DNA from: Planotetraspora phitsanulokensis | GTDB lineage: Bacteria > Actinomycetota > Actinomycetes > Streptosporangiales > Streptosporangiaceae | Length of the DNA: 64,000 nucleotides | Direction: 5' to 3' | Assembly (NCBI RefSeq): GCF_016863295.1 | Contig: NZ_BOOP01000001.1 | Span: forward strand, 186,001 to 250,000 | In this document: positions 1-64,000 of the stretch, one piece after another | Layout of the letters: the number at the start of each line of letters is the position of its first letter | Position numbering within the stretch: the first letter of the stretch is position 1 | Made by a program: the position numbers and the translations under genes | The notes under the pieces: generated by a model | Seen by the model: only the letters and a program-made list of their open reading frames with translations | Database searches by the model: none | What the model was told of the DNA's origin: nothing

Positions 1-127
1 CGCCAAGGTGCTCTGGACCGGCCTGCCGGCGGGAAGCCACGTCCTCGGCGCGGTCGAGGGAGGCCCGCTCGCCGTCGGGTGGCTGGCCGGCCGTGTCATC
101 GGGCTCCCCGTCGTGAGCAACTGCTGA
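1..127 (+). CDS. C-terminal end of a secretory-lipase-like alpha/beta hydrolase (partial)
   Basis: Reading from base 2, an open frame gives 41 residues and stops at 125-127. The tail has a His followed by a Gly-Gly-Pro-Leu-Ala stretch, then Trp-Leu-Ala-Gly-Arg and a final Asn-Cys. That spacing resembles the end of the LIP-type secretory lipases, where the catalytic His precedes a W-L-x-x-R-F/V-x-G-x-P segment and the protein ends near a cysteine. Only the tail is inside the window, so the family call is tentative; the gene would be a secreted esterase or lipase. The following gene starts 99 bp later on the same strand. Confidence 0.45.
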   Translation, partial: AKVLWTGLPAGSHVLGAVEGGPLAVGWLAGRVIGLPVVSNC

Positions 128-226
128 ATTCCGGGAGGCCCGCGTCCGGCGCCCCGCCCACGCGGACGGCGCCGGACGCGGACCCGGCGGCTCAGGGGGT
201 CGTCGCGGGCTGGCATGATCTGTCCC

Positions 227-904
227 ATGGCTGAGCGCACCGATTCCCCGCAGGCCCTTCCCGAGGTCTCCGCACTGTCGATCGGCATCCTGGGCGGCAC
301 GGGAGACCAGGGCAGAGGCCTGGCCCGCCGGTTCGCCCTCGCCGGGCACACGGTGCTGATCGGCTCCCGCAGCGCCCAGCGCGCGCAGGAGGCGGCCGAG
401 GGCGTGGGCGCGCGGGGCGCGGAGAACGCGGTGGTCGCGGCGGAGGCCGACGTCGTGATCGTCGCGGTTCCGTGGGAGGGCCACAAGCAGTTGCTCGAGT
501 CGCTCAGAGAGCCTCTCGACGGCAAGATCGTCGTGGACTGCGTGAACCCGCTCGGCTTCGACAAGCAGGGCGCCTACGCCCTGCCCGTGGAGGAGGGGAG
601 CGCCGCACAGCAGGCGGCCGCCGTCCTCACCGGAAGCCGGGTCGTCGCCGCGTTCCACCACGTGTCGGCGGTGCTCCTGCTCGACCCCTCGGTGGACGAG
701 GTCGACCTCGACGTGCTGGTGCTGGGCGACGACCGTGAGGCCACCGACGTCGTCCAGGCGCTGGCCTCCCGCATCGCCGGAGCGCGTGGCGTGTACGCAG
801 GCCGGCTCCGCAACGCCGGGCAGGTCGAGGCGATGACGGCCAACCTGATCTCGATCAACCGCCGCTACAAGGTCCACGCGGGCCTGCGGGTCACGGACGT
901 GTAG
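227..904 (+). CDS. npdG: NADPH-dependent F420 reductase (F420:NADP oxidoreductase)
   Basis: A 225-residue cytosolic enzyme that moves hydride between cofactor F420 and NADP. A Rossmann nucleotide-binding loop GILGGTGDQG lies at residues 20-29, followed by the LIGSRS segment that binds the NADPH phosphate. A VVIVAVPWEG strand and a VVDCVNPLG segment match the NpdG family, and the length is normal. The ATG at 227 (MAERTD) is preferred to an in-frame ATG at 215 because family members begin shortly before the Gly-rich loop. A hairpin follows the stop. Its presence implies the organism makes F420, as expected for actinomycetes. Confidence 0.85.
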   Translation: MAERTDSPQALPEVSALSIGILGGTGDQGRGLARRFALAGHTVLIGSRSAQRAQEAAEGVGARGAENAVVAAEADVVIVAVPWEGHKQLLESLREPLDGKIVVDCVNPLGFDKQGAYALPVEEGSAAQQAAAVLTGSRVVAAFHHVSAVLLLDPSVDEVDLDVLVLGDDREATDVVQALASRIAGARGVYAGRLRNAGQVEAMTANLISINRRYKVHAGLRVTDV

Positions 905-912
905 CACCGCGA

Positions 913-931
913 GATGCCCATGACGGGCATC
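913..931 (+). terminator. Stem-loop after the F420 reductase gene
   Basis: GATGCCC and GGGCATC form a 7 bp perfect stem around a 5 nt loop, 9 bp after the npdG stop. There is no U-tract, which is common in high-GC actinobacterial terminators. A weak terminator or an mRNA-end stabiliser. Confidence 0.45.
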
Positions 932-1011
932 CGGCATTCACCCGATCTTCACCGGGAGTACGTAGGCGTTCATTACTTTCAGGCCCTATTGCCGAGTCTG
1001 AAAGGCATCAA

Positions 1012-2325
1012 GTGATACGTCCTTTGTCTGCCGGTCTGGCGCTCGCCGCGGCCCTTGTCATCCCCGCTACGGCGGCCACGGCCTCCACGCACCCCCACGG
1101 GGCCCACGACCCCAAGGGCCCGGTCGTCGTCTCCGACGTGACGATCCCCGCCCCCGCCCTCAAGCAGGTCCAGCGCTCGATCGCCGACGACCACGGCATC
1201 AAGCTCGGCGGCGTGGGCAGCGGGCTGTTCCCCGGCGACAAGCCGGGCGAGTTCTGGATGGTCACGGACCGCGGCCCGAACGGCCAGCCCACCGTCAACG
1301 GCGTGAAGGTCCGGACGTTCCCCGTGCCCGAGTTCGCCCCGGCGATCCTCAACGTCACCGTGAAGCACGGTAAGGCCGCGATCAAGGACTACCTGCCGAT
1401 CGTGGGCGCGCACGGCAAGCCCGTGACGGGAATGTCCAACCAGAACGTCCACGACGAGACCCCGTTCACGTGGGACGGCCTGACGCAGCTGCCGTTCAAC
1501 CCCAGCGGGCTCGACACCGAGGACCTGGTCCGCACCCGTGACGGCGACTTCTGGCTCGTCGACGAGTACAGCCCCTCACTGCTGCGCGTGTCGCGGACCG
1601 GCCGCGTCCTGGAGCGGTACGTGCCCAAGGGCCTGGGCCTCAAGGGCGCCGACTACCCCGTCATCGACACGCTGCCCGCGATCCTGGCCTCGCGTCAGCA
1701 GAACCGCGGCTTCGAGGGCCTGACCATGTCCTCCGACGAGCGCACGCTGTACCTCGCCGTGCAGAGCCCGCTCGCCAACCCCGACACGGCGACGGCCAAG
1801 ACCTCCAAGATCTCCCGCATCCTCACCTTCGACCTGCGCTCGCGCAAGATCACGGGCGAGTACGCCTACAAGTTCGAGGACGTCACGACCTTCGACCCGA
1901 AGGTGAACGGCGACCAGAGCCAGATGAAGATCTCCGGTCTGGCCTACGCGGGCCGCGACCGCCTGCTCGTCGACGAGCGTACGGACAACGTCACGCGGGT
2001 CTACCAGATCAACCTGTCCCGGGCGAGCAACCTGCTCACGGGCGCGTACGACGACCCGAAGACCACGCCCTCCCTTGAGGCGCTGACCGACCTGTCCGCC
2101 GTCAGGCTTCCGGCCAAGTCGCTCGTCCTCGAGCCGAACGCCCTGGTCCCGTCGCTGCCCGGCAAGATCGAGGGCCTCGCCGTGCTCGACCGGTGGACCG
2201 TCGCGGTGGCCAACGACAACGACTTCGGCCTCGGCGACTTCGGTCCGGACGGCAAGCTGATCGACACGGGCGTGCCCAGCAGGCTCGTCACCATCAAGCT
2301 CGCCAAGCCGCTCGACCTGCACTGA
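1012..2325 (+). CDS. Secreted esterase-like/phytase-like beta-propeller protein
   Basis: A 437-residue protein starting with GTG. Residues 1-26 are a Sec signal peptide (basic start, Ala/Leu-rich core, cleavage near TASTHPHG). The mature part matches the phytase-like family (PF13449): a VTDRGPNG motif near residue 83, DGLTQLPFNPSGLDTED in the middle, and an ENRGFEGL-like QQNRGFEGLTM segment near residue 235. These proteins fold as beta-propellers and are predicted extracellular phosphoesterases. The substrate cannot be told from sequence. It is a single-gene unit and converges on the next gene across a strong hairpin. Confidence 0.75.
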   Translation: MIRPLSAGLALAAALVIPATAATASTHPHGAHDPKGPVVVSDVTIPAPALKQVQRSIADDHGIKLGGVGSGLFPGDKPGEFWMVTDRGPNGQPTVNGVKVRTFPVPEFAPAILNVTVKHGKAAIKDYLPIVGAHGKPVTGMSNQNVHDETPFTWDGLTQLPFNPSGLDTEDLVRTRDGDFWLVDEYSPSLLRVSRTGRVLERYVPKGLGLKGADYPVIDTLPAILASRQQNRGFEGLTMSSDERTLYLAVQSPLANPDTATAKTSKISRILTFDLRSRKITGEYAYKFEDVTTFDPKVNGDQSQMKISGLAYAGRDRLLVDERTDNVTRVYQINLSRASNLLTGAYDDPKTTPSLEALTDLSAVRLPAKSLVLEPNALVPSLPGKIEGLAVLDRWTVAVANDNDFGLGDFGPDGKLIDTGVPSRLVTIKLAKPLDLH

Positions 2326-2330
2326 TCCGC

Positions 2331-2371
2331 CGGACGGCCGCCGGGTCCCCCGCAGGGCCGGCGGCCGTCCG
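2331..2371. terminator. Bidirectional terminator hairpin
   Basis: A perfect 14 bp inverted repeat (CGGACGGCCGCCGG and its complement) with a 13 nt loop lies between the convergent stops at 2325 (+) and 2378 (-). Position and strength support a shared terminator. Confidence 0.75.
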
Positions 2372-2377
2372 CGTTCT

Positions 2378-3064
2378 TCATCCGGTGGCGGAGGCCACCA
2401 GCCAGTCGGCCACCTCGCCCGGAGCGCACACCTGGTGCAGGTGCTCACCCGGGATCCGGGCGACGGGCCAGCCGCGCTCCGCCGCCTCGGCCGCGATCGC
2501 GGCGTACGCGTCGCCGAACCACAGGTAGGCGCTTGTGAGGTGGTCCCAGCGTGAGGGCACGGGGATCTCCTCCAGGTAGTAGGCGAGCGGCAGCCGGGGC
2601 TGCTCGGTCACGACGACCCGCCGCGTGGCCTCGTCGGGGAACATCGCGGCCACGTCCTCCTCGGCCCACCAGTCCGTCCAGCGGGGCAGGACCCCTGACT
2701 CGTCCGTCATCGACCGCAGGAACGGCACGAACTCCGGCTCGGCCGCGGTGACCGTCCCCTGCCGTGGGGGCAGGGCAGCGTCGACGAACAGGCAGGTGGA
2801 GATCCGCCCGCGCAACGCGTCCGCGATGAGAGGGGCGAACAGGCCGGCGTTGCTGTGCGCCACGACCGTGACGGGCCCCTCGGGCGGCGCCGAGGCGACC
2901 GCCTCGTCCACCACACGCGGCCAGTACGGCCCCGGTCCTGCGGTCACGTCGACGAGCGAGGGCACCACGGCCCTGTGTCCCCGCGCGCGCAGCACCTCGG
3001 CCACGGGCGTCCATGTCGCGGGACCGACGGAGGGACTGTGGACGAGCAGGAAGGTGATGTCCAT
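2378..3064 (-). CDS. Alpha/beta hydrolase family protein
   Basis: A 228-residue cytosolic alpha/beta hydrolase. The N-terminal strand FLLVHSPSVG carries the oxyanion-hole region. The nucleophile elbow is V-A-H-S-N-A-G with Ser71, where the usual G-x-S-x-G has Ala as its first residue. A C-terminal GEHLHQ supplies the likely catalytic His. The start is taken at 3064 because MDITFLLVHS is the family N-terminus; the open frame extends upstream but encodes low-complexity residues. Two GTG codons directly before it are alternatives. The substrate is unknown. It is divergent from the PLP gene at 3279. Confidence 0.7.
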   Translation of the reverse strand: MDITFLLVHSPSVGPATWTPVAEVLRARGHRAVVPSLVDVTAGPGPYWPRVVDEAVASAPPEGPVTVVAHSNAGLFAPLIADALRGRISTCLFVDAALPPRQGTVTAAEPEFVPFLRSMTDESGVLPRWTDWWAEEDVAAMFPDEATRRVVVTEQPRLPLAYYLEEIPVPSRWDHLTSAYLWFGDAYAAIAAEAAERGWPVARIPGEHLHQVCAPGEVADWLVASATG

Positions 3065-3278
3065 CACCACATTTTCGTCACCGTCGCGGGAGGGCGGCGT
3101 CGCGTGCGCTGCGGGCGTAACCCCCGATCCGGAGCCGCGATCAGCCCGTGCCCGAGGTCCCGCCGGCCTCGGGGGCGCTGAGGGGCGTGCGGCCGGCCCT
3201 ACCGGCGGCGCCTCGACGTGGCCAATTCCACCGGATTGGATCTGACAATTTCCGCCCTCCTGGGTCATTCTGGTCGCT

Positions 3279-4463
3279 ATGAGCTCTCTTCACCCGGAAA
3301 CGCGAGTGGTCCACCTTCCCCTGCCGAAGCTGAACGGCAGCAGGCCGATTTCGGTGCCGATCTACCAGACCTCCGGGTTCGTCTTCGACGACCCTGCCGT
3401 CTTCGCCGACGGGATGGGCCGCCCCGACGGCGCCTTCGTCTACGGGCGGTTGTCGAACCCGACCGTCCGCTCGCTCGAGGAGGCCGTCGCCGGGCTCGAG
3501 GGCGGCGTGGGCGCGGTGGCGACCGGCTCCGGGATGGGCGCCATCAACACGGTTCTGCTGGGGCTGCTCCGGTCGGGCGACCACGTGATCGCCCAGACGG
3601 CGCTCTACGGCGGCACCGCCACCGTGTTCAAGGACCTGGAGGCGAGGTACGGCATCGCGGTCACCTATGTGCACGAAGCCGACCCCGCCGCGGTGCGCGC
3701 CGCGGTGCGGCCCGAGACGAAGCTGCTCTATCTCGAGACGATCGCCAACCCGATGACGCAGGTCGCCGACCTTCCGGGGATGAGCGCCGCCGCGCGGGAG
3801 GCCGGCCTGGTCACCGTCGTGGACAACACCTTCGCCTCGCCCCTGTTGTGCCGCCCGATCGAACTGGGCGCGGACGTGGTCGTGCACTCCACCACCAAGT
3901 ACCTGTCCGGGCACACCGACGTTCTGGGCGGGATCGCGGTCGCCGCCACCGAAGAGTTGCACCGCAGGATCTGGACGCACTCGGTCGAACTGGGCGCGAC
4001 CGCCGACCCGTTCGCCGCGTGGCTGACGCTGCGCGGCATGCAGACGCTGCCGCTGCGGATGGAACGCCACTGCTCCAACACCCGGCTGCTCGCGACCAGG
4101 CTCGCCGAGCACCCCGCCGTCGCCGCCGTGCACTGGCCGGGGCTGCCGTCGCACCCCTCCCACGAAGTGGCGGCCAAGCTGATGCCCGAGTTCGGCGGCG
4201 TCTTCTCCTTCGACCTGAAGGGCGGCCGGCCCGCCGGAGAGGCCTTCATGAAGGCCGTGCGGGTGGCGCTGCTGGCCCCGTCGCTCGGCGGCGTGGAGAC
4301 GCTGATCCTGCACCCGGCCACCACCTCCCACCGGGGCCTCGACGTGGCGGGTCTGGCCGCCGCGGGCATCGGCGAGGGCACGGTCCGGGTGGCGGTCGGC
4401 ATCGAGCACCCCGAGGACCTGTGGGCCGACTTCGAGCAGGCTCTCGACGGCCTGCCGCAGTGA
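3279..4463 (+). CDS. Cys/Met-metabolism PLP enzyme (methionine gamma-lyase / cystathionine gamma-lyase type)
   Basis: A 394-residue fold-type I PLP enzyme of the trans-sulfuration family (PF01053). Visible landmarks: YGR at 55-57 (phosphate contact from the neighbouring subunit), GSGMGAI at 83-89, Tyr110 (ring stacking), D182 in VDNTFASP, and K207 in STTKYLSGH as the Schiff-base lysine. The family covers gamma-synthase, gamma-lyase and beta-lyase reactions, so the exact reaction is not assigned; the lack of an obvious met-biosynthesis neighbour favours a lyase. A threonine-dehydratase-like gene follows in the same direction after 134 bp. A lyase plus a dehydratase suggests 2-oxo-acid production from amino acids (inference). 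Confidence 0.85.
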   Translation: MSSLHPETRVVHLPLPKLNGSRPISVPIYQTSGFVFDDPAVFADGMGRPDGAFVYGRLSNPTVRSLEEAVAGLEGGVGAVATGSGMGAINTVLLGLLRSGDHVIAQTALYGGTATVFKDLEARYGIAVTYVHEADPAAVRAAVRPETKLLYLETIANPMTQVADLPGMSAAAREAGLVTVVDNTFASPLLCRPIELGADVVVHSTTKYLSGHTDVLGGIAVAATEELHRRIWTHSVELGATADPFAAWLTLRGMQTLPLRMERHCSNTRLLATRLAEHPAVAAVHWPGLPSHPSHEVAAKLMPEFGGVFSFDLKGGRPAGEAFMKAVRVALLAPSLGGVETLILHPATTSHRGLDVAGLAAAGIGEGTVRVAVGIEHPEDLWADFEQALDGLPQ

Positions 4464-4597
4464 CCTGAGCGCGGATGTGGCGAGTCCCGGCGGCTTGGTG
4501 CTTCACTGACAGGCCGGCCGGGAGCGAAGTCCCGTACTGCGGTCCCCAGTGCCGTCGTACCCCGCCGGGGGGGATCGCGAGAAATGAGGAGACACCC

Positions 4598-5515
4598 ATG
4601 ACCGTCGTGCGACAGGACGTGGAGCGGGCCGCGGGGCGCATCGCCCCGCACGTCCGCAGGACGCCCCTTCTCCAGGCGGAGTCCCACCTCGTCCTGAAGC
4701 TCGAGAGCACGCAGCACTCGGGCTCCTTCAAGGCGCGCGGCGCGTTCAACCGCATCCTGGCGGCGGGGGAGGCCGCCGCGCTTCCCGCCGTCGGCGTCAT
4801 CGCCGCGTCCGGCGGGAACCACGGCCTGGCCGTGGCGTACGCCGCCCGCGCCCTGGGCGTGCGGGCGGAGATCTTCGTGCCGGAGGTCAGCGCCCCGGTG
4901 AAGGTCGAGGGCCTGCGCCTGCTGGGCGCCCACGTCACCCAGGTGGGGGCGATCTACTCCGAGGCGTACGAGGCCTCGCAGAAGCGCGTGGCCGAGACCG
5001 GCGCGCTGGAGATCCACGCCTACGACCAGCCTGACGTGGTGGCGGGTGCGGGCACGGTCGCCGCCGAGTTGCTCGAGCAGGCCGACGTCGACACCGTCCT
5101 CGTGGCGGTCGGCGGGGGAGGCCTGGTCGCGGGGGTCGTGGCGGCGGTGGACGGCCGGGCCGAGGTCGTCGCGGTCGAGCCCGAGCGCATCCCCACACTG
5201 CACGCCGCCCTGGAGGCGGGCGAACCGGTCCAGGTGAGCGTGAGCGGTGTGGGCGCCGACGCGCTCGGGGCGAGCAGGGTTGGGCAGGTGGCCTTCGACA
5301 CCGTCGCCGGACGGGTCTCCAGCGTTCTGGTGTCCGACGACGCCATCGTCGAGGCCCGCCGCGTGCTGTGGCGGGAGTCCCGGGTGGCGGCCGAATACGC
5401 CGGGGCGGCGGCGCTCGCCGCGCTGAGGTCCGGCGTGTACGTGCCGGCCGCGGGCGAGAGGGTCGCGGTCATCGTGTGCGGAGCCAACACCGACCCGGCG
5501 ACGCTGGCCGGCTGA
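4598..5515 (+). CDS. Threonine/serine dehydratase-like PLP enzyme (short, catabolic type)
   Basis: A 305-residue fold-type II PLP enzyme. K45 in SGSFKARGA is the PLP lysine, SGGNHG (71-76) binds substrate carboxylate, and AVGGGGLVAGV binds the cofactor phosphate. It stops without an ACT regulatory domain, so it is the short threonine/serine ammonia-lyase form and not biosynthetic IlvA. An upstream in-frame extension to 4475 is rejected because the ATG at 4598 has a good AGGAGA site 7 bp upstream. Expected product from threonine is 2-oxobutanoate and ammonia; serine is an alternative substrate. A second, divergent member of the family is at 33521. Confidence 0.8.
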   Translation: MTVVRQDVERAAGRIAPHVRRTPLLQAESHLVLKLESTQHSGSFKARGAFNRILAAGEAAALPAVGVIAASGGNHGLAVAYAARALGVRAEIFVPEVSAPVKVEGLRLLGAHVTQVGAIYSEAYEASQKRVAETGALEIHAYDQPDVVAGAGTVAAELLEQADVDTVLVAVGGGGLVAGVVAAVDGRAEVVAVEPERIPTLHAALEAGEPVQVSVSGVGADALGASRVGQVAFDTVAGRVSSVLVSDDAIVEARRVLWRESRVAAEYAGAAALAALRSGVYVPAAGERVAVIVCGANTDPATLAG

Positions 5516-5526
5516 CCGCACACGGA

Positions 5527-5552
5527 TGCCCCGGGCACGGATGCCCGGGGCA
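5527..5552. terminator. Bidirectional terminator hairpin
   Basis: An 11 bp stem, TGCCCCGGGCA/TGCCCGGGGCA, with a 4 nt loop sits between the convergent dehydratase gene (ends 5515) and panB (ends 5609). Confidence 0.7.
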
Positions 5553-5608
5553 CGTGAGCGGGCCGCGGAGCCCTCCTCAGGCCACGTATGCGGTGGGGGA
5601 GGGCGGGG

Positions 5609-6478
5609 TCAGCGGTAGCTGTGCTCCGGCGCGGGGAACACGCCGGTGGACACCTCGTCGGCGAAGCTGCGCACCGCGCGCTCCATCTCGCCGGCCAGGT
5701 CGAAGTACTTCTTGACGAACTTCGCGGGGTGGGACGTGAGCCCCATGAGGTCCTGCCAGACGAGGACCTGCGCGTCGGTGCCGGGGCCGGCCCCGATGCC
5801 GATGGTGGGGATGCTCAGCGAGGCGGTGACCCGCTCGGCGAGTTCGCTCGGCACGCACTCCAGCACGACCGAGAACGCGCCCGCGTGCTCCAGCGCCTTG
5901 GCGTCGGCCATCAGCTCGTCGCCCGCCTGGCCGCGTCCCTGGACGCGATAACCCCCGAGCACGTTCACCGATTGCGGGGTCAGGCCGAGGTGGGCCATGA
6001 CCGGGATCCCGGCCGACACGAGCATCTCCACCTGGGGGAGCACCCGGTGGCCGCCCTCGAGTTTCACGGCGTGCGCCCCCGACTCCTTCATGAAGCGGGC
6101 GGCCGTCTCCAAGGCCTGCTGCGGCGAGGCCTGGTAGGAGCCGAACGGCAGGTCGGCGACCACCATCGCCCGTGACGACCCGCGGACCACGGCGGCGGTG
6201 AGCGGGAGCAGGTCGTCGACCGTGACGGGCAGCGTCGAGTCGTAGCCGTACACCACCATGGCGGCCGAGTCGCCGACGAGCAGCACGGGGATGCCCGCGT
6301 CGTCGAAGACCCTGGCGGTCATGGCGTCGTACGCGGTGACCATCGGCCACCTCTCGTGCCGCTCCTTGGCGGCCGCGATGTCCCGGACGGTGACTCTGCG
6401 GCCGGACGATCCGCCGTAGAGCATGCCGGCCGAGCCGGACGCGGATGGGTTGCTGGGTACAGCGGAAACAGAGGACAT
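5609..6478 (-). CDS. panB: 3-methyl-2-oxobutanoate hydroxymethyltransferase (PanB)
   Basis: A 289-residue cytosolic enzyme of pantothenate synthesis that transfers a hydroxymethyl group from 5,10-methylene-THF to 2-oxoisovalerate. Family landmarks are [23 protein letters not shown] (metal-binding Asp), KLEGG (metal-binding Glu), MAHLGLTPQ and VLECVP (base Glu). A Ser/Ala-rich N-terminal extension of about 30 residues precedes the core. The ATG at 6478 is chosen over a TTG at 6490 because GGAGG lies 5 bp before the ATG. The gene is divergent from the MFS gene at 6707 and converges on the dehydratase gene. Confidence 0.95.
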
Positions 6479-6706
6479 GGCTACCTCCAAGGCCTCGTGG
6501 CGCCCCTATGGCGTCCCCGGACAGTCAGATCATCGCATGTCGCCTCTGCCTGGAACACCCCCGGCCGTACCGGTAATCCCGCGCTCGTCCGGGCCCCTGC
6601 CGGGCCGCCGCCGAGCCCGATCGTCGACCGGGTGTCCGGTCAGGGATCCGGTGTCGGAAATGTCGGGGGTGCAGTGCACAATGCCATGCGGAGGTAATCA
6701 ACCAAG

Positions 6707-7900
6707 ATGGCGATTGAACCTTACCGGCGGGTGCTGGCCCTGCCGGGCGTGCGTGCGTTGATGCTGGTGGGCCTGGTGGCCAGGATCCCGCTCACCGGCA
6801 CGGGAATCACGCTGACGCTGCACGTGGTCAACAGCCTGCACCTCGGTTTCCTCGAGGCGGGGCTCGTCGGCGCGGCGAGCATGATCGGCTCCGCGGTCGG
6901 CTCCCCCCTCGCGGGGCGCATCGTCGACAGGCGGGGGCTGCGGCCGGTCATCGCCGTCACCACGGTCATCCAGTTGTGCTTCTGGTGCGTCGCGCCGTCG
7001 CTGCCCTACCACGCGCTGCTCGCGGGAGCGGCGGTCGCGGGGGTGTTCAGCCAGCCGGTCTTCGGGGCGATCAGGCAGTGTGTGGCGGCCATGGTCCCGG
7101 CGGAGGACCACAGGACCGGGTTCGCCCTGGACTCGATGGCCGTCGAGTTGTCCTTCATGGTCGGCCCCGCCCTCGCGGCCGCCGCGGTGACCTCCTTCTC
7201 CAGCACCGCCACGATGTACGCGGTGGGGGTCGGGCTGGTCGGCTCGGGGGTCGCGCTGTTCCTGCTCGACCCGCCGACGCGGTCGCCCGAGGAGGCGGAC
7301 AGGGAGACGAAGGGGTCGGTGCCGTACCGGCAATGGGTCGGGTCGGGCCTGATCACGCTGCTGGTGATGGTGTCGGCGTTGACGTTCGTCCTCACCGCGA
7401 CCGAGCTTTCGCTGGTCGCGACCATGCAGGAAAGCGGCGCCACCTCGTGGACGGGGCTGGTCATCGCCCTGTGGTGTGGCTACTCCCTGGTCGGCGGCTT
7501 CGTCTACGGCGGGCTGTCCCGGGGCCTTTCGCCGCTGGGCCTGATCGGCGGCCTGTGCGCGCTGACCGCGCCTCTCGGGCTCGTCGGAGGCGGGTGGTGG
7601 TGGTTGTGCCTCGCGCTGATCCCGGCCGGGTTCCTGTGCGCGCCCGCCCTGTCCGCCAGCGTCGACGCGGTCAACCGGCGTGTGCCCGCCACGGCCCGCG
7701 GCGAGGCGATGGGCCTCCACGGCACCGCGCTGACCGTCGGCGTCGCCTGCGCGGGGCCGATCGCGGGCGCCATCGTCGACGCCTACGGCCCGGGCTGGGC
7801 CTTCGCCGCCTCCGGCTCGGCCGGAGCCGTGCTGGTTCTCGCCGCACTGCCGTTCTGGCGTGATTCCGGCCACACCGCGACGGAGCCGATGCCCGCCTGA
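6707..7900 (+). CDS. MFS transporter
   Basis: A 397-residue inner-membrane protein with about 12 hydrophobic segments. The first two helices are followed by a motif-A-like loop (GSPLAGRIVDRRGLRPVI), typical of MFS drug/metabolite exporters of the SET or YcaD-like type. The C-terminal half repeats the pattern. The substrate is not predictable. A GGAGG lies 13 bp before the ATG, a little far. Divergently transcribed from panB, with no dedicated regulator next to it. Confidence 0.8.
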   Translation: MAIEPYRRVLALPGVRALMLVGLVARIPLTGTGITLTLHVVNSLHLGFLEAGLVGAASMIGSAVGSPLAGRIVDRRGLRPVIAVTTVIQLCFWCVAPSLPYHALLAGAAVAGVFSQPVFGAIRQCVAAMVPAEDHRTGFALDSMAVELSFMVGPALAAAAVTSFSSTATMYAVGVGLVGSGVALFLLDPPTRSPEEADRETKGSVPYRQWVGSGLITLLVMVSALTFVLTATELSLVATMQESGATSWTGLVIALWCGYSLVGGFVYGGLSRGLSPLGLIGGLCALTAPLGLVGGGWWWLCLALIPAGFLCAPALSASVDAVNRRVPATARGEAMGLHGTALTVGVACAGPIAGAIVDAYGPGWAFAASGSAGAVLVLAALPFWRDSGHTATEPMPA

Positions 7901-7943
7901 CCAGGGGGTCCCCGTGTGGGCTGCCCCGCCAGATCCATAATAT

Positions 7944-8013
7944 GAAACGACACCGTTGCGTATCGAAATAAACAACGCTACGCTGCCGTTGCGAAACTCT
8001 AGCGTATCGAAAA
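7944..8013. promoter_or_regulatory. Candidate operators for the DHA2 pump / TetR repressor operon
   Basis: An AT-rich island in a GC-rich sequence. An imperfect 21 bp palindrome at 7944-7964 (GAAACGACAC and its partner GTTGCGTATC, 7 of 10 positions paired) is followed by a second, related dyad at 7993-8008. The string GCGTATCGAAA occurs twice (7958-7968 and 8002-8012) and GTTGCG twice (7955, 7988). Spaced dyads directly before a QacA-like pump with a TetR gene at the end of its operon are the usual autorepression layout. Confidence 0.6.
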
Positions 8014-8029
8014 TCTCAATGGGGGATCA

Positions 8030-9595
8030 GTGGACGCACACGCGGGGCATCCGCGTCGCTGGCAGATCCTCGGCGTGATGGTCTTCAGCCTTCTGGCCGT
8101 GGTTCTGGACAACACCATTCTCAACGTGGCGATCAAGACGATCGCCGACCCGGTCCAGGGCCTGGGTGCGACCCAGAGCCAGCTGGAATGGGCGATGAAC
8201 TCCTACACCCTGGTCTTCGCCGGCCTGCTGTTCACCTTCGGAGTGCTCGGCGACCGGTTCGGCCGTAAGAAGATGCTGCTGATCGGCATGGTGCTGTTCG
8301 GCCTGGCATCGCTCGCCAGCGCGTACGCGCAGGACCCGACGCAGCTGATCGGCGCGCGGGCGCTCATGGGCCTCGGCGGCGCGGCCATCATGCCGGCGAC
8401 CCTGGCGATCATCTCGAACGTCTTCCCCATTCACGAGCGCGGCAAGGCGATCGGCATCTGGGCGGGCGGCGTCGGCATCGCGGTCGCGATCGGCCCGATC
8501 ACCGGCGGCATCCTGCTCGCGCACTTCTGGTGGGGTTCGGTCTTCCTGGTCAACGTTCCCATCGTGCTGATCGCCCTGGTGCTCAACACCGTGATCGTCC
8601 CGGACTCCAAGGACCCGAACAGGGGCGGCCTCGACCCCGTCGGCGTCCTGCTGTCGATCGTGGGCCTGATCGCCCTCGTCTACGGGATCGTCCGGATCAG
8701 CGACCTCGGCACCGTCGCCGACGTCTCGGTCATCGTGCCGACCCTGGTGGGCGTCGCGATCCTCGCAGGCTTCGTCTGGTACGAGCGGAAGATCACCCAC
8801 CCCGCCTTCGACGTGCGGAACTTCCGCAACGCGGGCTTCTCCACCGCGATCGCCAGCGTCGGCCTGGTCTTCTTCGCCGCCATGGGCGTGATGTTCTTCC
8901 TCGCCTTCTACTGGCAGATCGTCCGCGGATACAGCCCGCTGCAGTCCGGCGCGCTGGTGCTCCCGTTCGCGGCGGCCCAGCTGATCTTCGCTCCGCAGAG
9001 CGCGAAGATGGTGCAGAAGTACGGCTCCAAGGCGGTCGGGACCGTGGCCATGCTCGTCATCGCCGCCGCGCTCGCCTGCTACGCGCTGGTGGACGTGGAC
9101 ACGCCCGTCTGGCTCATCCTCATCCTCGGCTTCGTCCAGGGCGCCGCGATGGCCAACATCCTTCCTCCGGCGACCACCGCCATCATGAACGCCCTGCCCC
9201 GGGAGAAGGCCGGCGTCGGCTCCTCGATGAGCAACGTCGTGCGGCAGGTCGGCGGCACGCTCGGCATCGCCGTCCTCGGCGCCGCCCTGTCGGCCAGCTA
9301 CCGCGGCGACATGGAGGACAAGGTCTCGGCCCTGCCCGAGCAGCTCCGCGGTCCGGTCAGCGAGTCGATCTCCGGTGCGGCGGGCGTCGCCGAGCACCTG
9401 GGCGCGCAGGGGGCGAGCCTCATGAAGGCGGCCGACGCGGCGTTCGTCACCGGCATGCACTGGGCGGCCCTCGGGTCCGCGGTGGTGGCGCTGGTGGGGG
9501 TGATCGTTGTAGGACTGTGGATGCCCGGCCGTTCCGCGGAGGCTGCTCCGGTGACGGCGGGTGAGCCGGAGAAGAAGGAAGCGGCGGTAGCGTGA
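8030..9595 (+). CDS. DHA2-family (EmrB/QacA-type) MFS multidrug efflux pump
   Basis: A 521-residue protein with about 14 membrane segments. Motif A (GVLGDRFGRKKML) follows helix 2, and the antiporter motif C region is present as IGIWAGGVGIAVAIGP. The C-terminus is a charged tail (EPEKKEA). It is a proton-driven exporter of amphipathic drugs; no specific substrate can be inferred. Starts with GTG at 8030 behind a GGGGGA site. The TetR gene begins 8 bp after its stop, so the two are almost surely one operon under the repeated dyads upstream. Confidence 0.88.
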   Translation: MDAHAGHPRRWQILGVMVFSLLAVVLDNTILNVAIKTIADPVQGLGATQSQLEWAMNSYTLVFAGLLFTFGVLGDRFGRKKMLLIGMVLFGLASLASAYAQDPTQLIGARALMGLGGAAIMPATLAIISNVFPIHERGKAIGIWAGGVGIAVAIGPITGGILLAHFWWGSVFLVNVPIVLIALVLNTVIVPDSKDPNRGGLDPVGVLLSIVGLIALVYGIVRISDLGTVADVSVIVPTLVGVAILAGFVWYERKITHPAFDVRNFRNAGFSTAIASVGLVFFAAMGVMFFLAFYWQIVRGYSPLQSGALVLPFAAAQLIFAPQSAKMVQKYGSKAVGTVAMLVIAAALACYALVDVDTPVWLILILGFVQGAAMANILPPATTAIMNALPREKAGVGSSMSNVVRQVGGTLGIAVLGAALSASYRGDMEDKVSALPEQLRGPVSESISGAAGVAEHLGAQGASLMKAADAAFVTGMHWAALGSAVVALVGVIVVGLWMPGRSAEAAPVTAGEPEKKEAAVA

Positions 9596-9602
9596 TCGGG
9601 CG

Positions 9603-10208
9603 ATGACGATGCAGCAGACGGATGGGGCGGTTCGTCCCGCGGGCCGCCCCCGCAGCGAGAAGGCGGAGAAGGCGATCATCGAGGCCGCCCTCGACATCCT
9701 CGGTGAGGGCAGCGGCGTGTCTGAGCTGTCCATCGAGGCGATCGCCGCCAGGGCGGGCGTCGGCAAGACGACGATCTACCGGCGCTGGTCCAACAAGGAG
9801 GATCTGGTGGTCGACGCGCTCGCGTCGCTCAAGCCGCCCATCGCTCCGCTCAAGGGCGAGTCCGTCCGCGACGACCTGGTCGCCTACCTGCAGGTGGTCC
9901 AGTCGGAGTCCAGCCATGTGCGGACCCGCTGCATCATGAACATCGCAATGAGCCAGTCGGACCGGCATCCCCGCGTGGCCGAGAGGTTCCACGAGATCGC
10001 CATCAAACCCCGCCAGGAGATGCTGAGCGCCGTCCTGGAGCGGGGCATGGCGAACGGCGAGCTCCGCGCCGACCTCGACGTTCCGATGGCGATGGCCATC
10101 TTGTCCGGCACGATGATGTGGCGGACGAAGTGGGCGGACGACACACTGCCGGCCGACCTCGCCGAGCAGATCGTCGACGAGGTGCTGCGCGGGTTCCGTC
10201 CGCGCTGA
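9603..10208 (+). CDS. TetR-family repressor of the adjacent DHA2 pump
   Basis: A 201-residue one-component regulator. Residues about 20-65 form the TetR DNA-binding domain, ending in the recognition segment GVGKTTIYRRWSNKEDLV. The C-terminal ligand-binding part resembles the TetR_C_16 type, with MNIAMSQSDRHPRVAERF near the middle. It lies 8 bp behind the pump gene. The expected role is repression of its own operon through the dyads at 7944-8013, relieved by a pump substrate (inference from layout). Confidence 0.85.
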   Translation: MTMQQTDGAVRPAGRPRSEKAEKAIIEAALDILGEGSGVSELSIEAIAARAGVGKTTIYRRWSNKEDLVVDALASLKPPIAPLKGESVRDDLVAYLQVVQSESSHVRTRCIMNIAMSQSDRHPRVAERFHEIAIKPRQEMLSAVLERGMANGELRADLDVPMAMAILSGTMMWRTKWADDTLPADLAEQIVDEVLRGFRPR

Positions 10209-10350
10209 GACGAGCTGAGGTCAGGCCGCCCCAGGTCCAGGCCTCCGCACGAGCCCCCGCCTGGCGCGGGCTCGCCACCTGGCACCGACTCTCGGGCCCG
10301 GTCCGCTCAATGCGGCCGGGCCCTCGCCGTACGACGCCGAAGGCCCGGGC

Positions 10351-10404
10351 CCGTGCCGTACGGCGAGGCACTCAGAGCCGAGGGGCCGTGCCGTACGGCG
10401 AGGC
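10351..10404. repeat. Direct repeat of a 19 bp GCCGTACGGC-containing unit
   Basis: The 19 bp unit CCGTGCCGTACGGCGAGGC occurs at 10351-10369 and again at 10386-10404, between tetR and the end of nadE. Each copy holds the 10 bp palindrome GCCGTACGGC. The same core recurs elsewhere in the window, including intergenic 45727. Confidence 0.7.
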
Positions 10405-10412
10405 GGCCGGGG

Positions 10413-12164
10413 TCACCCCAGGGTCTCGCGCCAGCGGTTGGTGATCGGGAGACGGCGGTCGCGCCCGAAGTTCTTGGGCGTGATCTTCGGTCCCGGGGGA
10501 TACTGCCGACGCTTGTACTCGGCCAGGTCGACCAGCCGGATGATCCGCGTGACCAGCTCGGGGTCGTGTCCGGCGGCGACCAGCTCGTCGCGGCCCATGT
10601 CGTTTTCCACGTAGTCGCTCAGCAGCCGGTCGAGCACGTCGTACTCGGGGAGTGAGTCGGTGTCCCGCTGGTCCGGCCGGAGCTCGGCGCTGGGCTCCTT
10701 GGTGATGGAGTTCTCCGGGATCGGCGGCGGCCCCGGCTGGGCGTTGCGCCACTCGGAGAGCCTCCACACCATCGTCTTGAGCAGGTCCTTGATCGGCGCG
10801 TACCCTCCGGCGGAGTCACCGTAGAGCGTGGAGTAGCCGGTGGCCAGCTCGCTCTTGTTGCCGGTCGTCAGCACCAGGTGGCCGTGCTCGTTCGACAGGC
10901 TCATCAGCAGCATGCCGCGCACCCGGGCCTGCAGGTTCTCCGCTGCGAGGCCGTGGAGCTCGATCTCCTTCTCGAAGGCGGTGACGATGTCCGCGATCGG
11001 CACGATCCGCGCGTTGAGCCCCTGCCGGCGCACGAGCTCCTCGGCGTCGGTGATCGAGTGGTCCGACGAGTAGCGCGAGGGCATCAGCACCACGTTGACG
11101 CGTTCCGAACCGATGGCGTCGGTGGCGATCGTCGCGGTCAGAGCGGAGTCGATGCCGCCCGACAGGCCGAGGATGACCGACTGGAAGCCGTTCTTCCGCA
11201 CGTAGTCCCGCACGCCGAGGACGAGGGCGTTGTAGACCTCGGCCAGGTCGTCCAGCCGCTCGGCGACCACCGGCGGCTCCGGGTCGTACGGCTCGACGGG
11301 CGTGGCCGACAGCAGCAGCCGCTCCACCGTCATGACCGTGCCGTCATGGGCGTCGACCGTGAGCTCGCCGAGCTCGCCGAAGGCCTCGGGCAGCTCGAGG
11401 TCGGTCACCAGGAGCTCCTCCGTGAACTGCGCCGCACGGGCGACCAGCTCTCCCGAGGCGTCCACGATGAGGGAGTCGCCGTCGAAGACCAGCTCGTCCT
11501 GCCCGCCGACCATGTTGACGTAGGCGAGCGCGCAGCCGGCCTCGCGGGCGCGGCGCGCGCACAGCTCCAGCCGGACGTCGTCCTTGTCCATCTCGTACGG
11601 CGAGCCGTTGGGCACCACGAGCAGCCCCGCGCCCGTCTCGGCCACGACCGACACCGGGCCGCCCTCCTGCCAGAGGTCCTCGCAGATCGCGATGGCCACG
11701 TCGACCCCGTGCAGCCGGATGACGGGCAGCCGGTCGCCGCGCACGAAGTAGCGGTACTCGTCGAAGACGCCGTAGTTGGGCAGGTGGTGCTTGGCGGACC
11801 TGATCACGACCCGGCCCTGGTACAGCACCGCCGCGGCGTCGAGCGGCGCGCCCTTGGGCTGGCCGACCCGGGGGGCGACATCGGCCCGGTCGAGGTAGCC
11901 CACCACCACGGGAAGCTCGCCGAGGCCCTCCTCCGCCAGCCGCTCCGCCACCGAGGACAACGTCGCGACCGACGCCTCGACGAACGAGGAGCGCAGCACC
12001 AGGTCCTCCGCCGGGTACCCGGTCAGGAACAGCTCGGTGAAGACCACGAGATGGGCACCCCGGTCGGCGGCCCGCCGGGTCCACTGGAGGAGCATGTCCG
12101 CGTTGCCGGAGAGGTCGCCGACAACAGGGTTGGTCTGGGCGAGGGCGATACGGAGTTGAGCCAC
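10413..12164 (-). CDS. nadE: Glutamine-dependent NAD+ synthetase
   Basis: A 583-residue two-domain enzyme converting deamido-NAD to NAD with ATP and glutamine. The N-terminal nitrilase-like glutaminase has the E44-K125-C161 triad (FTELFLTGY, SAKHHLPN, AICEDLW). The C-terminal synthetase has the ATP pyrophosphatase loop SGGIDS at 335-340, fed by ammonia channelled between domains. The length is that of actinobacterial NadE. The start is GTG at 12164, and the predicted promoter places transcription at or next to this codon, so the mRNA may be leaderless. An MFS gene lies upstream on the same strand. Confidence 0.93.
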   Translation of the reverse strand: MAQLRIALAQTNPVVGDLSGNADMLLQWTRRAADRGAHLVVFTELFLTGYPAEDLVLRSSFVEASVATLSSVAERLAEEGLGELPVVVGYLDRADVAPRVGQPKGAPLDAAAVLYQGRVVIRSAKHHLPNYGVFDEYRYFVRGDRLPVIRLHGVDVAIAICEDLWQEGGPVSVVAETGAGLLVVPNGSPYEMDKDDVRLELCARRAREAGCALAYVNMVGGQDELVFDGDSLIVDASGELVARAAQFTEELLVTDLELPEAFGELGELTVDAHDGTVMTVERLLLSATPVEPYDPEPPVVAERLDDLAEVYNALVLGVRDYVRKNGFQSVILGLSGGIDSALTATIATDAIGSERVNVVLMPSRYSSDHSITDAEELVRRQGLNARIVPIADIVTAFEKEIELHGLAAENLQARVRGMLLMSLSNEHGHLVLTTGNKSELATGYSTLYGDSAGGYAPIKDLLKTMVWRLSEWRNAQPGPPPIPENSITKEPSAELRPDQRDTDSLPEYDVLDRLLSDYVENDMGRDELVAAGHDPELVTRIIRLVDLAEYKRRQYPPGPKITPKNFGRDRRLPITNRWRETLG

Positions 12165-12171
12165 GGTGACC

Positions 12172-12201
12172 AGCCTAGAACGTCCCGTTTGTTGTCGTCA
12201 A
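12172..12201 (-). promoter_or_regulatory. Candidate sigma-70-type promoter of nadE, leaderless
   Basis: On the minus strand TTGACG (12201-12196) and TAGGCT (12177-12172) are separated by 18 bp. The GTG start of nadE begins 7 bp after the -10 hexamer, so the transcription start would coincide with the start codon. Confidence 0.6.
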
Positions 12202-12204
12202 AGC

Positions 12205-12226
12205 GACGATAAGTGGATTTATCGTC
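12205..12226. promoter_or_regulatory. Dyad abutting the nadE -35 element (candidate operator)
   Basis: GACGATAA and TTATCGTC form perfect 8 bp arms around a 6 bp spacer. The dyad ends 4 bp before the -35 hexamer. It is AT-rich, so an operator is more likely than a terminator for the upstream MFS gene. The regulator is unknown; NAD-pathway repressors such as NrtR are one possibility, not shown here. Confidence 0.5.
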
Positions 12227-12238
12227 ATATGCGAGGGG

Positions 12239-13459
12239 TCATTCGGCCGGTGCGACCTCCTGGACGCGGGACCGGCGCCGGATGACCGGGCCGAGCACGA
12301 GCTGACCCGCGGCGGCGACCAGTGCCAGCCCTCCGACGACCAGCCAGAGGAGTATCGGGCTCACGGCGAGCAGGCGGGTTCCGGCGAGGGGCGCCAGCAT
12401 GCCTCCGCCCGACCAGGCCAGGCCGTACAGACCCGAATAGCGGCCGCGCAGGTGGGCGGGGGCGAGCGTGGCGACGATCGCGCCGGCCACGCCCGCGGTG
12501 ACGACCTCGCCCAGCGTCCAGACGGCGACCGTGACGGCGTAGCCGGGCGTGGAGGAGACGAACGCGGTGAGCGCGAGACCGACTCCGACGACCGAGAACC
12601 CGACGGCCAGCACGGCGCTGGGGTCCCGGCGGGACATCCAGGTGTTCGTCAGCGGCTGGACGATGACGATCAGCAGTCCGTTGACCGCCATCGCCATGCC
12701 GTACGCGCTGGTGGGCATGCCCTGCTCGCTCATGGCGAGCGGCAGGGTCGTGTACGCCTGGAGGTAGACGAACGCGAAGATCAGCGAGATGACGAAGAAG
12801 GCCACCATCGCCTTGTCGCGCAGCACGTCGGCGAACCGGCCGGGTGTGGCCTCCGACCGGTCGGGCCGCGTCTCGGGGATCGCCCGCCAGACCAGCACGC
12901 CGAAGATCAGGCAGGTGACGGCGTCGATCCAGAAGAGCGTGGTGAACCCCGCTTCGGCGAGCCAGCCGCCGGCGACCATCGCGATCGAGAAGCCGAGGTT
13001 GACGGCCCAGAACAGCAGTCCGAACGCGCGCGGCCGGTCCTCGGGGGAGACGAGGTCGGCGACCAGGGCCTGGGACGCGGGCCGGTAGGCGTCGACGACG
13101 AGGCCGAGCACCAGCATGGCCACCGTGATGCCGTGGACGCTGGTGGTGTACCCGAGGGCGATGAACGTGACGGCGGTGGCGACCATGGCTCCGGCCAGCG
13201 TCACCCGCCGGCCGAAGTGGTCGGCCAGCCAGCCCGCGAAGGGCTGCGACAGCAGCGACCCGACGCCGAACATGGTCATCACCAGGCCGGCGGCGGCGAG
13301 TGACATGCCGCGCGCCTGCGTGAGGTAGATGCCGATGAACGGCTCCACCATCGTGCCGAGGCGGTTCACGAGCGTCCCGGCGAAGAGCACCCAGAACGGG
13401 CGGGGGAGCCCGCCAGTCGCGGACCGGAGGAATCCGGGTGATTCGGTCACAGTAGTCAC
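12239..13459 (-). CDS. MFS transporter divergent from an ArsR/DUF5937 regulator
   Basis: A 406-residue protein with about 12 membrane helices. The N-terminus FWVLFAGTLVNRLGTMVEPF and the loop SQPFAGWLADHFGRRVTLAG (motif A) mark the MFS drug/sugar exporter group. The C-terminus is short and basic. It is transcribed away from the regulator gene at 13536, and the intergenic region holds a perfect palindromic operator, so expression is probably controlled by that regulator. The substrate is unknown. Confidence 0.85.
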   Translation of the reverse strand: MTTVTESPGFLRSATGGLPRPFWVLFAGTLVNRLGTMVEPFIGIYLTQARGMSLAAAGLVMTMFGVGSLLSQPFAGWLADHFGRRVTLAGAMVATAVTFIALGYTTSVHGITVAMLVLGLVVDAYRPASQALVADLVSPEDRPRAFGLLFWAVNLGFSIAMVAGGWLAEAGFTTLFWIDAVTCLIFGVLVWRAIPETRPDRSEATPGRFADVLRDKAMVAFFVISLIFAFVYLQAYTTLPLAMSEQGMPTSAYGMAMAVNGLLIVIVQPLTNTWMSRRDPSAVLAVGFSVVGVGLALTAFVSSTPGYAVTVAVWTLGEVVTAGVAGAIVATLAPAHLRGRYSGLYGLAWSGGGMLAPLAGTRLLAVSPILLWLVVGGLALVAAAGQLVLGPVIRRRSRVQEVAPAE

Positions 13460-13499
13460 AGGTCAAGCCTTTGCCATCGGCCGCCGGAGATGCCAATCT

Positions 13500-13515
13500 T
13501 TTAGCGATGGCTAAA
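13500..13515. promoter_or_regulatory. Palindromic operator between the MFS and ArsR-type genes
   Basis: TTTAGC and GCTAAA form perfect 6 bp arms with a GATG spacer, in the middle of the divergent promoter region. TTTAGC-N4-GCTAAA is the sort of site bound by ArsR-type winged-helix proteins. The ATG at 13515 overlaps it, which argues for a downstream GTG start of the regulator. Confidence 0.65.
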
Positions 13516-13535
13516 TGGTCCGTTGGTGTGGGGGA

Positions 13536-14507
13536 GTGGCGGTGGCGATCGAGTGGCGGTTCACGCCGGACGACGTGGCCCGGCTGAGGTTCGCGTTCTC
13601 GCCCATGTGGGAGCTGGTGACCAGCCTGCGGGTTCTGCGGTCCCCGGCGCGCCACTCGCTGCACCTGCCGTGGCTCCGGGCCGTGCGGCCACGCCTGCGC
13701 GGCATGGACCTGACCGAGCTGTTCGCGCTGGTGCCGGTCAAGGGCTACATGCCCGACTTCCTGACGCCCCCGCCGGACACCCCGCTGCCCGACTTCATGG
13801 CCGAACTCGACCGGGTCAGGAACGTCCCTCCGCACACGGCGGCGGAAGAGGCGGCCTGGGTGCAGAGCGCCGACCCGGAGGCCGCCGCCCGGTTCCGTGA
13901 CGATCCCGTCGCCGGCGTCCAGCGGGTGGCCGACCGGCTGCACGAGTACTGGAAGGCCGCCCTCGAGGAGTTCTGGCCGGCGATCCACGGGGTGCTCGAG
14001 GGCGACGTGATGTGGCGCTCGCGCAGGCTCGCCGCCGGGGGCGTCCGAGAGCTGTTCGAGGACCTCCACCCGTCGGTCGCCTGGCACGGGAACCGGCTGG
14101 TCACCGACAACCGCCACCACGACTACTCGGGCGACATCACCGGGGACGGCCTGGTGCTCGTCCCCAGCGCATTCAACTGGCGGGCGGTCTCGATCATGTA
14201 CGAGCCGTACCAGCCGATGCTGAGCTATCCGGCGCGGGGGGTCGGCAACCTCTGGTCGGCCGGCGCTCCCTGCACGCCGAACGCGCTGTCGGCCCTCATC
14301 GGCCGGTCCCGGGCCCGGGTCCTCGTGGCGCTGGAGGACCCGGTGTCCACCACCGCCCTCGCCCGGCGGCTCGACCTCACCCCCGGAGCCGTGAGCCAGC
14401 ACCTGACCGTCCTGTCCGACGGCGGCCTGGTGACCCGGCGGCGGCTGGGGCGCGAGGTGCTCTACCGCCGGACGGCCGTGGGCGACGCCCTCGCCTACGG
14501 CCCCTAG
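13536..14507 (+). CDS. ArsR-type winged-helix regulator with N-terminal DUF5937 domain
   Basis: A 323-residue protein. Residues 1 to about 230 form a DUF5937-like effector domain, with FSPMWELVTSLRVLRSP near the start and W-x-A-LEEFWP in the middle. Residues about 245-320 are an ArsR-type helix-turn-helix (ALARRLDLTPGAVSQHLTVL) with a beta-wing (VTRRRLGREVLYRRT). The start is set at the GTG 13536; an upstream ATG at 13515 lies inside the operator, and a GTG at 13542 is an alternative. It probably represses the divergent MFS gene (inference). Confidence 0.8.
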   Translation: MAVAIEWRFTPDDVARLRFAFSPMWELVTSLRVLRSPARHSLHLPWLRAVRPRLRGMDLTELFALVPVKGYMPDFLTPPPDTPLPDFMAELDRVRNVPPHTAAEEAAWVQSADPEAAARFRDDPVAGVQRVADRLHEYWKAALEEFWPAIHGVLEGDVMWRSRRLAAGGVRELFEDLHPSVAWHGNRLVTDNRHHDYSGDITGDGLVLVPSAFNWRAVSIMYEPYQPMLSYPARGVGNLWSAGAPCTPNALSALIGRSRARVLVALEDPVSTTALARRLDLTPGAVSQHLTVLSDGGLVTRRRLGREVLYRRTAVGDALAYGP

Positions 14508-14543
14508 CCCGCACTTGGACGGATGGTCCGCTCACAATCCCTC

Positions 14544-14559
14544 GTAACCCCTGTGAAAC
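14544..14559 (+). promoter_or_regulatory. GlnR-like half-site upstream of glnA2
   Basis: GTAAC at 14544-14548, six bases, then GAAAC at 14555-14559. This fits the a-site/b-site pair of the actinobacterial GlnR box (gTnAC-n6-GaAAC). The next pair is not well matched, so it is a single rather than a double site. It lies about 50 bp before the glnA2 start. Confidence 0.5.
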
Positions 14560-14611
14560 ACACAAGAGGCACACTGGTAGTCGACCCGACATGTGTCTCG
14601 AGAGGTATGCC

Positions 14612-15973
14612 TTGGACCGCCAGCAGGAGTTCGTTCTCCGCACGCTCGAAGAGCGCGATATCCGATTCATTCGGCTGTGGTTCTCGGATGTGCTCGGCTT
14701 CCTGAAATCGGTCGCGATCGCCCCGGCCGAGCTGGAGGGCGCCTTCGCCGAGGGCATCGGGTTCGACGGCTCGGCGATCGAGGGCTTCTCCCGGGTCTAC
14801 GAATCAGACATGCTGGCCAAGCCCGACCCGTCCACGTTCCAGGTCCTGCCCTGGCGCAGCGAGTCCCCGGGTACGGCGCGCATGTTCTGCGACATCCTCA
14901 TGCCGGACGGCTCGCCGTCCCACGCCGACCCCCGCTGGGTGCTCAAGCGCACGCTGGCCAAGGCGGCGGACATGGGCTTCACGTTCTACACGCACCCCGA
15001 GGTGGAGTTCTTCCTGCTGCGTGAGCGGCCGGAGCAGGGCGGCAAGCCGCAGCCGATCGACGAGGGCGGCTACTTCGACCACACCCCGCACAGCGCCGGG
15101 CACGACTTCCGCCGCCACGCGATCATGATGCTGGAGTCGATGGGGATCTCGGTGGAGTTCAGCCACCACGAGGGCGCCCCCGGCCAGCAGGAGATCGACC
15201 TGCGCTACGCCGACGCGCTGACGACCGCCGACAACATCATGACCTTCCGCCTGGTCATGAAGGAGGTCGCGCTGGAGCAGGGCGTCTGGGCCTCGTTCAT
15301 GCCGAAGCCGTTCACCGAGTTCCCCGGCTCGGGCATGCACACGCACATGTCGCTCTTCGAGGGCGACCGTAACGCCTTCTACGAGCCGGGCGCCGACTAC
15401 CAGCTCTCCAAGATCGGCCGATCCTTCATCGGCGGGCTGCTGAAGCACGCCTCCGAGGTCACGGCCGTCTGCAACCAGTGGGTCAACTCCTACAAGCGGC
15501 TCTGGGGCGGCGCGGAGGCCATCGCGGGGGCGGGCGGCGAGGCCCCCTCGTACGTCTGCTGGGGCCACAACAACCGTTCGGCCCTGGTTCGCGTGCCGAT
15601 GTACAAGCCCCACAAGGGCGGCTCGACCCGGATCGAGTTCCGCTCGCTCGACTCCTCGTGCAACCCCTACCTGGCGTTCGCCGTGATCCTGGCGGCCGGG
15701 CTGAAGGGCATCGAGGAGGGCTACGAGATGCCTCCCGGCGCCGAGGACGACGTCTGGGCCTTGACCAGCGGGGAGCGGCGCGCCCTCGGCATCCAGCCGC
15801 TGCCGCAGTCGCTCGACGAGGCGATCTCGGTGATGGAGCACAGCGAACTGGTCGCCGAGACGCTGGGGGAGCACGTCTTCGACTTCTTCCTGCGCAACAA
15901 GCGGGCCGAGTGGGCGGAGTACCGCCGCCAGGTGACCGAGTACGAGCTCGGCCGCTACCTGCCGGTCCTGTAG
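14612..15973 (+). CDS. glnA2: Glutamine-synthetase-family protein GlnA2 (probable gamma-glutamyl-amine ligase)
   Basis: A 453-residue glutamine-synthetase fold protein. Metal and substrate residues are kept: the HPEVEFFLL glutamate, SHHEGAPGQQEID, GSGMHTHMS and NRSALVRVP. Two GS hallmarks are changed. FDGSS reads FDGSA (Ala55, ammonium-site Ser lost). The adenylylation-site Tyr is Trp382. Position beside glnE and sequence fit GlnA2, which in Streptomyces makes gamma-glutamylated polyamines. The TTG at 14612 gives the conserved MDRQQEFVL N-terminus with GAGAGG 7 bp upstream; an in-frame ATG at 14591 is the alternative. A strong hairpin follows. Confidence 0.85.
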   Translation: MDRQQEFVLRTLEERDIRFIRLWFSDVLGFLKSVAIAPAELEGAFAEGIGFDGSAIEGFSRVYESDMLAKPDPSTFQVLPWRSESPGTARMFCDILMPDGSPSHADPRWVLKRTLAKAADMGFTFYTHPEVEFFLLRERPEQGGKPQPIDEGGYFDHTPHSAGHDFRRHAIMMLESMGISVEFSHHEGAPGQQEIDLRYADALTTADNIMTFRLVMKEVALEQGVWASFMPKPFTEFPGSGMHTHMSLFEGDRNAFYEPGADYQLSKIGRSFIGGLLKHASEVTAVCNQWVNSYKRLWGGAEAIAGAGGEAPSYVCWGHNNRSALVRVPMYKPHKGGSTRIEFRSLDSSCNPYLAFAVILAAGLKGIEEGYEMPPGAEDDVWALTSGERRALGIQPLPQSLDEAISVMEHSELVAETLGEHVFDFFLRNKRAEWAEYRRQVTEYELGRYLPVL

Positions 15974-15991
15974 TCCGCGGTCTTCCGCTTC

Positions 15992-16017
15992 CGGGACGGG
16001 CGTCCGCGCCCGTCCCG
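15992..16017 (+). terminator. Terminator of glnA2
   Basis: CGGGACGGGCG and CGCCCGTCCCG make a perfect 11 bp stem around a TCCG loop, 18 bp after the stop. Confidence 0.7.
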
Positions 16018-16193
16018 TGACATAGCCGTTCCCTGATGCGGCCGCTCCCCGGTGCCGGCCCTGGTGTCGAACTGTCATCACCACGACACAGCCCGCTAAC
16101 GGCTGTGACATTCGTGGCTGATCTGCTGCGTTCGGACGGAAGAGTAAAATGTGGTCGTTTGTTATGCATGATGCGGATAGACCGTAATAAGAC

Positions 16194-16562
16194 TCACATG
16201 GGCTGGGGGGCAGGGGGAGAGTGCGGCCTATTGACCTTCTCCCCTTCCTGGAGGGAAGGGGTTCCCACGGTCGCCCGTGGGAGTTCCTGCAGGTGGCGCA
16301 GCGCCTGCTGAAGCGGAACGCTGGACACCTCGTTGAGGAACGCCAGCTCCGGCGAACGCTTCCATTCGGTCAGCGCGGCCGACGACTGCACGTAGGAGAC
16401 CCTGCGGCCTTCCATCGTGTAGGTGCGGGTCCGCTCTTCAAGTGCCTTGTTGTAGACGAGGCGGACGCAGCCGAACGTCCGGGCCAGCTCTTCAGCTTGC
16501 TCCGGGGTCGGGTAGAAGCGGAACTTGAACGCCCGCTTCACGGTCTGCGACATGCCCAACAC
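16194..16562 (-). pseudogene. TnpB (IS200/IS605) N-terminal remnant
   Basis: A 122-codon frame whose first 85 or so residues match the start of IS200/IS605 TnpB proteins: KRAFKFRFYPTPEQ, then FGCVRLVYNKALEERTR and VSSVPLQQALRHLQ. A normal TnpB has about 400 residues with RuvC and zinc-ribbon domains; both are absent. After RHLQ the frame runs directly into the palindromic right-end sequence of the element, so the middle and end of the gene were deleted precisely up to the end sequence. Non-functional as a nuclease. No TnpA is nearby. Confidence 0.75.
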
Positions 16563-16662
16563 TCTAAGACACGACCAGGCAACACTGAACGCGTGTTCGA
16601 GATTATTTCGTGCGGCACCACGCCGCGTTTCCTCCCCCGCCTGAAGGCAGGGGTTTCCACAT
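16231..16662 (-). mobile_element. Deletion derivative of an IS200/IS605-type element
   Basis: At 16231-16281 two hairpins follow each other: CCCCTTCC with an 8 bp stem, then CCCACGG with a 7 bp stem. On the minus strand this ends GGGGAG-AAGG-TCAA, the usual look of a tnpB-side end. A second imperfect hairpin of the same kind (CCCC-GCC/GGC-GGGG) lies at 16634-16653 on the other side of the TnpB fragment. Only the ends and the tnpB start remain. The second hairpin may be the left end, or the right end of another lost copy; I cannot decide. The element ends about 14 bp before the next gene and now forms its leader. Confidence 0.55.
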
Positions 16663-16675
16663 TCAAGGAGATTTG

Positions 16676-17470
16676 ATGACGGCAGTTGCGGGGTTGCGGA
16701 CAGTGTTGTCCGTGCCGGAGCGCTTCCGAGGACCTGAGGGCACCGCCAACGGCGGGTGGATCGCGGGGACGTTGGCGAGTTCGCTCACCGGTGGTGGGCA
16801 GGACTCGGCGGTGGAGGTCACCCTGCACAAACCGGTCCCGCTCGAGACCGAGGTCACGATCGAGCACGTCGGCAACACCGTCACGTTGAACCTCGGTGAC
16901 CAGCACCTGGCGGAGGCCATCCCGGTCGCGCTCGGCCGCGGCGCGGGAGGCGGCTCGGCGGAGGAGCTGACGCCGCCGCCGTTCGTGCCCTTCAACGACG
17001 CCGCGCGGGCGGAGGACGGGTTCCGCGGACGGTACCGGCACCCCATCGCGGGCTGCTTCGCCTGCGGCCTGCGCGAGCCGGGCGACGGGCTGCGGATCTT
17101 CCCCGGGCCGGTCGCGGGAACGGATCTCGTCGCCGCCGGCTGGCGGGTTCCCGTGGGGGTGACCGACGAGCACGGGGTCGTCCCCGACTCGATCATCTGG
17201 GCGGCTCTCGACTGCGCCACGGGCTGGGTCCAGTACGGCTCCTCCGAGGAGTCCGGGACGGGGTCCGTGCAGCCGGTGGAGTCCGCGCTGCTCGGCCGGC
17301 TGACCGGCCAGGTGTTCCGCCGGGTGTACCCCCTCGGCAGCTACTCCGTCGTGGCCCGGGCGATCGGGCGCGAGGGCCGCAAGCTCCACGGGGTGAGCGC
17401 GGTGTACGAGGTGGACGGCACCCTGGTGGCCGCCGCCAGGGCGACGTGGATCACCCCCCGCCCCGCCTGA
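16676..17470 (+). CDS. Hotdog-fold (thioesterase-like) protein
   Basis: A 264-residue protein with two hotdog-like halves. The N-terminal part contains GTANGGWIAG and EVTLHKPVPLET; the second half begins at PIAGCFACGLREPGDGL and ends with VYEVDGTLVAAARATW. This layout is common in actinobacterial acyl-CoA thioesterase-like proteins; substrate and activity are not established. The start at 16676 has AAGGAG 6 bp upstream; an earlier in-frame ATG at 16610 lies in IS remnant sequence and is rejected. Its promoter region has been replaced or overlapped by the IS200/IS605 remnant. Confidence 0.65.
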   Translation: MTAVAGLRTVLSVPERFRGPEGTANGGWIAGTLASSLTGGGQDSAVEVTLHKPVPLETEVTIEHVGNTVTLNLGDQHLAEAIPVALGRGAGGGSAEELTPPPFVPFNDAARAEDGFRGRYRHPIAGCFACGLREPGDGLRIFPGPVAGTDLVAAGWRVPVGVTDEHGVVPDSIIWAALDCATGWVQYGSSEESGTGSVQPVESALLGRLTGQVFRRVYPLGSYSVVARAIGREGRKLHGVSAVYEVDGTLVAAARATWITPRPA

Positions 17471-17472
17471 CC

Positions 17473-17542
17473 CTCCCGCGTGATCAAGCACACCTTCGGG
17501 CGCAGGCCATCCGGCCTGCGCCCTCCGTGTTTGTGATCATGC
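17473..17542. repeat. Two TGATCA-centred intergenic repeat copies
   Basis: CTCCCGCGTGATCAAGCAC at 17473-17491 and GTGATCATGC at 17533-17542 flank the terminator hairpin. The first is nearly identical to two copies at 55400 and 55453, so this is a dispersed intergenic repeat. Confidence 0.6.
17498..17523. terminator. Bidirectional terminator hairpin
   Basis: GGGCGCAGGCC and GGCCTGCGCCC form a perfect 11 bp stem with an ATCC loop between convergent genes ending at 17470 (+) and 17556 (-). Confidence 0.8.
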
Positions 17543-17555
17543 GCAAGGGCGGAGG

Positions 17556-18422
17556 TCAGCCGGTGGTGAGGTGGTCGGCCACCACCGCCGCGCACCGCGG
17601 CTCGAAGATGATCGTGTAGTGGTTGCAGTCCTCGACGAGCTCATGCCGCATCCGGGGGAGCCGCTCCCGCCATGTGGCGGTGATGTCGTCGGGAAGCAGA
17701 CCCACCTCCTCGTTCAGCAGGCCCCGCGGCGCGCGCAGGAGGGTCAGCGGCGACTCGATCGCCTCGAGCGCCGCCCCGATCGTCTCGACCTCGATCCGGA
17801 GCCAGCGCCCGTCCTGCCGTACCGCGTCCTCGCGCGCCCGCGAGCGTACGGCGCCGTCGAGCCCCTCGCCGTCGGCGTCGTAGCGGACGTACTCCTCCAC
17901 GTCGGGCGTCCAGTGGCCGACGAACCCGGGATGGGCGCGGAAGAAGTCGAGATAGGCCTCCACGCTCGGATAGGTCATCTGGAGCCGCGCGAGGGCGGGG
18001 CCGAGGCCGGCCTCCAGCGCCGCGTCGGCGTCCACCCCGAGCGGCAGGGGCAGCGGCAGCCCGCCGTCGACCAGCACGACCCGGGCGTAGCGGCGCCGCG
18101 CGCCGTGCAGGGTGGCGATGTACGCCCCCATGGAGTGACCGGTGAGCACGCTCGTCTCGTCTGCTCCCACGTGCTGCGCGATCAGCTCGAGGTCCTCGGC
18201 GTGCCGGGGCAGGCCGTACGGGCCGGGGACGTCCGCGCTGTGACCGCGCCCGCGCAGGTCGGGAGCGATGAGGGACCACCCGGGCGGGAGCGCGTCGGCC
18301 ACCGTGCGCCAGGCCATGAGGGAGGCGGTGATGCCGTGCGCGGCGATGATCAGGCGCGGCCCCTCGCCGAACCTGGCGATCCGCAGGTGACCTCCCGGAA
18401 CGGCCACATCATCAAATTTCAT
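17556..18422 (-). CDS. Alpha/beta hydrolase
   Basis: A 288-residue soluble alpha/beta hydrolase. HGITAS (29-34) forms the oxyanion hole, LRGRGHS the conserved turn after strand beta-4, and GHSMGA places nucleophile Ser97. A late His in CNHYTII is the likely general base. There is no signal peptide. The ATG at 18422 overlaps an AT-rich stretch. Its promoter region faces the amidotransferase gene at 18490, from which it is divergent. Substrate unknown. Confidence 0.75.
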   Translation of the reverse strand: MKFDDVAVPGGHLRIARFGEGPRLIIAAHGITASLMAWRTVADALPPGWSLIAPDLRGRGHSADVPGPYGLPRHAEDLELIAQHVGADETSVLTGHSMGAYIATLHGARRRYARVVLVDGGLPLPLPLGVDADAALEAGLGPALARLQMTYPSVEAYLDFFRAHPGFVGHWTPDVEEYVRYDADGEGLDGAVRSRAREDAVRQDGRWLRIEVETIGAALEAIESPLTLLRAPRGLLNEEVGLLPDDITATWRERLPRMRHELVEDCNHYTIIFEPRCAAVVADHLTTG

Positions 18423-18489
18423 GATTCGGACTTTACGGCACGCCGTTCCCGGAGTGTCATGCCCTGAGCCCTGTCTCTAAGCTCGCCTC

Positions 18490-19230
18490 ATGCGGGAACG
18501 AGTCACTGTCATCGAACACGAGGCCGAGGCGGGCCTCGGCTTCTTCGCCGACTGGTTGCGGGACGCCGGAATCGACTACGAGGTGGTCCGGCCGTACAAG
18601 GGCGACCCGGTCCCGGAGATCGCGGAGCGCGGGCTGGTCGTCCTCGGCGGTGAGGCGTCCGCGTGGGACGACGAGGGGTACGGCTGGCTGCCGGCCACGA
18701 GGGCGCTGCTCGCCCGCTCGGTCGAGGACGGCGTGCCGACCCTCGGCATCTGCCTGGGAGCCCAGCTCATGACCATCGCCTGCGGCGGCACGGTCGAGCG
18801 GGGCGACGCCGGCCTCGAGATCGGCCTGTGCGAGGTGGCGACGCTGCCCGAGGCCGCGGACGATCCCCTGTTCTCCGCGCTGCCCGCCCGGCCCCTGCGC
18901 GCGGTGCAGTATCACTACGACGCCATGACCGCGCTGCCTCCCGGCGCCGTACGGCTGGCGACCGGCGGCCAGTACCCCAACCAGGCCTACCGGCTGGGAG
19001 CGAACGCGTGGGCCGTGCAGTTCCACCCGGAGGCCACGGCGGCCGTCTTCGAGACCTGGACCAGCGGGGGCGACCTGCCCCCGTCCCAGGCCGGCGAGCT
19101 GAACGCCCAGGTGGGAGCGGGAGAGGAGGAACTGCGCGCGACCTGGCGTCCGCTCGCCGAGGCGTTCGCCGCGCAGATCCTCGAGCGGTCCGCCACGGGA
19201 GCGCGCGACGCCGCGGCGCCCTCGTCATGA
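18490..19230 (+). CDS. Class I glutamine amidotransferase-like protein
   Basis: A 246-residue GATase1 domain protein. The nucleophile elbow GICLGAQ has Cys88 and the His/Glu pair sits in VQFHPEA (His179, Glu181), so the triad is intact. GGEASAWDDE replaces the usual GGP oxyanion segment. No synthetase domain is attached. Members act on glutamine or on gamma-glutamyl compounds such as gamma-glutamyl-amines. Its place between glnA2 and glnE makes a gamma-glutamyl substrate attractive, but this is only context. Confidence 0.75.
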   Translation: MRERVTVIEHEAEAGLGFFADWLRDAGIDYEVVRPYKGDPVPEIAERGLVVLGGEASAWDDEGYGWLPATRALLARSVEDGVPTLGICLGAQLMTIACGGTVERGDAGLEIGLCEVATLPEAADDPLFSALPARPLRAVQYHYDAMTALPPGAVRLATGGQYPNQAYRLGANAWAVQFHPEATAAVFETWTSGGDLPPSQAGELNAQVGAGEEELRATWRPLAEAFAAQILERSATGARDAAAPSS

Positions 19231-19426
19231 GCGAACCGGTCGCGGGGAACACGCTCCGAGTGCGCGTGCATTCCGCGTGATGGGCTGATTACGCTGAGAA
19301 ACCGCTAAGGACGGCGTGTGGGCTCGCGGGTTACCGTGTGCGCGGTTGCGAGCGCGGCTGATCCAGGCGAGGAGGCTTTCATCCCATGTGTACCGTTACG
19401 GGGAAAGCTCACCGCGGGAGGCCGGC

Positions 19427-22400
19427 GTGATCGACGCCGGCATCGAGGAAGGAACGGTTAACACGGCGCCCCGGATCCAGACCACAGCCGGCCGCCTGGC
19501 CGCCCTCGGCTTCGCCGACGGTGCGCGGGCCGAGCGGCTGCTCGACGCGCTCGGCCCCGAGGCCGTGGGCGACTTCGACCTGCTCGACGACCTCGTCGCG
19601 GCGGCCGACCCCGACCTCGCGCTGAGCTCGGTGGCCCGTCTCGTCGAGCGCGACCCGAGCGTGCTCGGCGCGTTCAGGGACGACCCGGTGCTGCGCCGCA
19701 GACTGTTCGGCGTCTTCGGGCTGAGCGCCGCCCTCGCCGACCACGTCGTCCGGCACCCCGGCTGCCTGCGGTTCGTCCAGGCCGCGGAGCGGCCCACCGA
19801 CCGGGAGCTCCGGGAGGAGTTGCTGCTCGCCGTCGGCGCCGACCCGGAGGACGCCGAGCCGATCGCGGACGGCCCGCCGCCGTCGGCGCCCGAGGCCGGG
19901 ACGGGAGACAAGGGCGCCGCCCTGGACGCGCTGCGCGTGGCCTACCGAAGCAGGCTTCTGCACATCGCCGGGCGGGACGTGGCGGGCGACGCGACGCTCG
20001 CCGAGACCGCCGCCACGCTCGCCGACCTGGCCGGCGCGGCCCTCGACGCCGCCCTCGCCATCGCGAGGGCGGAGACCCCCGACTCCGGCGACGTACGGCT
20101 GGCCGTGATCGGGATGGGCAAGTGCGGCGCACGCGAGCTGAACTACATCTCCGACGTGGACGTCGTGTTCGTGGCGGAGCCCAAGGACGGCGTCGACGAG
20201 ACCAAGGCGCTGCAGACGGCCACCCGGCTCGCCCAGGCGATGATGAAGGCCTGCTCGACCAGCACGCCCGAAGGATCCCTGTGGGAGGTGGACGCCGGCC
20301 TGCGTCCCGAGGGGAAGATGGGCCCCCTCGTGCGGACCCTCGACAGCCACCTCGCGTACTACCGCCGATGGGCCAAGACCTGGGAGTTCCAGGCCCTGCT
20401 CAAGGCCAGGCCGATCGCGGGTGATCTGGAGCTGGGGCAGGCGTACGTCGCGGCCGTCAACGAGATGGTGTGGCAGGCCGCCGCCCGCCCCCACTTCGTC
20501 GAGGACGTCCAGGCGATGCGCCGCCGCGTCGAGGCCCACGTCCGGGCGAGCGAGGCGGAGCGCCAGATCAAGCTCGGGCCGGGAGGCCTGCGGGACATCG
20601 AGTTCGCCGTGCAGCTGCTCCAGCTCGTGCACGGCCGTTCGGAGCCCCTGCTGCGGCGCCGCGCGACGCTCTCCGCCCTGGCGGCCCTGTCCAGAGGCGG
20701 GTTCGTCGGCCGGGACGACGCCAAGGCGCTGGCCGAGGCGTACACCTTCCTCCGCCAGGTCGAGCACATGATCCAGCTCTACCGGCTGCGCCGTACACAC
20801 GTGGTGCCCTCCGACACCGCCGATCTCCGCAGGATCGGCCGGGGCCTCGGCATGACCACCGACCCGGTCGGCGAGTTCACCACGACGTGGAAGCGGCACG
20901 CGCTCGAGGTGCGGCGGCTGCACGAGAAGCTGTTCTACCGCCCGCTCCTGCAGGCGGTCGCCCGGCTGCCGGAATCCGAGGCCCGCCTGTCGACCGCGGC
21001 CGCGACGGCCCGGCTCGAAGCCCTCGGCTACGCGGACCCGGAGGGCGCGCTGCGCCACATCGCCGGCCTGACCAGCGGGGTCTCCAGGCGTGCGGCCATC
21101 CAGCGCACACTGTTGCCGGTCATGCTGGGCTGGTTCGCCGACGCCCCCGATCCGGACGCCGGCCTGCTCGGCTTCCGGCAGGTCAGCGACAAGCTCGGGA
21201 GCACGCCCTGGTACCTGCGGCTGCTCCGGGACGAGACCGCCGTCGCGGAGCGCCTCGCCCGGGTGCTGGGTACCAGCCGCTACGTCACCGGCATGCTGCT
21301 CCACGCCCCCGAGGCGGTCGGGATGCTCGGCGAGACGAGCGAGCTCGCCGTACGGCCCGCGTCGACGATGGCGGGGGAGGCGGCGGCCGCCGTCAACCGC
21401 CACGGCGCAGACGCCGAGACCGCCGTCACCGCCATCCGGGCGCTGCGCCGCAAGGAGCTGCTGCGTACGGCTTGCGCCGACCTGTTCGGGCTGATCGACA
21501 TCGAGGAGGTCGGCGGGGCGCTGTCGTCGCTGAACGACGTGACCATTCAGGCCGCCCTGGACGCGACCATCAACAAGGTCTGCCAGGGCAGGCGGGAGGA
21601 CTTCCCCACCCGTCTGTCGGTGATCGCGATGGGCCGGCTGGGCGGGATGGAGAGCTCCTACGCCAGCGACGCCGACGTGATGTTCGTCCACGCCCCGCGC
21701 CCGGGGGTGGCGGAACGGGACGCCACGGTCGCGGCCCAGACGGTGGCCGAGGAGATGCGCCGGCTGCTCGCACAGCCCGCCCCCGACCCGCCGCTGCAGA
21801 TCGACGCGGGGCTCCGGCCGGAGGGACGGCAGGGGCCGCTGGTCCGCACGATCGCCTCCTACCGGGCCTACTACGAGCGCTGGTCGTCTCACTGGGAGGC
21901 GCAGGCGCTCATGCGGGCCCGATTCTGCGCCGGAGACGCCGAGCTCGGCGCCGAGTTCATGGACCTCATCAACCCGATGCGGTATTCGCCTGAGGGCATC
22001 TCCATGGAGGCCGTCAGGGAGATGCGCAAGCTCAAGGCCCGGATGGAGGCCGAGCGGCTGCCCCGGGGCGCCGACCCGGCCCTCCACACCAAGCTCGGCA
22101 GGGGCGGGCTCAGCGACGTCGAGTGGGTGGCCCAGCTCATCCAGCTCAGGCACGCGGGCGCCGTACCGGCACTGCGGACGACGCGGACCCTCGACGCCCT
22201 GCGGGCCGCGGTGGCGGAGGGACTGCTGGATCAGGCCGACGAAGCCGTGCTCGCGGAGGCGTGGCGGTTCGCCTCGCGCGTCCGCGACGCCATCATGCTC
22301 GTGCGCGGCCGGGCCGCCGACAGCATTCCCGGAGCGGTGAAGGAGCGGGTTCTGATCTCCCGGGCGCTCGGATACCCGCCCGACGGATCCGAGGACTTCA

Positions 22401-22468
22401 TCGAGGACTACCGCCGCGCCACCCGAAGGGCGCGGGCCGTCGCGGAACGCCTCCTGTACGAGGACTGA
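19427..22468 (+). CDS. glnE: Bifunctional glutamine synthetase adenylyltransferase/adenylyl-removase
   Basis: A 1013-residue protein that adds AMP to, and phosphorolyses it from, the regulatory tyrosine of GlnA1. It has two nucleotidyltransferase domains. The N-terminal one carries the GMGKCGARELNY motif from residue 229 followed by SDVDVVF; the C-terminal one carries GRLGGMESSYASDADVMF near residue 735. Both keep the D-x-D metal pair. The GTG at 19427 is chosen because GGGAGG lies 5-6 bp upstream; a frame extension to 19316 encodes non-conserved sequence. It is monocistronic as far as visible. Its substrate GlnA1 is encoded 20 kb away at 42428. Confidence 0.95.
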   Translation: MIDAGIEEGTVNTAPRIQTTAGRLAALGFADGARAERLLDALGPEAVGDFDLLDDLVAAADPDLALSSVARLVERDPSVLGAFRDDPVLRRRLFGVFGLSAALADHVVRHPGCLRFVQAAERPTDRELREELLLAVGADPEDAEPIADGPPPSAPEAGTGDKGAALDALRVAYRSRLLHIAGRDVAGDATLAETAATLADLAGAALDAALAIARAETPDSGDVRLAVIGMGKCGARELNYISDVDVVFVAEPKDGVDETKALQTATRLAQAMMKACSTSTPEGSLWEVDAGLRPEGKMGPLVRTLDSHLAYYRRWAKTWEFQALLKARPIAGDLELGQAYVAAVNEMVWQAAARPHFVEDVQAMRRRVEAHVRASEAERQIKLGPGGLRDIEFAVQLLQLVHGRSEPLLRRRATLSALAALSRGGFVGRDDAKALAEAYTFLRQVEHMIQLYRLRRTHVVPSDTADLRRIGRGLGMTTDPVGEFTTTWKRHALEVRRLHEKLFYRPLLQAVARLPESEARLSTAAATARLEALGYADPEGALRHIAGLTSGVSRRAAIQRTLLPVMLGWFADAPDPDAGLLGFRQVSDKLGSTPWYLRLLRDETAVAERLARVLGTSRYVTGMLLHAPEAVGMLGETSELAVRPASTMAGEAAAAVNRHGADAETAVTAIRALRRKELLRTACADLFGLIDIEEVGGALSSLNDVTIQAALDATINKVCQGRREDFPTRLSVIAMGRLGGMESSYASDADVMFVHAPRPGVAERDATVAAQTVAEEMRRLLAQPAPDPPLQIDAGLRPEGRQGPLVRTIASYRAYYERWSSHWEAQALMRARFCAGDAELGAEFMDLINPMRYSPEGISMEAVREMRKLKARMEAERLPRGADPALHTKLGRGGLSDVEWVAQLIQLRHAGAVPALRTTRTLDALRAAVAEGLLDQADEAVLAEAWRFASRVRDAIMLVRGRAADSIPGAVKERVLISRALGYPPDGSEDFIEDYRRATRRARAVAERLLYED

Positions 22469-22641
22469 GCGGGCCGGCCTTTTCCCCAATACGCATTTTT
22501 CGGGAAATTGTCATGCGGCGTTCGCGTGTTCGTGGGACGATCCGTGAGATATGCGCCGAGCCCTTGGGGCCATCGGTGCCTAAGGGTCAGATCGTGATTA
22601 TCTGAAGCGTTGCGCCCAGAGGTTGCCACGGTGTATCAACG

Positions 22642-24156
22642 GTGCGGGTGATCTCATTGATCTCGTATTACGTAGACCTGGCAATCGGTCTCATTCTCGC
22701 CTTCCTGTTGTTGTCGTTGCTGGTCAGCGGACTCAACGAGGGCATCGTCAGGCTGCTCGGAATTCGCAGCAAGTTCTTATGGGCATACCTTCGCGACACG
22801 CTCGACGGCGCTGAGACCGGGGAAAAGCCCTCACTCTTCATCCGGCTGCTGGAACGGCTGCTCGACATGCTGAAGGGTCTCGGGCGCAGGCTGCGGGCCC
22901 CGCTCATGGACCTGTTGCCGCCGTCGGGGGAGGGACGCTCGCGGCTGCCCGCGACCGTGCTCGGCGTGTTCGCCAAGCTGCCCTTCGGCACCGACCCGCG
23001 GCCCGCCTTCAGCCCGTTGCCGGCGCCGTCCCAGAGCCCGCCGCTCGCCGCCGCCCCCGACTCGGTCGCGGCGGCGGAGGCCGTCCAGGCGGATCCTGCT
23101 CCCGCGGGGGCACCGGCGGGCGCGGCCCCGCCCCAGACCGCCGTCTCCGGGCAGGCGTTGCCGGCGGACGGCACAGGCGACGGCGTCGTCACCGCCGAGA
23201 TCGATCCGGCGGATCCCGCGCATGGAGCCGATCAGGCCGACGACGAGGAGCGGGCGCCCGCCGCGCAACCGACGGAGAGCGCCACCGCGGCAGCCGAGCC
23301 GATCACGGAGCCGGGGGAGAGCGCGGCCGAGCCGGTCGCGCAGCCGGGGGAGGGCGTCGCGGCCCAACCGGTCGCCCAGGTGGTGTCGCCCGGGCAGGGC
23401 AAGTCGATGGCAGAACTGCTCCACGAGCGGCTCCAGGAGATCGACCACTCCAGGCGCGGCAAGACCAGCATCGCCGACATCCCGCCGGCGCGCTTCGCCG
23501 TGGCGCTCATGGAGATCGCCACCGAGCACGGCGGCGTCGAGCCGCTGATGCGCGACCTCGACCAGCTCAAGAGCCCCCTCTACCGCCCGCTCAAGGCCGT
23601 CTGGGACAAGGCCGACGAGGACATGGAGGCATTCCGGCGCGGCGTCGAGGAGTGGTTCGACGGCGAGATGCAGCGGCTTTCCATGCTCTACAAGCGATAC
23701 GTCCGCTGGGTCGTCGCGCTGCTGTCCCTGGTCGTGACGCTCGGGTTCAGCATGGACGCCCTCGAGTACGGCAAGACGCTGCTCAACGACAACGCCTACC
23801 GGAGCGCCGTGACGGCCTTCGCCCAGTCGGGGGAGCAGGCCCTCAAGCCCTTCCAGGACCAGTGCGCGCCGGGCCAGGACACCTACACGTGCGTGACCGA
23901 GGTGCTGAGCACCCCGGCCTTCGTCAAGATCTTCGCGAACGCGCCGGTGAGCGTGACCATGAGCAGCGGCGACGACGGCCCGCAGTGGGAGTGGCACGGC
24001 GGCGGCTGGTGGGACCGTCTCTCCTCACCCGGCCACTGGCCCGGATTCCTCCTCACCCTGGTTGCCGTCCTGTTCGGGGCCCCCTTCTGGTGGGACATGT
24101 TCCGGCGGGTCACCGGCCTCAAGTCCCGCGTCAGCGGCGCCGTCACCAAGCAGTAG
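22642..24156 (+). CDS. Large membrane protein with Pro/Ala/Glu-rich linker, function unknown
   Basis: A 504-residue protein I cannot assign to a named family. It starts with GTG at 22642. Residues about 8-32 are a membrane helix (LAIGLILAFLLLSLLVSG) followed by LNEGIVRLLGIRSKFLW. Residues about 120-255 are a disordered Pro/Ala/Glu-rich linker. A charged helical region (PPARFAVALMEIATEHGG to GEMQRLSMLYKRYVRW) leads to a second helix at about 354-373. An extracytoplasmic part with CAPGQDTYTC (a possible disulfide) precedes a third helix near 466-484, GAPFWWDMF and a basic tail. The end resembles conserved bacterial membrane proteins of unknown role that end in a GAPFWFD-like helix. Confidence 0.7.
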   Translation: MRVISLISYYVDLAIGLILAFLLLSLLVSGLNEGIVRLLGIRSKFLWAYLRDTLDGAETGEKPSLFIRLLERLLDMLKGLGRRLRAPLMDLLPPSGEGRSRLPATVLGVFAKLPFGTDPRPAFSPLPAPSQSPPLAAAPDSVAAAEAVQADPAPAGAPAGAAPPQTAVSGQALPADGTGDGVVTAEIDPADPAHGADQADDEERAPAAQPTESATAAAEPITEPGESAAEPVAQPGEGVAAQPVAQVVSPGQGKSMAELLHERLQEIDHSRRGKTSIADIPPARFAVALMEIATEHGGVEPLMRDLDQLKSPLYRPLKAVWDKADEDMEAFRRGVEEWFDGEMQRLSMLYKRYVRWVVALLSLVVTLGFSMDALEYGKTLLNDNAYRSAVTAFAQSGEQALKPFQDQCAPGQDTYTCVTEVLSTPAFVKIFANAPVSVTMSSGDDGPQWEWHGGGWWDRLSSPGHWPGFLLTLVAVLFGAPFWWDMFRRVTGLKSRVSGAVTKQ

Positions 24157-24170
24157 GCCATCGCGTGCGG

Positions 24171-24198
24171 CGGCCGCTCTCCCAATGGGGGGCGGCCG
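24171..24198 (+). terminator. Stem-loop between convergent genes
   Basis: CGGCCGC and GCGGCCG (7 bp) enclose a 14 nt loop after the membrane-protein stop at 24156; the facing gene ends at 24222. Confidence 0.5.
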
Positions 24199-24221
24199 TT
24201 TCGCCGGTCCGGGGCGACCAC

Positions 24222-24932
24222 CTAACCGGGCGGAAGGGCAAGGGCGAGGAGTTCCCGGGCGAGGATCTCAGGGTGCGTCACCATCGCGAGGTGACCCACG
24301 CCCTCCAGTGTGATCACCTGGACACCGCGCCGACCGGCCAGTTCGGCGGTCTCGTCGAGGATCGGGAGGCCCGCGCAGTGCACGAAGGTCGCGGGAATGG
24401 CCTCGCGCGCGGCGTCGTCGACGGCGGGCAGCGGCTCCTCCACCGTACGCCTCGGCACGGGGGTGACCCGCTCCTCCACCCACCGGCGATCACTTTCGTC
24501 GTCCATGCCGAAAAGGGCGGGATCCACGGGTGAGGCCATCCAGGGCAGGCCGGGCGGAGACTGGCTGAAGTGCTCTCTCATGAGGGGGATCAGGTCGAAC
24601 GCCGACTGGCCCGACCGCGGCAGGAGGGCGTCGACGTAGCACAGCCGCCCGATACGCCCGGGGATGAGCCCGCCCGCCCCGGCGATGACCATGCCTCCGT
24701 AGCTGTGCCCCACCAGGATCGCGTCGGTCACGTCCTGCTGCTCCATCAGGTCCACGATCTCGCGGATGTGGACCGACAGGCCAAGGTGGGGAGCGGCCAG
24801 GTGGCGGCGTTCGGCCATGCCGGCCAGGGTGGGCGCGAACACCCGATGCCCGGCCTCCTCGAGCGCGGGCCGCACGCGCTCCCAGCTCCACCCTCCGAGC
24901 CAGGAACCGTGTATCAGCACGTACGTCGCCAT
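24222..24932 (-). CDS. Alpha/beta hydrolase (esterase EstC / salicylate-esterase-like)
   Basis: A 236-residue protein. MATYVLIHGSWLGGW gives the oxyanion hole, GHSYGG places Ser77, and the C-terminal GVGHLAMV supplies His. The size, the first-line HGSWLGGWSW motif and APTLAGMAERRHL match the small esterase/hydroxynitrile-lyase-like subgroup found beside catabolic or tailoring genes. The partner substrate is unknown. It is the first gene of the accessory region that splits the core order. Confidence 0.75.
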   Translation of the reverse strand: MATYVLIHGSWLGGWSWERVRPALEEAGHRVFAPTLAGMAERRHLAAPHLGLSVHIREIVDLMEQQDVTDAILVGHSYGGMVIAGAGGLIPGRIGRLCYVDALLPRSGQSAFDLIPLMREHFSQSPPGLPWMASPVDPALFGMDDESDRRWVEERVTPVPRRTVEEPLPAVDDAAREAIPATFVHCAGLPILDETAELAGRRGVQVITLEGVGHLAMVTHPEILARELLALALPPG

Positions 24933-24974
24933 GCGTCCCTCATGACCGGTCGTTCCCTATGAGTGACGCATGGC

Positions 24975-25412
24975 CTACTTGGGGGCCGGTTCCGTCAGGC
25001 CCAGGCCGAGCTGGCTGAAGAGCTCGAGCTGGTCGAAGTATTCGCGATGGGTCTGGATCTTGCCGTTCTCGACGAAAGTGGAGCATGTGCTGCGAAGGGT
25101 GATGGGCCGGCCCGTGCCTTTCAGCTCACGCCCGTCCGGCAGGAGGAGGGGTCCGGTATGCGTCCCGGTCATGGTCCACTCCGTGACCGCGGGATTCTCG
25201 CAGTCGCCGAGTTCGAACCACGGCGTGAGGTGAAGGTCGGGGAAGCTCTTGAACAGCTGCTCGTAGATCCAGGAGATCTGCTCAAGCCCTTCTGCCACGC
25301 CTGACGGCGTCACGTAGACGGCGTCCGGACTGTAGCAGTCGAGCACCGCCTGCAGGTCGTGAGCGTTGATCGCCTTGCCCAAGCGGTGTTTGAGATCCCA
25401 GTAAGTAGCCAT
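24975..25412 (-). CDS. SnoaL/NTF2-like protein
   Basis: A 145-residue alpha+beta barrel protein. AINAHDLQAVLDCYSPDAVYVTPSG at the start and GKIQTHREYFDQLELFSQLGL near the end are the SnoaL-like pattern (N-terminal helices, then curved sheet). Family members are polyketide cyclases, limonene-epoxide-hydrolase-like enzymes or non-catalytic. It lies 42 bp upstream of the hydrolase gene on the same strand and is probably co-transcribed with it. The upstream region to 25540 is notably AT-rich. Confidence 0.75.
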   Translation of the reverse strand: MATYWDLKHRLGKAINAHDLQAVLDCYSPDAVYVTPSGVAEGLEQISWIYEQLFKSFPDLHLTPWFELGDCENPAVTEWTMTGTHTGPLLLPDGRELKGTGRPITLRSTCSTFVENGKIQTHREYFDQLELFSQLGLGLTEPAPK

Positions 25413-25689
25413 CGAATGCCCCTCGCCGGTGTCGGGGGCCGCCGGCGCCCGTCGATCGGATCGAGATCGGCGCTGCCCCAGCGCCCGATAGGCGCCCGGT
25501 TTGAACTAAAAATGACAAATTTATGCTAGCCAGCAGGGAGTCATAGGCAGATTATGGCGGCGTTAGCCGCATACCAAGGAAGATGTCTCGTTTTTCTCAT
25601 TGGTCATGCCGGTCACATCTCCTCCGCCCACCTCGGTCTGCCGTCCGCGAAGCGCGTGCCCGCCACGGTCCCGGACGGAGACGAGGCAT

Positions 25690-26247
25690 TCAATCCGTCT
25701 CGGACTCGGCGGGTGGTTGTTCGATCGGGAAGAAGATCGGGCTGAGCAGATATTGGGTGCGATCCGGCGCCGGCTCATTGGACAGCCAGGGGAGGAGGAC
25801 GCGACGCAGGTCGCCGATCATCTGTTCCAGTTCGCCGCGGTCGAGCCAGACTGCGTGCTGCCGGTAGCCGACGAGATCCGCCGCCGGGTCGGAGTTCTCG
25901 CGGTCGAGGTAGGCGTTGAACTCGGCGGCGAGGACGGCCATCGAGGTGGCGAACACGCGCCGATGGTCGTCGGGCGACAGCGCCGCGACCGCGTCGGCGT
26001 CGACGACGATCCGATCGAGGCGGAGCCGGTATCGGCGTTCCACCGCGCCGCGCACACGTCTCTCACCGGCCACTTCCAGGATTCCGCCGGCCGTGAGGAC
26101 GTCGACGTGCCGATAGACCATGGCCTTCGAGGCGTCGGGGATTCGGGCGCACAGCTGAGCGGTGGTGAGCTCCCGCCCCCCGCGCATCGCGTGCACGATG
26201 CGCAGCCGCACCGGATGAGCCAGCAGTTCCAGGCTTTCCACGTGCAC
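25690..26247 (-). CDS. ArsR-type winged-helix regulator, divergent from a hydrolase gene
   Basis: About 185 residues. The N-terminal winged helix begins VESLELLAHPVRLRIVHAM and includes PDASKAMVYRHVDVLTAGG as the recognition region. Then comes RVRGAVERRYRL as the wing, followed by a C-terminal helical domain (LAAEFNAYLDRE, LDRGELEQMIGDLRRVL). The start is GTG at 26247 or 26241; the longer open frame to 26460 is antisense to the neighbour. It faces the gene at 26301 across a perfect dyad, so it likely controls that gene and itself. Confidence 0.75.
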   Translation of the reverse strand: MHVESLELLAHPVRLRIVHAMRGGRELTTAQLCARIPDASKAMVYRHVDVLTAGGILEVAGERRVRGAVERRYRLRLDRIVVDADAVAALSPDDHRRVFATSMAVLAAEFNAYLDRENSDPAADLVGYRQHAVWLDRGELEQMIGDLRRVLLPWLSNEPAPDRTQYLLSPIFFPIEQPPAESETD

Positions 26248-26249
26248 AA

Positions 26250-26289
26250 CATTCTCATACCGTGCTACCGTTCGCAAAAAATGAGAATG
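26250..26289. promoter_or_regulatory. Inverted repeat in the divergent promoter (candidate operator)
   Basis: CATTCTCAT (26250-26258) and ATGAGAATG (26281-26289) are perfect 9 bp inverted copies 22 bp apart, filling the gap between the regulator start and the hydrolase start. Two half-sites or two overlapping sites for the adjacent winged-helix protein are likely. Confidence 0.6.
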
Positions 26290-26300
26290 GTAGGGGCGGA

Positions 26301-27605
26301 ATGACGAGGGAGACGGACCCGGTGGCGGTCGCCACGACGGTCGTCGAGATGGCGCAAAACGGGCGCTACGGGGAAATCGAGGAGGTGTTCGCTCCGCCCC
26401 TGCGTGCGGTGGTGTCCGCCGACACACTGCGAGTCGCCTGGGAGGCCCAGATCTCCACAATGGGACCCATCGTCTCGGTCGGGACGCCGATCAGCGAGCC
26501 GGCCAAGGCGGGGCTGGTCCGGGTGAGCATCCCGGTGGCGTACGAGCAGGGCGGGCTCACGGTGGTCACGTCGATCGACGAGGCGGGGCTGCTGCAGGGC
26601 CTGCAACTCGCCCCCGCACTGACCGCGGAATGGAGCCCGCCGCCCTACGCCCGCGGCAAGCGGTTCGACGAGCACGAGGTCACCGTGGGATCCGGCGCCA
26701 TGGCCGTGCCCGGGACGATGAGCGTGCCGCGCGGACGCGGCCCCCGGCCCGCGGTGGTGCTGCTCAGCGGCGGCGGGCCATTCGACCAGGACGCCACCAG
26801 TGGCCCCAACAAGCCGCTCAAGGACCTGGCCTGGGGGCTGGCCAGTCGTGGCGTGGCGGTGCTGCGCTTCGACAAAGTGACCCACGCCCACGCCGATCAG
26901 GTGGCCGCGCAGCCCGGCTTCACCATTCGCGATGAGTACGTCCCGCACGCAGTGGCCGCCGTCCACCTGCTGCAACGCCACCCCGCCGTAGACGCCGCGC
27001 GGGTCTACGTGGCCGGCCACAGCGCAGGAGGCAAGGTCGCCCCGCGCGTCGCCGCCGCCGAACCGTCCGTGGCCGGCCTGGTGCTCCTGGCCGCGGACGC
27101 CGAGCCGATGCCCCAGGCCGCCGTCCGCGTCGTCCGCCACCTCGCCTCGCTGGATCCGGGTCCCGCCATGCAGGCCGCCGTCGAGATGATCACGCGCCAG
27201 GCCGCGATGACCGACAGCCCCGACCTGTCGCCTGACACCCCCGCCACGGACCTGCTGTTCGGCTACACGGCCGCGTACTACCTGGACCTGCGCGACTACG
27301 ACCCGGTCGCGACCGCCTCCGCGCTCGACAGGCCCATGCTCATCCTCCAGGGCGGCCGCGACTTCCAGGTGACCGTCGCCGACGATCTTTCGCGGTGGCG
27401 GGCGGGCCTCGCTCACCGGCCGGACGTCACGATTCGCGTCCACGACGCCGACGACCACATGTTCTTCTCCGGCTCAGGCCCGTCCGCGCCCTCGGATTAC
27501 GAGTCGCCCCAGCACGTCGATCCGGCCGTGGTCGCCGACATCGCCGGCTGGCTGGCTCCCCGGCAGGGGATGCTCGCCCGGCTCGCCTCCGTCGTCACCC
27601 GCTGA
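26301..27605 (+). CDS. Alpha/beta hydrolase with N-terminal DUF3887-like domain
   Basis: A 434-residue protein. Residues 1 to about 105 resemble the DUF3887 fold (VEMAQNGRYGEIEEVFAPPLRAVVSADTL). Residues about 110-420 are an alpha/beta hydrolase with SGGGPFDQDAT as oxyanion region, AGHSAGGK placing Ser241, LQGGRDFQV for the acid, and DADDHMF for the His. The ATG at 26301 follows AGGGGCGGA; the frame extends upstream to 26262 but crosses the operator. The same fusion occurs in secreted or cytosolic esterases of Gram-positives. It is probably repressed by the divergent winged-helix protein. Confidence 0.78.
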   Translation: MTRETDPVAVATTVVEMAQNGRYGEIEEVFAPPLRAVVSADTLRVAWEAQISTMGPIVSVGTPISEPAKAGLVRVSIPVAYEQGGLTVVTSIDEAGLLQGLQLAPALTAEWSPPPYARGKRFDEHEVTVGSGAMAVPGTMSVPRGRGPRPAVVLLSGGGPFDQDATSGPNKPLKDLAWGLASRGVAVLRFDKVTHAHADQVAAQPGFTIRDEYVPHAVAAVHLLQRHPAVDAARVYVAGHSAGGKVAPRVAAAEPSVAGLVLLAADAEPMPQAAVRVVRHLASLDPGPAMQAAVEMITRQAAMTDSPDLSPDTPATDLLFGYTAAYYLDLRDYDPVATASALDRPMLILQGGRDFQVTVADDLSRWRAGLAHRPDVTIRVHDADDHMFFSGSGPSAPSDYESPQHVDPAVVADIAGWLAPRQGMLARLASVVTR

Positions 27606-27627
27606 CCTGTGGCGCCCCGGACGAAGA

Positions 27628-27658
27628 ACCGGCGCGGGGCGTACCCGCCCGCGCCGGT
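27628..27658. terminator. Bidirectional terminator hairpin
   Basis: ACCGGCGCGGG and CCCGCGCCGGT form an 11 bp perfect stem with a 9 nt loop between the stops at 27605 (+) and 27683 (-). Confidence 0.75.
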
Positions 27659-27682
27659 GCGACCGCCTGATTCCGCCCCGAG

Positions 27683-28069
27683 TCAGCTCAGCGCCTTGCG
27701 CATGAGCGGGACGTCGACATAGGACTCCATGCGGACGATCTTGCCCTCGCGCACCTGCCACACGTGGACCTCGGGGACGTCGAAGGGGACGGAGCCGTTC
27801 GTGGTCGTTCCCGCGGTCCGGCCGACCTCCACGACGTGATCACCGGCTTCGATGAACCGCTCGAGGGTCACCTTGGAGTCGATGTGCTGGAGCAGCCCGG
27901 TGAAGAAGGTGACCGCTCCGTCGTGCCCCTTGTAGTTCCCGCCCCAGGGCAGCAGCTCCGACTGGTAGATCTCGACCTCGGTGTCGAAGAGCTCGGCGAT
28001 CACGTTGAAGTCGTGCGTTTCGAAGGCGTCGTAGAGCCGCCTGATAATCTCGACGTTGTTTTCGGTCAT
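27683..28069 (-). CDS. SnoaL/NTF2-like protein
   Basis: A 128-residue protein. MTENNVEIIRRLYDAFETHD, then FDTEVEIYQSE and a central HDGAVTFFTGLL, ending FDVPEVHVWQVREGKIVRMES, is the nuclear-transport-factor-2/SnoaL pattern. The start at 28069 has GGGGGA upstream; a longer frame to 28132 is not supported. It is divergent from the TetR gene at 28200, which probably regulates it. It is not closely similar to the other SnoaL-like protein at 24975. Confidence 0.75.
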   Translation of the reverse strand: MTENNVEIIRRLYDAFETHDFNVIAELFDTEVEIYQSELLPWGGNYKGHDGAVTFFTGLLQHIDSKVTLERFIEAGDHVVEVGRTAGTTTNGSVPFDVPEVHVWQVREGKIVRMESYVDVPLMRKALS

Positions 28070-28199
28070 GGCTGTCCCCCAAGAGAAAACGGGCTGAAGA
28101 GAAGACGGTGTAAGGGCCCGGAGAACCGTCACAAGAAGTCTTCAGATCGCCGTCAGGGCGCACAAGTGGGCTCGGGATTGTCGGAAGGAAGCAGCCGCG

Positions 28200-28799
28200 A
28201 TGTTCGGAAAACCCGGGCGACCGGCCGAGGATCGGGTCGCCCGTCAGCAGGAGATCTTCCTCGCGGTGGCACCGCTGATCAGCGCGTACGGCGTCAAGGA
28301 GATCACCATGGCACGGGCGGCGCGGGCCGCGCGGATGTCGGTCGGCGGCCTGTACCACTACTTCCCGAACAAGCGGGAACTCCTGCTGTTCGGGCTCTCG
28401 CCCGCCAACCTCGAACGTCTCTGCTCGACGTTCCGTGACCGGAACGGCCACCTGGCCGAGACCGATCCGCAGGCCTATTTCGCGGCCAGCCTGGACTCGC
28501 TGACCGCCGCCGCAGGCGCCTTCGTCACCCCCTCGGTGCTCGCCGCCACCCATCTCGGCGTCGACACGTTCCGCGCCCTCCTCGACGAGGCGCTCGAGAC
28601 CGAGATCATCGGTCTCGTCGACACCATCCGGATCGTTCATCCGGGCATCGACGACGCGTCCGCGGTCGCCCTCAACCGCGCCCTGCGCCGCCAGTGCGTC
28701 AGCGCGCTGCTCGATCCTCAGATCACTTCAGCGGAGCTGCGGGCCCAGCTCGAGGGCCTGGTCGTCGGGTTCGCCGGCATCGCCGGATCGGCCGCGTGA
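28200..28799 (+). CDS. TetR-family regulator
   Basis: A 199-residue regulator. The DNA-binding domain covers residues about 15-60, with RAARMSVGGLYHYFPNKREL as recognition segment. The C-terminal domain has PSVLAATHLGVDTFRALLDEA and a terminal RAQLEGLVVGFAGIAG helix. The likely target is its own promoter and the divergent SnoaL-like gene. No strong dyad stands out in the 130 bp gap; GACGGT/ACCGTC arms 15 bp apart are the best candidate. Confidence 0.75.
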   Translation: MFGKPGRPAEDRVARQQEIFLAVAPLISAYGVKEITMARAARAARMSVGGLYHYFPNKRELLLFGLSPANLERLCSTFRDRNGHLAETDPQAYFAASLDSLTAAAGAFVTPSVLAATHLGVDTFRALLDEALETEIIGLVDTIRIVHPGIDDASAVALNRALRRQCVSALLDPQITSAELRAQLEGLVVGFAGIAGSAA

Positions 28800-28877
28800 G
28801 GGTACGCCGCCGGACCTCCCCTTCGCGGTAGCCTGCACGCCTTGATCCGCGGCCGGTCGCAGGGGCAAGGGGAGAGG

Positions 28878-29201
28878 ATGGGCATTCGCATCAACGGGAT
28901 TGTCATGGACGCCAACGAACTCGACTCGCTCGCCCGCTTCTGGAGTGAGTTGCTGGACCTGCCGATCACCCGCCGGGAAGAGGACTGGATCAGCCTCGGC
29001 CCGGATCTCGCTCTCCAACGGGTCTCCGAGCCGAAGACCGTCAAGAACCGCGTTCATGTCGACCTCGTCGCCGACGATTTCACCGCGGCGACCGCCCGGG
29101 CAGCGGAGCTTGGAGCCACCCCGGCGGGAGACATCCAGGAGAACCTCTGGCAGGTCTGGCAGGACCCGGAAGGCAACGAATTCTGCATCTGCAGATCGTG
29201 A
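28878..29201 (+). CDS. VOC-superfamily (glyoxalase-like) protein
   Basis: A 107-residue protein with the two beta-alpha-beta-beta-beta modules of the vicinal-oxygen-chelate fold: NGIVMDANELDSLARFWSELL at the start, NRVHVDLVADDF in the middle and QDPEGNEFCIC at the end. The usual first metal His is not clear, so it may not be a metal enzyme. The start at 28878 follows GGGGAGAGG. Many such proteins give antibiotic sequestration or have no known role. Confidence 0.7.
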   Translation: MGIRINGIVMDANELDSLARFWSELLDLPITRREEDWISLGPDLALQRVSEPKTVKNRVHVDLVADDFTAATARAAELGATPAGDIQENLWQVWQDPEGNEFCICRS

Positions 29202-29250
29202 CCTCCCACGACGATCCGGTACGGCCCCGCCGCGCTCGGCACACATCCGG

Positions 29251-29316
29251 GTAGCCGGGCACACCGGCAAGACGCCGCTCACGGACGACGACGGCGCCCA
29301 GACGGGCCCGTCGAAG
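29251..29316 (+). pseudogene. Tyrosine-recombinase C-terminal fragment (copy 1)
   Basis: A 22-codon stretch reads V-A-G-H-T-G-K-T-P-L-T-D-D-D-G-A-Q-T-G-P and then breaks. It matches the segment H-S-G-E-T-L-L-T-D-D-D-G-A-Q-V-G-P of the larger integrase pseudogene at 41971, at DNA level too. It is a relic of a related integrase. Confidence 0.5.
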
Positions 29317-29381
29317 CCGTCATTCCTAAGGAACTGGGTCCCTCTCCGACCGGTCAGTCGGGTGGGGAGACAATCCGGGAC

Positions 29382-30053
29382 GTGTACTTCAGTGAGCAGG
29401 ACGAGATGGCGGCCGAGCAATTGGCCGCCCAGGTGTACCGGAGATTGCGCGAGGGCGGCCTTCAGGCCGAGCCGGTAGTAGAGCTCGCCTGTCTGGTGGA
29501 GGAGTCCGGCTTGAGCGGCCCCGCCGTACGAGAGATCTTGGAGCGCCGGACGACGGAGCTGACTCCTGCCGATGTCGCCCGGCTCGGACGGGGTCTGCTT
29601 GACGCAATGGACTTCGAGCCAGGCTTCGACCTGGAGCCCGGCCGGTGGGCCACCCTGGAAACAGCATTGAAGATCGTGGAACGCGACCTCTACGCCTCAG
29701 GAATCGAGGGGGCACTGGGAATCACGATCCCGGACTGGGACGACAGCGGATGCGCGCGGGTGGAGTTCCGCGGCGCTTGCGGCTCACCTCCCATCCGGCC
29801 GAGCAGTGGTCGAGACGTCGACCTCGCGATTTCCGATGTCGCTGACGCGGCCCAGGACATCGTCATGGAGCTTGTGTGGGGTGTGTGGCCCACCTGTCCC
29901 GAGCATCGGCTTGGCTTACATGCCGCTCTGGTGGAGGGCGTCGCCGTATGGCAGTGCGCAGGTGCGGGCACTCACACTGCGGCCGCGATCGGCGACCTCG
30001 GCCTGGGCACTCGCCAGGCTCGTCGTGACCGGTCAAAGCAAGAACGGGCGTGA
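29382..30053 (+). CDS. Hypothetical protein
   Basis: A 223-residue soluble protein starting with GTG. I do not recognise a family. The N-terminal 80 residues are helical and acidic (MAAEQLAAQVYRRLREGG, ILERRTTELTPADVARLGRGLL). A Trp/Pro-rich part follows (ITIPDWDDSGCARVEF). The C-terminal third contains MELVWGVWPTCPEHRLGLHAALV, then WQCAGAGTH with Cys and His that could bind zinc with the earlier C-P-E-H. Codon bias and the clean start support a real gene. It lies alone in the accessory region. Confidence 0.55.
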   Translation: MYFSEQDEMAAEQLAAQVYRRLREGGLQAEPVVELACLVEESGLSGPAVREILERRTTELTPADVARLGRGLLDAMDFEPGFDLEPGRWATLETALKIVERDLYASGIEGALGITIPDWDDSGCARVEFRGACGSPPIRPSSGRDVDLAISDVADAAQDIVMELVWGVWPTCPEHRLGLHAALVEGVAVWQCAGAGTHTAAAIGDLGLGTRQARRDRSKQERA

Positions 30054-30119
30054 GACTCGGTCATGTGACCTGGGCCGCGCTGTCGCGACGCATTCTGCGA
30101 TCTCGCCTCTGCGGCCGTG

Positions 30120-30587
30120 TCAGCACCCGATGTCCCGCTCACGGCTCGCCCTCACGCCAACGCTGTAGTCCGTCCCGGTGCCGGAGCTGTTGCTGTCAGA
30201 AACTCCCACGTTAAGGTACGCGTTGACACCATCAATTTCTTTGGTGAAGCAAGAGTATTCAAATGAGTGCGCGATCGGTTTCCACCCATCTGCCAGGGCG
30301 GCCTTTTCATAGAACGGCAGAATCGCGAAAGGCTCGGTTGAACGGTAACCCTGCCAGGCCTGTGCGAATCCGTCGTCGTCGTCGCATCCTGAGTCGCCGT
30401 CCGTAAATCTGAAGTCAGCTGGATGGACGTCAAGGATGGGCAGGGCTTTCAAGGTGCCAACGAGCTGTTCGTTGCCTGCTTGGCACCCGGGAACGAGGGT
30501 GTTGACGACGATAGCCGCGCTCGCCACCAGACCGGCCAGCACGATGGCGCTCGCAGCGACGATTGCGATGACGACGGGGGGTTTCAT
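30120..30587 (-). CDS. Membrane-anchored hypothetical protein
   Basis: A 155-residue protein starting at the ATG 30587, with a hydrophobic segment at residues about 4-30 (VVIAIVAASAIVLAGLVASAAIVV) serving as anchor or uncleaved signal. The outer part has acidic GDSGCDDDDGF and several cysteines (C-Q-A-G, S-G-C-D, Y-S-C-F, D-I-G-C) that could form two disulfides. No family recognised. The sequence is less GC-biased than the core genes. Confidence 0.55.
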   Translation of the reverse strand: MKPPVVIAIVAASAIVLAGLVASAAIVVNTLVPGCQAGNEQLVGTLKALPILDVHPADFRFTDGDSGCDDDDGFAQAWQGYRSTEPFAILPFYEKAALADGWKPIAHSFEYSCFTKEIDGVNAYLNVGVSDSNSSGTGTDYSVGVRASRERDIGC

Positions 30588-31088
30588 GGTCGGGATCGTA
30601 GTTGCACGCCGGTCCGGACCATGCTGCCTCTCCATCCCGTTTGGCATATCGACCCACCGCGGAGCGGCGACAGGCCGGCGACAGAGGCGTAAGCACAGCA
30701 CGACGTGTCCCTGTGCCTGCACCGCGGCAATTGCCCGCCGGGGAAATCAGAGCTCCGGGCAGACGTATTGCCGCTACGTGCCTTGGCTCATGACACGCAC
30801 ACTACGGGCGTGAGTACTTGCCGTCCGGCGTTCCTTGCGCCGGGTCCGCCGGAGGGTGCAATGCGAAAAGCCCGTGGCAAGGTGCAGGACCTTCCCACGG
30901 GCTTCGATTTCACGACGTGCGGGGGCTGGGCGATCATCTTCGTCTTCAGGGAGTGATGTCCAGGTATCCGGGGCCTGTGGCAACCCTCGTGCTCATCGCG
31001 TTGACCTCGGCTCCAAGCCATCAGCTCTGGTCGTCGTCCGTCATTGTCGGTCGCCTCCGGACGGCCCGCAGACGGCCCACGGTCGGCC
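30588..31088. other. Non-coding stretch with integrase remnant
   Basis: About 500 bp without a convincing gene between the hypothetical at 30120 and the exporter operon end at 31089. The only recognisable content is the integrase-derived hairpin segment at 30858-30921. Short open frames here overlap each other and show no family features. Confidence 0.5.
30858..30921 (+). pseudogene. Integrase-derived segment (copy 2) with 16 bp stem-loop
   Basis: Bases 30858-30904 are identical to 42250-42296 in the integrase pseudogene and encode R-K-A-R-G-K-V-Q-D-L-P-T-G-F. Similarity continues with one gap to about 30921 and stops abruptly at the left. The segment folds: 30868-30883 pairs with 30889-30904 (15 of 16 bp) around GCAGG. 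It is either a truncated integrase or a small mobile hairpin. Confidence 0.6.
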
Positions 31089-31850
31089 CTAGGAGATCCT
31101 GCGGCGGTAAGTGACCGTGGCGAAGATGTACGCGACGACGAGGATGCCGACGCACCAGGAGAGGGCGATCCAGATGTCGGTGCCGACCGGCTGCTGGGTG
31201 AACAGGTTGCGGATGGCGTTGACGATGGACGTCACCGGCTGGTTCTCGGCGAAGGCGCGCACCGGGCCGGGCATGGTGCCGGTGGGCACGAACGCCGAGC
31301 TGATGAACGGCAGGAAGATGAGCGGGTAGGAGAACGCGCTCGCGCCGTCCACACTCTTCGCGGTGAGGCCGGGGATGACGGCGATCCATGTCAACGCCAG
31401 GGTGAACAGGATGAGGATGCCGGCGACCGCGAGCCAGGCCAGCACTCCCGCCGACGAGCGGAAGCCCATGAGGAGGGCGACGAGCACGACGACCACGAGC
31501 GAGATCAGATTGGCGATCACTGAGGTCAGCACGTGCGCCCACAGGACGGACGACCGTGCGATCGGCATGGACTGGAATCGCTCGAAGATGCCGCCCTTCA
31601 TATCCAGGAAGAGCCGGAATGCGGTGTAGGCGATGCCCGAAGCGATCGTGATGAGCAGAATGCCGGGCAGCAGGTAGTTCACATACGAATCCGACCCTGA
31701 GTTGATCGCGCCGCCGAACACGTAGACGAACAGCAGCATGAAGGCGATCGGCATGATCGTGGTCGTGATGATGGTGTCCATGCTGCGCGTGATGTGGCGC
31801 AGGGATCGTCCCAGCAGGACGGCGGTGTCGCCGAAGAAGTGCTTGCTCAT
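31089..31850 (-). CDS. ABC-2 type drug exporter permease (DrrB-like)
   Basis: A 253-residue membrane protein with six hydrophobic segments. The N-terminus SLRHITRSMDTIITTTIMPIAF and the cytoplasmic motif FERFQSMPIARSSVLWAHV are typical of DrrB-like ABC-2 permeases. The protein ends in RRRIS. Its start overlaps the ATPase stop by 4 bp, so translation is coupled. With the ATPase it forms a drug or lipid exporter. It is the last gene of the padR-DUF1048-ATPase-permease operon. Confidence 0.88.
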   Translation of the reverse strand: MSKHFFGDTAVLLGRSLRHITRSMDTIITTTIMPIAFMLLFVYVFGGAINSGSDSYVNYLLPGILLITIASGIAYTAFRLFLDMKGGIFERFQSMPIARSSVLWAHVLTSVIANLISLVVVVLVALLMGFRSSAGVLAWLAVAGILILFTLALTWIAVIPGLTAKSVDGASAFSYPLIFLPFISSAFVPTGTMPGPVRAFAENQPVTSIVNAIRNLFTQQPVGTDIWIALSWCVGILVVAYIFATVTYRRRIS

Positions 31851-32683
31851 CGCTGTTCCTCACTCATCCGTGCCGGCGTCGCGTCATCGTGGGCGTCGCT
31901 GTCCTTGCCGTCCTTGCCGCCGGTGCCGACGAGCGTGAGGAAGACGTCCTCGAGGGTCGGCTGCTTCTCGACGTATTCGACCTTGGCGGGCGGCAGCAGC
32001 TGCTTGAGCTCGGCCAGGGTGCCGTTCACGATGATCCGGCCCTCGTGGAGGATCGCGATCCGGTCGGCGAGCTGTTCGGCCTCGTCCAGGTACTGAGTGG
32101 TGAGCAGCACCGTCGTCCCCCGGCCGGCGAGTTCCTTGACGGCCTGCCACACCTCGATGCGCGCCTGGGGGTCGAGCCCGGTTGTCGGCTCGTCGAGGAA
32201 GATGACCGGCGGATTCCCGATGAGGCTCATCGCGATGTCGAGGCGGCGGCGCATGCCCCCCGAATACGTCGATACCTTCCGCGCACCCGCCTCGGTCAGC
32301 GAGAAACGCTCGAGCAGGTCGTCGGCGATCGTGCCCGGATTCTTGAGGTGCCGTAACCGGGCGACCAGCACGAGGTTCTCCCGACCGCTGAGGATCTCGT
32401 CGACGGCGGCGAACTGTCCGGTGAGGCTGATGGACTCCCGTACGTCCGCCGGTTGCGTGGCGACGTCGAAGCCGTTGACGCTGGCGGTCCCCGCGTCGGC
32501 CTTGAGCAGTGTGGACAGGATTTTCACGACCGTGGTCTTGCCCGCCCCGTTGGAGCCGAGCAGGGCGAAGATGCTGCCGCGCGCCACGTCGAAGTCCACC
32601 CCGCGCAGCACCCGCAGTTCCTTGTACGACTTCTCCAGGCCCTGCACGCGGATCGGGGGGCTCTGGACCTGATTGGTTGTCAT
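31847..32683 (-). CDS. ABC transporter ATPase (DrrA-like)
   Basis: A 278-residue nucleotide-binding subunit. Walker A GSNGAGKTT at 43-51, signature SGGMR at 141-145, Walker B and D-loop FLDEPTTGLD ending at 171, and the switch His region just after. SSGGMRRRLD-like sequence and a roughly 70-residue C-terminal extension fit the daunorubicin-resistance group. It is co-transcribed with DUF1048 upstream (19 bp gap) and the permease downstream (4 bp overlap). Confidence 0.92.
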   Translation of the reverse strand: MTTNQVQSPPIRVQGLEKSYKELRVLRGVDFDVARGSIFALLGSNGAGKTTVVKILSTLLKADAGTASVNGFDVATQPADVRESISLTGQFAAVDEILSGRENLVLVARLRHLKNPGTIADDLLERFSLTEAGARKVSTYSGGMRRRLDIAMSLIGNPPVIFLDEPTTGLDPQARIEVWQAVKELAGRGTTVLLTTQYLDEAEQLADRIAILHEGRIIVNGTLAELKQLLPPAKVEYVEKQPTLEDVFLTLVGTGGKDGKDSDAHDDATPARMSEEQR

Positions 32684-32702
32684 CCGGATATCCGTTCTCT
32701 CG

Positions 32703-33095
32703 TTACGTTTCGTCGCCCGCGGCGCGATCGATGGCGTCGGTCAGCCGTTCCCGCTCCCGGCTGATCCACTGACCCTCGGGGTAGTTCCGGAGAAACTCCT
32801 CGGCGAAATCCACGGGGTTTTCTCCGACGACTTCGCGGATCGGGATCCCGTCCGCGGCGCTCTGCTCGAAGAGATCGGCGAGATCCTCCAGCATCGCCAG
32901 CAGGCTGTCCGCCTTCCCCGGCCCGAAGTACAACATGTACCGATGCAGCGCATCGATCGCCGTGTGATAGCTCGCGGGAAGCTGCTCCGTGCGCGCCTTG
33001 TACTGCCGGTAGCGCTTCTTGTCCTCGAGCGGCCCCGTGAGCACCTCCAGGTACTGCCGGTAGCGGCTCTTCGGCTCGTTCGACTCTTCGGCCAT
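32703..33095 (-). CDS. DUF1048 family protein
   Basis: A 130-residue helical protein. YRQYLEVLTGPLEDKKRYRQYKAR and LPASYHTAIDALHRYMLYFG, then LADLFEQSAADGIPIREVVGENPVDFAEEFLRNY, are the DUF1048 pattern. These proteins sit with PadR regulators and DrrAB-type exporters; their task is not known. The start at 33095 lies 2 bp after the padR stop, so the two are translationally coupled. Confidence 0.85.
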   Translation of the reverse strand: MAEESNEPKSRYRQYLEVLTGPLEDKKRYRQYKARTEQLPASYHTAIDALHRYMLYFGPGKADSLLAMLEDLADLFEQSAADGIPIREVVGENPVDFAEEFLRNYPEGQWISRERERLTDAIDRAAGDET

Positions 33096-33097
33096 GG

Positions 33098-33427
33098 CTA
33101 CTTGCCTCCTTCGCGGAGCTGTTCGAGCCGTTCCGTGAGGAAGCTCCAGGTCCTCCAGAACTCTTCGAGATGCTCCCGACCCTGAGCGTTCAGGGAGTAC
33201 ACCTTGCGCGGCGGCCCCTTCTCGGACGGGACCTTCTCCACGTCGACGAGGCCGCGCTGCTCGATCCTGACGAGCAGCGCGTAGACGGTGCCCTCGGCGA
33301 TGTCGGAGAAGCCCTGATCCCGCAGCCACGCCGTGATCTCGTAGCCGTACGCGGACCGGCCGAGCAGGATCGCGAGGACCACGCCCTCCAGCGTTCCCTT
33401 GAGCATCTCCGTCAGCTGCTTGCCCAT
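33098..33427 (-). CDS. PadR-family transcriptional repressor
   Basis: A 109-residue winged-helix protein. KGTLEGVVLAILLGRSAYGYEITAWLRDQGF is the PadR helix-turn-helix region, AEGTVYALLVRIEQRGLV the recognition helix, and SEKGPPRKVYSLNAQGREHLEEF the wing and dimer helix. It is the first gene of the exporter operon and probably represses it through dyads in the 60 bp upstream, with release by an exported drug (family behaviour). Confidence 0.88.
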   Translation of the reverse strand: MGKQLTEMLKGTLEGVVLAILLGRSAYGYEITAWLRDQGFSDIAEGTVYALLVRIEQRGLVDVEKVPSEKGPPRKVYSLNAQGREHLEEFWRTWSFLTERLEQLREGGK

Positions 33428-33449
33428 GGAACACCTCCCTTCAGCTACT

Positions 33450-33477
33450 CAGTAATAATGACTACTGGTACATAGTA
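33450..33477. promoter_or_regulatory. Candidate PadR operator
   Basis: An AT-rich stretch with two nested dyads: CAGTA-N8-TACTG at 33450-33467 and TACT-N7-AGTA at 33463-33477. It lies 23-50 bp upstream of padR in the otherwise GC-rich region and probably overlaps its promoter. Confidence 0.5.
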
Positions 33478-33520
33478 ACGCTGAATAGTGGCGGCGGCGC
33501 AAGCCCCACGTGAGACCCGA

Positions 33521-34534
33521 ATGGAAACAGCGCCGGCGGCGCTAGGCTGCTGTGTCGTGCAGGAGACGCGTCTCGACACTGCTCGGATCCGGGCGGCTCG
33601 CCGGGTGATCGACCCGATTTTTCTCGACACTCCGCTGTACCGCTGTGAGGCGCTGGAGCCCGACCTCGGGTGCACGGTGAGCATCAAGCTTGAAACCGCG
33701 AACCCGGTCCGCAGCTTCAAGGCTCGCGGCACCGAGGTGGTCGCGAGCCTGCTCGCCGACAAGGGCTCGCCCGCCGTGGTGTGCGCCAGCGCGGGCAACC
33801 TCGGCCAAGCCCTCGCGTGGTCCGGTCGCGGCCGGGGGCTCGACGTCACCGTCGTGGCGTCCCGCTTTGCGCCTGCGGCCAAGCTCGATCGCATCCGCGG
33901 ATTGGACGCCAGATTGGAACTGGTGGACGGCGACTTCGACATGGCTCGCGAGCGGGCGGCGGCCGTCGCGCTGTACAACGGCATCCGGCTGGTCGAAGAC
34001 AGCCTGGACATCGAGACCTGCGAGGGTGCGGCGACCATCGGCCTGGAACTGGTGGACACCGTGCCGTCGTTCGACGCAGTCCTGATCGCTCTCGGCGGCG
34101 GGGCGCTGGCCACCGGCGTGGGTCATGTGGTGAAGGCCTGCGCGCCCGAAGTCGAGGTGATCTGCGTCCAGCCGCTGGGCGCACCGGCGATGACACACTC
34201 GTGGCGCCAACGGCGCGTCGTCACGACCGACTCGACCGACACCATCGCCGACGGAGTCGCCGGCCGGCGTCCCATCCCGGCCGTCCTGGACGACCTCCTC
34301 CTGGTCGCCGACGACGCCGTCCTGGTCCAGGAGGCGTCGATCATCGCCGGCATGCGGATGCTCCTCGACCACGCGGGCCTCGTCGTCGAACCGTCGGCCG
34401 CGCTCGGCATCGCGGCGATCCTCGAAGACCGTGACCGCTTCGCCGGCCGACACGTAGCCACCATCGTGTGCGGCAGCAACGTCGACATGGACGCCTATCA
34501 CCGCTGGGTCGGTGCGGCTCCCATCCACAGGTGA
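33521..34534 (+). CDS. Threonine/serine-dehydratase-like PLP enzyme, divergent member
   Basis: A fold-type II PLP enzyme of about 337 residues. K67 in RSFKARGTEV is the cofactor lysine. CASAGNLGQALAW replaces the usual SGGNHG-type loop (Ser-Ala-Gly-Asn-Leu). ALGGGALATGVG binds the phosphate, and a late VEPSAALGIAAIL and VCGSNVD close the fold. The Gly-Asn-His to Gly-Asn-Leu change suggests a substrate other than threonine. The start is uncertain (ATG 33521 or GTG 33557; neither has a clear ribosome site). It is divergent from the padR operon. Confidence 0.7.
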   Translation: METAPAALGCCVVQETRLDTARIRAARRVIDPIFLDTPLYRCEALEPDLGCTVSIKLETANPVRSFKARGTEVVASLLADKGSPAVVCASAGNLGQALAWSGRGRGLDVTVVASRFAPAAKLDRIRGLDARLELVDGDFDMARERAAAVALYNGIRLVEDSLDIETCEGAATIGLELVDTVPSFDAVLIALGGGALATGVGHVVKACAPEVEVICVQPLGAPAMTHSWRQRRVVTTDSTDTIADGVAGRRPIPAVLDDLLLVADDAVLVQEASIIAGMRMLLDHAGLVVEPSAALGIAAILEDRDRFAGRHVATIVCGSNVDMDAYHRWVGAAPIHR

Positions 34535-34893
34535 TCCCGGAACGGCTCGGGCCGTATCGAAAGTGGATGGAAAGTCGGGAGGACGGGTTCCATGCGCTCC
34601 GACTGCTTACCGATGGTGTCGATGTGTGGAGCCTCGCGGAGTTCACGGGCCGCACGGCTCAGGAGATCACACGTCGTAGTGGAGCTTGAGCTCGCACCTG
34701 CCACTTCGCCACATGCGCCGATGACGCCGAGTAGCGCCCTGACCAGGCAATACGGCTCTCAACGTCTCCCGTCGACTTCCGACGTTTACGGCCTCAAACG
34801 GAACTGAAACGGAACTGTCGGCGTCGACATTCGGGCTTCCTCAGGCCGAGCGCCCTTCGATGAAGTCGCCGACGGTAACAGCAGCAAGCCTTA
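34535..34893. other. Non-coding stretch left of the composite element
   Basis: About 360 bp with no convincing gene. A short frame ending at 34689 reads G-P-Y-R-K-W-M-E-S-R-E-D-G-F-H-A-L-R but has no recognisable family and a poor start. CGGAACTG is repeated near 34798. The stretch ends in the TTA that marks the left junction of the element at 34894. Confidence 0.4.
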
Positions 34894-35044
34894 GAGCCTG
34901 CTGACAAAGGATCTGGACGCTGAAGCCGGGACAGGGATGCCCTGGTCGAGCCCCTCTTCGAGCGATACGCCTGCGGACAGAGCGGGCTCCTGATAGCTGA
35001 GGTGTTCTTTACGCAACTCGGCAACCAGGAGCCCGCTACCGGTC

Positions 35045-35248
35045 TTGCCCAGTCCCGACCGGCGCGGCACGGTTCTGGAACTCCTGGCCGCCCGGCCCTG
35101 GCGTGCCTGGAGAGGGACCGAGTTGGCCGCCACCCTCAGAATCGAGAACATCAACTGCTTTCGCGCCCAACTGTCCCAATGGTCCCACCAGGGCTCCATC
35201 AACAAGATCGGGCCAGCCCTCTACGGTCCCATGCCCACGAGCACTTAA
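35045..35248 (+). CDS. Small winged-helix-like protein or fragment
   Basis: A 67-codon frame. After a variable start, V-L-E-L-L-A-A-R-P-W-R-A-W-R-G-T-E-L-A follows, then L-R-I-E-N-I-N-C-F-R-A-Q-L-S-Q-W-S and G-S-I-N-K-I-G-P-A-L-Y. The pattern (helix, R-G-x-E-L-A helix, Q-L-S-Q-W recognition-like helix, short wing) resembles stand-alone winged-helix domains seen in actinomycetes. It may be the C-terminal scrap of a larger protein. It is the only other coding-like content of the element. Confidence 0.35.
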   Translation: MPSPDRRGTVLELLAARPWRAWRGTELAATLRIENINCFRAQLSQWSHQGSINKIGPALYGPMPTST

Positions 35249-35361
35249 GCTTTCGTCAGCCGGCTCGGAGTCCTGGAGCTACGGCTAACCACCGCTCAGC
35301 TGATCAGTGGGTACGTCGGTGAGGTGCCAGGACCTATATACGGGTGATGCCGGGAGAGCCG

Positions 35362-35889
35362 CTACACTCCCGTGGCCCCATCGATGCGCTCCCGGATCAG
35401 GTCGGCGTGCCCGGTGTGCTGCGCGTACTCCTCCAGGAGGTGGATGTAGATCCAGCGGAGGCTGACCTTGCCGGTCGGCGCCCGGGGGTCGTCGGCCAGC
35501 TCCTCGAGGTCGATGTCCGCAACCGCGGCGTCGCAGGCAGCCGTCTCCGCGAGGAAGGCGGCGTAGTCCGCCTCGGCGTCGGCGTCGGCCACCAGGTCGA
35601 AGTCGCCGTCTTCGTACTCCTTCGTGATGTGCAGCTCGGGCAAGTTTTCGTGCAGGAACTTCTCCCGGAACCACCAGCGCTCGACTTCCGTCATGTGTCG
35701 CAGGAGGCCGAGCAGCGTCAGGTTGGACGGCTCCACGGAGGCGGTCTTCAGTTGCTCGGAGGTGAGGCCGGCGCATTTGCGCAGCAGGAACACCCGGCGG
35801 AGCTTCAACCAGTTATCCAGCATCTCGCGTTCGCCACAGGCCATGTCCGTCCGAGGTCCCCGCTCTACGTCAGGTGCTGTCCACGTCAT
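35362..35889 (-). CDS. DinB/DUF664 family protein (element cargo)
   Basis: A 175-residue four-helix-bundle protein. LLRHMTEVERWWF places His65; EEYAQHTGHADLIRERIDG places His158 and His161, together the metal triad of DinB-like folds. These are small-thiol-dependent or metal-binding proteins often induced by DNA damage or stress; the actual reaction is unknown. An upstream AT-rich stretch contains the likely promoter. It is enclosed by the inverted repeats at 34894 and 36033 and so looks like the passenger gene of the element. Confidence 0.8.
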   Translation of the reverse strand: MTWTAPDVERGPRTDMACGEREMLDNWLKLRRVFLLRKCAGLTSEQLKTASVEPSNLTLLGLLRHMTEVERWWFREKFLHENLPELHITKEYEDGDFDLVADADAEADYAAFLAETAACDAAVADIDLEELADDPRAPTGKVSLRWIYIHLLEEYAQHTGHADLIRERIDGATGV

Positions 35890-36036
35890 GTCACCATCAT
35901 GACGACCTGCGCAACCGATTTTGCGGGGTACGCGCGTATCTTGCCCGCCGCCGGGTGTATCGCTCGAAGATGGGGCTCGACCAGGGCATCCCTGTCTCGG
36001 GCCTCAGCGACCAAATCCTTTGTCAGCAGGCTCTTA

Positions 36037-36963
36037 GAGCGTGTTTGAGATGGGTGGCGGGTTTCAGCCGATGGTGTAGCGGGGCTGTCGGCGGGCGGGT
36101 TCGCCTCGGGTGATGCGACGGGTCATGCCAGCGATGGCGGCCCAACGGATAATGGCTTCGGAGACCTGGGGGTGGCGTTCGTAGTCGCGGGCTAGGCGTC
36201 GGCAGGCGGTGAGCCAGGCCAACGTCCGCTCGACAACCCACCTGCGGGCGATGACGTTGAATCCCCGCTGGTCGGCAGGCTTGCGGACGACCTCGATCGT
36301 GGTGCGCAGGGTCTCTTTCGCCCAGTCCACCAGACGGCCGGCGAAGCCCTGATCGGCGAACACGTACCGGATCGGCGTGGTCAGATACGCCCCCAGCAGG
36401 GCTGACTTGGCGCCATCGCGGTCTTGCCAACTGGCGGCCATCACCGCAACGGTGACCAGCAGTCCGGTGGTGTCGGTCACGATGAACCGTTTCCTGCCGT
36501 TGATCTTCTTTCCGGCGTCGTAGCCGCGGCTGTCTCGCCCGACGGTGTCGGCGCCTTTGACGCTCTGGGAGTCGATGATTCCCGCCGAGGGCTCGCCTTC
36601 GCGGCCCGCCTGCTGACGGGCCTTGATCCGTAGCTCGGCCAGCAATCTGGTGGTGACGCCTGCCTGTTCCCACTGGTTGAAGTACCAGTACACCGTCTGC
36701 CACGGCGGCAGGTCAGTAGGCAGATATCGCCACGGGCAACCGGACCGCACCACGTACAAGATGGCGTTGACGACCTCCCGGCGCGGATGCTTTTCCGGCC
36801 GGCCGCCGGAGTTCGGATCCGGCAGCAAGGGCTCGATTAACTCCCACTGCGCGTCGGTCAGGTCTGAGGGGTAACGACCAGGGGGCACTCGACCACCCTG
36901 GCGACAAATCGGACAGCCGTCACACCGCCACGCCGGAGATCAACGATCTTCTCAAACACGCTC
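36037..36963 (-). mobile_element. IS5-family insertion sequence (927 bp)
   Basis: Terminal inverted repeats GAGCGTGTTTGAGA (36037-36050) and its complement (36950-36963) are perfect over 14 bp. A TTA duplication flanks the element (36034-36036 and 36964-36966), as in the IS427/IS1031 groups that use TNA targets. It contains one intact transposase gene and no passenger. Its left TTA is also the right TTA of the adjoining unit, so the two abut. Confidence 0.9.
36064..36888 (-). CDS. IS5-family DDE transposase
   Basis: A 274-residue transposase. The N-terminal part LTDAQWELIEPLLP and NAILYVVRSGCPWRYLP are the IS5-type start. The catalytic residues are D106 (IIDSQSVKG), D179 (FADQGFAG) and E220 in RRWVVERTLAWL (the Y-(2)-R-(3)-E-(6)-K region). 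The gene is intact and in one frame, so the element may still be active. Confidence 0.92.
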   Translation of the reverse strand: MPPGRYPSDLTDAQWELIEPLLPDPNSGGRPEKHPRREVVNAILYVVRSGCPWRYLPTDLPPWQTVYWYFNQWEQAGVTTRLLAELRIKARQQAGREGEPSAGIIDSQSVKGADTVGRDSRGYDAGKKINGRKRFIVTDTTGLLVTVAVMAASWQDRDGAKSALLGAYLTTPIRYVFADQGFAGRLVDWAKETLRTTIEVVRKPADQRGFNVIARRWVVERTLAWLTACRRLARDYERHPQVSEAIIRWAAIAGMTRRITRGEPARRQPRYTIG

Positions 36964-37031
36964 TTAGAAGCCCCCTGAGTTCCAGGAGCACATGATCGAC
37001 GACGGTATACGTGACGCGCACCGACCAGTGC

Positions 37032-38411
37032 TCAATCGCCGGATGGTCGCACGGGCAGGGGTAGACGGAGGACGAAGCGTGCGCCTCTGTCGCTGTCCTG
37101 GATCGTCAGTGTGCCACCGTGGCTTTCGGCGATCTGCCGTGCGAGGGGGAGGCCGAGGCCGGCTCCGCCGGCATCCCTGCTGCGGGCGGTGTCGAGCCGG
37201 GTGAACCGCTGAAATACCGTTTCTCGCTGATTCGTGGCGATTCCGGCGCCGTCGTCGATTACTTGGAGTTCCGCGACCTTCCCCTGGAGCGGCGGGTCGC
37301 TGTCCGCGTACCGTACGGAGACGGTGATCGTAGAGGAGGCGTGCCGCTGGGCGTTGTCGATCAGGCTGCCGACCAACTGGCGCAGCCGCGGCCGGTCACC
37401 TCTAACGATCACTCCCGGCTCCAGATCGCGGGCCATTTTCCTGCTCATCTGGTGATTGTTCAGCTCCGTGGTGACGAGTTCGGCCAAGTCCAAGATTTCC
37501 CGCTCGAGGGGTACGCCCGCGTCCAGTCGAGTGAGCGTCAGCAGGTTGGCGGCGATCGACTGGAGACGCTCGACGCTCGGAAGTACGGCGTTACACAGTG
37601 TGCTGAGGGCGACCTCTTCAGGTGCAAGGAGGGCGTCCTCGATCTGGGCGCGGATGGCGGTGATCGGGGTGCGCAACTCGTGGGAGGCGTCCGAGCAGAA
37701 CCGCCGTTGCTGTTCCAGCACGTCCTCCAACCGGTCGAGGGTTTGATTGACGCTCCGGGCCAGCCGATAAATCTCGTCCTTGGGTACGGGGACCGGGACC
37801 CGGCGGCCCATGTTGGTGCTGCGGATGTGATCAAGCTGAGCCCGGATGGCATCCACGGGTCTGAGCGACCTTGTGACGGTGCGCCGCGCTCCGTAAGCCG
37901 CTGCGATCATGAAGAAGATCGTTCCCGCTACCAGGAGGGCCGTCACAACCGGATAGGCATAGAGCGGCAGAGTCGGCGCCGCACTGTAGATCGTCCAATC
38001 ACCGTTGCGGTACACCTGCTGCGCGACGATGACGTGGCAGCCGCCGGATGGAAAGACGGAGTGGCAGACGACGGCGCTTGCCGCCTGGTGAGGGCTTTTC
38101 GGAAAGAAGTGCGCCATGACGGGCTGGTGTTGCATGTCCCGGGTCGCAGCGACCACCTTTCCGTGAGGATCAACCACCTGAACCGGACGGATCAGCTTGT
38201 TTGAGATTGGTGGCAGCGGATTGACCAACTCTCCACGATCGACGTAGTAGCCGACCACATCACCCACCGCGCTCACCTCATTGGTGAGATTCTGGGTGGC
38301 CACCTTGTTGATCACAAACAACAGGATGATGGAAAACAGAATGCAAAGCGCACCTACCGCCGTAGTGGTGAACAGCGCCAGGCGGGCTCTAAGCGAGCGC
38401 TCCTTCAGCAT
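37032..38411 (-). CDS. Sensor histidine kinase (orphan, tandem copy A)
   Basis: A 459-residue inner-membrane kinase. Helix 1 at about 10-36, an extracytoplasmic sensor at 37-150, helix 2 at about 152-176, HAMP at 177-232, DHp with H244 in SDASHELRTP, then HATPase with N-box LIDNAQRH, G1 DDGAG and G2 GGAGLGLPLA. The sensor has two cysteines, C116 and C125. No response-regulator gene is next to it. The second kinase lies 148 bp upstream on the same strand. Confidence 0.88.
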   Translation of the reverse strand: MLKERSLRARLALFTTTAVGALCILFSIILLFVINKVATQNLTNEVSAVGDVVGYYVDRGELVNPLPPISNKLIRPVQVVDPHGKVVAATRDMQHQPVMAHFFPKSPHQAASAVVCHSVFPSGGCHVIVAQQVYRNGDWTIYSAAPTLPLYAYPVVTALLVAGTIFFMIAAAYGARRTVTRSLRPVDAIRAQLDHIRSTNMGRRVPVPVPKDEIYRLARSVNQTLDRLEDVLEQQRRFCSDASHELRTPITAIRAQIEDALLAPEEVALSTLCNAVLPSVERLQSIAANLLTLTRLDAGVPLEREILDLAELVTTELNNHQMSRKMARDLEPGVIVRGDRPRLRQLVGSLIDNAQRHASSTITVSVRYADSDPPLQGKVAELQVIDDGAGIATNQRETVFQRFTRLDTARSRDAGGAGLGLPLARQIAESHGGTLTIQDSDRGARFVLRLPLPVRPSGD

Positions 38412-38559
38412 CGTGTCGCCTCATTTCGTGTGTTTGGACTGGTCGGCGAAGAAGGAGCACATCGGCCGTCCGTGTGGTGACGTCTCGCGCTCCCAAGTCC
38501 AGGGGCCTCTTTCTCGAACACCGCCCCGCGATGTATGGCAACGGCGAACAGGCAGATGA

Positions 38560-39972
38560 TCATGTGCTGTCGAGGCCAAGGAGCTCGGTTCCATCTCCGG
38601 AGTCTGGAAGTCGGGGGTGCTTCGTCTCCAGAGCCGGCAGGCGAAGGACGAAGCGTGCACCTCGTGGCGAGTCTTCAACGTCTAACGTCCCTCGGTGGGC
38701 GGCGACGATCTCTCGCGAGATGGCAAGGCCCAGTCCGGTTCCGTTTGGATCTTTCTGGCGTCCGTCATCCAGGCGGACGAAGGGTTTGAAGATTCGTTCG
38801 CGGTTGCAAGGCGCGATTCCATCGCCATCGTCGGTCACCGACACGACGACGTGGCCGTCTACGCGTGTCGCGCTGACCTCGACCCGAGTGTCGGCGTGAC
38901 GTTGTGCATTGACCACCAGGTTGTTCAGTACGGCGCTCAGTTGCGACCCGCTCCCCAAGACCTTCAGGTCATCCTCAATGCGGGTGAACACCGGTACGTC
39001 ACGGCACGTAGTGATCAGTTTGTCGCGTATCAGCGCACAGACGTCGACGGGTTCAGGCGCAGCAGCTGTTCGGACCCTGGCGAACATCAACATGTCGTCG
39101 ATCACTGTGCGTAATCTCTCGGTCGTCGACAGACTCCTGGTGATCGCCGCGCGCGGATCGACCTCGTCTGGATACAGCAGTGCCTCGTCGAGCTCAGCTT
39201 GCAGGGCGGTCAAGGGCGTTCGGAGTTCGTGGGAAACGAGCGAGGCGAAGTGCCGCTGATGCTCTACAGCCGCTTCCAGGCGGGCCAGCGTGTGATTGAA
39301 GGTGCGGGCCAGTTGTCCGATTTCGTCGTCTTGAGGCGGCTCGGGCACCCGCAGCTGCAGGTCCCTTACGGTGATCTCGGATACTTGGGCACGGATGTCC
39401 GCCACCGGGCGGAGTGTCTTGCCCACCACGACCCAGATGATCCACGTTGTCAGGATGATCGCTAACACGACCATAGTCAGAATGAGGAGCCCCAGCCGGG
39501 CGTGGGCCAGGATGAATGGCTCTAGCATTCCTGCGTAGACGACATGGGGATCGCCTCGCCAGAGCAGTAAGGCCTCCTGCGGTGAGACTCGGATCGCTGT
39601 CACCAGGATGCAGTGGCCGTGCAAGCATCGCTCGAGATGAAGAGCATGGTTGCTGTACATGGGACGGGCCTCGCTTAACGGTGACCACCCCAACGCCGCC
39701 GGAGAGGCCGCCTCAACGCGTCCGTGGGAGTCCACGAGCTGGAGGAGCGGGACGTTCACCGTCGAACGCGGCGCCGGCACGTGGCCAGGCTTCATTCGGG
39801 CGATCCAATCGCTCGCCGCGCGTGTCGTGAGCACCCACATCGGGCTTTCGATCGTCTTACTGATAGCGATGTCGAGGGCGACCCCGATCGCACTGAAGAC
39901 GAGCAACGCGAAGAGCGCGGCCGCAGCCGTGAACCGTACGCGGATTGAGGAAAGTCGTTGATGAAGTCCCAT
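38560..39972 (-). CDS. Sensor histidine kinase (orphan, tandem copy B)
   Basis: A 470-residue paralogue of the downstream kinase with the same layout: helix 1 about 14-36, sensor about 40-155, helix 2 about 157-182, HAMP, DHp with H248 in SLVSHELRTP, and HATPase with LVVNAQRH, DDGDGI and GTGLGLAIS. Its sensor also has a cysteine pair, C116 and C121, and C116 falls at the same distance from the start as in copy A. The start ATG is taken at 39972; the frame extends to 40083. No response regulator is nearby. Confidence 0.87.
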   Translation of the reverse strand: MGLHQRLSSIRVRFTAAAALFALLVFSAIGVALDIAISKTIESPMWVLTTRAASDWIARMKPGHVPAPRSTVNVPLLQLVDSHGRVEAASPAALGWSPLSEARPMYSNHALHLERCLHGHCILVTAIRVSPQEALLLWRGDPHVVYAGMLEPFILAHARLGLLILTMVVLAIILTTWIIWVVVGKTLRPVADIRAQVSEITVRDLQLRVPEPPQDDEIGQLARTFNHTLARLEAAVEHQRHFASLVSHELRTPLTALQAELDEALLYPDEVDPRAAITRSLSTTERLRTVIDDMLMFARVRTAAAPEPVDVCALIRDKLITTCRDVPVFTRIEDDLKVLGSGSQLSAVLNNLVVNAQRHADTRVEVSATRVDGHVVVSVTDDGDGIAPCNRERIFKPFVRLDDGRQKDPNGTGLGLAISREIVAAHRGTLDVEDSPRGARFVLRLPALETKHPRLPDSGDGTELLGLDST

Positions 39973-40582
39973 TGATTCGTCCTCGAATCGTGGCCCCCGC
40001 TTCCGTGGCAACATCGCTACGCGACGTCCCCAGCGCCGGAGACACGTTCCGTACCTCTCGAAAGTCGTATGTGGGGCGGGCATCGATACATCAGGCGATC
40101 ACCCGTCATGCGGACCTCGCCGATGAACACACCTGAGTCGTCAGCGCATCTGTCGTGCGGAACGCCGGCACGCTGATCATTTCTCGATGAACCTGCGGGC
40201 TACCTGCGGAAGTACATCGTCTGTTGTCGCGCTGCAGCTGGTATGAGTATACGGACTACAGCTTTCTGTATACATTCCAGCTGGCATGTAAACGGAGAGC
40301 CTGCTACCGGGAAACCTGCTGCAGCCCAGAACCGGGACCGTCCCCCCACCTGGGCCGGGACCTATGCGCGGATCTGTCTGGCGGCCTGGATGGCGGCGGC
40401 CTTCGTCGGCATGGTCTTCACACGGATGCGACGAACAGCGGAGGTCTGAAGCCTCGGCGTCGACGCCGAGCCTCACCCCTGTCCACCCCGTCTAAGACGT
40501 ACAGAAAGTTCTCACAGAGTGTCGTCCGGATCGTCCCTCCAGGCAGTAGTGATCGGTGGAGTGATCCGAACGGAGGTCCTAG
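39973..40582. other. Non-coding stretch between the kinases and the sigma factor
   Basis: About 600 bp separating divergent genes, with no convincing coding frame. It is AT-richer than its surroundings and holds the dyad at 40235-40283. Directly before the sigma gene lies a GGAGG ribosome site. Confidence 0.5.
40235..40283. promoter_or_regulatory. Large imperfect dyad with two GTATAC cores
   Basis: CAGCTGGTATGAGTATAC (40235-40252) and the inverted GTATACATTCCAGCTG (40268-40283) pair at 15 of 16 positions after a 2 bp bulge, with a 15 bp spacer. It may be an operator for the kinase or sigma genes, or a relic of a small inverted-repeat element. Confidence 0.4.
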
Positions 40583-41077
40583 ATGGCGAATGATTTCGCC
40601 GAGTACGTCGCACATCGACACGACCGGTTGTGCCGGACGGCGTACCTGCTCACCCGGGACTGGGCGGTGGCAGAGGATCTCGTGCAGACCTCACTGGCCA
40701 AGGCCTGGGCAGTGTGGCGCAGGATCGAGGGAGATCCCGACCGGTACGTCTACCGGATCATCGTCAACACGCACACCTCCTGGTGGCGGAGGAGATGGCG
40801 GAGAGAGGTGCCCACAGACGAGGTCCCAGAACGATCCGAACATGATTTCTCCGGGACCGTAGTCGACCGCGACACCCTGTGGGCGGCTATCGGCTCCTTA
40901 TCGAAGCGGCAACGCACGGTGATCGTCCTGCACTATTTCGACGAGCTGACCATGCAACAAGTGGCCGACACTCTCGGATGCTCACTGGGAACCGTGAAGA
41001 CGCAACTCAGCAGGGGACTGGCACGGCTACGCGTGACTCCAGAAGTCCAGGATCTGCTACCGGAGGCGACGAGATGA
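40583..41077 (+). CDS. ECF sigma factor (SigE-like family)
   Basis: A 164-residue ECF sigma factor. Region 2 covers about 5-70: LCRTAYLLTRDWAVAEDLVQTSLAKAW is the -10-binding helix, and Trp-rich sequence follows. Region 4 covers about 100-155: LSKRQRTVIVLHYFDELTMQQVADTL and GCSLGTVKTQLSRGLARLR is the -35 helix-turn-helix. It has GGAGG 8-9 bp upstream. Its stop overlaps the start of the next gene (ATGA), a membrane protein that may be its anti-sigma partner. The target promoters are unknown. Confidence 0.9.
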   Translation: MANDFAEYVAHRHDRLCRTAYLLTRDWAVAEDLVQTSLAKAWAVWRRIEGDPDRYVYRIIVNTHTSWWRRRWRREVPTDEVPERSEHDFSGTVVDRDTLWAAIGSLSKRQRTVIVLHYFDELTMQQVADTLGCSLGTVKTQLSRGLARLRVTPEVQDLLPEATR

Positions 41078-41826
41078 GGCACGTCACCGAGAACGACCTG
41101 CGCACCGTCCTGGCCGAACGCGGCGCCGATGGCCCGGGCCGGCCTTTTCACGTGGCCGAGATCGTGAAACAGGGACGCAGGATGCGCCTGCGCAAGCGCG
41201 TCGCCGCCGGCGCGACACTGGCCGGGATAGCCGCGGTCATCACTGGCATGTTCGGTATCGCCCTGCCCCTAATCGACAGGGAGACCACAGCGTCCCAGCC
41301 CTCCCTACGCTTGCCCGCCAGTGTCCAGATGCCCGAAAGAATGGAAGGAGCTTTGGGCATCTTGTCGCTGATCCATTCAGAGGCTCACCCGTTCGTGGGA
41401 CAGAGGGTGAGGGTGACATTCCGGCCGACCAGCGACAACACCGGCAGGACCATTCGATGCGCCGACCCTAGGGACTGGGTGTTGGTAAGAACTGCGGACG
41501 GTGGGAGCGAGTTCGGCCGATGTGGTGCCCGGACCGGCGCCCAGGGCAGCGGTCTTGATACCCAACGATTTGAGACATCCTCGGGATGGGTGGGAGAAGC
41601 ACAAAACATCGACATCTGGGTGTTCCCCGCTGACGCGCCGGTCGCCGAAGGTCCTACAGGCCCGCAGTACGGGAACTGCAAGGTCCATGACCCGAAGCAG
41701 GGCACGTGCGACGGCAGGTTCACGGCAAAGACGATCACCACGAACCCGGAACGGCTCGCGGCTGTGGTCGGCCGCCAACCAGGCCTGTGGTCCGTGGGGA
41801 TCTACGACAAGGCGGAAGGTGACTAG
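41074..41826 (+). CDS. Membrane protein co-translated with ECF sigma (probable anti-sigma partner)
   Basis: A 250-residue bitopic protein. Residues 1-45 are cytoplasmic (MRHVTENDLRTVLAERG, then a basic RRMRLRKR). Residues about 46-66 are a membrane helix (LAGIAAVITGMFGIALPL). The rest is extracytoplasmic, with cysteines in IRCAD, GRCGARTG, YGNCKV and GTCDGRF. The small N-terminal domain is in the right place to bind the sigma factor, but no zinc anti-sigma motif (HxxxCxxC) is present. The 4 bp overlap indicates coupled expression. The anti-sigma role is inference. Confidence 0.65.
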   Translation: MRHVTENDLRTVLAERGADGPGRPFHVAEIVKQGRRMRLRKRVAAGATLAGIAAVITGMFGIALPLIDRETTASQPSLRLPASVQMPERMEGALGILSLIHSEAHPFVGQRVRVTFRPTSDNTGRTIRCADPRDWVLVRTADGGSEFGRCGARTGAQGSGLDTQRFETSSGWVGEAQNIDIWVFPADAPVAEGPTGPQYGNCKVHDPKQGTCDGRFTAKTITTNPERLAAVVGRQPGLWSVGIYDKAEGD

Positions 41827-41970
41827 CTACCGGAAGCCGGAGGATAACGACGGGCCGCGCACGACGGGATCATCTCTCGATCTCCTTGGTCTCGCAGAAC
41901 GTCGCCGGGGCAGGGGAGCCGGCGACCGTACGTCGCCGCAACGGGTCAGGTGTGGGCCTAGCACGACGCG

Positions 41971-42315
41971 ATGCCTGTGCGGCACCGGGTGGTGATTCTC
42001 CTCGGGGCGTTCGTCAGCCTTCGTGCCGCCGAGGTGTTCGGCCTACGCGTCGACTTCATGCGGGGGATCGTCCATCCGGCGGTGCAGTACCCAGCTGAGG
42101 CGCTCAAGACTGAGACCTCCCGGACGCCGGTCCCCAACCCGGCGTCCCTGGCGCTCGAACTCTCGGCCCACGTCAAGGCCGGCCACAGCGGCGAGACGCT
42201 GCTCACTGACGACGATGGTGCCCAGGTCGGCCCGTGGAAGCTTGAATGGGCAATGCGAAAAGCCCGTGGCAAGGTGCAGGACCTTCCCACGGGCTTTCGA
42301 TTCCACGACTTGCTC
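41971..42315 (+). pseudogene. Tyrosine-recombinase (integrase) C-terminal pseudogene (copy 3)
   Basis: About 115 codons match the catalytic part of actinobacterial phage-type integrases: V-I-L-L-G-A-F-V-S-L-R-A-A-E-V-F-G-L-R (box I Arg kept), then K-T-E-T-S-R-T-P-V-P, T-D-D-D-G-A-Q-V-G-P and G-K-V-Q-D-L-P-T-G-F-R-F-H-D-L. It breaks exactly where the second catalytic H-x-x-R should continue, and the final Tyr is absent. The core-binding N-terminus is also missing. Its 42260-42296 segment forms the same stem-loop as at 30868. Confidence 0.7.
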
Positions 42316-42427
42316 CGACGAGTCGACGCGGGCCGCGATCGATGCGGTGATCGCCGCTCGGACGGAACCGAGGCAGAACCAGACCGGGACCGCGCGATGA
42401 ACGTGCAGCTCATCGCGCGGTGACCGA

Positions 42428-43852
42428 TCACACGTCGTAGTAGAGCTCGAACTCGTGCGGGTGCGGGCGCAGCCGGATCGGGTCGATCTCGTTCTCGCGC
42501 TTGTACGCGATCCACGTCTCGATCAGGTCGGGCGTGAAGACGCCGCCCTCGAGCAGGAACTCGTGGTCCGCCTCGAGGGCGTCCAGGACCTCCGGCAGCG
42601 AGCCGGGAACCTGCGGAACCTGGCCGGCCTCCTCCGGAGGAAGCTCGTACAGGTCCTTGTCGACCGGCTGCGGCGGCTCGATCTTGTTGCGGATGCCGTC
42701 GATGCCGGCCATGAGCTGCGCGGCGAACGCGAAGTACGGGTTGCACGACGGGTCCGGCACGCGGAACTCGATGCGCTTGGCCTTCGGGTTCGATCCCGTG
42801 ATCGGGATGCGGATGCAGGCGGAACGGTTGCGCTGGGAGTAGACCAGGTTGACCGGCGCCTCGTAACCCGGCACCAGACGGTGGTAGGAGTTCACCGTCG
42901 GGTTGGTGAAGGCCAGCAGCGCGGGCGCGTGCTTGAGCAGACCACCGATGTAGTAGCGGGCGGTGTCCGACAGGCCCGCGTAGCCGACCTCGTCGTAGAA
43001 GAGCGGCTCGCCGTCCTTCCAGAGCGACTGGTGGCAGTGCATGCCTGAGCCGTTGTCACCGAAGAGCGGCTTCGGCATGAACGTGACCGTGTGACCGGCC
43101 TCGATCGCCGTGCTCTTGATGATGTACTTGTACAGCATCAGGTTGTCGGCCGTCTTCAGCAGCGTGCCGAACTTGAAGTCGATCTCGGCCTGACCCGCGG
43201 TGCCCACCTCGTGGTGCTGCATCTCGGTCTCGATGCCGGAGTCGATCAGGTTGCGGACCATCTGCGAGCGCAGGTCGGTGAAGTGGTCCATCGGCGGAAC
43301 CGGAAAGTAGCCGCCCTTGTAACGAGGCTTGTAACCGAGGTTGCCGCCCTCGGAGGCCTTGCCGGTGTTCCAGGCACCCTCGATCGAGTCGATGTAGTAG
43401 TAGCCCGCGTTCTCTTTGGTCTCGAAGCGGACGTCGTCGAAGATGTAGAACTCGGCCTCAGGGCCGAAGAAGACGGTGTCCGCGATGCCGGTGCCCTTGA
43501 GGTACTCCTCAGCCTTGCGGGCGACGTTGCGCGGGTCGCGGCTGTAGGCTTCGCCGGTCAGCGGGTCGTGCACGAAGAAGTTGATGATCAGCGTCTTGTG
43601 CTGACGGAACGGGTCCAGCACCGCGGTCGACGGGTCGGGCAGCAGGAGCATGTCCGACTCGTGAATGGCCTGGAAGCCGCGAATGGAAGAACCGTCGAAC
43701 ATGAGACCGTCGGTGAAGACGTTTGCCCCGAAGTTCTCCACCGGGAAAGTGAAGTGGTGCGTCGTGCCCGGCAGGTCCGTGAACCTGACGTCGACGAACT
43801 GCACACCCTCCTCACGGATGAACTTGAGTACGTCATCGGCAGAGTTAAACAC
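42428..43852 (-). CDS. glnA: Glutamine synthetase type I (GlnA1)
   Basis: A 474-residue GS-I of the beta subtype that makes glutamine from glutamate, ammonia and ATP as a dodecamer. The hallmarks are [16 protein letters not shown] at 52-56 (ammonium site intact), [48 protein letters not shown] and the adenylylation-site Tyr402 in DLYELPPEE, which is the target of GlnE. The start is GTG at 43852 with GGGAGG 8-9 bp upstream; the frame extends to 43873. A four-element GlnR box lies 53-90 bp upstream. Confidence 0.97.
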
Positions 43853-43904
43853 TCTTGAACCTCCCAAGGGCATGTGCTAGCAGACCCGAAAATAGGCGGG
43901 GGCC

Positions 43905-43942
43905 GTTTCCGCTCCGTGTCTCGATTGTTTCGTGGGTGTTAA
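43905..43942 (-). promoter_or_regulatory. GlnR operator upstream of glnA1
   Basis: Read on the minus strand: TTAAC, six bases, GAAAC, six bases, GACAC, six bases, GAAAC. The exact 11 bp periodicity and the two perfect GAAAC b-sites match the double GlnR box (gTnAC-n6-GaAAC-n6-GtnAC-n6-GaAAC). The position suits activation or repression of glnA1. Confidence 0.8.
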
Positions 43943-44044
43943 GGGGAGCGCCCATCGACGCTAACCCCGGCGGCCCCGCGAAAGCCCTCGGACCCGCGCC
44001 GGTTGACCCACTCTTGCCCGACTGGCAAGGCGCATCCGAGCAGG

Positions 44045-45145
44045 TCAGGTGCCCGTCGTCGGTCGGCACCCGTGGCGGCCGGCCCCGCTCTCCCTCCGAT
44101 CGTACGGGTCGGTCGGAGCGCCCGAGGGGCGGGCCTCCTCCGGGGATCCGGGGAGGCCGGGCCGGACGAAGCCGTCCCCGGCGCCGCCGCGGGCATCGCA
44201 TCGGGCGCCGAAGACGCTCCGCGTGACGCCGTCCACCCAGACCACGAGCCGCCCGCCGTCCCGGCGGGCGGAGAAGCCGACCACGTAGTGGGCCACCACC
44301 CGCATCGTCGTCACCTGATCACCGGGCGGGCGCACCGCGTAGACGAACAGGTAGTCGGCCTTGATCGTGACGCCCCCGCGTCCCTTCGTGGCCGCCCCGG
44401 CACGGCCCCGGACCGCGGTGATCGTCGTCTTCCCGTCGACCTTGACGGTGTCTCCGTTCGGCTCCGCCGTACGGGGATCCAGGCTGAACACCCACGTCCG
44501 GGTGTCGGGAGTGCCCGCCTTGTCGAGGTGGCGCGCGAACCACCCGCGCTGCCCGGGATCGAGCAGCTTGACGAAGGCGTCCGGCTTCTTCCCGCGCACG
44601 GTGGCCGGGTCGAGGTACGCGACGGCGAGCAGCCTCCGGACACGGGCGAGCGCGGCCCCGACCTCCTCCTCGGTCAAGCCGCCCAGCGCCCTGGCCGGGG
44701 GCGTCACGAGCCCGGCCGTCCCGTCGGCGAACGCCGCCGCCGGAGACCCGGCGAAGGGATCGGCGAGGCGGGGCAACTCCTGCCCGGCTTCGTCGTCCTC
44801 GATGGGGGTGAGGATCGGATCGGCCCTCGCGACCGTGGGGGCCTCGCCGTACCGGGGGCTGGGCGTGTCGCCGGGACCGGGGTCGCCGAACATGTCCGGG
44901 CGAAGGCTGACGACCAGACCGATGAGCACGACCAGGCCGGACAGCACGATCACCACGACCGGGAGCATCCCCCGGCGGTCGAAACGCCGCGGGGGAGTGG
45001 CCGGGGGACGTTCGCCGGGCTCCTGCGGGGGATCCTCGGCGACGCCCTCGGCCTCCTCGACCAGCCGTCTGATCTCGTCCTTGTCGAACTGGGCGATCAG
45101 CGCTTCGAAACGCGCGTCGATGTCGTCGGGATCCTTCGGCCGCAT
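44045..45145 (-). CDS. Single-pass membrane protein, function unknown
   Basis: A 366-residue protein starting at the ATG 45145 behind GGAGGG; the frame continues upstream without support. The cytoplasmic part (1-60) is acidic with RFEALIAQFDKDEIRRLVEEAEG. A membrane helix covers about 61-82 (LPVVVIVLSGLVVLIGLVV). The outer domain contains AVAYLDPATVRGKKPDAFVKLLDPGQRGWFARHL and VRPPGDQVTTMRVVAHYVVGFS. It resembles conserved hypotheticals next to glnA/RDD genes in actinomycetes; no function known. It is divergent from the RDD gene. Confidence 0.65.
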   Translation of the reverse strand: MRPKDPDDIDARFEALIAQFDKDEIRRLVEEAEGVAEDPPQEPGERPPATPPRRFDRRGMLPVVVIVLSGLVVLIGLVVSLRPDMFGDPGPGDTPSPRYGEAPTVARADPILTPIEDDEAGQELPRLADPFAGSPAAAFADGTAGLVTPPARALGGLTEEEVGAALARVRRLLAVAYLDPATVRGKKPDAFVKLLDPGQRGWFARHLDKAGTPDTRTWVFSLDPRTAEPNGDTVKVDGKTTITAVRGRAGAATKGRGGVTIKADYLFVYAVRPPGDQVTTMRVVAHYVVGFSARRDGGRLVVWVDGVTRSVFGARCDARGGAGDGFVRPGLPGSPEEARPSGAPTDPYDRRESGAGRHGCRPTTGT

Positions 45146-45258
45146 CGTTCCCTCCCCATGGATGAAACAGGCGGAAATAAGCCGATCGCCGTGCCCATGA
45201 TGAACGGCTTCGCCTCCGAGAGGAAGACCGATCACCGGCCCCGATACGCTGGGGCACC

Positions 45259-45720
45259 ATGAGCGACCGGCAGCCTCGATGGACACAGACCTGGCTTGGG
45301 GGCGTCCGGGCGGCCGGAGCGGACTTCGGCTACCCGGGACAGCGTCTGGGCCTGCCGGAAGAGGGATCCGGCTCGGTCTCGGGCTTCGGCCGGAGGATCG
45401 CCGCGGTCGTGGTCGACTGGCTGCTGTGCACGGTGGCGATCGCCCGCGGCCTGCTCCACGCCGACCCGCGGAACCAGGGCTGGATCGGCCTGGCCGTCTT
45501 CGCCGCGGAGTACGTCCTGCTGGTCGGCACCGTGGGGATGACCCTGGGCATGCGGCTGTTCGGGATCCGGGTGGCCTCACTCGAGGGCGGCCGCCCCGCG
45601 TTCCTGTCCGTGCTGATCCGCACGTTCCTGCTGTGCCTCGCCGTGCCGGCGCTGATCTGGGACCGGGACCGCCGCGGTCTGCACGACCGCGCCGCCGGCA
45701 CCGTTGTCGTCAAGATCTGA
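45259..45720 (+). CDS. RDD family membrane protein
   Basis: A 153-residue protein. The RDD domain starts at SGFGRRIAAVVVDWLLCTVAIA (Arg and Asp of the name) and has three membrane helices, with GMTLGMRLFGIRV before the last and a final DRDRRGLHDRAAGTVVV. The first 45 residues are cytoplasmic, with W-T-Q-T-W-L-G-G-V-R-A-A-G-A-D. RDD proteins are small membrane proteins, some acting as Na+/H+ antiporters. Standing next to glnA is typical for actinobacteria. Confidence 0.88.
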   Translation: MSDRQPRWTQTWLGGVRAAGADFGYPGQRLGLPEEGSGSVSGFGRRIAAVVVDWLLCTVAIARGLLHADPRNQGWIGLAVFAAEYVLLVGTVGMTLGMRLFGIRVASLEGGRPAFLSVLIRTFLLCLAVPALIWDRDRRGLHDRAAGTVVVKI

Positions 45721-45762
45721 CGCGCCCGTACGGCACTGCCGCCGCGTGTTCTGAGGCCGCGT

Positions 45763-46551
45763 CTACGGCCGGCGGCACTGGAAGATCGCGGTTCCGGGGA
45801 AGAGTCGGCCGCGAAGGGGGCTCCAGCCACCCCAGACCTGCGCGTGTCCTTCCGGCCACTCCGGCTCGACCAGCCCGGTCAGGGTGAGGCCCGACGACAC
45901 GATCAGGGCCACCCAGTCGCCCATGGTCCGGTGATGTTCCACATACGACGGCACGCCGTCGTCGGAGAACTCGACGTACGGCGTCCGGTCGAAGTAGGGA
46001 CGGTCGGCCGTGAGGCCCCCGGGCCCGGGGTCGTCGGGGAACGCCCACCGGATCGGATGGCTGACGGAGAACACGAACCGTCCACCCGGCCGCAACACCC
46101 GCCGGACCTCGGACAGCACCGCCCCGGCGTCCGCCACGAACGGCAACGCCCCGAAGGCCGAGCACGCGAGATCGAACGAGCCGTCCGCGAACGGCAGGAC
46201 CTCGGCGTCGGCCTGCACGACGGGCAGGGCCGTGCCGGTCGACTGATCGATGCGGCGGGAGTGCTGCAACTGCCGGTGAGAGAGGTCGAACCCGGCCACC
46301 GCGGCGCCCTGGGCGGTCAGCCATCGGCCGCACTGCCCCGCCCCGCAGCCCACCTCCAGGACGCTCTTGCCCGCCACCTCGCCCAGGAGGTGCGCGTCGG
46401 CCTCGTCGAGCCCCTCCGGACACCAGATGAAACCGTCGTCACGGAGGAACTCGCCGTGCTCCGTCTGGTAGTCGTCGGCCTCGCCGTCCCACCAGCCACG
46501 GTTGGCCCGCGAGGCCTCCGCGCGCGAGACCGTTCTCCTGCCGACGTCCAT
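45763..46551 (-). CDS. Class I SAM-dependent methyltransferase
   Basis: A 262-residue enzyme. Motif I VLEVGCGAGQCGRWL binds SAM and VAGFDLSHRQL is the acidic strand-2 end. PFADGSFDLACSAFGALPFV and VLRPGGRFVFSVSHP are motifs II-III. The N-terminus RANRGWWDGEADDYQTEHGEFL is common in actinobacterial methyltransferases of unknown substrate. A GCCCGTACGGC palindrome lies between its stop and the RDD gene stop. Confidence 0.82.
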   Translation of the reverse strand: MDVGRRTVSRAEASRANRGWWDGEADDYQTEHGEFLRDDGFIWCPEGLDEADAHLLGEVAGKSVLEVGCGAGQCGRWLTAQGAAVAGFDLSHRQLQHSRRIDQSTGTALPVVQADAEVLPFADGSFDLACSAFGALPFVADAGAVLSEVRRVLRPGGRFVFSVSHPIRWAFPDDPGPGGLTADRPYFDRTPYVEFSDDGVPSYVEHHRTMGDWVALIVSSGLTLTGLVEPEWPEGHAQVWGGWSPLRGRLFPGTAIFQCRRP

Positions 46552-46609
46552 CGAGCCCCTCGAACCTTCTACCGGCCCGTCCGCACGGGATCCAGGCGAC
46601 CCGCGTGGA

Positions 46610-47263
46610 TCAGCGGGGCCGCTGCGAACGCGGCATCGGGCCCTTCGGAATCGGCATCGCCGGGGTCAGCGCGCGAATGCGGTTGTTGACCTCGGAGACG
46701 ACCGGCTTCTTCAGGTTGCGGGGGAGCTTCATCAGGTGCCGCTGGAGCTTCGCCAGCGGCACCTGGCCCTCACCGTTGCCGCACTGGATGTCGTAGACCG
46801 GGATGTCGATGGCGACCCGCTGGACGCGCTTCTTCTCCGCGACGAGCATCCGCTGCACCCGGTTCCCCGGTCCTTCGGAGACCAGGACCACGCCGGGATA
46901 GCCGACGACGCGGAACACCACGTCCTGGTCGCGGTTGATCGCCGCCGGCTTTTCGTCGACGTACCAGTTCCCCCGCATGTTCTTCATGACGGCGAGGCTC
47001 GCACCGGGCTGCCCGTCCATCATCGAGTACTGCGCGCGCTGCGACCTGCGGCCGAACAGGAACATGCCGACCAGGAGGGCGGCGAACACGCCTGTTACGT
47101 ACCAGGTCCAGCCGAAGAACAGGCCCAGCACCACGAACACGACGAGCGTCCCGAGGGCCGATGCGTACACGATCGGCATGGCCTTGGGATCGCCCTGTTT
47201 GGTGATCTGGACCAGCATCCGGATCTGCTTGAGCCGTCCGGGAGCCGCAGGGTCTTTCGCCAT
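46610..47263 (-). CDS. DUF4191 membrane protein
   Basis: A 217-residue protein of the actinobacterial DUF4191 family. The cytoplasmic N-terminus LKQIRMLVQITKQGDPKAMP leads to two membrane helices at about 30-75 (LGTLVVFVVLGLFFGWTW and VTGVFAALLVGMFLFG). A cytoplasmic domain follows with YSMMDGQPGASLAVMKNMRGNWYV and QRHLMKLPRNLKKPVVSEVNNRIRAL. The role is unknown; conservation next to lipA is the only clue. It lies directly downstream of lipA on the same strand. Confidence 0.9.
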   Translation of the reverse strand: MAKDPAAPGRLKQIRMLVQITKQGDPKAMPIVYASALGTLVVFVVLGLFFGWTWYVTGVFAALLVGMFLFGRRSQRAQYSMMDGQPGASLAVMKNMRGNWYVDEKPAAINRDQDVVFRVVGYPGVVLVSEGPGNRVQRMLVAEKKRVQRVAIDIPVYDIQCGNGEGQVPLAKLQRHLMKLPRNLKKPVVSEVNNRIRALTPAMPIPKGPMPRSQRPR

Positions 47264-47311
47264 GGTGTGAAGGATACAAATCTCAGGGTCGATTAATGAA
47301 AACGAGACCGA

Positions 47312-48241
47312 TCAGAGAGTCTGCCGTGCTGCGATCGCCTGCTGGTACAGACGCCCGGCGCGGTAGGACGAGCGGACGAGCGGCCCGGACATGACGCCGG
47401 CGAAGCCGATCTCCTCGGCCTCCCGCTGCAGCTCGACGAACTCCTCCGGCTTCACCCACCGGTCCACCGGGTGGTGGCGCGGCGTGGGGCGGAGGTACTG
47501 CGTGATCGTCACCAGGTCGCATCCGGCGTCGTGCAGATCGCGGAGGGCCTGGGTGATCTCCTCGCGCTCCTCGCCCATGCCGAGGATGAGGTTCGACTTG
47601 GTGACCAGCCCGGCTTCACGGGCCATGGTGATGACCTGCATGGACCGGTCGTAGCGGAAGGCGGGCCTGATCCGCTTGAAGATCCGCGGCACGGTCTCGA
47701 TGTTGTGGGCGAAGACCTCGGGCCGGGAGGAGAAGACCTCCTCGAGCTGCCCGCGGTCGCCGTTGAAGTCCGGCACCAGCAACTCGACGCCGCAGCCGGG
47801 GACCATCGCGTGGATCTGACGGGCGGTCTCCGCGTACAGCCAGGAGCCGCCGTCGGGCAGGTCGTCACGGGCGACCCCGGTCACCGTCGCGTAGCGCAGG
47901 CCCATCTGGGTCACCGACTCGGCGACGCGGCGCGGCTCGTCCCTGTCGTACTCGGCCGGCTTGCCGGTGTCGATCTGGCAGAAGTCGCAGCGCCGGGTGC
48001 ACTGGTCACCGCCGATGAGGAAGGTGGCCTCCCGGTCCTCCCAGCACTCCGAGATGTTGGGACATCCGGCTTCCTGGCAGACCGTGTGCAGTCCCGCGCC
48101 CTGCACCAAGGATTTGATCTCGTTGAAGTTGGGGCCGTTGTGCAGCCGTGTCTTGATCCACGGCGGCTTCTTCTCTATGGGGGTCTGGCTGTTGCGCACC
48201 TCCAGGCGGAGGAGCTTGCGGCCTTCTGGTGCAACCGTCAC
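47312..48241 (-). CDS. lipA: Lipoyl synthase
   Basis: A 309-residue radical-SAM enzyme that inserts two sulfurs into octanoyl groups on lipoyl domains. The auxiliary cluster is C55-x4-C60-x5-C66 ([12 protein letters not shown]) and the radical-SAM cluster is C81-x3-C85-x2-C88 (CTRRCDFC). The end has the conserved RSSY motif (LVRSSYRAG). It starts with GTG at 48241, immediately after the lipB stop (4 bp gap), so the genes form one unit. Its likely substrates include SucB, encoded close by. Confidence 0.97.
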
Positions 48242-48245
48242 CCGT

Positions 48246-48914
48246 TCAGCTTATTACCTCGGCCAAATCTTCCTCGTACAGGTCGTAGGCCTCGGCGCCG
48301 AGGGCTTCCGCCAGCCGTTTCCCCGCGACGGGGATGACCTGCTCGACGGTGATGCGCCGGCCGGTCTCCGCCGCCAGGGAGGTCACGCCGCCGTCGTCGG
48401 CGGGCAGGATGCGGCCGTACCAGCTCAGGTCGTTCACGCAGTTGAGCGCGAAACCGTGCATGGTCACGCCGCGGGACACCCGGATGCCGATGCTGCCGAG
48501 CCTGCGGTCGCCCAGGCCCCGGGCGGGATCGGCCGGCACCCACACCCCGCCCCGGCCGGGCACCCGGCTCGCCGCGACCCCGAAGTCGGCGCAGACCTGG
48601 ATCAGCACCTCCTCGAGGAGACGGACGTACGCGGTGACGTCGTCGATCCGGAGGATGGGGTACCCGACGAGCTGGCCGGGGCCGTGCCAGGTCATGTTCC
48701 CGCCGCGGTCGACGTCGATGACCGGCGTCCCGTCGGCGGGCCGCTCGTGCGGACGAGTCCGCTTGCCCGCCGTGTAGACGGGAGCGTGCTCCAGCATGAG
48801 GCACAGATCGGAGATCCCGCCGGCCACCCGCCGTTCGTGTGCACGCCGTTGCGTGCTCCACGCCTGCTCGTACGGAACGTCGACACCCATCCGGACGATG
48901 GCCAAGCCCTTCAC
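48246..48914 (-). CDS. lipB: Octanoyl-ACP:protein octanoyltransferase (LipB), catalytic Lys replaced by Arg
   Basis: A 222-residue enzyme that moves octanoate from ACP to lipoyl domains. [17 protein letters not shown] at 70-86 and C159 in [12 protein letters not shown] are intact. The lysine that normally precedes [IV]-[AG]-[AS]-I-G is Arg138 here (DRRLGSIGI). Otherwise length and fold are normal. Arg can hold the oxyanion but is a poor general base, so activity may be altered. It is upstream of and coupled to lipA. Confidence 0.93.
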
Positions 48915-48917
48915 GCC

Positions 48918-49658
48918 CTAAAGCGTAGAGGCCAGCTGACGAGGTTCGATACGGAACTCCTTGACCCCGGCTCCGTCACGCTCGATGCGGTAGGCGTAAC
49001 CGCTGGGGTCGACGGTGACCGCCTGGATGAATTCGGTGCCGACGTAGTGGAGGGCGACGCCCTCGTCCGCGGCGTATCCCTCGGGCAGTTCGCCGGCCGC
49101 CACTGACTCGTGCAGCAGCTTGCGGCGCTGGCCGTCGGAGTTGTAGTGCACGCCGCAGGAGTACGGCAGCAGGCTGAGGCCCTCGGCCCAGGGCCGCAGC
49201 GCGGGCCCGAAGGAGTCGGTGTTGCCGCCGACGTGCCAGCACAGGGCGCCCGCGCTCTGGCCGGACAGCACGACGCCGCCCCGCCAGGCCTCGGCGAACG
49301 CCTCGTCGAGGCCGTGCAGCCGCCACAGGGCGGCGAGGTTGGCGACGCTGCCGCCGCTGACGTAGATGGCGTCCTGGTCGAGGATCCACTCGCGGGGGTC
49401 GTCGACGTTCGGCATGGGGAAGACGGTCAGGTGGCTGACCTCGACGTCCCAGCGGCTGAACGCGCCGTACATCTTGAGCAGCCAGTCGGAGTCGTCACCG
49501 GTAGCGGTCGCGAGCAGGCCCAGCTTCGGGCGGTCCTCGCCGGTGAGGTCGAGCACGTAGCGCAGCAGACCGGTCGGCTCGATGAACCCGTACCGCTCGG
49601 TCTGCCGGAACGACCCTCCGCCGATCGCGACGATGTGCGACTGTCCGATCCGGCCCAT
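48918..49658 (-). CDS. Peptidase family S51 (peptidase E-like) protein
   Basis: A 246-residue class-I-amidotransferase-like fold protein. VAIGGGSF starts the fold, IYVSGGSVANLAALW is the oxyanion segment, GQSAGALCW places the nucleophile Ser, and SCGVHYNSD holds the His. These enzymes cleave Asp-X dipeptides or have related hydrolytic roles. It lies 3 bp upstream of lipB on the same strand and so is likely part of the same transcript. Confidence 0.85.
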   Translation of the reverse strand: MGRIGQSHIVAIGGGSFRQTERYGFIEPTGLLRYVLDLTGEDRPKLGLLATATGDDSDWLLKMYGAFSRWDVEVSHLTVFPMPNVDDPREWILDQDAIYVSGGSVANLAALWRLHGLDEAFAEAWRGGVVLSGQSAGALCWHVGGNTDSFGPALRPWAEGLSLLPYSCGVHYNSDGQRRKLLHESVAAGELPEGYAADEGVALHYVGTEFIQAVTVDPSGYAYRIERDGAGVKEFRIEPRQLASTL

Positions 49659-49688
49659 TGTTCACTCCAGTGTCAGAAGAAGGACTCA

Positions 49689-50591
49689 CTAGAGTACGGC
49701 CGCCAGTGCCTCTCCGAGGGTGGGATGGGCGAACCGGTGGCCGGCGTCGAGCAGACGCCGGGGGAGGGCGCGCTGGCCGATGAGGAGCCCCTCCTGCGCG
49801 AACTCCCCGAGCGCGAGCCGCAGCGCGAAGGCCGGGGCGGGGACGGGCATCGTCGGCCGGTGCAGCGCCTTGGCCAGTTCCCTGGTGAACTCGGCGTTCG
49901 TCACCGGCTCGGGCGCCGTCAGGTTGACGGGGCCGGACATCCCCTCGTGGTCCAGGAGGAAGCGGGCGGCGGACACCCAGTCGGGCAGGGAGATCCACGA
50001 CATGTACTGCGTGCCGCTTCCCAGCACGGCGCCCGCTCCCATCCTGAAAATCGGAATCAACCGGCCGAGCGCCCCGCCGTGCCCGCTGACCACGAAGCCC
50101 GTCCGCAGGCGCACGACCCGGATGCCGGCTCTCTCCGCGGGCTTGGCCGCCTGCTCCCACTCCCGCGCGAGACCGGCGAGGAACCCTTGGCCCGCGGGCG
50201 CGGTCTCGTCCACGGCCTGGTCTCCGGTGTCGCCGTAGAACCCCACCGCGGAGCCGGACAGCAGGACCCGCGGCTTCTTGTCCAGTGCGGCGAGGGCCTT
50301 CGTCAGGGTGCGGGTCCCCGCCACCCGGCTGGCGAGAAGCTTGCGCTTGTACTCGGGCGTCCATCTCCGGTCGCCGACGCTCGCCCCCGCGAGATGGACG
50401 ACCGCGTCCACGCCCTCGAGGACGGCGGGCGCAAGAACCCCTCCCGCCGGGTCCCAGAAGGCCTCATCCGGGTTTTGGGGGCACTGCCGTACAAGTCTGA
50501 GGATCCGGGTTCCCGCTCCCCGCAGGGACTCGATCAGAGCCGAGCCGAGCAGACCGGACGAGCCGGTCACCGCGATCGTCGTTTCGTCCAC
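49689..50591 (-). CDS. TIGR01777 family NAD(P)-binding epimerase
   Basis: A 300-residue short-chain-dehydrogenase-like protein. The glycine loop is TGSSGLLGSAL. VDAVVHLAGASVGDRRWT is the family signature, SGSAVGFYGDTGDQAVDE the conserved middle part, and RTGFVVSGHGGALGRLIP the substrate region. A DUF1731-like C-terminus follows (APAFALRLALGEFAQEGLL). SulA/YfcH-type proteins of this group have no firm reaction. It is in the same cluster as sucB, lipB and lipA in many actinomycetes. Confidence 0.9.
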   Translation of the reverse strand: MDETTIAVTGSSGLLGSALIESLRGAGTRILRLVRQCPQNPDEAFWDPAGGVLAPAVLEGVDAVVHLAGASVGDRRWTPEYKRKLLASRVAGTRTLTKALAALDKKPRVLLSGSAVGFYGDTGDQAVDETAPAGQGFLAGLAREWEQAAKPAERAGIRVVRLRTGFVVSGHGGALGRLIPIFRMGAGAVLGSGTQYMSWISLPDWVSAARFLLDHEGMSGPVNLTAPEPVTNAEFTRELAKALHRPTMPVPAPAFALRLALGEFAQEGLLIGQRALPRRLLDAGHRFAHPTLGEALAAVL

Positions 50592-50728
50592 GGTAGGGCT
50601 TCTACCCCACCTCGCCCGCTGATGCGGGGTTTTCCGGGCGGGATCGGCCCTCCGGGGCCGACCGCCCGGACGCGCTCACCGCGTCGTGGCGACGTATAAG
50701 GCCGTCCAGGGGGGCGCCCGCGGAACGG

Positions 50729-50762
50729 CGGAAGCCGCCCCGCGACGGCGAGGCGGCTTCCG
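50729..50762 (-). terminator. Terminator after sucB
   Basis: CGGAAGCCGCC and GGCGGCTTCCG form a perfect 11 bp stem with a 12 nt loop about 90 bp after the sucB stop (minus strand). The 261 bp gap to the TIGR01777 gene otherwise holds nothing I recognise. Confidence 0.7.
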
Positions 50763-50852
50763 GACGGTCCACCCGGGCGCCGGGCGGACGTGAACCTGTC
50801 AGACGAGAACCGGACGAGGACCGGGCGAGGCCCTCGTCGGTTGAGGACCTTC

Positions 50853-52346
50853 TCAGGCGAGCCCGAGCTGGCCCTCGAAACGGCCCTCCTCGAGGCGGCG
50901 CTTGATCGTGGTGAGGAAGCGCGCGGCGTCGGCGCCGTCGACCAGGCGGTGGTCGTAGGTCAGCGCCAGGTACACCATCGAGCGGACCGCGATGACCTCG
51001 CCGTCGGGGGTGTCCACGACGACGGGGCGCTTCACGACCGAGCCGGTGCCGAGCATGCCGACCTGCGGCTTGTTCAGGATCGGCGTGTCGAACAGGGCGC
51101 CGCGGCTGCCGGTGTTGGTCAGCGTGAACGTCCCGCCGGTGAGCTCGTCCGGGCCGATCTTGTTGGTGCGGGTGCGCTCCGCAAGGTCGGCGATCTTGCG
51201 CGCCAGGCCGGCGATGTTCAGGTCGCCGGCGTTCTTGGCGACCGGGACGATGAGGCCGCGCTCGGTGTCGACCGCGATGCCGAGGTTCTCGACGTCGTGG
51301 TAGGTCACCTCGCTCGTCTCGTCGTTGATCACGGCGTTGAGCTTGGGGTGCACCTTCAGCGCCTCGACCGCGGCCAGGGCGAAGAACGGCATGAACGACA
51401 GCTTCACGCCCTCGCGGGCCTCGAACGCCGCCTTGGCGCGCGAGCGCAGCGTGGCGACCCGCGTCACGTCGACCTCGACGACCGTGGTGAGCTGCGCGGA
51501 GGTCTGCAGCGACTCCAGCATCCGGTCGGCGATGACCTTGCGCAGGCGCGTCATCTTCTGGGTGGTGCCCCGCAGGGTGGTGTCCACCTTGACCGGCTCG
51601 GGAGCCGGGGCCGGGGTGACCGCCGCCTGGACGGGAGCCGGAGCCGCGGGCGCCTGCGGAGCGGGCGCGGGAGCCGCCGCGGCGGCCTGCTCGCGCTGCA
51701 CGCGGGCCGCCTCGATGACGTCCTGCTTGCGGATGCGGCCGCCGACACCGGTGCCGGTCAGCGCGTCCAGGTCCACACCGTGCTCGGCCGCGAGCTTGCG
51801 GACCAGCGGCGTGACGTACGGGCTCTCTCCCGTCGAGGGGAGCGGGGCCGGGGCCACGGCGGGCGTGGTGGCGATCGGCGTGACGGGAGCCGGGCTCGGC
51901 GCGGGCGCCGGAGCGGGCGGCGGCGTCACGACGGCCGGCGCGGGCTGCGGGATCGAGGAGATCGGCTGAGCCGGGGCCGGGGCCGGGGCGGGCGCCGGCG
52001 GCGCGGCCTGCACCGGCGCGGGGGCCGGCTCGGGCTCAGGGGCGGGCTCGGGCTCAGGCGCGGCGGCGGGAGCCTGCGGCGCGGCGGGTGCCGGAGCGGC
52101 GGCCGCGCCGTTGGAGTCGATCAGAGCGAGTTCGGCGCCGACCTCGACGGTCTCGTCCTCAGCAACAATGATCTTGGTGAGATAACCCGCCGAGGGCGAG
52201 GGGATCTCGGTGTCGACCTTGTCGGTCGACACCTCGAGAAGCGGCTCGTCCGCCTCGACGTGGTCGCCTTCGCTCTTCAGCCAGCGGGTGACGGTGCCCT
52301 CGGTAACGCTCTCACCGAGCTGGGGCATTGTTACGGAGACCGGCAT
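50853..52346 (-). CDS. sucB: 2-oxo-acid dehydrogenase E2 acyltransferase (SucB type)
   Basis: A 497-residue E2 subunit. The lipoyl domain covers about 1-78 with lipoylated K43 in [13 protein letters not shown] Pro/Ala/Glu-rich linker runs from about 85 to 175. The peripheral-subunit-binding domain is about 180-213 ([20 protein letters not shown]). The catalytic domain ends with H466 in [12 protein letters not shown]. One lipoyl domain and the active-site [10 protein letters not shown] favour the succinyl/2-oxoglutarate type; in actinobacteria this E2 can serve more than one complex. The lpdA gene is 31 bp upstream. Confidence 0.92.
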
Positions 52347-52377
52347 GGTCCTTCTCTCTCGCGTTTCCTAGAGGGCT

Positions 52378-53757
52378 TCAGTTGTGTACGTGCAGCGGCT
52401 TGCCGGCCAAGGCCAGCATCGCCTCGCCGAGAGCCTCGGACTGGGTGGGGTGCGGGTGGATCAGCTGGGCGACGTCGGTGGGCGTGGCCTCCCAGTTGAA
52501 GATCAGCTGAGCCTCCGCGATGAGCTCGCCCACACGGCTGCCCACCATGTGCACACCCAGGACCCGGCCGTCGCGCTCGGAGACGACCTTGACCTCGCCC
52601 TGAGTCTGGAGGATCTTGCTCCTGCCGTTGCCCGCGAGGTTGTAGGTGAGCTCGACGACGTCGTGACCCCGCTCCCGGGCGACGGCCGTGCTGACGCCCA
52701 CCGACGCAACCTCGGGCTCGGAGTAGGTGATGCGCGGCACGCCGTCGTAGTCGATCGGCACCGGGTTCAGGCCGGCGATGTGCTCGGCGACCAGGATGCC
52801 CTCGGCGAACCCGACGTGGGCCAGCTGCAGGGTGGGGATGAGGTCGCCCACCGCGTACACGCCCGGCACGTTGGTCTGGCAGTACTCGTTGACCGGCACG
52901 TAGCCGCGGTCGACCGCGACGCCCGCCTCCTCGTATCCGAGGCCGGCGGAGACCGGCCCGCGCCCGACGGCGACGAGCATGAGCTCGGCGTCGAGGGTCT
53001 TGCCGTTCTCCAGGGTGACGACCACGCCGGTGTCGGTGGTCTTGACGCTCTCGAACCGGACGCCCAGCTCGTACTTGATGCCGCGGCGGCGGAAGGCCCG
53101 CTCGAGCAGCTTGGAGTTGGACTCGTCCTCGAGCGGGAGCAGGTGGGGGAGCGCCTCGACGATCGTGACCTCGGCGCCGAAGGAGCGCCACACGCTGGCG
53201 AACTCCACGCCGATCACACCGCCGCCGAGCACGACGACCGAGGACGGCACGCGGTCGAGGACCAGCGCGTGCTCGCTGGAGATGACCTTGTCGCCGTCGA
53301 TGTCGAGGCCGGGCAGCGACTTCGGCACGGAACCGGTCGCGAGCACGACGTTGCGACCCTCGAAGACCTGGTCGCCGACCGTGACGCGGTTGGGGCCGGA
53401 CAGGCGGCCCTCACCCTCGACCACGGTGATCTTCTTGCTCTTGATGAGGCCGGCGAGACCCTTGTAGAGCCCGCTGACGACCTTGTCCTTGTAGGAGTGG
53501 ACGCCGGGGACGTCGATGCCCTCGAGCTTGGTGCGGACGCCGAAGGCCTCGCCCTCGCGAGCCTGGTCGGCCAGCTCCGCCGCGTGCAGCAGGGCCTTGG
53601 TCGGGATACAGCCCCGGTGCAGACAGGTGCCGCCGACCTTGTCCTTCTCGATGAGGACGACGTTCAGGCCCAGCTCCGCCGCTCGCAGGGCGCAGGCGTA
53701 GCCGCCGCTACCGCCGCCCAGGATCACGATGTCGAAGGGGCCGCTGCCATCAGCCAC
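52378..53757 (-). CDS. lpdA: Dihydrolipoyl dehydrogenase
   Basis: A 459-residue FAD flavoprotein, the E3 of 2-oxo-acid dehydrogenase complexes. VILGGGSGGYACALRAAELG is the FAD loop. The redox disulfide is C45/C50 (GGTCLHRGCIPTK), VVLGGGVIGVEFASVW binds NAD, and HPHPTQSEAL holds the C-terminal catalytic His-Glu pair. The GTG start at 53757 has GAGGAG upstream; the frame extends to 53781. It is followed by sucB with a short gap, so E2 and E3 are co-expressed. Confidence 0.95.
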   Translation of the reverse strand: MADGSGPFDIVILGGGSGGYACALRAAELGLNVVLIEKDKVGGTCLHRGCIPTKALLHAAELADQAREGEAFGVRTKLEGIDVPGVHSYKDKVVSGLYKGLAGLIKSKKITVVEGEGRLSGPNRVTVGDQVFEGRNVVLATGSVPKSLPGLDIDGDKVISSEHALVLDRVPSSVVVLGGGVIGVEFASVWRSFGAEVTIVEALPHLLPLEDESNSKLLERAFRRRGIKYELGVRFESVKTTDTGVVVTLENGKTLDAELMLVAVGRGPVSAGLGYEEAGVAVDRGYVPVNEYCQTNVPGVYAVGDLIPTLQLAHVGFAEGILVAEHIAGLNPVPIDYDGVPRITYSEPEVASVGVSTAVARERGHDVVELTYNLAGNGRSKILQTQGEVKVVSERDGRVLGVHMVGSRVGELIAEAQLIFNWEATPTDVAQLIHPHPTQSEALGEAMLALAGKPLHVHN

Positions 53758-53835
53758 TGGAATGCTCCTCGCTGGATTCACGCACCGCCGGATCGATCCG
53801 ACAGCATCTTTTCATTTGTCTCTGAAGATCGGGGT

Positions 53836-55323
53836 TCAGTTGCCGGCGTAACGCTCGGCGATGCCGATCAGGGTGCGGGTGATGGCTCCGGTGCCGCCCT
53901 TGGGCGTGTACCCGTGCGGCTCGCCCTTGTTGAACGCGGGCCCCGCCATGTCGACATGTGCCCAACGGATGCCGTCCGGCACGAATTCCCGCAGGAAGAT
54001 GCCCGCGGCGAGCATGCTGCCCCAGCGCTCGGGCTGGAGGTTGGCGATGTCGGCCACCGGGGAGTCGAGGCCCTTGCGCAGCTCCTCGGGGAGCGGCATG
54101 CCCCAGGCGCTCTCGCCCTGGCCGCCGGCGATCTCCACGACCTCCTCGCGCAGGGCGTCGTCGTTGGACATGACGCCGGCCGTACGCCATCCGAGCGCGA
54201 CGATCTGCGCACCGGTGAGGGTGGCGACGTCCACGATCAGGTCCGGCGAGTCCTCCGCGGCGCGGGCGATGCCGTCGATCAGCACCAGGCGGCCCTCGGC
54301 GTCGGTGTCGAGGACCTCGACCGTCTTGCCGCTGTAGGTGTGGAGCACGTCGGAGGGGCGCTGGGCCGAACCGGACGGCATGTTCTCCGCGAGGCAGAGG
54401 TAGCCGACGGCGTTGACGGGCAGGCCGAGCCGGGAGACCGCGAGGAGGGCACCGAACACGGCGGCCGCGCCGCCCATGTCGGACTTCATCCAGTCCATCG
54501 AGGCGGCGGGCTTGAGCGAGAGGCCGCCCGAGTCGAACGTGATGCCCTTGCCGACGAAGGCGACGGTCTGGGTGGCCTCGGGGTGCGTGTAGCCGAGCCG
54601 TACGAGGCGGGGCGGCCTGATGGAGCCCTGGCCGACGCCGACGATGCCGCCGTAGCCGTTCTTCCTGAGCTCCTCGTCGTCGAGCACGTCGACGGTCAGG
54701 CCCGCCTCGGCCCCGACCTCCTGGGCGATCTCGGCGAACTTGCCGGGCCACAGGTCGGACGGGGGCGTGTTCACGAGGTCGCGGACCAGGCCGACGACGC
54801 CGGCCAGCGTGGTGGCGTGCCGCAGGGCCTCCTCGGCGCCGGCGGCGGTGGACGACACGGCGAGTTCGCCGACCGGGGCCTTCGCGTCGCCGTTGGTGCG
54901 GTACTTCGTGAAGGTGTACGCGCCCAGCAGGCCGCCGATCGCGACCGCCTCGGCCTGCTCGGCCGTGGCGGCGGGCAGGGCCAGGACGGCGGAGGCCGTG
55001 CCGGCGAGGGTCCTGGCGGCGGCTCCCGCGGCGCGGCGCAGGGTCTCCAGGTCATAGTCGCCGTCGGGGGCGGCACCCAGTCCCACGGCGATGACGACCG
55101 GTGCGGGCAACGCCCCGAACGTCGGGATCTTGGCGATCTCCTCGGCCTTGCCCGCGAACCCCACGGTGGTGAGGATTTCGGCGAGGCGGCCGTCGAAGGC
55201 CTGGTCGAGTCCGTCCGCACCAGGAGCCGTCCGGGGTCCTTCCGGAGTGGCGTGGAAGCCGACGATCAATGCATCGGTCTCGATGGAGACAGATTGAGAG
55301 GCGTTGAGGCGCACTGTGGTCAC
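53836..55323 (-). CDS. pepA: Leucyl aminopeptidase (cytosol aminopeptidase, M17)
   Basis: A 495-residue M17 peptidase. The N-terminal alpha/beta domain is followed by the catalytic one with VGKGITFDSGGLSLKP (Lys and Asp metal ligands), MKSDMGGAAAVFGAL, and VLDTDAEGRLVLID (signature N/D-T-D-A-E-G-R-L). Note that the usual NTDAEGRL has Asp in the first place. Two zinc or manganese ions and cytosolic action are expected. The start is the GTG at 55323; the frame extends to 55356 with no better ribosome site. Confidence 0.93.
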   Translation of the reverse strand: MTTVRLNASQSVSIETDALIVGFHATPEGPRTAPGADGLDQAFDGRLAEILTTVGFAGKAEEIAKIPTFGALPAPVVIAVGLGAAPDGDYDLETLRRAAGAAARTLAGTASAVLALPAATAEQAEAVAIGGLLGAYTFTKYRTNGDAKAPVGELAVSSTAAGAEEALRHATTLAGVVGLVRDLVNTPPSDLWPGKFAEIAQEVGAEAGLTVDVLDDEELRKNGYGGIVGVGQGSIRPPRLVRLGYTHPEATQTVAFVGKGITFDSGGLSLKPAASMDWMKSDMGGAAAVFGALLAVSRLGLPVNAVGYLCLAENMPSGSAQRPSDVLHTYSGKTVEVLDTDAEGRLVLIDGIARAAEDSPDLIVDVATLTGAQIVALGWRTAGVMSNDDALREEVVEIAGGQGESAWGMPLPEELRKGLDSPVADIANLQPERWGSMLAAGIFLREFVPDGIRWAHVDMAGPAFNKGEPHGYTPKGGTGAITRTLIGIAERYAGN

Positions 55324-55399
55324 GTGAGCCGATGCTAGCCCTGCTTTCTCCCCCACGCATAAACGAGGGTTCGTCCTACGAATCCCCGCCCGCCCCCCA

Positions 55400-55521
55400 C
55401 TCCCGCGTGATCATGCACAGGCTCGGCGAAATATGGCCTGACCGGCCCCGATCTCCCGCGTGATCATGCGGGTATTCGGTGATCACGTGTCTCGTCTGCG
55501 ACGTCACGATTCGTGATCACG
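55400..55521. repeat. Cluster of TGATCA-centred intergenic repeats
   Basis: Four copies in 122 bp: CTCCCGCGTGATCATGCAC at 55400-55418, CTCCCGCGTGATCATGCG at 55453-55470, TGATCA at 55480-55485 and CGTGATCACG at 55512-55521. The first two share 17 bases. The same unit occurs at 17473. They lie between the pepA start and the cobS stop, where no gene is present. Confidence 0.7.
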
Positions 55522-55572
55522 CAGGAATTCGCGAGGGCCGTCCGCGCCGGGAATCCGACCGCGAACCGGCCG

Positions 55573-56457
55573 TCAGAGCAGGACCCACACGAGCAGGGTG
55601 ACGGTCGCGGAGGTCTCCACCAGTGCGCCGAGCACGTCGCCCGTGATGCCGCCCAGTCGCCGTACGGCACGCCGGCGCAGCAGGGCCGCGGCGCCGAGGC
55701 CCGCGGACGGCGCGAGCACCAGGGCGAGGCCGAGGGCGAGCGACGTGCTCGCGGGAGCGCCGATCGACTCGCACAGACCCGCCACCCATTGGTCCGGGGT
55801 GAACGGGCAGACGGACCGCGCCCCGGAGTTGATCGCGAGCGCGGCGAGGGCGAGGACGGCCGCCGTCGCCGCCGTCGCCGCGATCGCCTGACGTCGCCGT
55901 ACGGCACCTGCGACGAGAGCCCCGAGGCCGTCGGGACGGGCGGGGGGAACGCCGTCGCGGCAGGCCCAGGTCGCGGCGAGCCTGCCGGCGGCGCAGGAGA
56001 CCACGAGGGCGAGCGCTCCGGTGAAGGGCGGCGCGGCGGTCTGGATCTGCGCGAGCGAGCCGATCTGGACGAGAAGCGTGAAAATCAGCGTGACGACGCC
56101 GAACGGCCCGATGTCCGACTGCTTCATGATGTCGAGCGCCCGCTGTGACGGCGCGCGGCTGCCGAGCCCGTCGGCGAGGTCGGCCAGTCCGTCCAGGTGG
56201 AGTCCGCGGGTCAGCCAGGCCAGCGTCCCGACGGCGAGTGCCGCCGCGAGGAGCGCGGACCCCGACAGGCCGTCCGCGACGATGAGGACTCCCGCCGCGA
56301 CGAGCCCCAGCATCATCCCGGCGAAGGGCGCCAGGGCCATGCCCCGGCCGGCGACCGCACGGTCGACCGTACCGGCGCGCACCGGGAAGACGGTCAGCAT
56401 GCCGACCGCGAACCGCCATGCGGACAGGAGACCAGGCTGGCGCGGCGTTCCGGACAC
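55573..56457 (-). CDS. cobS: Adenosylcobinamide-GDP ribazoletransferase (CobS)
   Basis: A 294-residue polytopic membrane enzyme that joins alpha-ribazole to adenosylcobinamide-GDP in the last steps of cobalamin assembly. LLSAWRFAVGMLTVFPV at the N-terminus, GLHLDGLADLADGLGSRAPSQRALDIMKQSDIGPFG (the conserved D-x-x-D cytosolic loop) and about six membrane segments identify it. It ends in a membrane helix. The cobU-like fusion gene is 33 bp upstream on the same strand. Confidence 0.92.
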   Translation of the reverse strand: MSGTPRQPGLLSAWRFAVGMLTVFPVRAGTVDRAVAGRGMALAPFAGMMLGLVAAGVLIVADGLSGSALLAAALAVGTLAWLTRGLHLDGLADLADGLGSRAPSQRALDIMKQSDIGPFGVVTLIFTLLVQIGSLAQIQTAAPPFTGALALVVSCAAGRLAATWACRDGVPPARPDGLGALVAGAVRRRQAIAATAATAAVLALAALAINSGARSVCPFTPDQWVAGLCESIGAPASTSLALGLALVLAPSAGLGAAALLRRRAVRRLGGITGDVLGALVETSATVTLLVWVLL

Positions 56458-56490
56458 GACGGACGATCGTAGCGACCCGGACGGGCCGAC

Positions 56491-57642
56491 TCAGAATGGC
56501 AGCGGAAGCACCCGTCCCGCGACGACCAGGGCCACGTCCTCGGACTCCTGCGCGAGCCGCTGGTTGAGCCGGCCGAGCGCGTCGCGGAACAGCCGTCCGC
56601 TCGCGGTGGCGGGGACGACCCCGAGCCCGACCTCGTCGCTCACCGCCACGACCCGGCCCGGGGCCCGCCGCCAGGCCGCCACGAGATCGTCGCACCGCCG
56701 CGCGACGCGGTCGGCCGCGGAGATCGCCGCGTCGCTCGCGGAAGCGGGCATGTCGTCTGCGGGAAGCGGCGCGCCGCCCGCGGAAGCCGAGTCGCCGCCT
56801 GCGGGAACGGGCGTGGCGTCCGCGGGGGCGGACTGGCCGGGCCATGCGCCGTACTCGTCGAAGACCGCCGCCAGCCAGGTGCCGAGCCCGTCGATCAGGA
56901 GCGTGCCCGGCGGATTCAGGAGCAGGGGGGCGAGATCGGTGGTCTCCACCGTCCGCCAGTGTGCGGGCCGCCGATCCCGGTGGGCCTGCACCCGGGCCAG
57001 CCAGGACGGGTCGTCGCCGACCGACGGTCCCGTCGCGACATAGGTGACGTCGGGATCGGCGGCCACCCGCAGCTCGGCCTCCGCCGACTTGCCGGAACGG
57101 GAGCCGCCGAGCAGGAGTGTGCGGCCACGCCGCGGGGAGGCCGCCTCGTACGGCAGGCCGCCGGCGGCCGTCTCGAGCGAGGTCCCGTCGGGCACGGCCT
57201 CGGCGTCCCAGAACGCGAGCCTCCTGCTCAGCTCGGCTTCTGAGGTGACTCGATGGTCGACCCCCACGGCGACCACCCGCGTGTGAGGGGTCACCAGCCC
57301 GCGGCGGCGCAGGTCGCCGAGGTGTTCGGGCCGGTCGAGGAGGTCGATGAGCACGAGGTCGAAGGGCTCCGTCGCGTACGGCTCCGAGCCGCCCCACCGG
57401 GAGGCGCCGGCGTGCAGGAGGCGACCTCCGTCAGGCGTGACGATCTCGTCCCCGTCGGGACCCCTCCTGAACCCGTATCCCTCCGGAAGCCCCGGCCCCG
57501 GGTGCGGGAGCCGTACGCGGCCGTCCAGCAGGATCGAGGCCGGTCCGCGGTGCCCGGGGGAGAGGCGTCCGCAGGACGCGCAGCCGCAGCCGGGGGCGGG
57601 CCAGCCCTCAAGCCCGGCCGTTCCCTCCAGGTAGACCTCCAT
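56491..57642 (-). CDS. cobU: CobU-type adenosylcobinamide kinase/guanylyltransferase fused to a metallo-hydrolase-like N-domain
   Basis: A 383-residue two-domain protein. Residues 1 to about 170 resemble a metallo-beta-lactamase/PhnP-like fold (GTAGLEGWPAPGCGCASC, FDLVLIDLL, VVAVGVDH) without the H-x-H-x-D-H metal motif. Residues about 172-383 are CobU/CobP, with P-loop GGSRSGKS, YVATGPS, HRDRRPAHWRTVE (His is GMP-linked) and VSDEVGLGVVPAT near the end. Inside the CobU part is an Ala/Pro-rich insertion of five 7-residue units (near PADATPV, PAGGDSA, SAGGAPL, PADDMPA, SASDAAI). It phosphorylates and GMP-activates adenosylcobinamide. Confidence 0.85.
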   Translation of the reverse strand: MEVYLEGTAGLEGWPAPGCGCASCGRLSPGHRGPASILLDGRVRLPHPGPGLPEGYGFRRGPDGDEIVTPDGGRLLHAGASRWGGSEPYATEPFDLVLIDLLDRPEHLGDLRRRGLVTPHTRVVAVGVDHRVTSEAELSRRLAFWDAEAVPDGTSLETAAGGLPYEAASPRRGRTLLLGGSRSGKSAEAELRVAADPDVTYVATGPSVGDDPSWLARVQAHRDRRPAHWRTVETTDLAPLLLNPPGTLLIDGLGTWLAAVFDEYGAWPGQSAPADATPVPAGGDSASAGGAPLPADDMPASASDAAISAADRVARRCDDLVAAWRRAPGRVVAVSDEVGLGVVPATASGRLFRDALGRLNQRLAQESEDVALVVAGRVLPLPF

Positions 57643-57799
57643 GACACCTCCAGTTTCTTCACGGGCCGTATGGCCCGGCGTTCCCCGGCACGCGCCTCGG
57701 CCTCGCCGAGCCCCTGCCGATATGGGGCCGATATAGGGTCGGCTGGATCCCGCGAGGGGCAGACCCTCGTGGTGAGGACGGCGGAAGGGGCGTGCGGGA

Positions 57800-58006
57800 A
57801 TGACATGGCGCTGGCGCTACGAGGACGCCAAGGGCGGCGAGCTGACGGACCGGCCGCTGCCGCGTGAGATCTTCTCCAGCCAGGCCGACGCCGAGTCGTG
57901 GCTGGGGGAGACCTGGCGCGACCTGCTCGAAACCGGTGTCGAGCAGGTCACGCTGATGGAGGACGAACGCGTCGAATACGCGGGGATGTCCCTGCGGCAG
58001 GCCTGA
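57800..58006 (+). CDS. Small conserved actinobacterial protein
   Basis: A 68-residue acidic protein: MTWRWRYEDAKGGELTDRP, then FSSQADAESWLGETWRDLLETGVEQVTLMEDERVEYAG. It resembles a small conserved hypothetical family of actinomycetes with a Trp-rich start. Function is unknown. It is the only plus-strand gene in this part, divergent from the cobU fusion gene and convergent with the aldo/keto reductase, 21 bp away. Confidence 0.75.
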   Translation: MTWRWRYEDAKGGELTDRPLPREIFSSQADAESWLGETWRDLLETGVEQVTLMEDERVEYAGMSLRQA

Positions 58007-58027
58007 TCGGGGTCGGGCCCGGCCCGC

Positions 58028-59029
58028 TTACGGGCGCCGGGCGGGGCTCACGGTCTTGGCGGGATCGCGTTCCACCACGGAGCCGAGCACTTCGTCGATC
58101 TTCTTCATGGTGTCCGCGTCGAGTATGACGCCCGACGCCTTGACGTTGTCCTTGACCTGCTCCGGACGGCTCGCGCCCACGATGGCGGACGAGACGTTGG
58201 GGTTCTGGAGCACCCAGGCCACGGCGAGCTGGGCCATCGTGAGGCCGTGGTCCGCGGCGATGGGCTGGAGGTCCTGGACCCGGGTGAGCACGTCGTCGTG
58301 GAGCAGGCGGCTGATGAAGTTGGCCCCGCCGGACTCGTCGGTCGCGCGCGATCCCGCGGGCGGCGGCTGGCCGGGCTGGTACTTGCCCGTGAGCACGCCC
58401 TGCGCGATCGGCGAGAAGACGACCTGGCCGATGCCCTCCTTCTCTGACAGGGGGACGACCTCGGCCTCGATGACCCGCCACAACATGGAGTACTGCGGCT
58501 GGTTGGAGACGATCCGGTCGAAGCCCATCTCGTCGGCGATCTTGAGTGCCCGGCCGATCTGCTCGGCCGTCCACTCGCTGACCCCGATGTACAGCACCTT
58601 GCCCTGCCGTACGAGGTCGTCGAAGGTCTTGAGGGTCTCCTCGAGCGGAGTTTCGGCGTCGTAGCGGTGCGCCTGGTAGAGGTCGACGTAGTCGGTCTGC
58701 AGACGCCGGAGCGACCCGTGGATCGACTCGGTGATGTGCTTGCGGGACAGGCCGCGGTCGTTGCGGCCGGGACCGGTCGGCCAGTAGACCTTGGTGAAGA
58801 TCTCCAGCGACTCGCGGCGAAGGCCCTTCAGCGCCCGGCCGAGGACCTCCTCGGCCCTCGTCCCCGCGTAGACGTCGGCGGTGTCGAACGTGGTGATGCC
58901 CTCGTCGAGTGCCGCCTGCACGCACGCGCGCGCCGCGTCCTCCTCGACCTGGGAACCATGGGTGATCCAGTTGCCGTAGCTGATCTCGCTGACCATGAGA
59001 CCGCTGCGGCCGAGATGGCGGTGTTCCAT
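58028..59029 (-). CDS. Aldo/keto reductase (potassium-channel beta-subunit-like)
   Basis: A 333-residue NADPH-dependent TIM-barrel oxidoreductase. The tetrad is D49, Y54, K80, H121 (TFDTADVYA, IFTKVYW, LYQAHRYD). SNQPQYSMLWR and SPIAQGVLTGKY match the AKR6/AKR12-like Kv-beta group. GASRPEQVKDN near the end binds the cofactor phosphate. The start is ATG at 59029; the same frame is open for another 1.3 kb because it overlaps the oxidase gene antisense-free in a GC-rich frame. The substrate is likely an aldehyde or ketone. Confidence 0.9.
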   Translation of the reverse strand: MEHRHLGRSGLMVSEISYGNWITHGSQVEEDAARACVQAALDEGITTFDTADVYAGTRAEEVLGRALKGLRRESLEIFTKVYWPTGPGRNDRGLSRKHITESIHGSLRRLQTDYVDLYQAHRYDAETPLEETLKTFDDLVRQGKVLYIGVSEWTAEQIGRALKIADEMGFDRIVSNQPQYSMLWRVIEAEVVPLSEKEGIGQVVFSPIAQGVLTGKYQPGQPPPAGSRATDESGGANFISRLLHDDVLTRVQDLQPIAADHGLTMAQLAVAWVLQNPNVSSAIVGASRPEQVKDNVKASGVILDADTMKKIDEVLGSVVERDPAKTVSPARRP

Positions 59030-59055
59030 GATCCGACACACTAGAACAGATGCCG

Positions 59056-61065
59056 TCACATGTGCCCGTGGCTCCCGCGCATCGCCATCACCGCGTGCGG
59101 ATAGACCACGAGCGGGCGCATCATGCCCTCGTCCTGGTGCTCCAGCAGGTGGCAGTGGTACGCGAAGCGCCCGGTGGCCCCCTCGAACCGGCCGGCGATG
59201 GTGACGACCTCGTTCACGCCCACCTGAATGACGTCCTTGAGCCCCTTCTCGCCTTCCTCGAGCACCCCGGCCTGCTTGTACGCGATGGGCTTGGTCGTGC
59301 CTCCCAGCGTCGCGTCGAATCCACTGATGTCGTAAATATCCCGAGAAAGGGCTTGGAAGCGCATCAGGTGGATGTGCATCGGGTGCGGGAAGTCGGTGGC
59401 GTTGATGAACGTCCAGAGCTCCCAGGCGCCCTCCATCGCGAAATAGTTGACGACGTCGTCCGGCCCGTTGGCGATGCGCCGGTAGGTGAGGACGTTGCCG
59501 TCGGCGGTCTTGAGCTGGACGATCCCGTCGGTCCCGAGATCGACGGAGTCGGGGCGCACCTTCTCCATCTCCCACATCTCGGAGTGCTTGCCCCCGCCGA
59601 CCTTGGTGAGCACGACCCGGTGCGTCCGGTTCACCGGGAGGCTGTCGTGGGTGGTCCGCACGAAGGCGGGGGAGACGACACGCGGCAGGGTGAACGTGTC
59701 GCCGCCGCGTGCCCCCTCCTGCTCGCGGTGGCGCCCGGCGGCCGGCCGTCCGACGCGGAACTGCATGACCTGCGGGTACGGGATGCCCGCCGCGGGTTCG
59801 CCGGGCGTCGTTCCGGCGAGGGTGTTGACCAGGCGGAGGCGCTTGCCCTGGTGCGCGCTGAAGTCGATCAGCAGGTCGGCGCGCTCGCCCGAGGCGAGTG
59901 ACAGGAACGGCTCGATCGGCACGGGAGCGTGCAACAGCCCGCCGTCGGTGCCGATCTGCTTGACCGCGCCGGTGACGGGTTTGCCGGTCGTCTCGTCTAT
60001 CAGCGCGAGCCGGAACGTCCTCGAGTTGGACGCGTTGAGCACGCGGAAGCGGTACCAGCGGGGCTCGACGTCCAGGTAGGGCCAGATCACCCCGTTCACC
60101 AGCGTGAACGGCCCCTCGAACGGCCGCGTGATCGGCTGGATCTCGTTCCTGAACGTCACCTTGTGCAGGAGCCGGCCGGTGAGCAGGCCGTCGGAGTCGG
60201 TCTCGAAGTTCCGGTCGCACAGGACGAGGGGCAGCTCGTGGTCGCCCTTCGGCAGGTTGAGCGCGTCCTCCTCCTCGTCCCTGATCCAGTACATGCCGAA
60301 CAGGCCGGCGAACAGGGTCCAGGTGGAGGTGTGCATCGCGTGGTCGTGGTACCACAGGGCCGCGGAGGGCTGCTTGTTCAGGTACTCCGAGTACTGCACC
60401 TCGCCCGCCAGGTGCCCGTTCTCCGACCAGCCGTCCTGGCCGCCCCCGGTGATCGCGCCGTGGAGGTGGACGACCAGCCAGGGCGGGATCCCCGCGACGT
60501 CGTCCCGGGGCACGGCGCCGCCGGCCCCGGGCAGCGTGTTCGGCAGCGTGGGCTTGCCGACCTCGGCGTACACCTGCACCGCCGTCACCGGGACGGTCTC
60601 GTTCTCGATCCGGTTGGCCCAGGCGACCCGCAGCCGCTGCTCGCGGCGCACCTCGATCGTCGGGCCGGGGAAGCTGCCCTCATAGGTCCACAGCCGGGTC
60701 GGCGGGAGCTGCGAGTGCAGGCGCCTGGCCACGGCGCGCATCTCGATCATCAGCTCCTCGCCCGCCGGCCTGATCAGGGCAGGGACGTAGAGGGGGTCGG
60801 CGAACGGCGTCAGCGTCGCCGTCACCGGCCGGTCCGCTCCCGCGAGGCTCGGGGCCTGCCCGCCTCCCGCGCCCGGCCTGGCCTCGCCCGCCACGGGCTC
60901 CGCGGTCGTCTCGGGAGCTCCCGAAGGCTCCGGCGACCCGGAGGGGACCGGCGTCCCGGGGACTCCGACGGCCTGCCCGGCGTTCGCGGCCGACGCGGGT
61001 GCCGTGACGCCCGCCACGGCGACGGCCGTCGCGAGCCCGAAGAACTTCCGCCTGCTGGTGTCCAA
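59056..61065 (-). CDS. Tat-exported multicopper oxidase (CotA/phenoxazinone-synthase-like)
   Basis: A 669-residue secreted blue-copper oxidase. The signal has the twin-arginine motif TSRRKFFG followed by ATAVAVAGVTAPASA. A Pro/Ser/Glu-rich linker follows. The copper motifs are HLHG near 200, WYHDHAMH near 239, HPMHIHL near 562 and YHCHLLEHQDEGMM near 637, the last giving the type 1 ligands with an axial Met. The C-terminus is Met/His-rich (MAMRGSHGHM). The TTG at 61065 gives the shortest start directly before the Tat motif. It oxidises phenolics or metals; the substrate is not predictable. Confidence 0.88.
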   Translation of the reverse strand: MDTSRRKFFGLATAVAVAGVTAPASAANAGQAVGVPGTPVPSGSPEPSGAPETTAEPVAGEARPGAGGGQAPSLAGADRPVTATLTPFADPLYVPALIRPAGEELMIEMRAVARRLHSQLPPTRLWTYEGSFPGPTIEVRREQRLRVAWANRIENETVPVTAVQVYAEVGKPTLPNTLPGAGGAVPRDDVAGIPPWLVVHLHGAITGGGQDGWSENGHLAGEVQYSEYLNKQPSAALWYHDHAMHTSTWTLFAGLFGMYWIRDEEEDALNLPKGDHELPLVLCDRNFETDSDGLLTGRLLHKVTFRNEIQPITRPFEGPFTLVNGVIWPYLDVEPRWYRFRVLNASNSRTFRLALIDETTGKPVTGAVKQIGTDGGLLHAPVPIEPFLSLASGERADLLIDFSAHQGKRLRLVNTLAGTTPGEPAAGIPYPQVMQFRVGRPAAGRHREQEGARGGDTFTLPRVVSPAFVRTTHDSLPVNRTHRVVLTKVGGGKHSEMWEMEKVRPDSVDLGTDGIVQLKTADGNVLTYRRIANGPDDVVNYFAMEGAWELWTFINATDFPHPMHIHLMRFQALSRDIYDISGFDATLGGTTKPIAYKQAGVLEEGEKGLKDVIQVGVNEVVTIAGRFEGATGRFAYHCHLLEHQDEGMMRPLVVYPHAVMAMRGSHGHM

Positions 61066-61321
61066 TTGATTCCGCCCCTTGTCGAGATCGATTCGCCCCC
61101 CAGCGACCCGACGGCAAATCCCGGAGCGTAGCGGCGGAGACATCGAAGATCATCGTGAAACGCCAGGGCGGAGCGGAACTTGGCCGCACCTTGGCCCGGC
61201 CGGGGGTTCGGGACGACGGAACCCGGCCGGTCCGATGTGATTCGTGGGTGGACGCCGGTCTTGCGGTGAACAGAGGCGTCAGGGCGCATCTGGTCCGGTT
61301 CGCTCCGCATGCGACGAACGA

Positions 61322-61368
61322 ACGACGACGGCGCCGGTGGCCGTGGAGGCCTCCGGCGCCGTCGTCGT
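61322..61368 (-). terminator. Strong hairpin after the DUF3043 gene
   Basis: ACGACGACGGCGCCGG and its exact complement form a 16 bp stem with a 15 nt loop, about 60 bp after the DUF3043 stop on the minus strand. It is the only recognisable structure in the 362 bp gap before the oxidase start. Confidence 0.75.
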
Positions 61369-61427
61369 GATCGAGCAGGCCGTGGCAGGTGAGCCGCGGC
61401 GGAAAGTGCGTGCTCCGCCGTACGGAA

Positions 61428-62042
61428 TCAGACCTTGGGGGGAACGGGAGCGCCCCCGGGACGGACGGTGGGCTTCGGGTAGCGCAGCGGGCGCATCTGC
61501 AGCGCGCGCATCGCGGCATAGAAGCCGATGCCCTTGAGGTTCTCGCCGGGGAACTTCTCGGCAGCCGCCTTCTTGACCCGCAGCGCCATGAAGTACGACA
61601 GCGGCAGCAGAAGCACCATCACGGGCACCGAGTAGTTGTAGATGTAGAAGAAGAACGCCCTGATCTCCGTGGGGAACGGGATCACCGTGAGGATCAGCAG
61701 GGCGAGGATCGCCGGCAGGGCGTACGCCCAGGGGACCCGTCGCGAGTCGACCCAGTCCCGGGCGAACTTCCGCACCGGACCGCGGTCACGGGGCTGGAGG
61801 TACCGCTCCTCGCCGCGCAGTCGGCCCTCGCGCTCGCGCAGGCGTGCCGTCTTGTCGCGGTCGCGCTGGAGGCGGTAGGCCTCCTTGCGGTTGGAGGGAG
61901 CCGTCATGGGCATGCGGCGGCGCCCCTGTGACTCGCTCCGCTTGGGGGTGGGACGCCCCTTGCCCGGAGTCGCGTGGGGTTTAGGATCAGCTACAGGGAC
62001 GGGGGAGTCGTCCGTAGGCATCTGGATACGGCGTCGGAACAC
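61428..62042 (-). CDS. DUF3043 membrane protein
   Basis: A 204-residue protein of the actinobacterial DUF3043 family. Residues 1-95 are highly basic and probably cytoplasmic (KGRPTPKRSESQGRRR, NRKEAYRLQRDRDKTARLREREGR). Two membrane helices lie at about 105-122 (AYALPAILALLILTVIPF) and 130-155 (VPVMVLLLPLSYFMALRV). A C-terminal FPGENLKGIGFYAAMRALQMRPLRYPKP follows. It starts with GTG at 62042 and is divergent from pspA. Function unknown; the location beside pspA suggests an envelope role. Confidence 0.88.
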   Translation of the reverse strand: MFRRRIQMPTDDSPVPVADPKPHATPGKGRPTPKRSESQGRRRMPMTAPSNRKEAYRLQRDRDKTARLREREGRLRGEERYLQPRDRGPVRKFARDWVDSRRVPWAYALPAILALLILTVIPFPTEIRAFFFYIYNYSVPVMVLLLPLSYFMALRVKKAAAEKFPGENLKGIGFYAAMRALQMRPLRYPKPTVRPGGAPVPPKV

Positions 62043-62187
62043 GCCGCCCAGCCTACCGGGAGTGCAACTTAGTGACGCCCTCGCGCGTTATGCGTAGGGT
62101 GAACCCAGGCGGTTGAACCGCTTATCGGATGGCTGGAACGGCTGGGGTCACCCACGCACAACCTTGAGAAGGGGACGGCCGACGCGC

Positions 62188-62985
62188 ATGAGCGTGATGA
62201 AGAGACTTTCCATGATCTTCAAGTCCAAGGCCAACAAGGCTTTGGACAAGATGGAAGATCCTCGGGAAACCCTTGACTATTCCTACCAGCGGCAGCTGGA
62301 GTTGCTCCAGAAGGTGCGCCGGGGCGTGGCGGACGTGGCCACCAGCCGCAAGCGGGTGGAGCTGCAGATCAACCAGCTTGAGGGTCAGGCCTCCAAGCTG
62401 GAGAACCAGGGCCGGCAGGCCCTGTCGGCCGGTCGCGAGGACCTGGCGCGCGAGGCGCTCAGCCGCCGCAACGGCGTGAACACGCAGATCGCCGATCTTC
62501 GCATCCAGTACGGCAACCTCCAGGGCGAGGAGGAGAAGCTCACCCTCGCCAGCCAGCGGCTGCAGACCAAGGTGGACTCCTTCCGCACGAAGAAGGAGAC
62601 CATCAAGGCCACCTACACGGCCGCCGAGGCGCAGACGCGGATCAACGAGGCGTTCTCCGGCATCTCCGAGGAGATGGGCGACGTCGGCCTGGCGATCCAG
62701 CGCGCCGAGGACAAGACGGCCCAGATGCAGGCGCGCGCGGGCGCGATCGATGAGCTGCTCGCCAGCGGCGCCCTCGACGACTTCACCGGCCAGCGCGACG
62801 ACATCCAGGCCGAGCTCGACCGTATGGGCGGCGGCTCGGACGTGGAGCTCGAGATCGCCAAGATGAAGGCCGAGCTGGGCCAGGGCCCGGCGCCGAAGAG
62901 CGCCATCGAGGCGGGCCAGCCCGGCCAGACCGGGCAGCCGGCGCAGCAGCCCACCCAGCAGTACCGCCAGGGGGAGGGACTGTGA
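62188..62985 (+). CDS. pspA: Phage-shock protein A family (PspA/IM30)
   Basis: A 265-residue coiled-coil membrane-stress protein. MKRLSMIFKSKANKALDKMEDPRETLDYSYQRQLELL is the amphipathic start and first helices of the PspA/Vipp1/ESCRT-III fold. Long coiled coil runs to about residue 210, and a disordered Gln/Pro-rich tail (GQTGQPAQQPTQQYRQGEGL) ends it. The ATG at 62188 is chosen; the in-frame upstream part from 62113 has no conservation. It overlaps pspAA by 4 bp (GTGA). Confidence 0.93.
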   Translation: MSVMKRLSMIFKSKANKALDKMEDPRETLDYSYQRQLELLQKVRRGVADVATSRKRVELQINQLEGQASKLENQGRQALSAGREDLAREALSRRNGVNTQIADLRIQYGNLQGEEEKLTLASQRLQTKVDSFRTKKETIKATYTAAEAQTRINEAFSGISEEMGDVGLAIQRAEDKTAQMQARAGAIDELLASGALDDFTGQRDDIQAELDRMGGGSDVELEIAKMKAELGQGPAPKSAIEAGQPGQTGQPAQQPTQQYRQGEGL

Positions 62986-63260
62986 TCGTTCGCATCATGG
63001 GTGAGGGGCAGGTCGAGATCGGCGCGGCCGACATCGACGTCCTGAACACCCTGGACGTGGAGCTCGAGGCGGCCATCGAGTCCGATGACGAGGACGTCTT
63101 CCGCACCAAGCTGCACGCGCTGCTGGAGAAGGTCCGCCAGGTGGGCAAGGCCCTTCCCGACGACTCGCTCGAGCCGTCGGAGCTGATCCTTCCTCCCGCC
63201 GACGCTTCGATCGAGGAGGTGCGGGAGATGCTCGGGGACACCGGGCTCATCCCTGGCTGA
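62982..63260 (+). CDS. pspAA: PspA-associated protein PspAA
   Basis: A 92-residue acidic protein. MIVRIMGEGQVEI starts the family, then DIDVLNTLDVELEAAIESDDEDVFRTKLHALLEKVRQVG and LEPSELILPPADASIEEVREML. PspAA proteins partner PspA in actinobacteria and archaea. It starts with GTG inside the last codons of pspA and stops at the start codon of htpX, so three genes are translationally linked. Confidence 0.92.
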   Translation: MIVRIMGEGQVEIGAADIDVLNTLDVELEAAIESDDEDVFRTKLHALLEKVRQVGKALPDDSLEPSELILPPADASIEEVREMLGDTGLIPG

Positions 63261-64000
63261 TGGCTCGCACCAGATTCGCGCCCGATCGCGGTCTGTCCGT
63301 GCGGATGACCGTGACGATGTTCCTGCTCGGCCTGCTCTACGTGATCTTCATGGCCGTCTTGATCTCGCTGGGTGTGCAGGCCGTCGCGGTCCTGGTGATC
63401 GCCGCGGGCCTCCTGCTCGTGCAGTACTTCTTCTCGGACAAGATCGCGTTGTTCGCGATGCACGGACGGGAGGTCTCCCCGCAGGAGGCGCCCGAGCTCC
63501 ACGGCATCATCGACCGGCTCACGGCGATGGCCGACATGCCGAAGCCCCGGGTGGCGATCGCCGACTCGGACATGCCCAACGCCTTCGCCACCGGGCGGAA
63601 CCAGAAGAACGCGGTCGTCTGCGTGACCACGGGGATCCTGCGCCGGCTGGACGCCAACGAGCTCGAGGGCGTCCTCGCCCACGAGATGTCCCACGTCGCC
63701 CACCGGGACGTCGCGGTGATGACGATCGCCTCGTTCCTCGGGATCGTCGCCGGGCTCATGACGCGGTTCGCGCTCCTCACCGGCCTCGGGGGTCGCCGGG
63801 ACAGCAACAACGGGCCGCCCATCGGCCTGATCATCCTGCTCGTTTCCGGGCTCGTCTACGCCGTGAGCTTCCTGCTGACGCGGGCCCTGTCCCGGTACCG
63901 CGAGCTCGCCGCCGACCGGGCGGGGGCCTACCTCACGCAGCGGCCGTCGGCACTCGCGAGCGCCCTGGTGAAGGTCAGCGGGGAGATCGCCCGCATCCCC
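63260..64000 (+). CDS. htpX: HtpX-like M48 membrane metalloprotease (partial, runs off the window)
   Basis: The first 247 codons of an M48B zinc protease. Two membrane helices lie near 15-35 and 40-60. The metal site HEMSH starts at residue 141, and a further Glu in YRELAADRAGAYL near 215 is the third zinc ligand. Two more hydrophobic segments lie between. It degrades misfolded membrane proteins. The start overlaps the pspAA stop (TGATG). Its link to PspA suggests one envelope-stress operon. No stop is reached at 64000. Confidence 0.93.
   Translation, partial: MARTRFAPDRGLSVRMTVTMFLLGLLYVIFMAVLISLGVQAVAVLVIAAGLLLVQYFFSDKIALFAMHGREVSPQEAPELHGIIDRLTAMADMPKPRVAIADSDMPNAFATGRNQKNAVVCVTTGILRRLDANELEGVLAHEMSHVAHRDVAVMTIASFLGIVAGLMTRFALLTGLGGRRDSNNGPPIGLIILLVSGLVYAVSFLLTRALSRYRELAADRAGAYLTQRPSALASALVKVSGEIARIP

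Follow-up and report, generated by a model that had tools for sequence, protein, structure and literature searches.

Mobile insertion cassettes are defined, in the passage of PMC3913671 devoted to them, as a passenger gene between the ends of an insertion sequence (IS), with no transposase gene and with a target duplication. That passage also reports the mobilisation of MIC231A1 in trans by the IS231A transposase. According to a 2008 review, no elements other than those of the IS231 group, in the IS4 family, had by then shown this modular habit (PMC2266710). In the IS5 family, IS1248 gives co-integrates with two bordering copies, which the authors' account of these products reads as replicative transposition (PMC3281130).

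The locus described here was found in Planotetraspora phitsanulokensis, in a stretch of 64,000 nucleotides that was analysed as a whole (the window). A cassette of 1,140 bp at 34894–36033, with TTA on either side, adjoins an IS5-family IS. The earlier note on this DNA knew of no described unit of this form; mobile insertion cassettes have been described, beginning with MIC231, in the portion of PMC3913671 that introduces them. Very probably, a TNA-duplicating IS5-family IS gave rise to this mobile insertion cassette, the inner parts of the IS copies were eroded, the cassette was moved in trans and spread between soil bacteria, and the neighbouring IS is independent of it.

Anatomy of the cassette and its parent element

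The inverted repeats that bound the cassette (34894–34971 and 35954–36033, ~78 bp) are 91.25% identical over 80 columns. On alignment evidence, the cassette is composed of a left end, a piece of transposase, a decayed right end, a captured gene, and an inverted copy of the left end. These parts and the adjoining features are as follows.

34891–34893, no strand: TTA, left copy of the cassette's target duplication (TNA flank pattern of 85 ends)
34894–35035, + strand: left end of the parent IS, with the 17-bp terminal repeat GAGCCTGCTGACAAAGG, the remainder of the ~78-bp repeat, and a subterminal hairpin
35030–35040, + strand: junction from loss of most of the transposase gene, also in Nonomuraea sp. 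NEAU-A123, L110/L066 (alignment)
35033–35248, + strand: remnant of the parent transposase C-terminal extension, ~residues 305–376, 79% identical to the L118 transposase
35250–35266, − strand: right end of the parent IS, decayed, CTTTCGTCAGCCGGCTC, three mismatches against the 17-bp repeat
35267–35953, no strand: captured DNA, its left boundary set by the start of homology to the IS-free copy L111 (G187)
35362–35889, − strand: cargo gene for a 175-aa mycothiol-S-transferase/DinB-type protein (Pfam)
35954–36033, − strand: cassette right end, which is the parent left end again in inverted orientation (typed left, score 34 versus 7)
36034–36036, no strand: TTA common to the cassette and the neighbouring IS
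36037–36963, no strand: neighbouring IS5-family IS, separate and apparently intact, with 14-bp perfect ends GAGCGTGTTTGAGA
36064–36888, − strand: transposase of the neighbouring IS, 274 aa, NF033580, DUF4096 and DDE_Tnp_1
36964–36966, no strand: TTA, right copy of the neighbouring IS's target duplication

The paired inverted repeats around a DinB gene, the intact IS with perfect 14-bp ends after a shared TTA, the TTA at three junctions, and the GAGC that begins both elements were all noticed in the earlier note, and all were borne out. The arms of the hairpin (34981–35004 and 35014–35037) are 24 nt long and 83% complementary, and they are kept at the left ends of many relatives. To the left of the cassette, a stretch of ~165 bp (34665–34830) has matches of 81–88% at at least 12 places in genomes of the genus, the window's own included.

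The parent IS is 1,282–1,294 bp long, has the same 17-bp ends as the cassette, and contains one ORF (375 aa in L118) with an IS5-type DDE domain. Intact copies, in which the ORF is unbroken and the TNA repeats match, are L117, L118, L200, and L038, from three genomes, and L115 is a copy with a frameshift. The TNA duplications of the parent are taken here to recall the IS1031 subgroup of the IS5 family. Against NF033580 (cut-off 110 bits) the parent transposase scores 180.9 bits and the neighbour's transposase 227.8 bits. The parent transposase ends in a C-terminal extension of ~75 aa that has no Pfam match; extension and transposase form one frame in L117 and L118. The 79% identity between the frame at 35033–35248 and residues 305–376 of this protein indicates that the frame is a remnant and not a gene. 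A separate winged-helix gene was considered and rejected because the frame is continuous with the transposase in both of these copies. A winged-helix fold was not confirmed at 35033–35248 (model mean pLDDT 59, no Pfam match), and a comparison of the frame with PDB sequences gave no match better than E 0.25. The initial description of a winged-helix-like frame with no transposase therefore holds in its second half, the catalytic part being missing, and fails in its first, the frame being a transposase C terminus.

Three further arrangements were observed among the parent's relatives. L212:98–2893 is a parent IS copy split by a Mutator-type (PF00872) transposase gene. At L118:3719–6605, two diverged parent-type ISs lie inverted ~340 bp apart, left ends outward; both have TNA repeats of their own, and the layout resembles the presumed cassette precursor. 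In a Nonomuraea genome (G184), further end matches lie near contig ends (C12, C24, C25, C40, and C51), as would be expected from a multi-copy IS.

A 16-bp end pattern had 56 occurrences, spread over 30 of 338 family genomes, compared to one among the matches listed for the reversed control, which excludes chance. The flanks of 85 distinct ends have T at −3 (77/85), any base at −2, A at −1 (79/85), and C at −4 (65/85). Since the ends read GAGC...GCTC, an element that inserts at CTNAG re-creates this sequence at each junction, and this can explain the landing of another TNA-targeting element there. A scan of 64 sequences (533,399 bases, regions around many of the 137 end places) gave 15 end pairs with matching TNA, compared to none in 20 scans with shuffled 17-mers. 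Nine pairs had unlike TNA; among them are L115, L197, L212, and some cross-pairs between ends that are nested or adjacent. The matched pairs are three parent ISs (L117, L118, and L200), L212, and 11 that bear genes. The matched pair of L212, one end of which has five mismatches, is probably spurious.

Related cassettes and copies of the cargo gene

The 11 gene-bearing pairs carry eight cargo types in all, seven of them added by the ten pairs besides the window.

DinB-type gene: window, L110, L104
GNAT acetyltransferase: L195
LRR protein, two sites: L196 (TTA), L198 (TGA)
SDR and MerR regulator, broken IS: L116
ECF sigma factor and CU044_5270-family protein: L217, 3139–4829
SigJ-like sigma factor and SDR: L218
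nitroreductase and LysE-type protein: L220
ORF without a Pfam match above cut-off: L215

The repeats thus recur as pairs in other genomes, with and without a transposase and with other cargo, a positive outcome of the check that the earlier note proposed. The transposase gene is absent from nine of the 11 gene-bearing pairs and is long but broken in L104 and L116. Ten of the 11 have two left ends, and L195 has a left and a right end; a right-right pair was not seen among the 11. One end of L217 is marginal in left/right typing (8.0 versus 7.5); the L217 cassette may be a mobile unit of regulation. L197, which has left-right ends and an alpha/beta hydrolase gene, was not counted as a cassette because its TNA flanks are unlike. 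The GNAT gene has counterparts of 87–91% identity in 11 of 12 genomes searched from genus g30, to which M. bryophytorum and M. hainanensis belong, and of 80% identity in two species from the same genus as the carrier. The closer match in g30 suggests that this cargo was probably captured from another genus. A search with the flanks of the GNAT cassette found cargo-like genes and no empty site.

There is about an even chance that these pairs represent IS5-based modular cassettes that circulate in the family as a general design, in which single genes or small operons come to lie between two inverted left ends of one IS, the transposase gene is lost, and the cassettes move in trans as interchangeable units, with left ends favoured. 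The preference for left ends over right would then arise because the transposase works better on left ends.

The cargo ORF of the window (35362–35889) matches PF04978 (mycothiol-S-transferase, E 6e-42) and PF05163 (DinB, E 4e-07) and is probably a detoxification gene. Among the matches listed, a DinB region of 94–99% identity occurs in 12 of the 341 family genomes, counting the window's own, and these belong to four genera; beyond these 12 the next match by E-value is 69% identical over 467 bp, and shorter stretches of the region reach up to 89% elsewhere. An order-level search added no copy (12/345). The DinB protein gave nine pattern matches and no relative in viral_contigs, and no plasmid record had 80% query coverage, the best being a Nonomuraea gerenzanensis record at 25%. 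No internal stop or gap interrupts the aligned part of any of the 12 copies, and the mean dN/dS is 0.19 (28 pairs, eight copies aligned over 175 residues). The open frames and this ratio are as expected of a cargo gene that is retained for function.

Nine of the DinB copies are IS-linked and three are IS-free (L111, L113, and L114). The nine occupy eight sites, since L107 and L109 have a common flank. Six of the nine are without one end or part of one, and the flank limits of these end-truncated copies are approximate. The right end of L107 is flanked by TTG and not by TNA. In the IS-free L111, homology starts where the parent right end stops in the cassette. L104 (Microbispora bryophytorum) is a long form of 2,055 bp flanked by TAA/TAA in which the transposase region is present and its C-terminal part is out of frame. 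The window's transposase-deletion junction recurs in L110 (Nonomuraea sp. NEAU-A123), which lies at a site unrelated to the window's, shares no flank with it, and is bordered by TCA/TCA in the window's orientation. This recurrence suggests that movement of the deleted form in trans is probable. In G163, an uninterrupted locus aligns with the left flank of L110 (93% over 249 bp) as far as the TNA, which covers the left half only. The parent right end is less decayed in L110 (one mismatch). The right end of the cassette is short in the window, L104, and others and longer in L110. With the deletion common to the window and L110 and the short right end common to the window and L104, either one of these traits was gained twice or recombination occurred.

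Formation, mobility, and the neighbouring IS

Replicative transposition within a replicon can yield inverted IS copies on each side of a gene. Formation of the cassette would begin when two IS copies come to flank a gene in inverted orientation, possibly by this route within one replicon. Their inner parts would erode and leave the two outer left ends, on which an IS5-type transposase supplied in trans could act, and the cassette would then spread between genera. None of the DinB copies seen had a complete IS on both sides of the gene. The window's genome (a draft of 95 contigs) lacks a transposase of the parent kind; a search with the parent transposase found only the neighbour's at full length (51%) and otherwise fragments. 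The cassette is therefore probably stranded there unless it is cross-mobilised. The earlier note had also proposed a search for empty sites with a single TTA, and a clean one for the window insertion was not found in four congeners. Homologues of the left flank are present in three of the four and a homologue of the right flank in the fourth, on different contigs.

The cassette might instead be immobile debris, a decayed composite transposon that was mobile only while one of its IS copies made transposase. It is single-copy in a genome with no cognate transposase, and many DinB copies elsewhere have lost one end, as such a history would leave them. The identical deletion junction, shared by two genera at sites that have no relation to each other, argues against this reading, as do the nine target-duplicated, gene-bearing pairs that have no transposase gene. 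Independent identical deletions, or transfer followed by recombination, could mimic the two-site junction. We regard the debris explanation as unlikely, and a transposase-less cassette that moved in trans as the preferred reading. The suggestion of a non-autonomous transporter of a DinB gene with IS5-family ends is upheld by an autonomous relative with the same ends and by the same-deletion copy at an unrelated site.

A second alternative, in line with the earlier note's suggestion of mobilisation by an IS5-type transposase, is that the neighbouring IS mobilises the cassette and the two form a working pair. The neighbour is 927 bp long with a single transposase ORF (NF033580, E 1.6e-67). It is the sole full-length IS5-family relative that a search with the parent transposase gave in the window's genome, both elements begin with GAGC, and both groups insert at TNA. 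However, its transposase is only ~50–51% identical to the parent's, its terminal repeats differ from the cassette's after GAGC, and a much closer transposase is known with exactly the cassette's ends. These differences also led to the rejection of the neighbour as the parent of the cassette. An abutting IS with its own repeats and the same TNA was one clear case among 96 distinct TNA-flanked ends, 12 of which had less than 800 bp of outward sequence. A working pair is unlikely, and the independence of the two elements is preferred.

The idea that the IS habitually targets the junction was rejected on the same survey, which returned two rows only, the window and L208, and the candidate repeat at L208 has two mismatches and does not start with GAGC. 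At most a target preference is shared; the neighbour's position fits a shared TNA preference in a rare arrangement. The neighbour is very probably an independent TNA-targeting insertion at the flanking TTA, and either element may have been first. Relatives of the neighbour are also found at TNA (for example L120, TAA/TAA; L128, TGA/TGA), and the repeats of L123 do not match. The L120 relative (766–2388, 1,623 bp, TAA/TAA) combines a transposase ORF with a further ORF of 177 aa, for which the only Pfam match, ABC2_membrane_2, is below cut-off; this element may represent a transporter IS in the neighbour's group.

It is extremely improbable that the 78-bp repeats serve regulation or replication and have nothing to do with transposition, as the hairpin just inside the left repeat might suggest, because in other genomes these ends enclose intact transposase genes and are flanked by TNA duplications.

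Relation to known systems

By the definition as worded in PMC3913671, the cassette is a mobile insertion cassette. IS inverted repeats bracket it, the C-terminal remnant (residues 305–376) is all that is left of a transposase gene inside it, TTA/TTA forms its target-site duplication, and its passenger, a PF04978 mycothiol-S-transferase, is unrelated to transposition. A cognate transposase in the same genome, a usual and not a defining feature, is absent. Movement in trans by a related transposase is likely on the sequence comparisons. The cassette is not a composite transposon, which has two full IS copies; the window has one deleted copy and an inverted left end of ~80 bp, and L104 has one long IS copy and one left end. 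Nor is it a MITE, being 1,140 bp long, coding, and present once in its genome.

These cassettes would offer ordinary chromosomal genes a route to independent mobility with very little DNA, since an IS copy and a short inverted left end make a cassette of 1–2.5 kb. Their cargo spans detoxification-type enzymes and sigma factors. The left-left rule provides a direct test of end preference in IS5-type transposases. Annotation based on transposases would be expected to miss cassettes that have no transposase gene. An IS5-derived cassette set in this actinobacterial family was not found in open-licence papers, where absence proves little. What is new here is such a set in one actinobacterial family and the left-left design.

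Both the parent and the neighbour belong to the IS5 family by their IS5-type DDE transposases and match NF033580; the parent differs by its ~75-aa C-terminal extension. Transporter ISs, as PMC3129680 presents them, resemble L104 in having a transposase region and a passenger, whereas in the window cassette the transposase is missing its catalytic part. TIME-COMP elements, in the account given by PMC4133298, have transposase-less ends around a core and resemble composite transposons, as the cassette does, but they are Tn3-derived with 5-bp duplications, and the cassette is IS5-derived with TNA. The closest likeness in design is to MIC231 of Bacillus cereus and mic-qnrD, which, in the descriptions drawn on here, have a passenger between IS ends, no transposase gene, and a target duplication. 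Trans-mobilisation is on record for MIC231A1 in the section cited above and is probable for the present cassette. MIC231 has the ends of IS231, an IS4-family element, whereas the cassettes described here have IS5-family ends, with left copies on both sides in 10 of 11.
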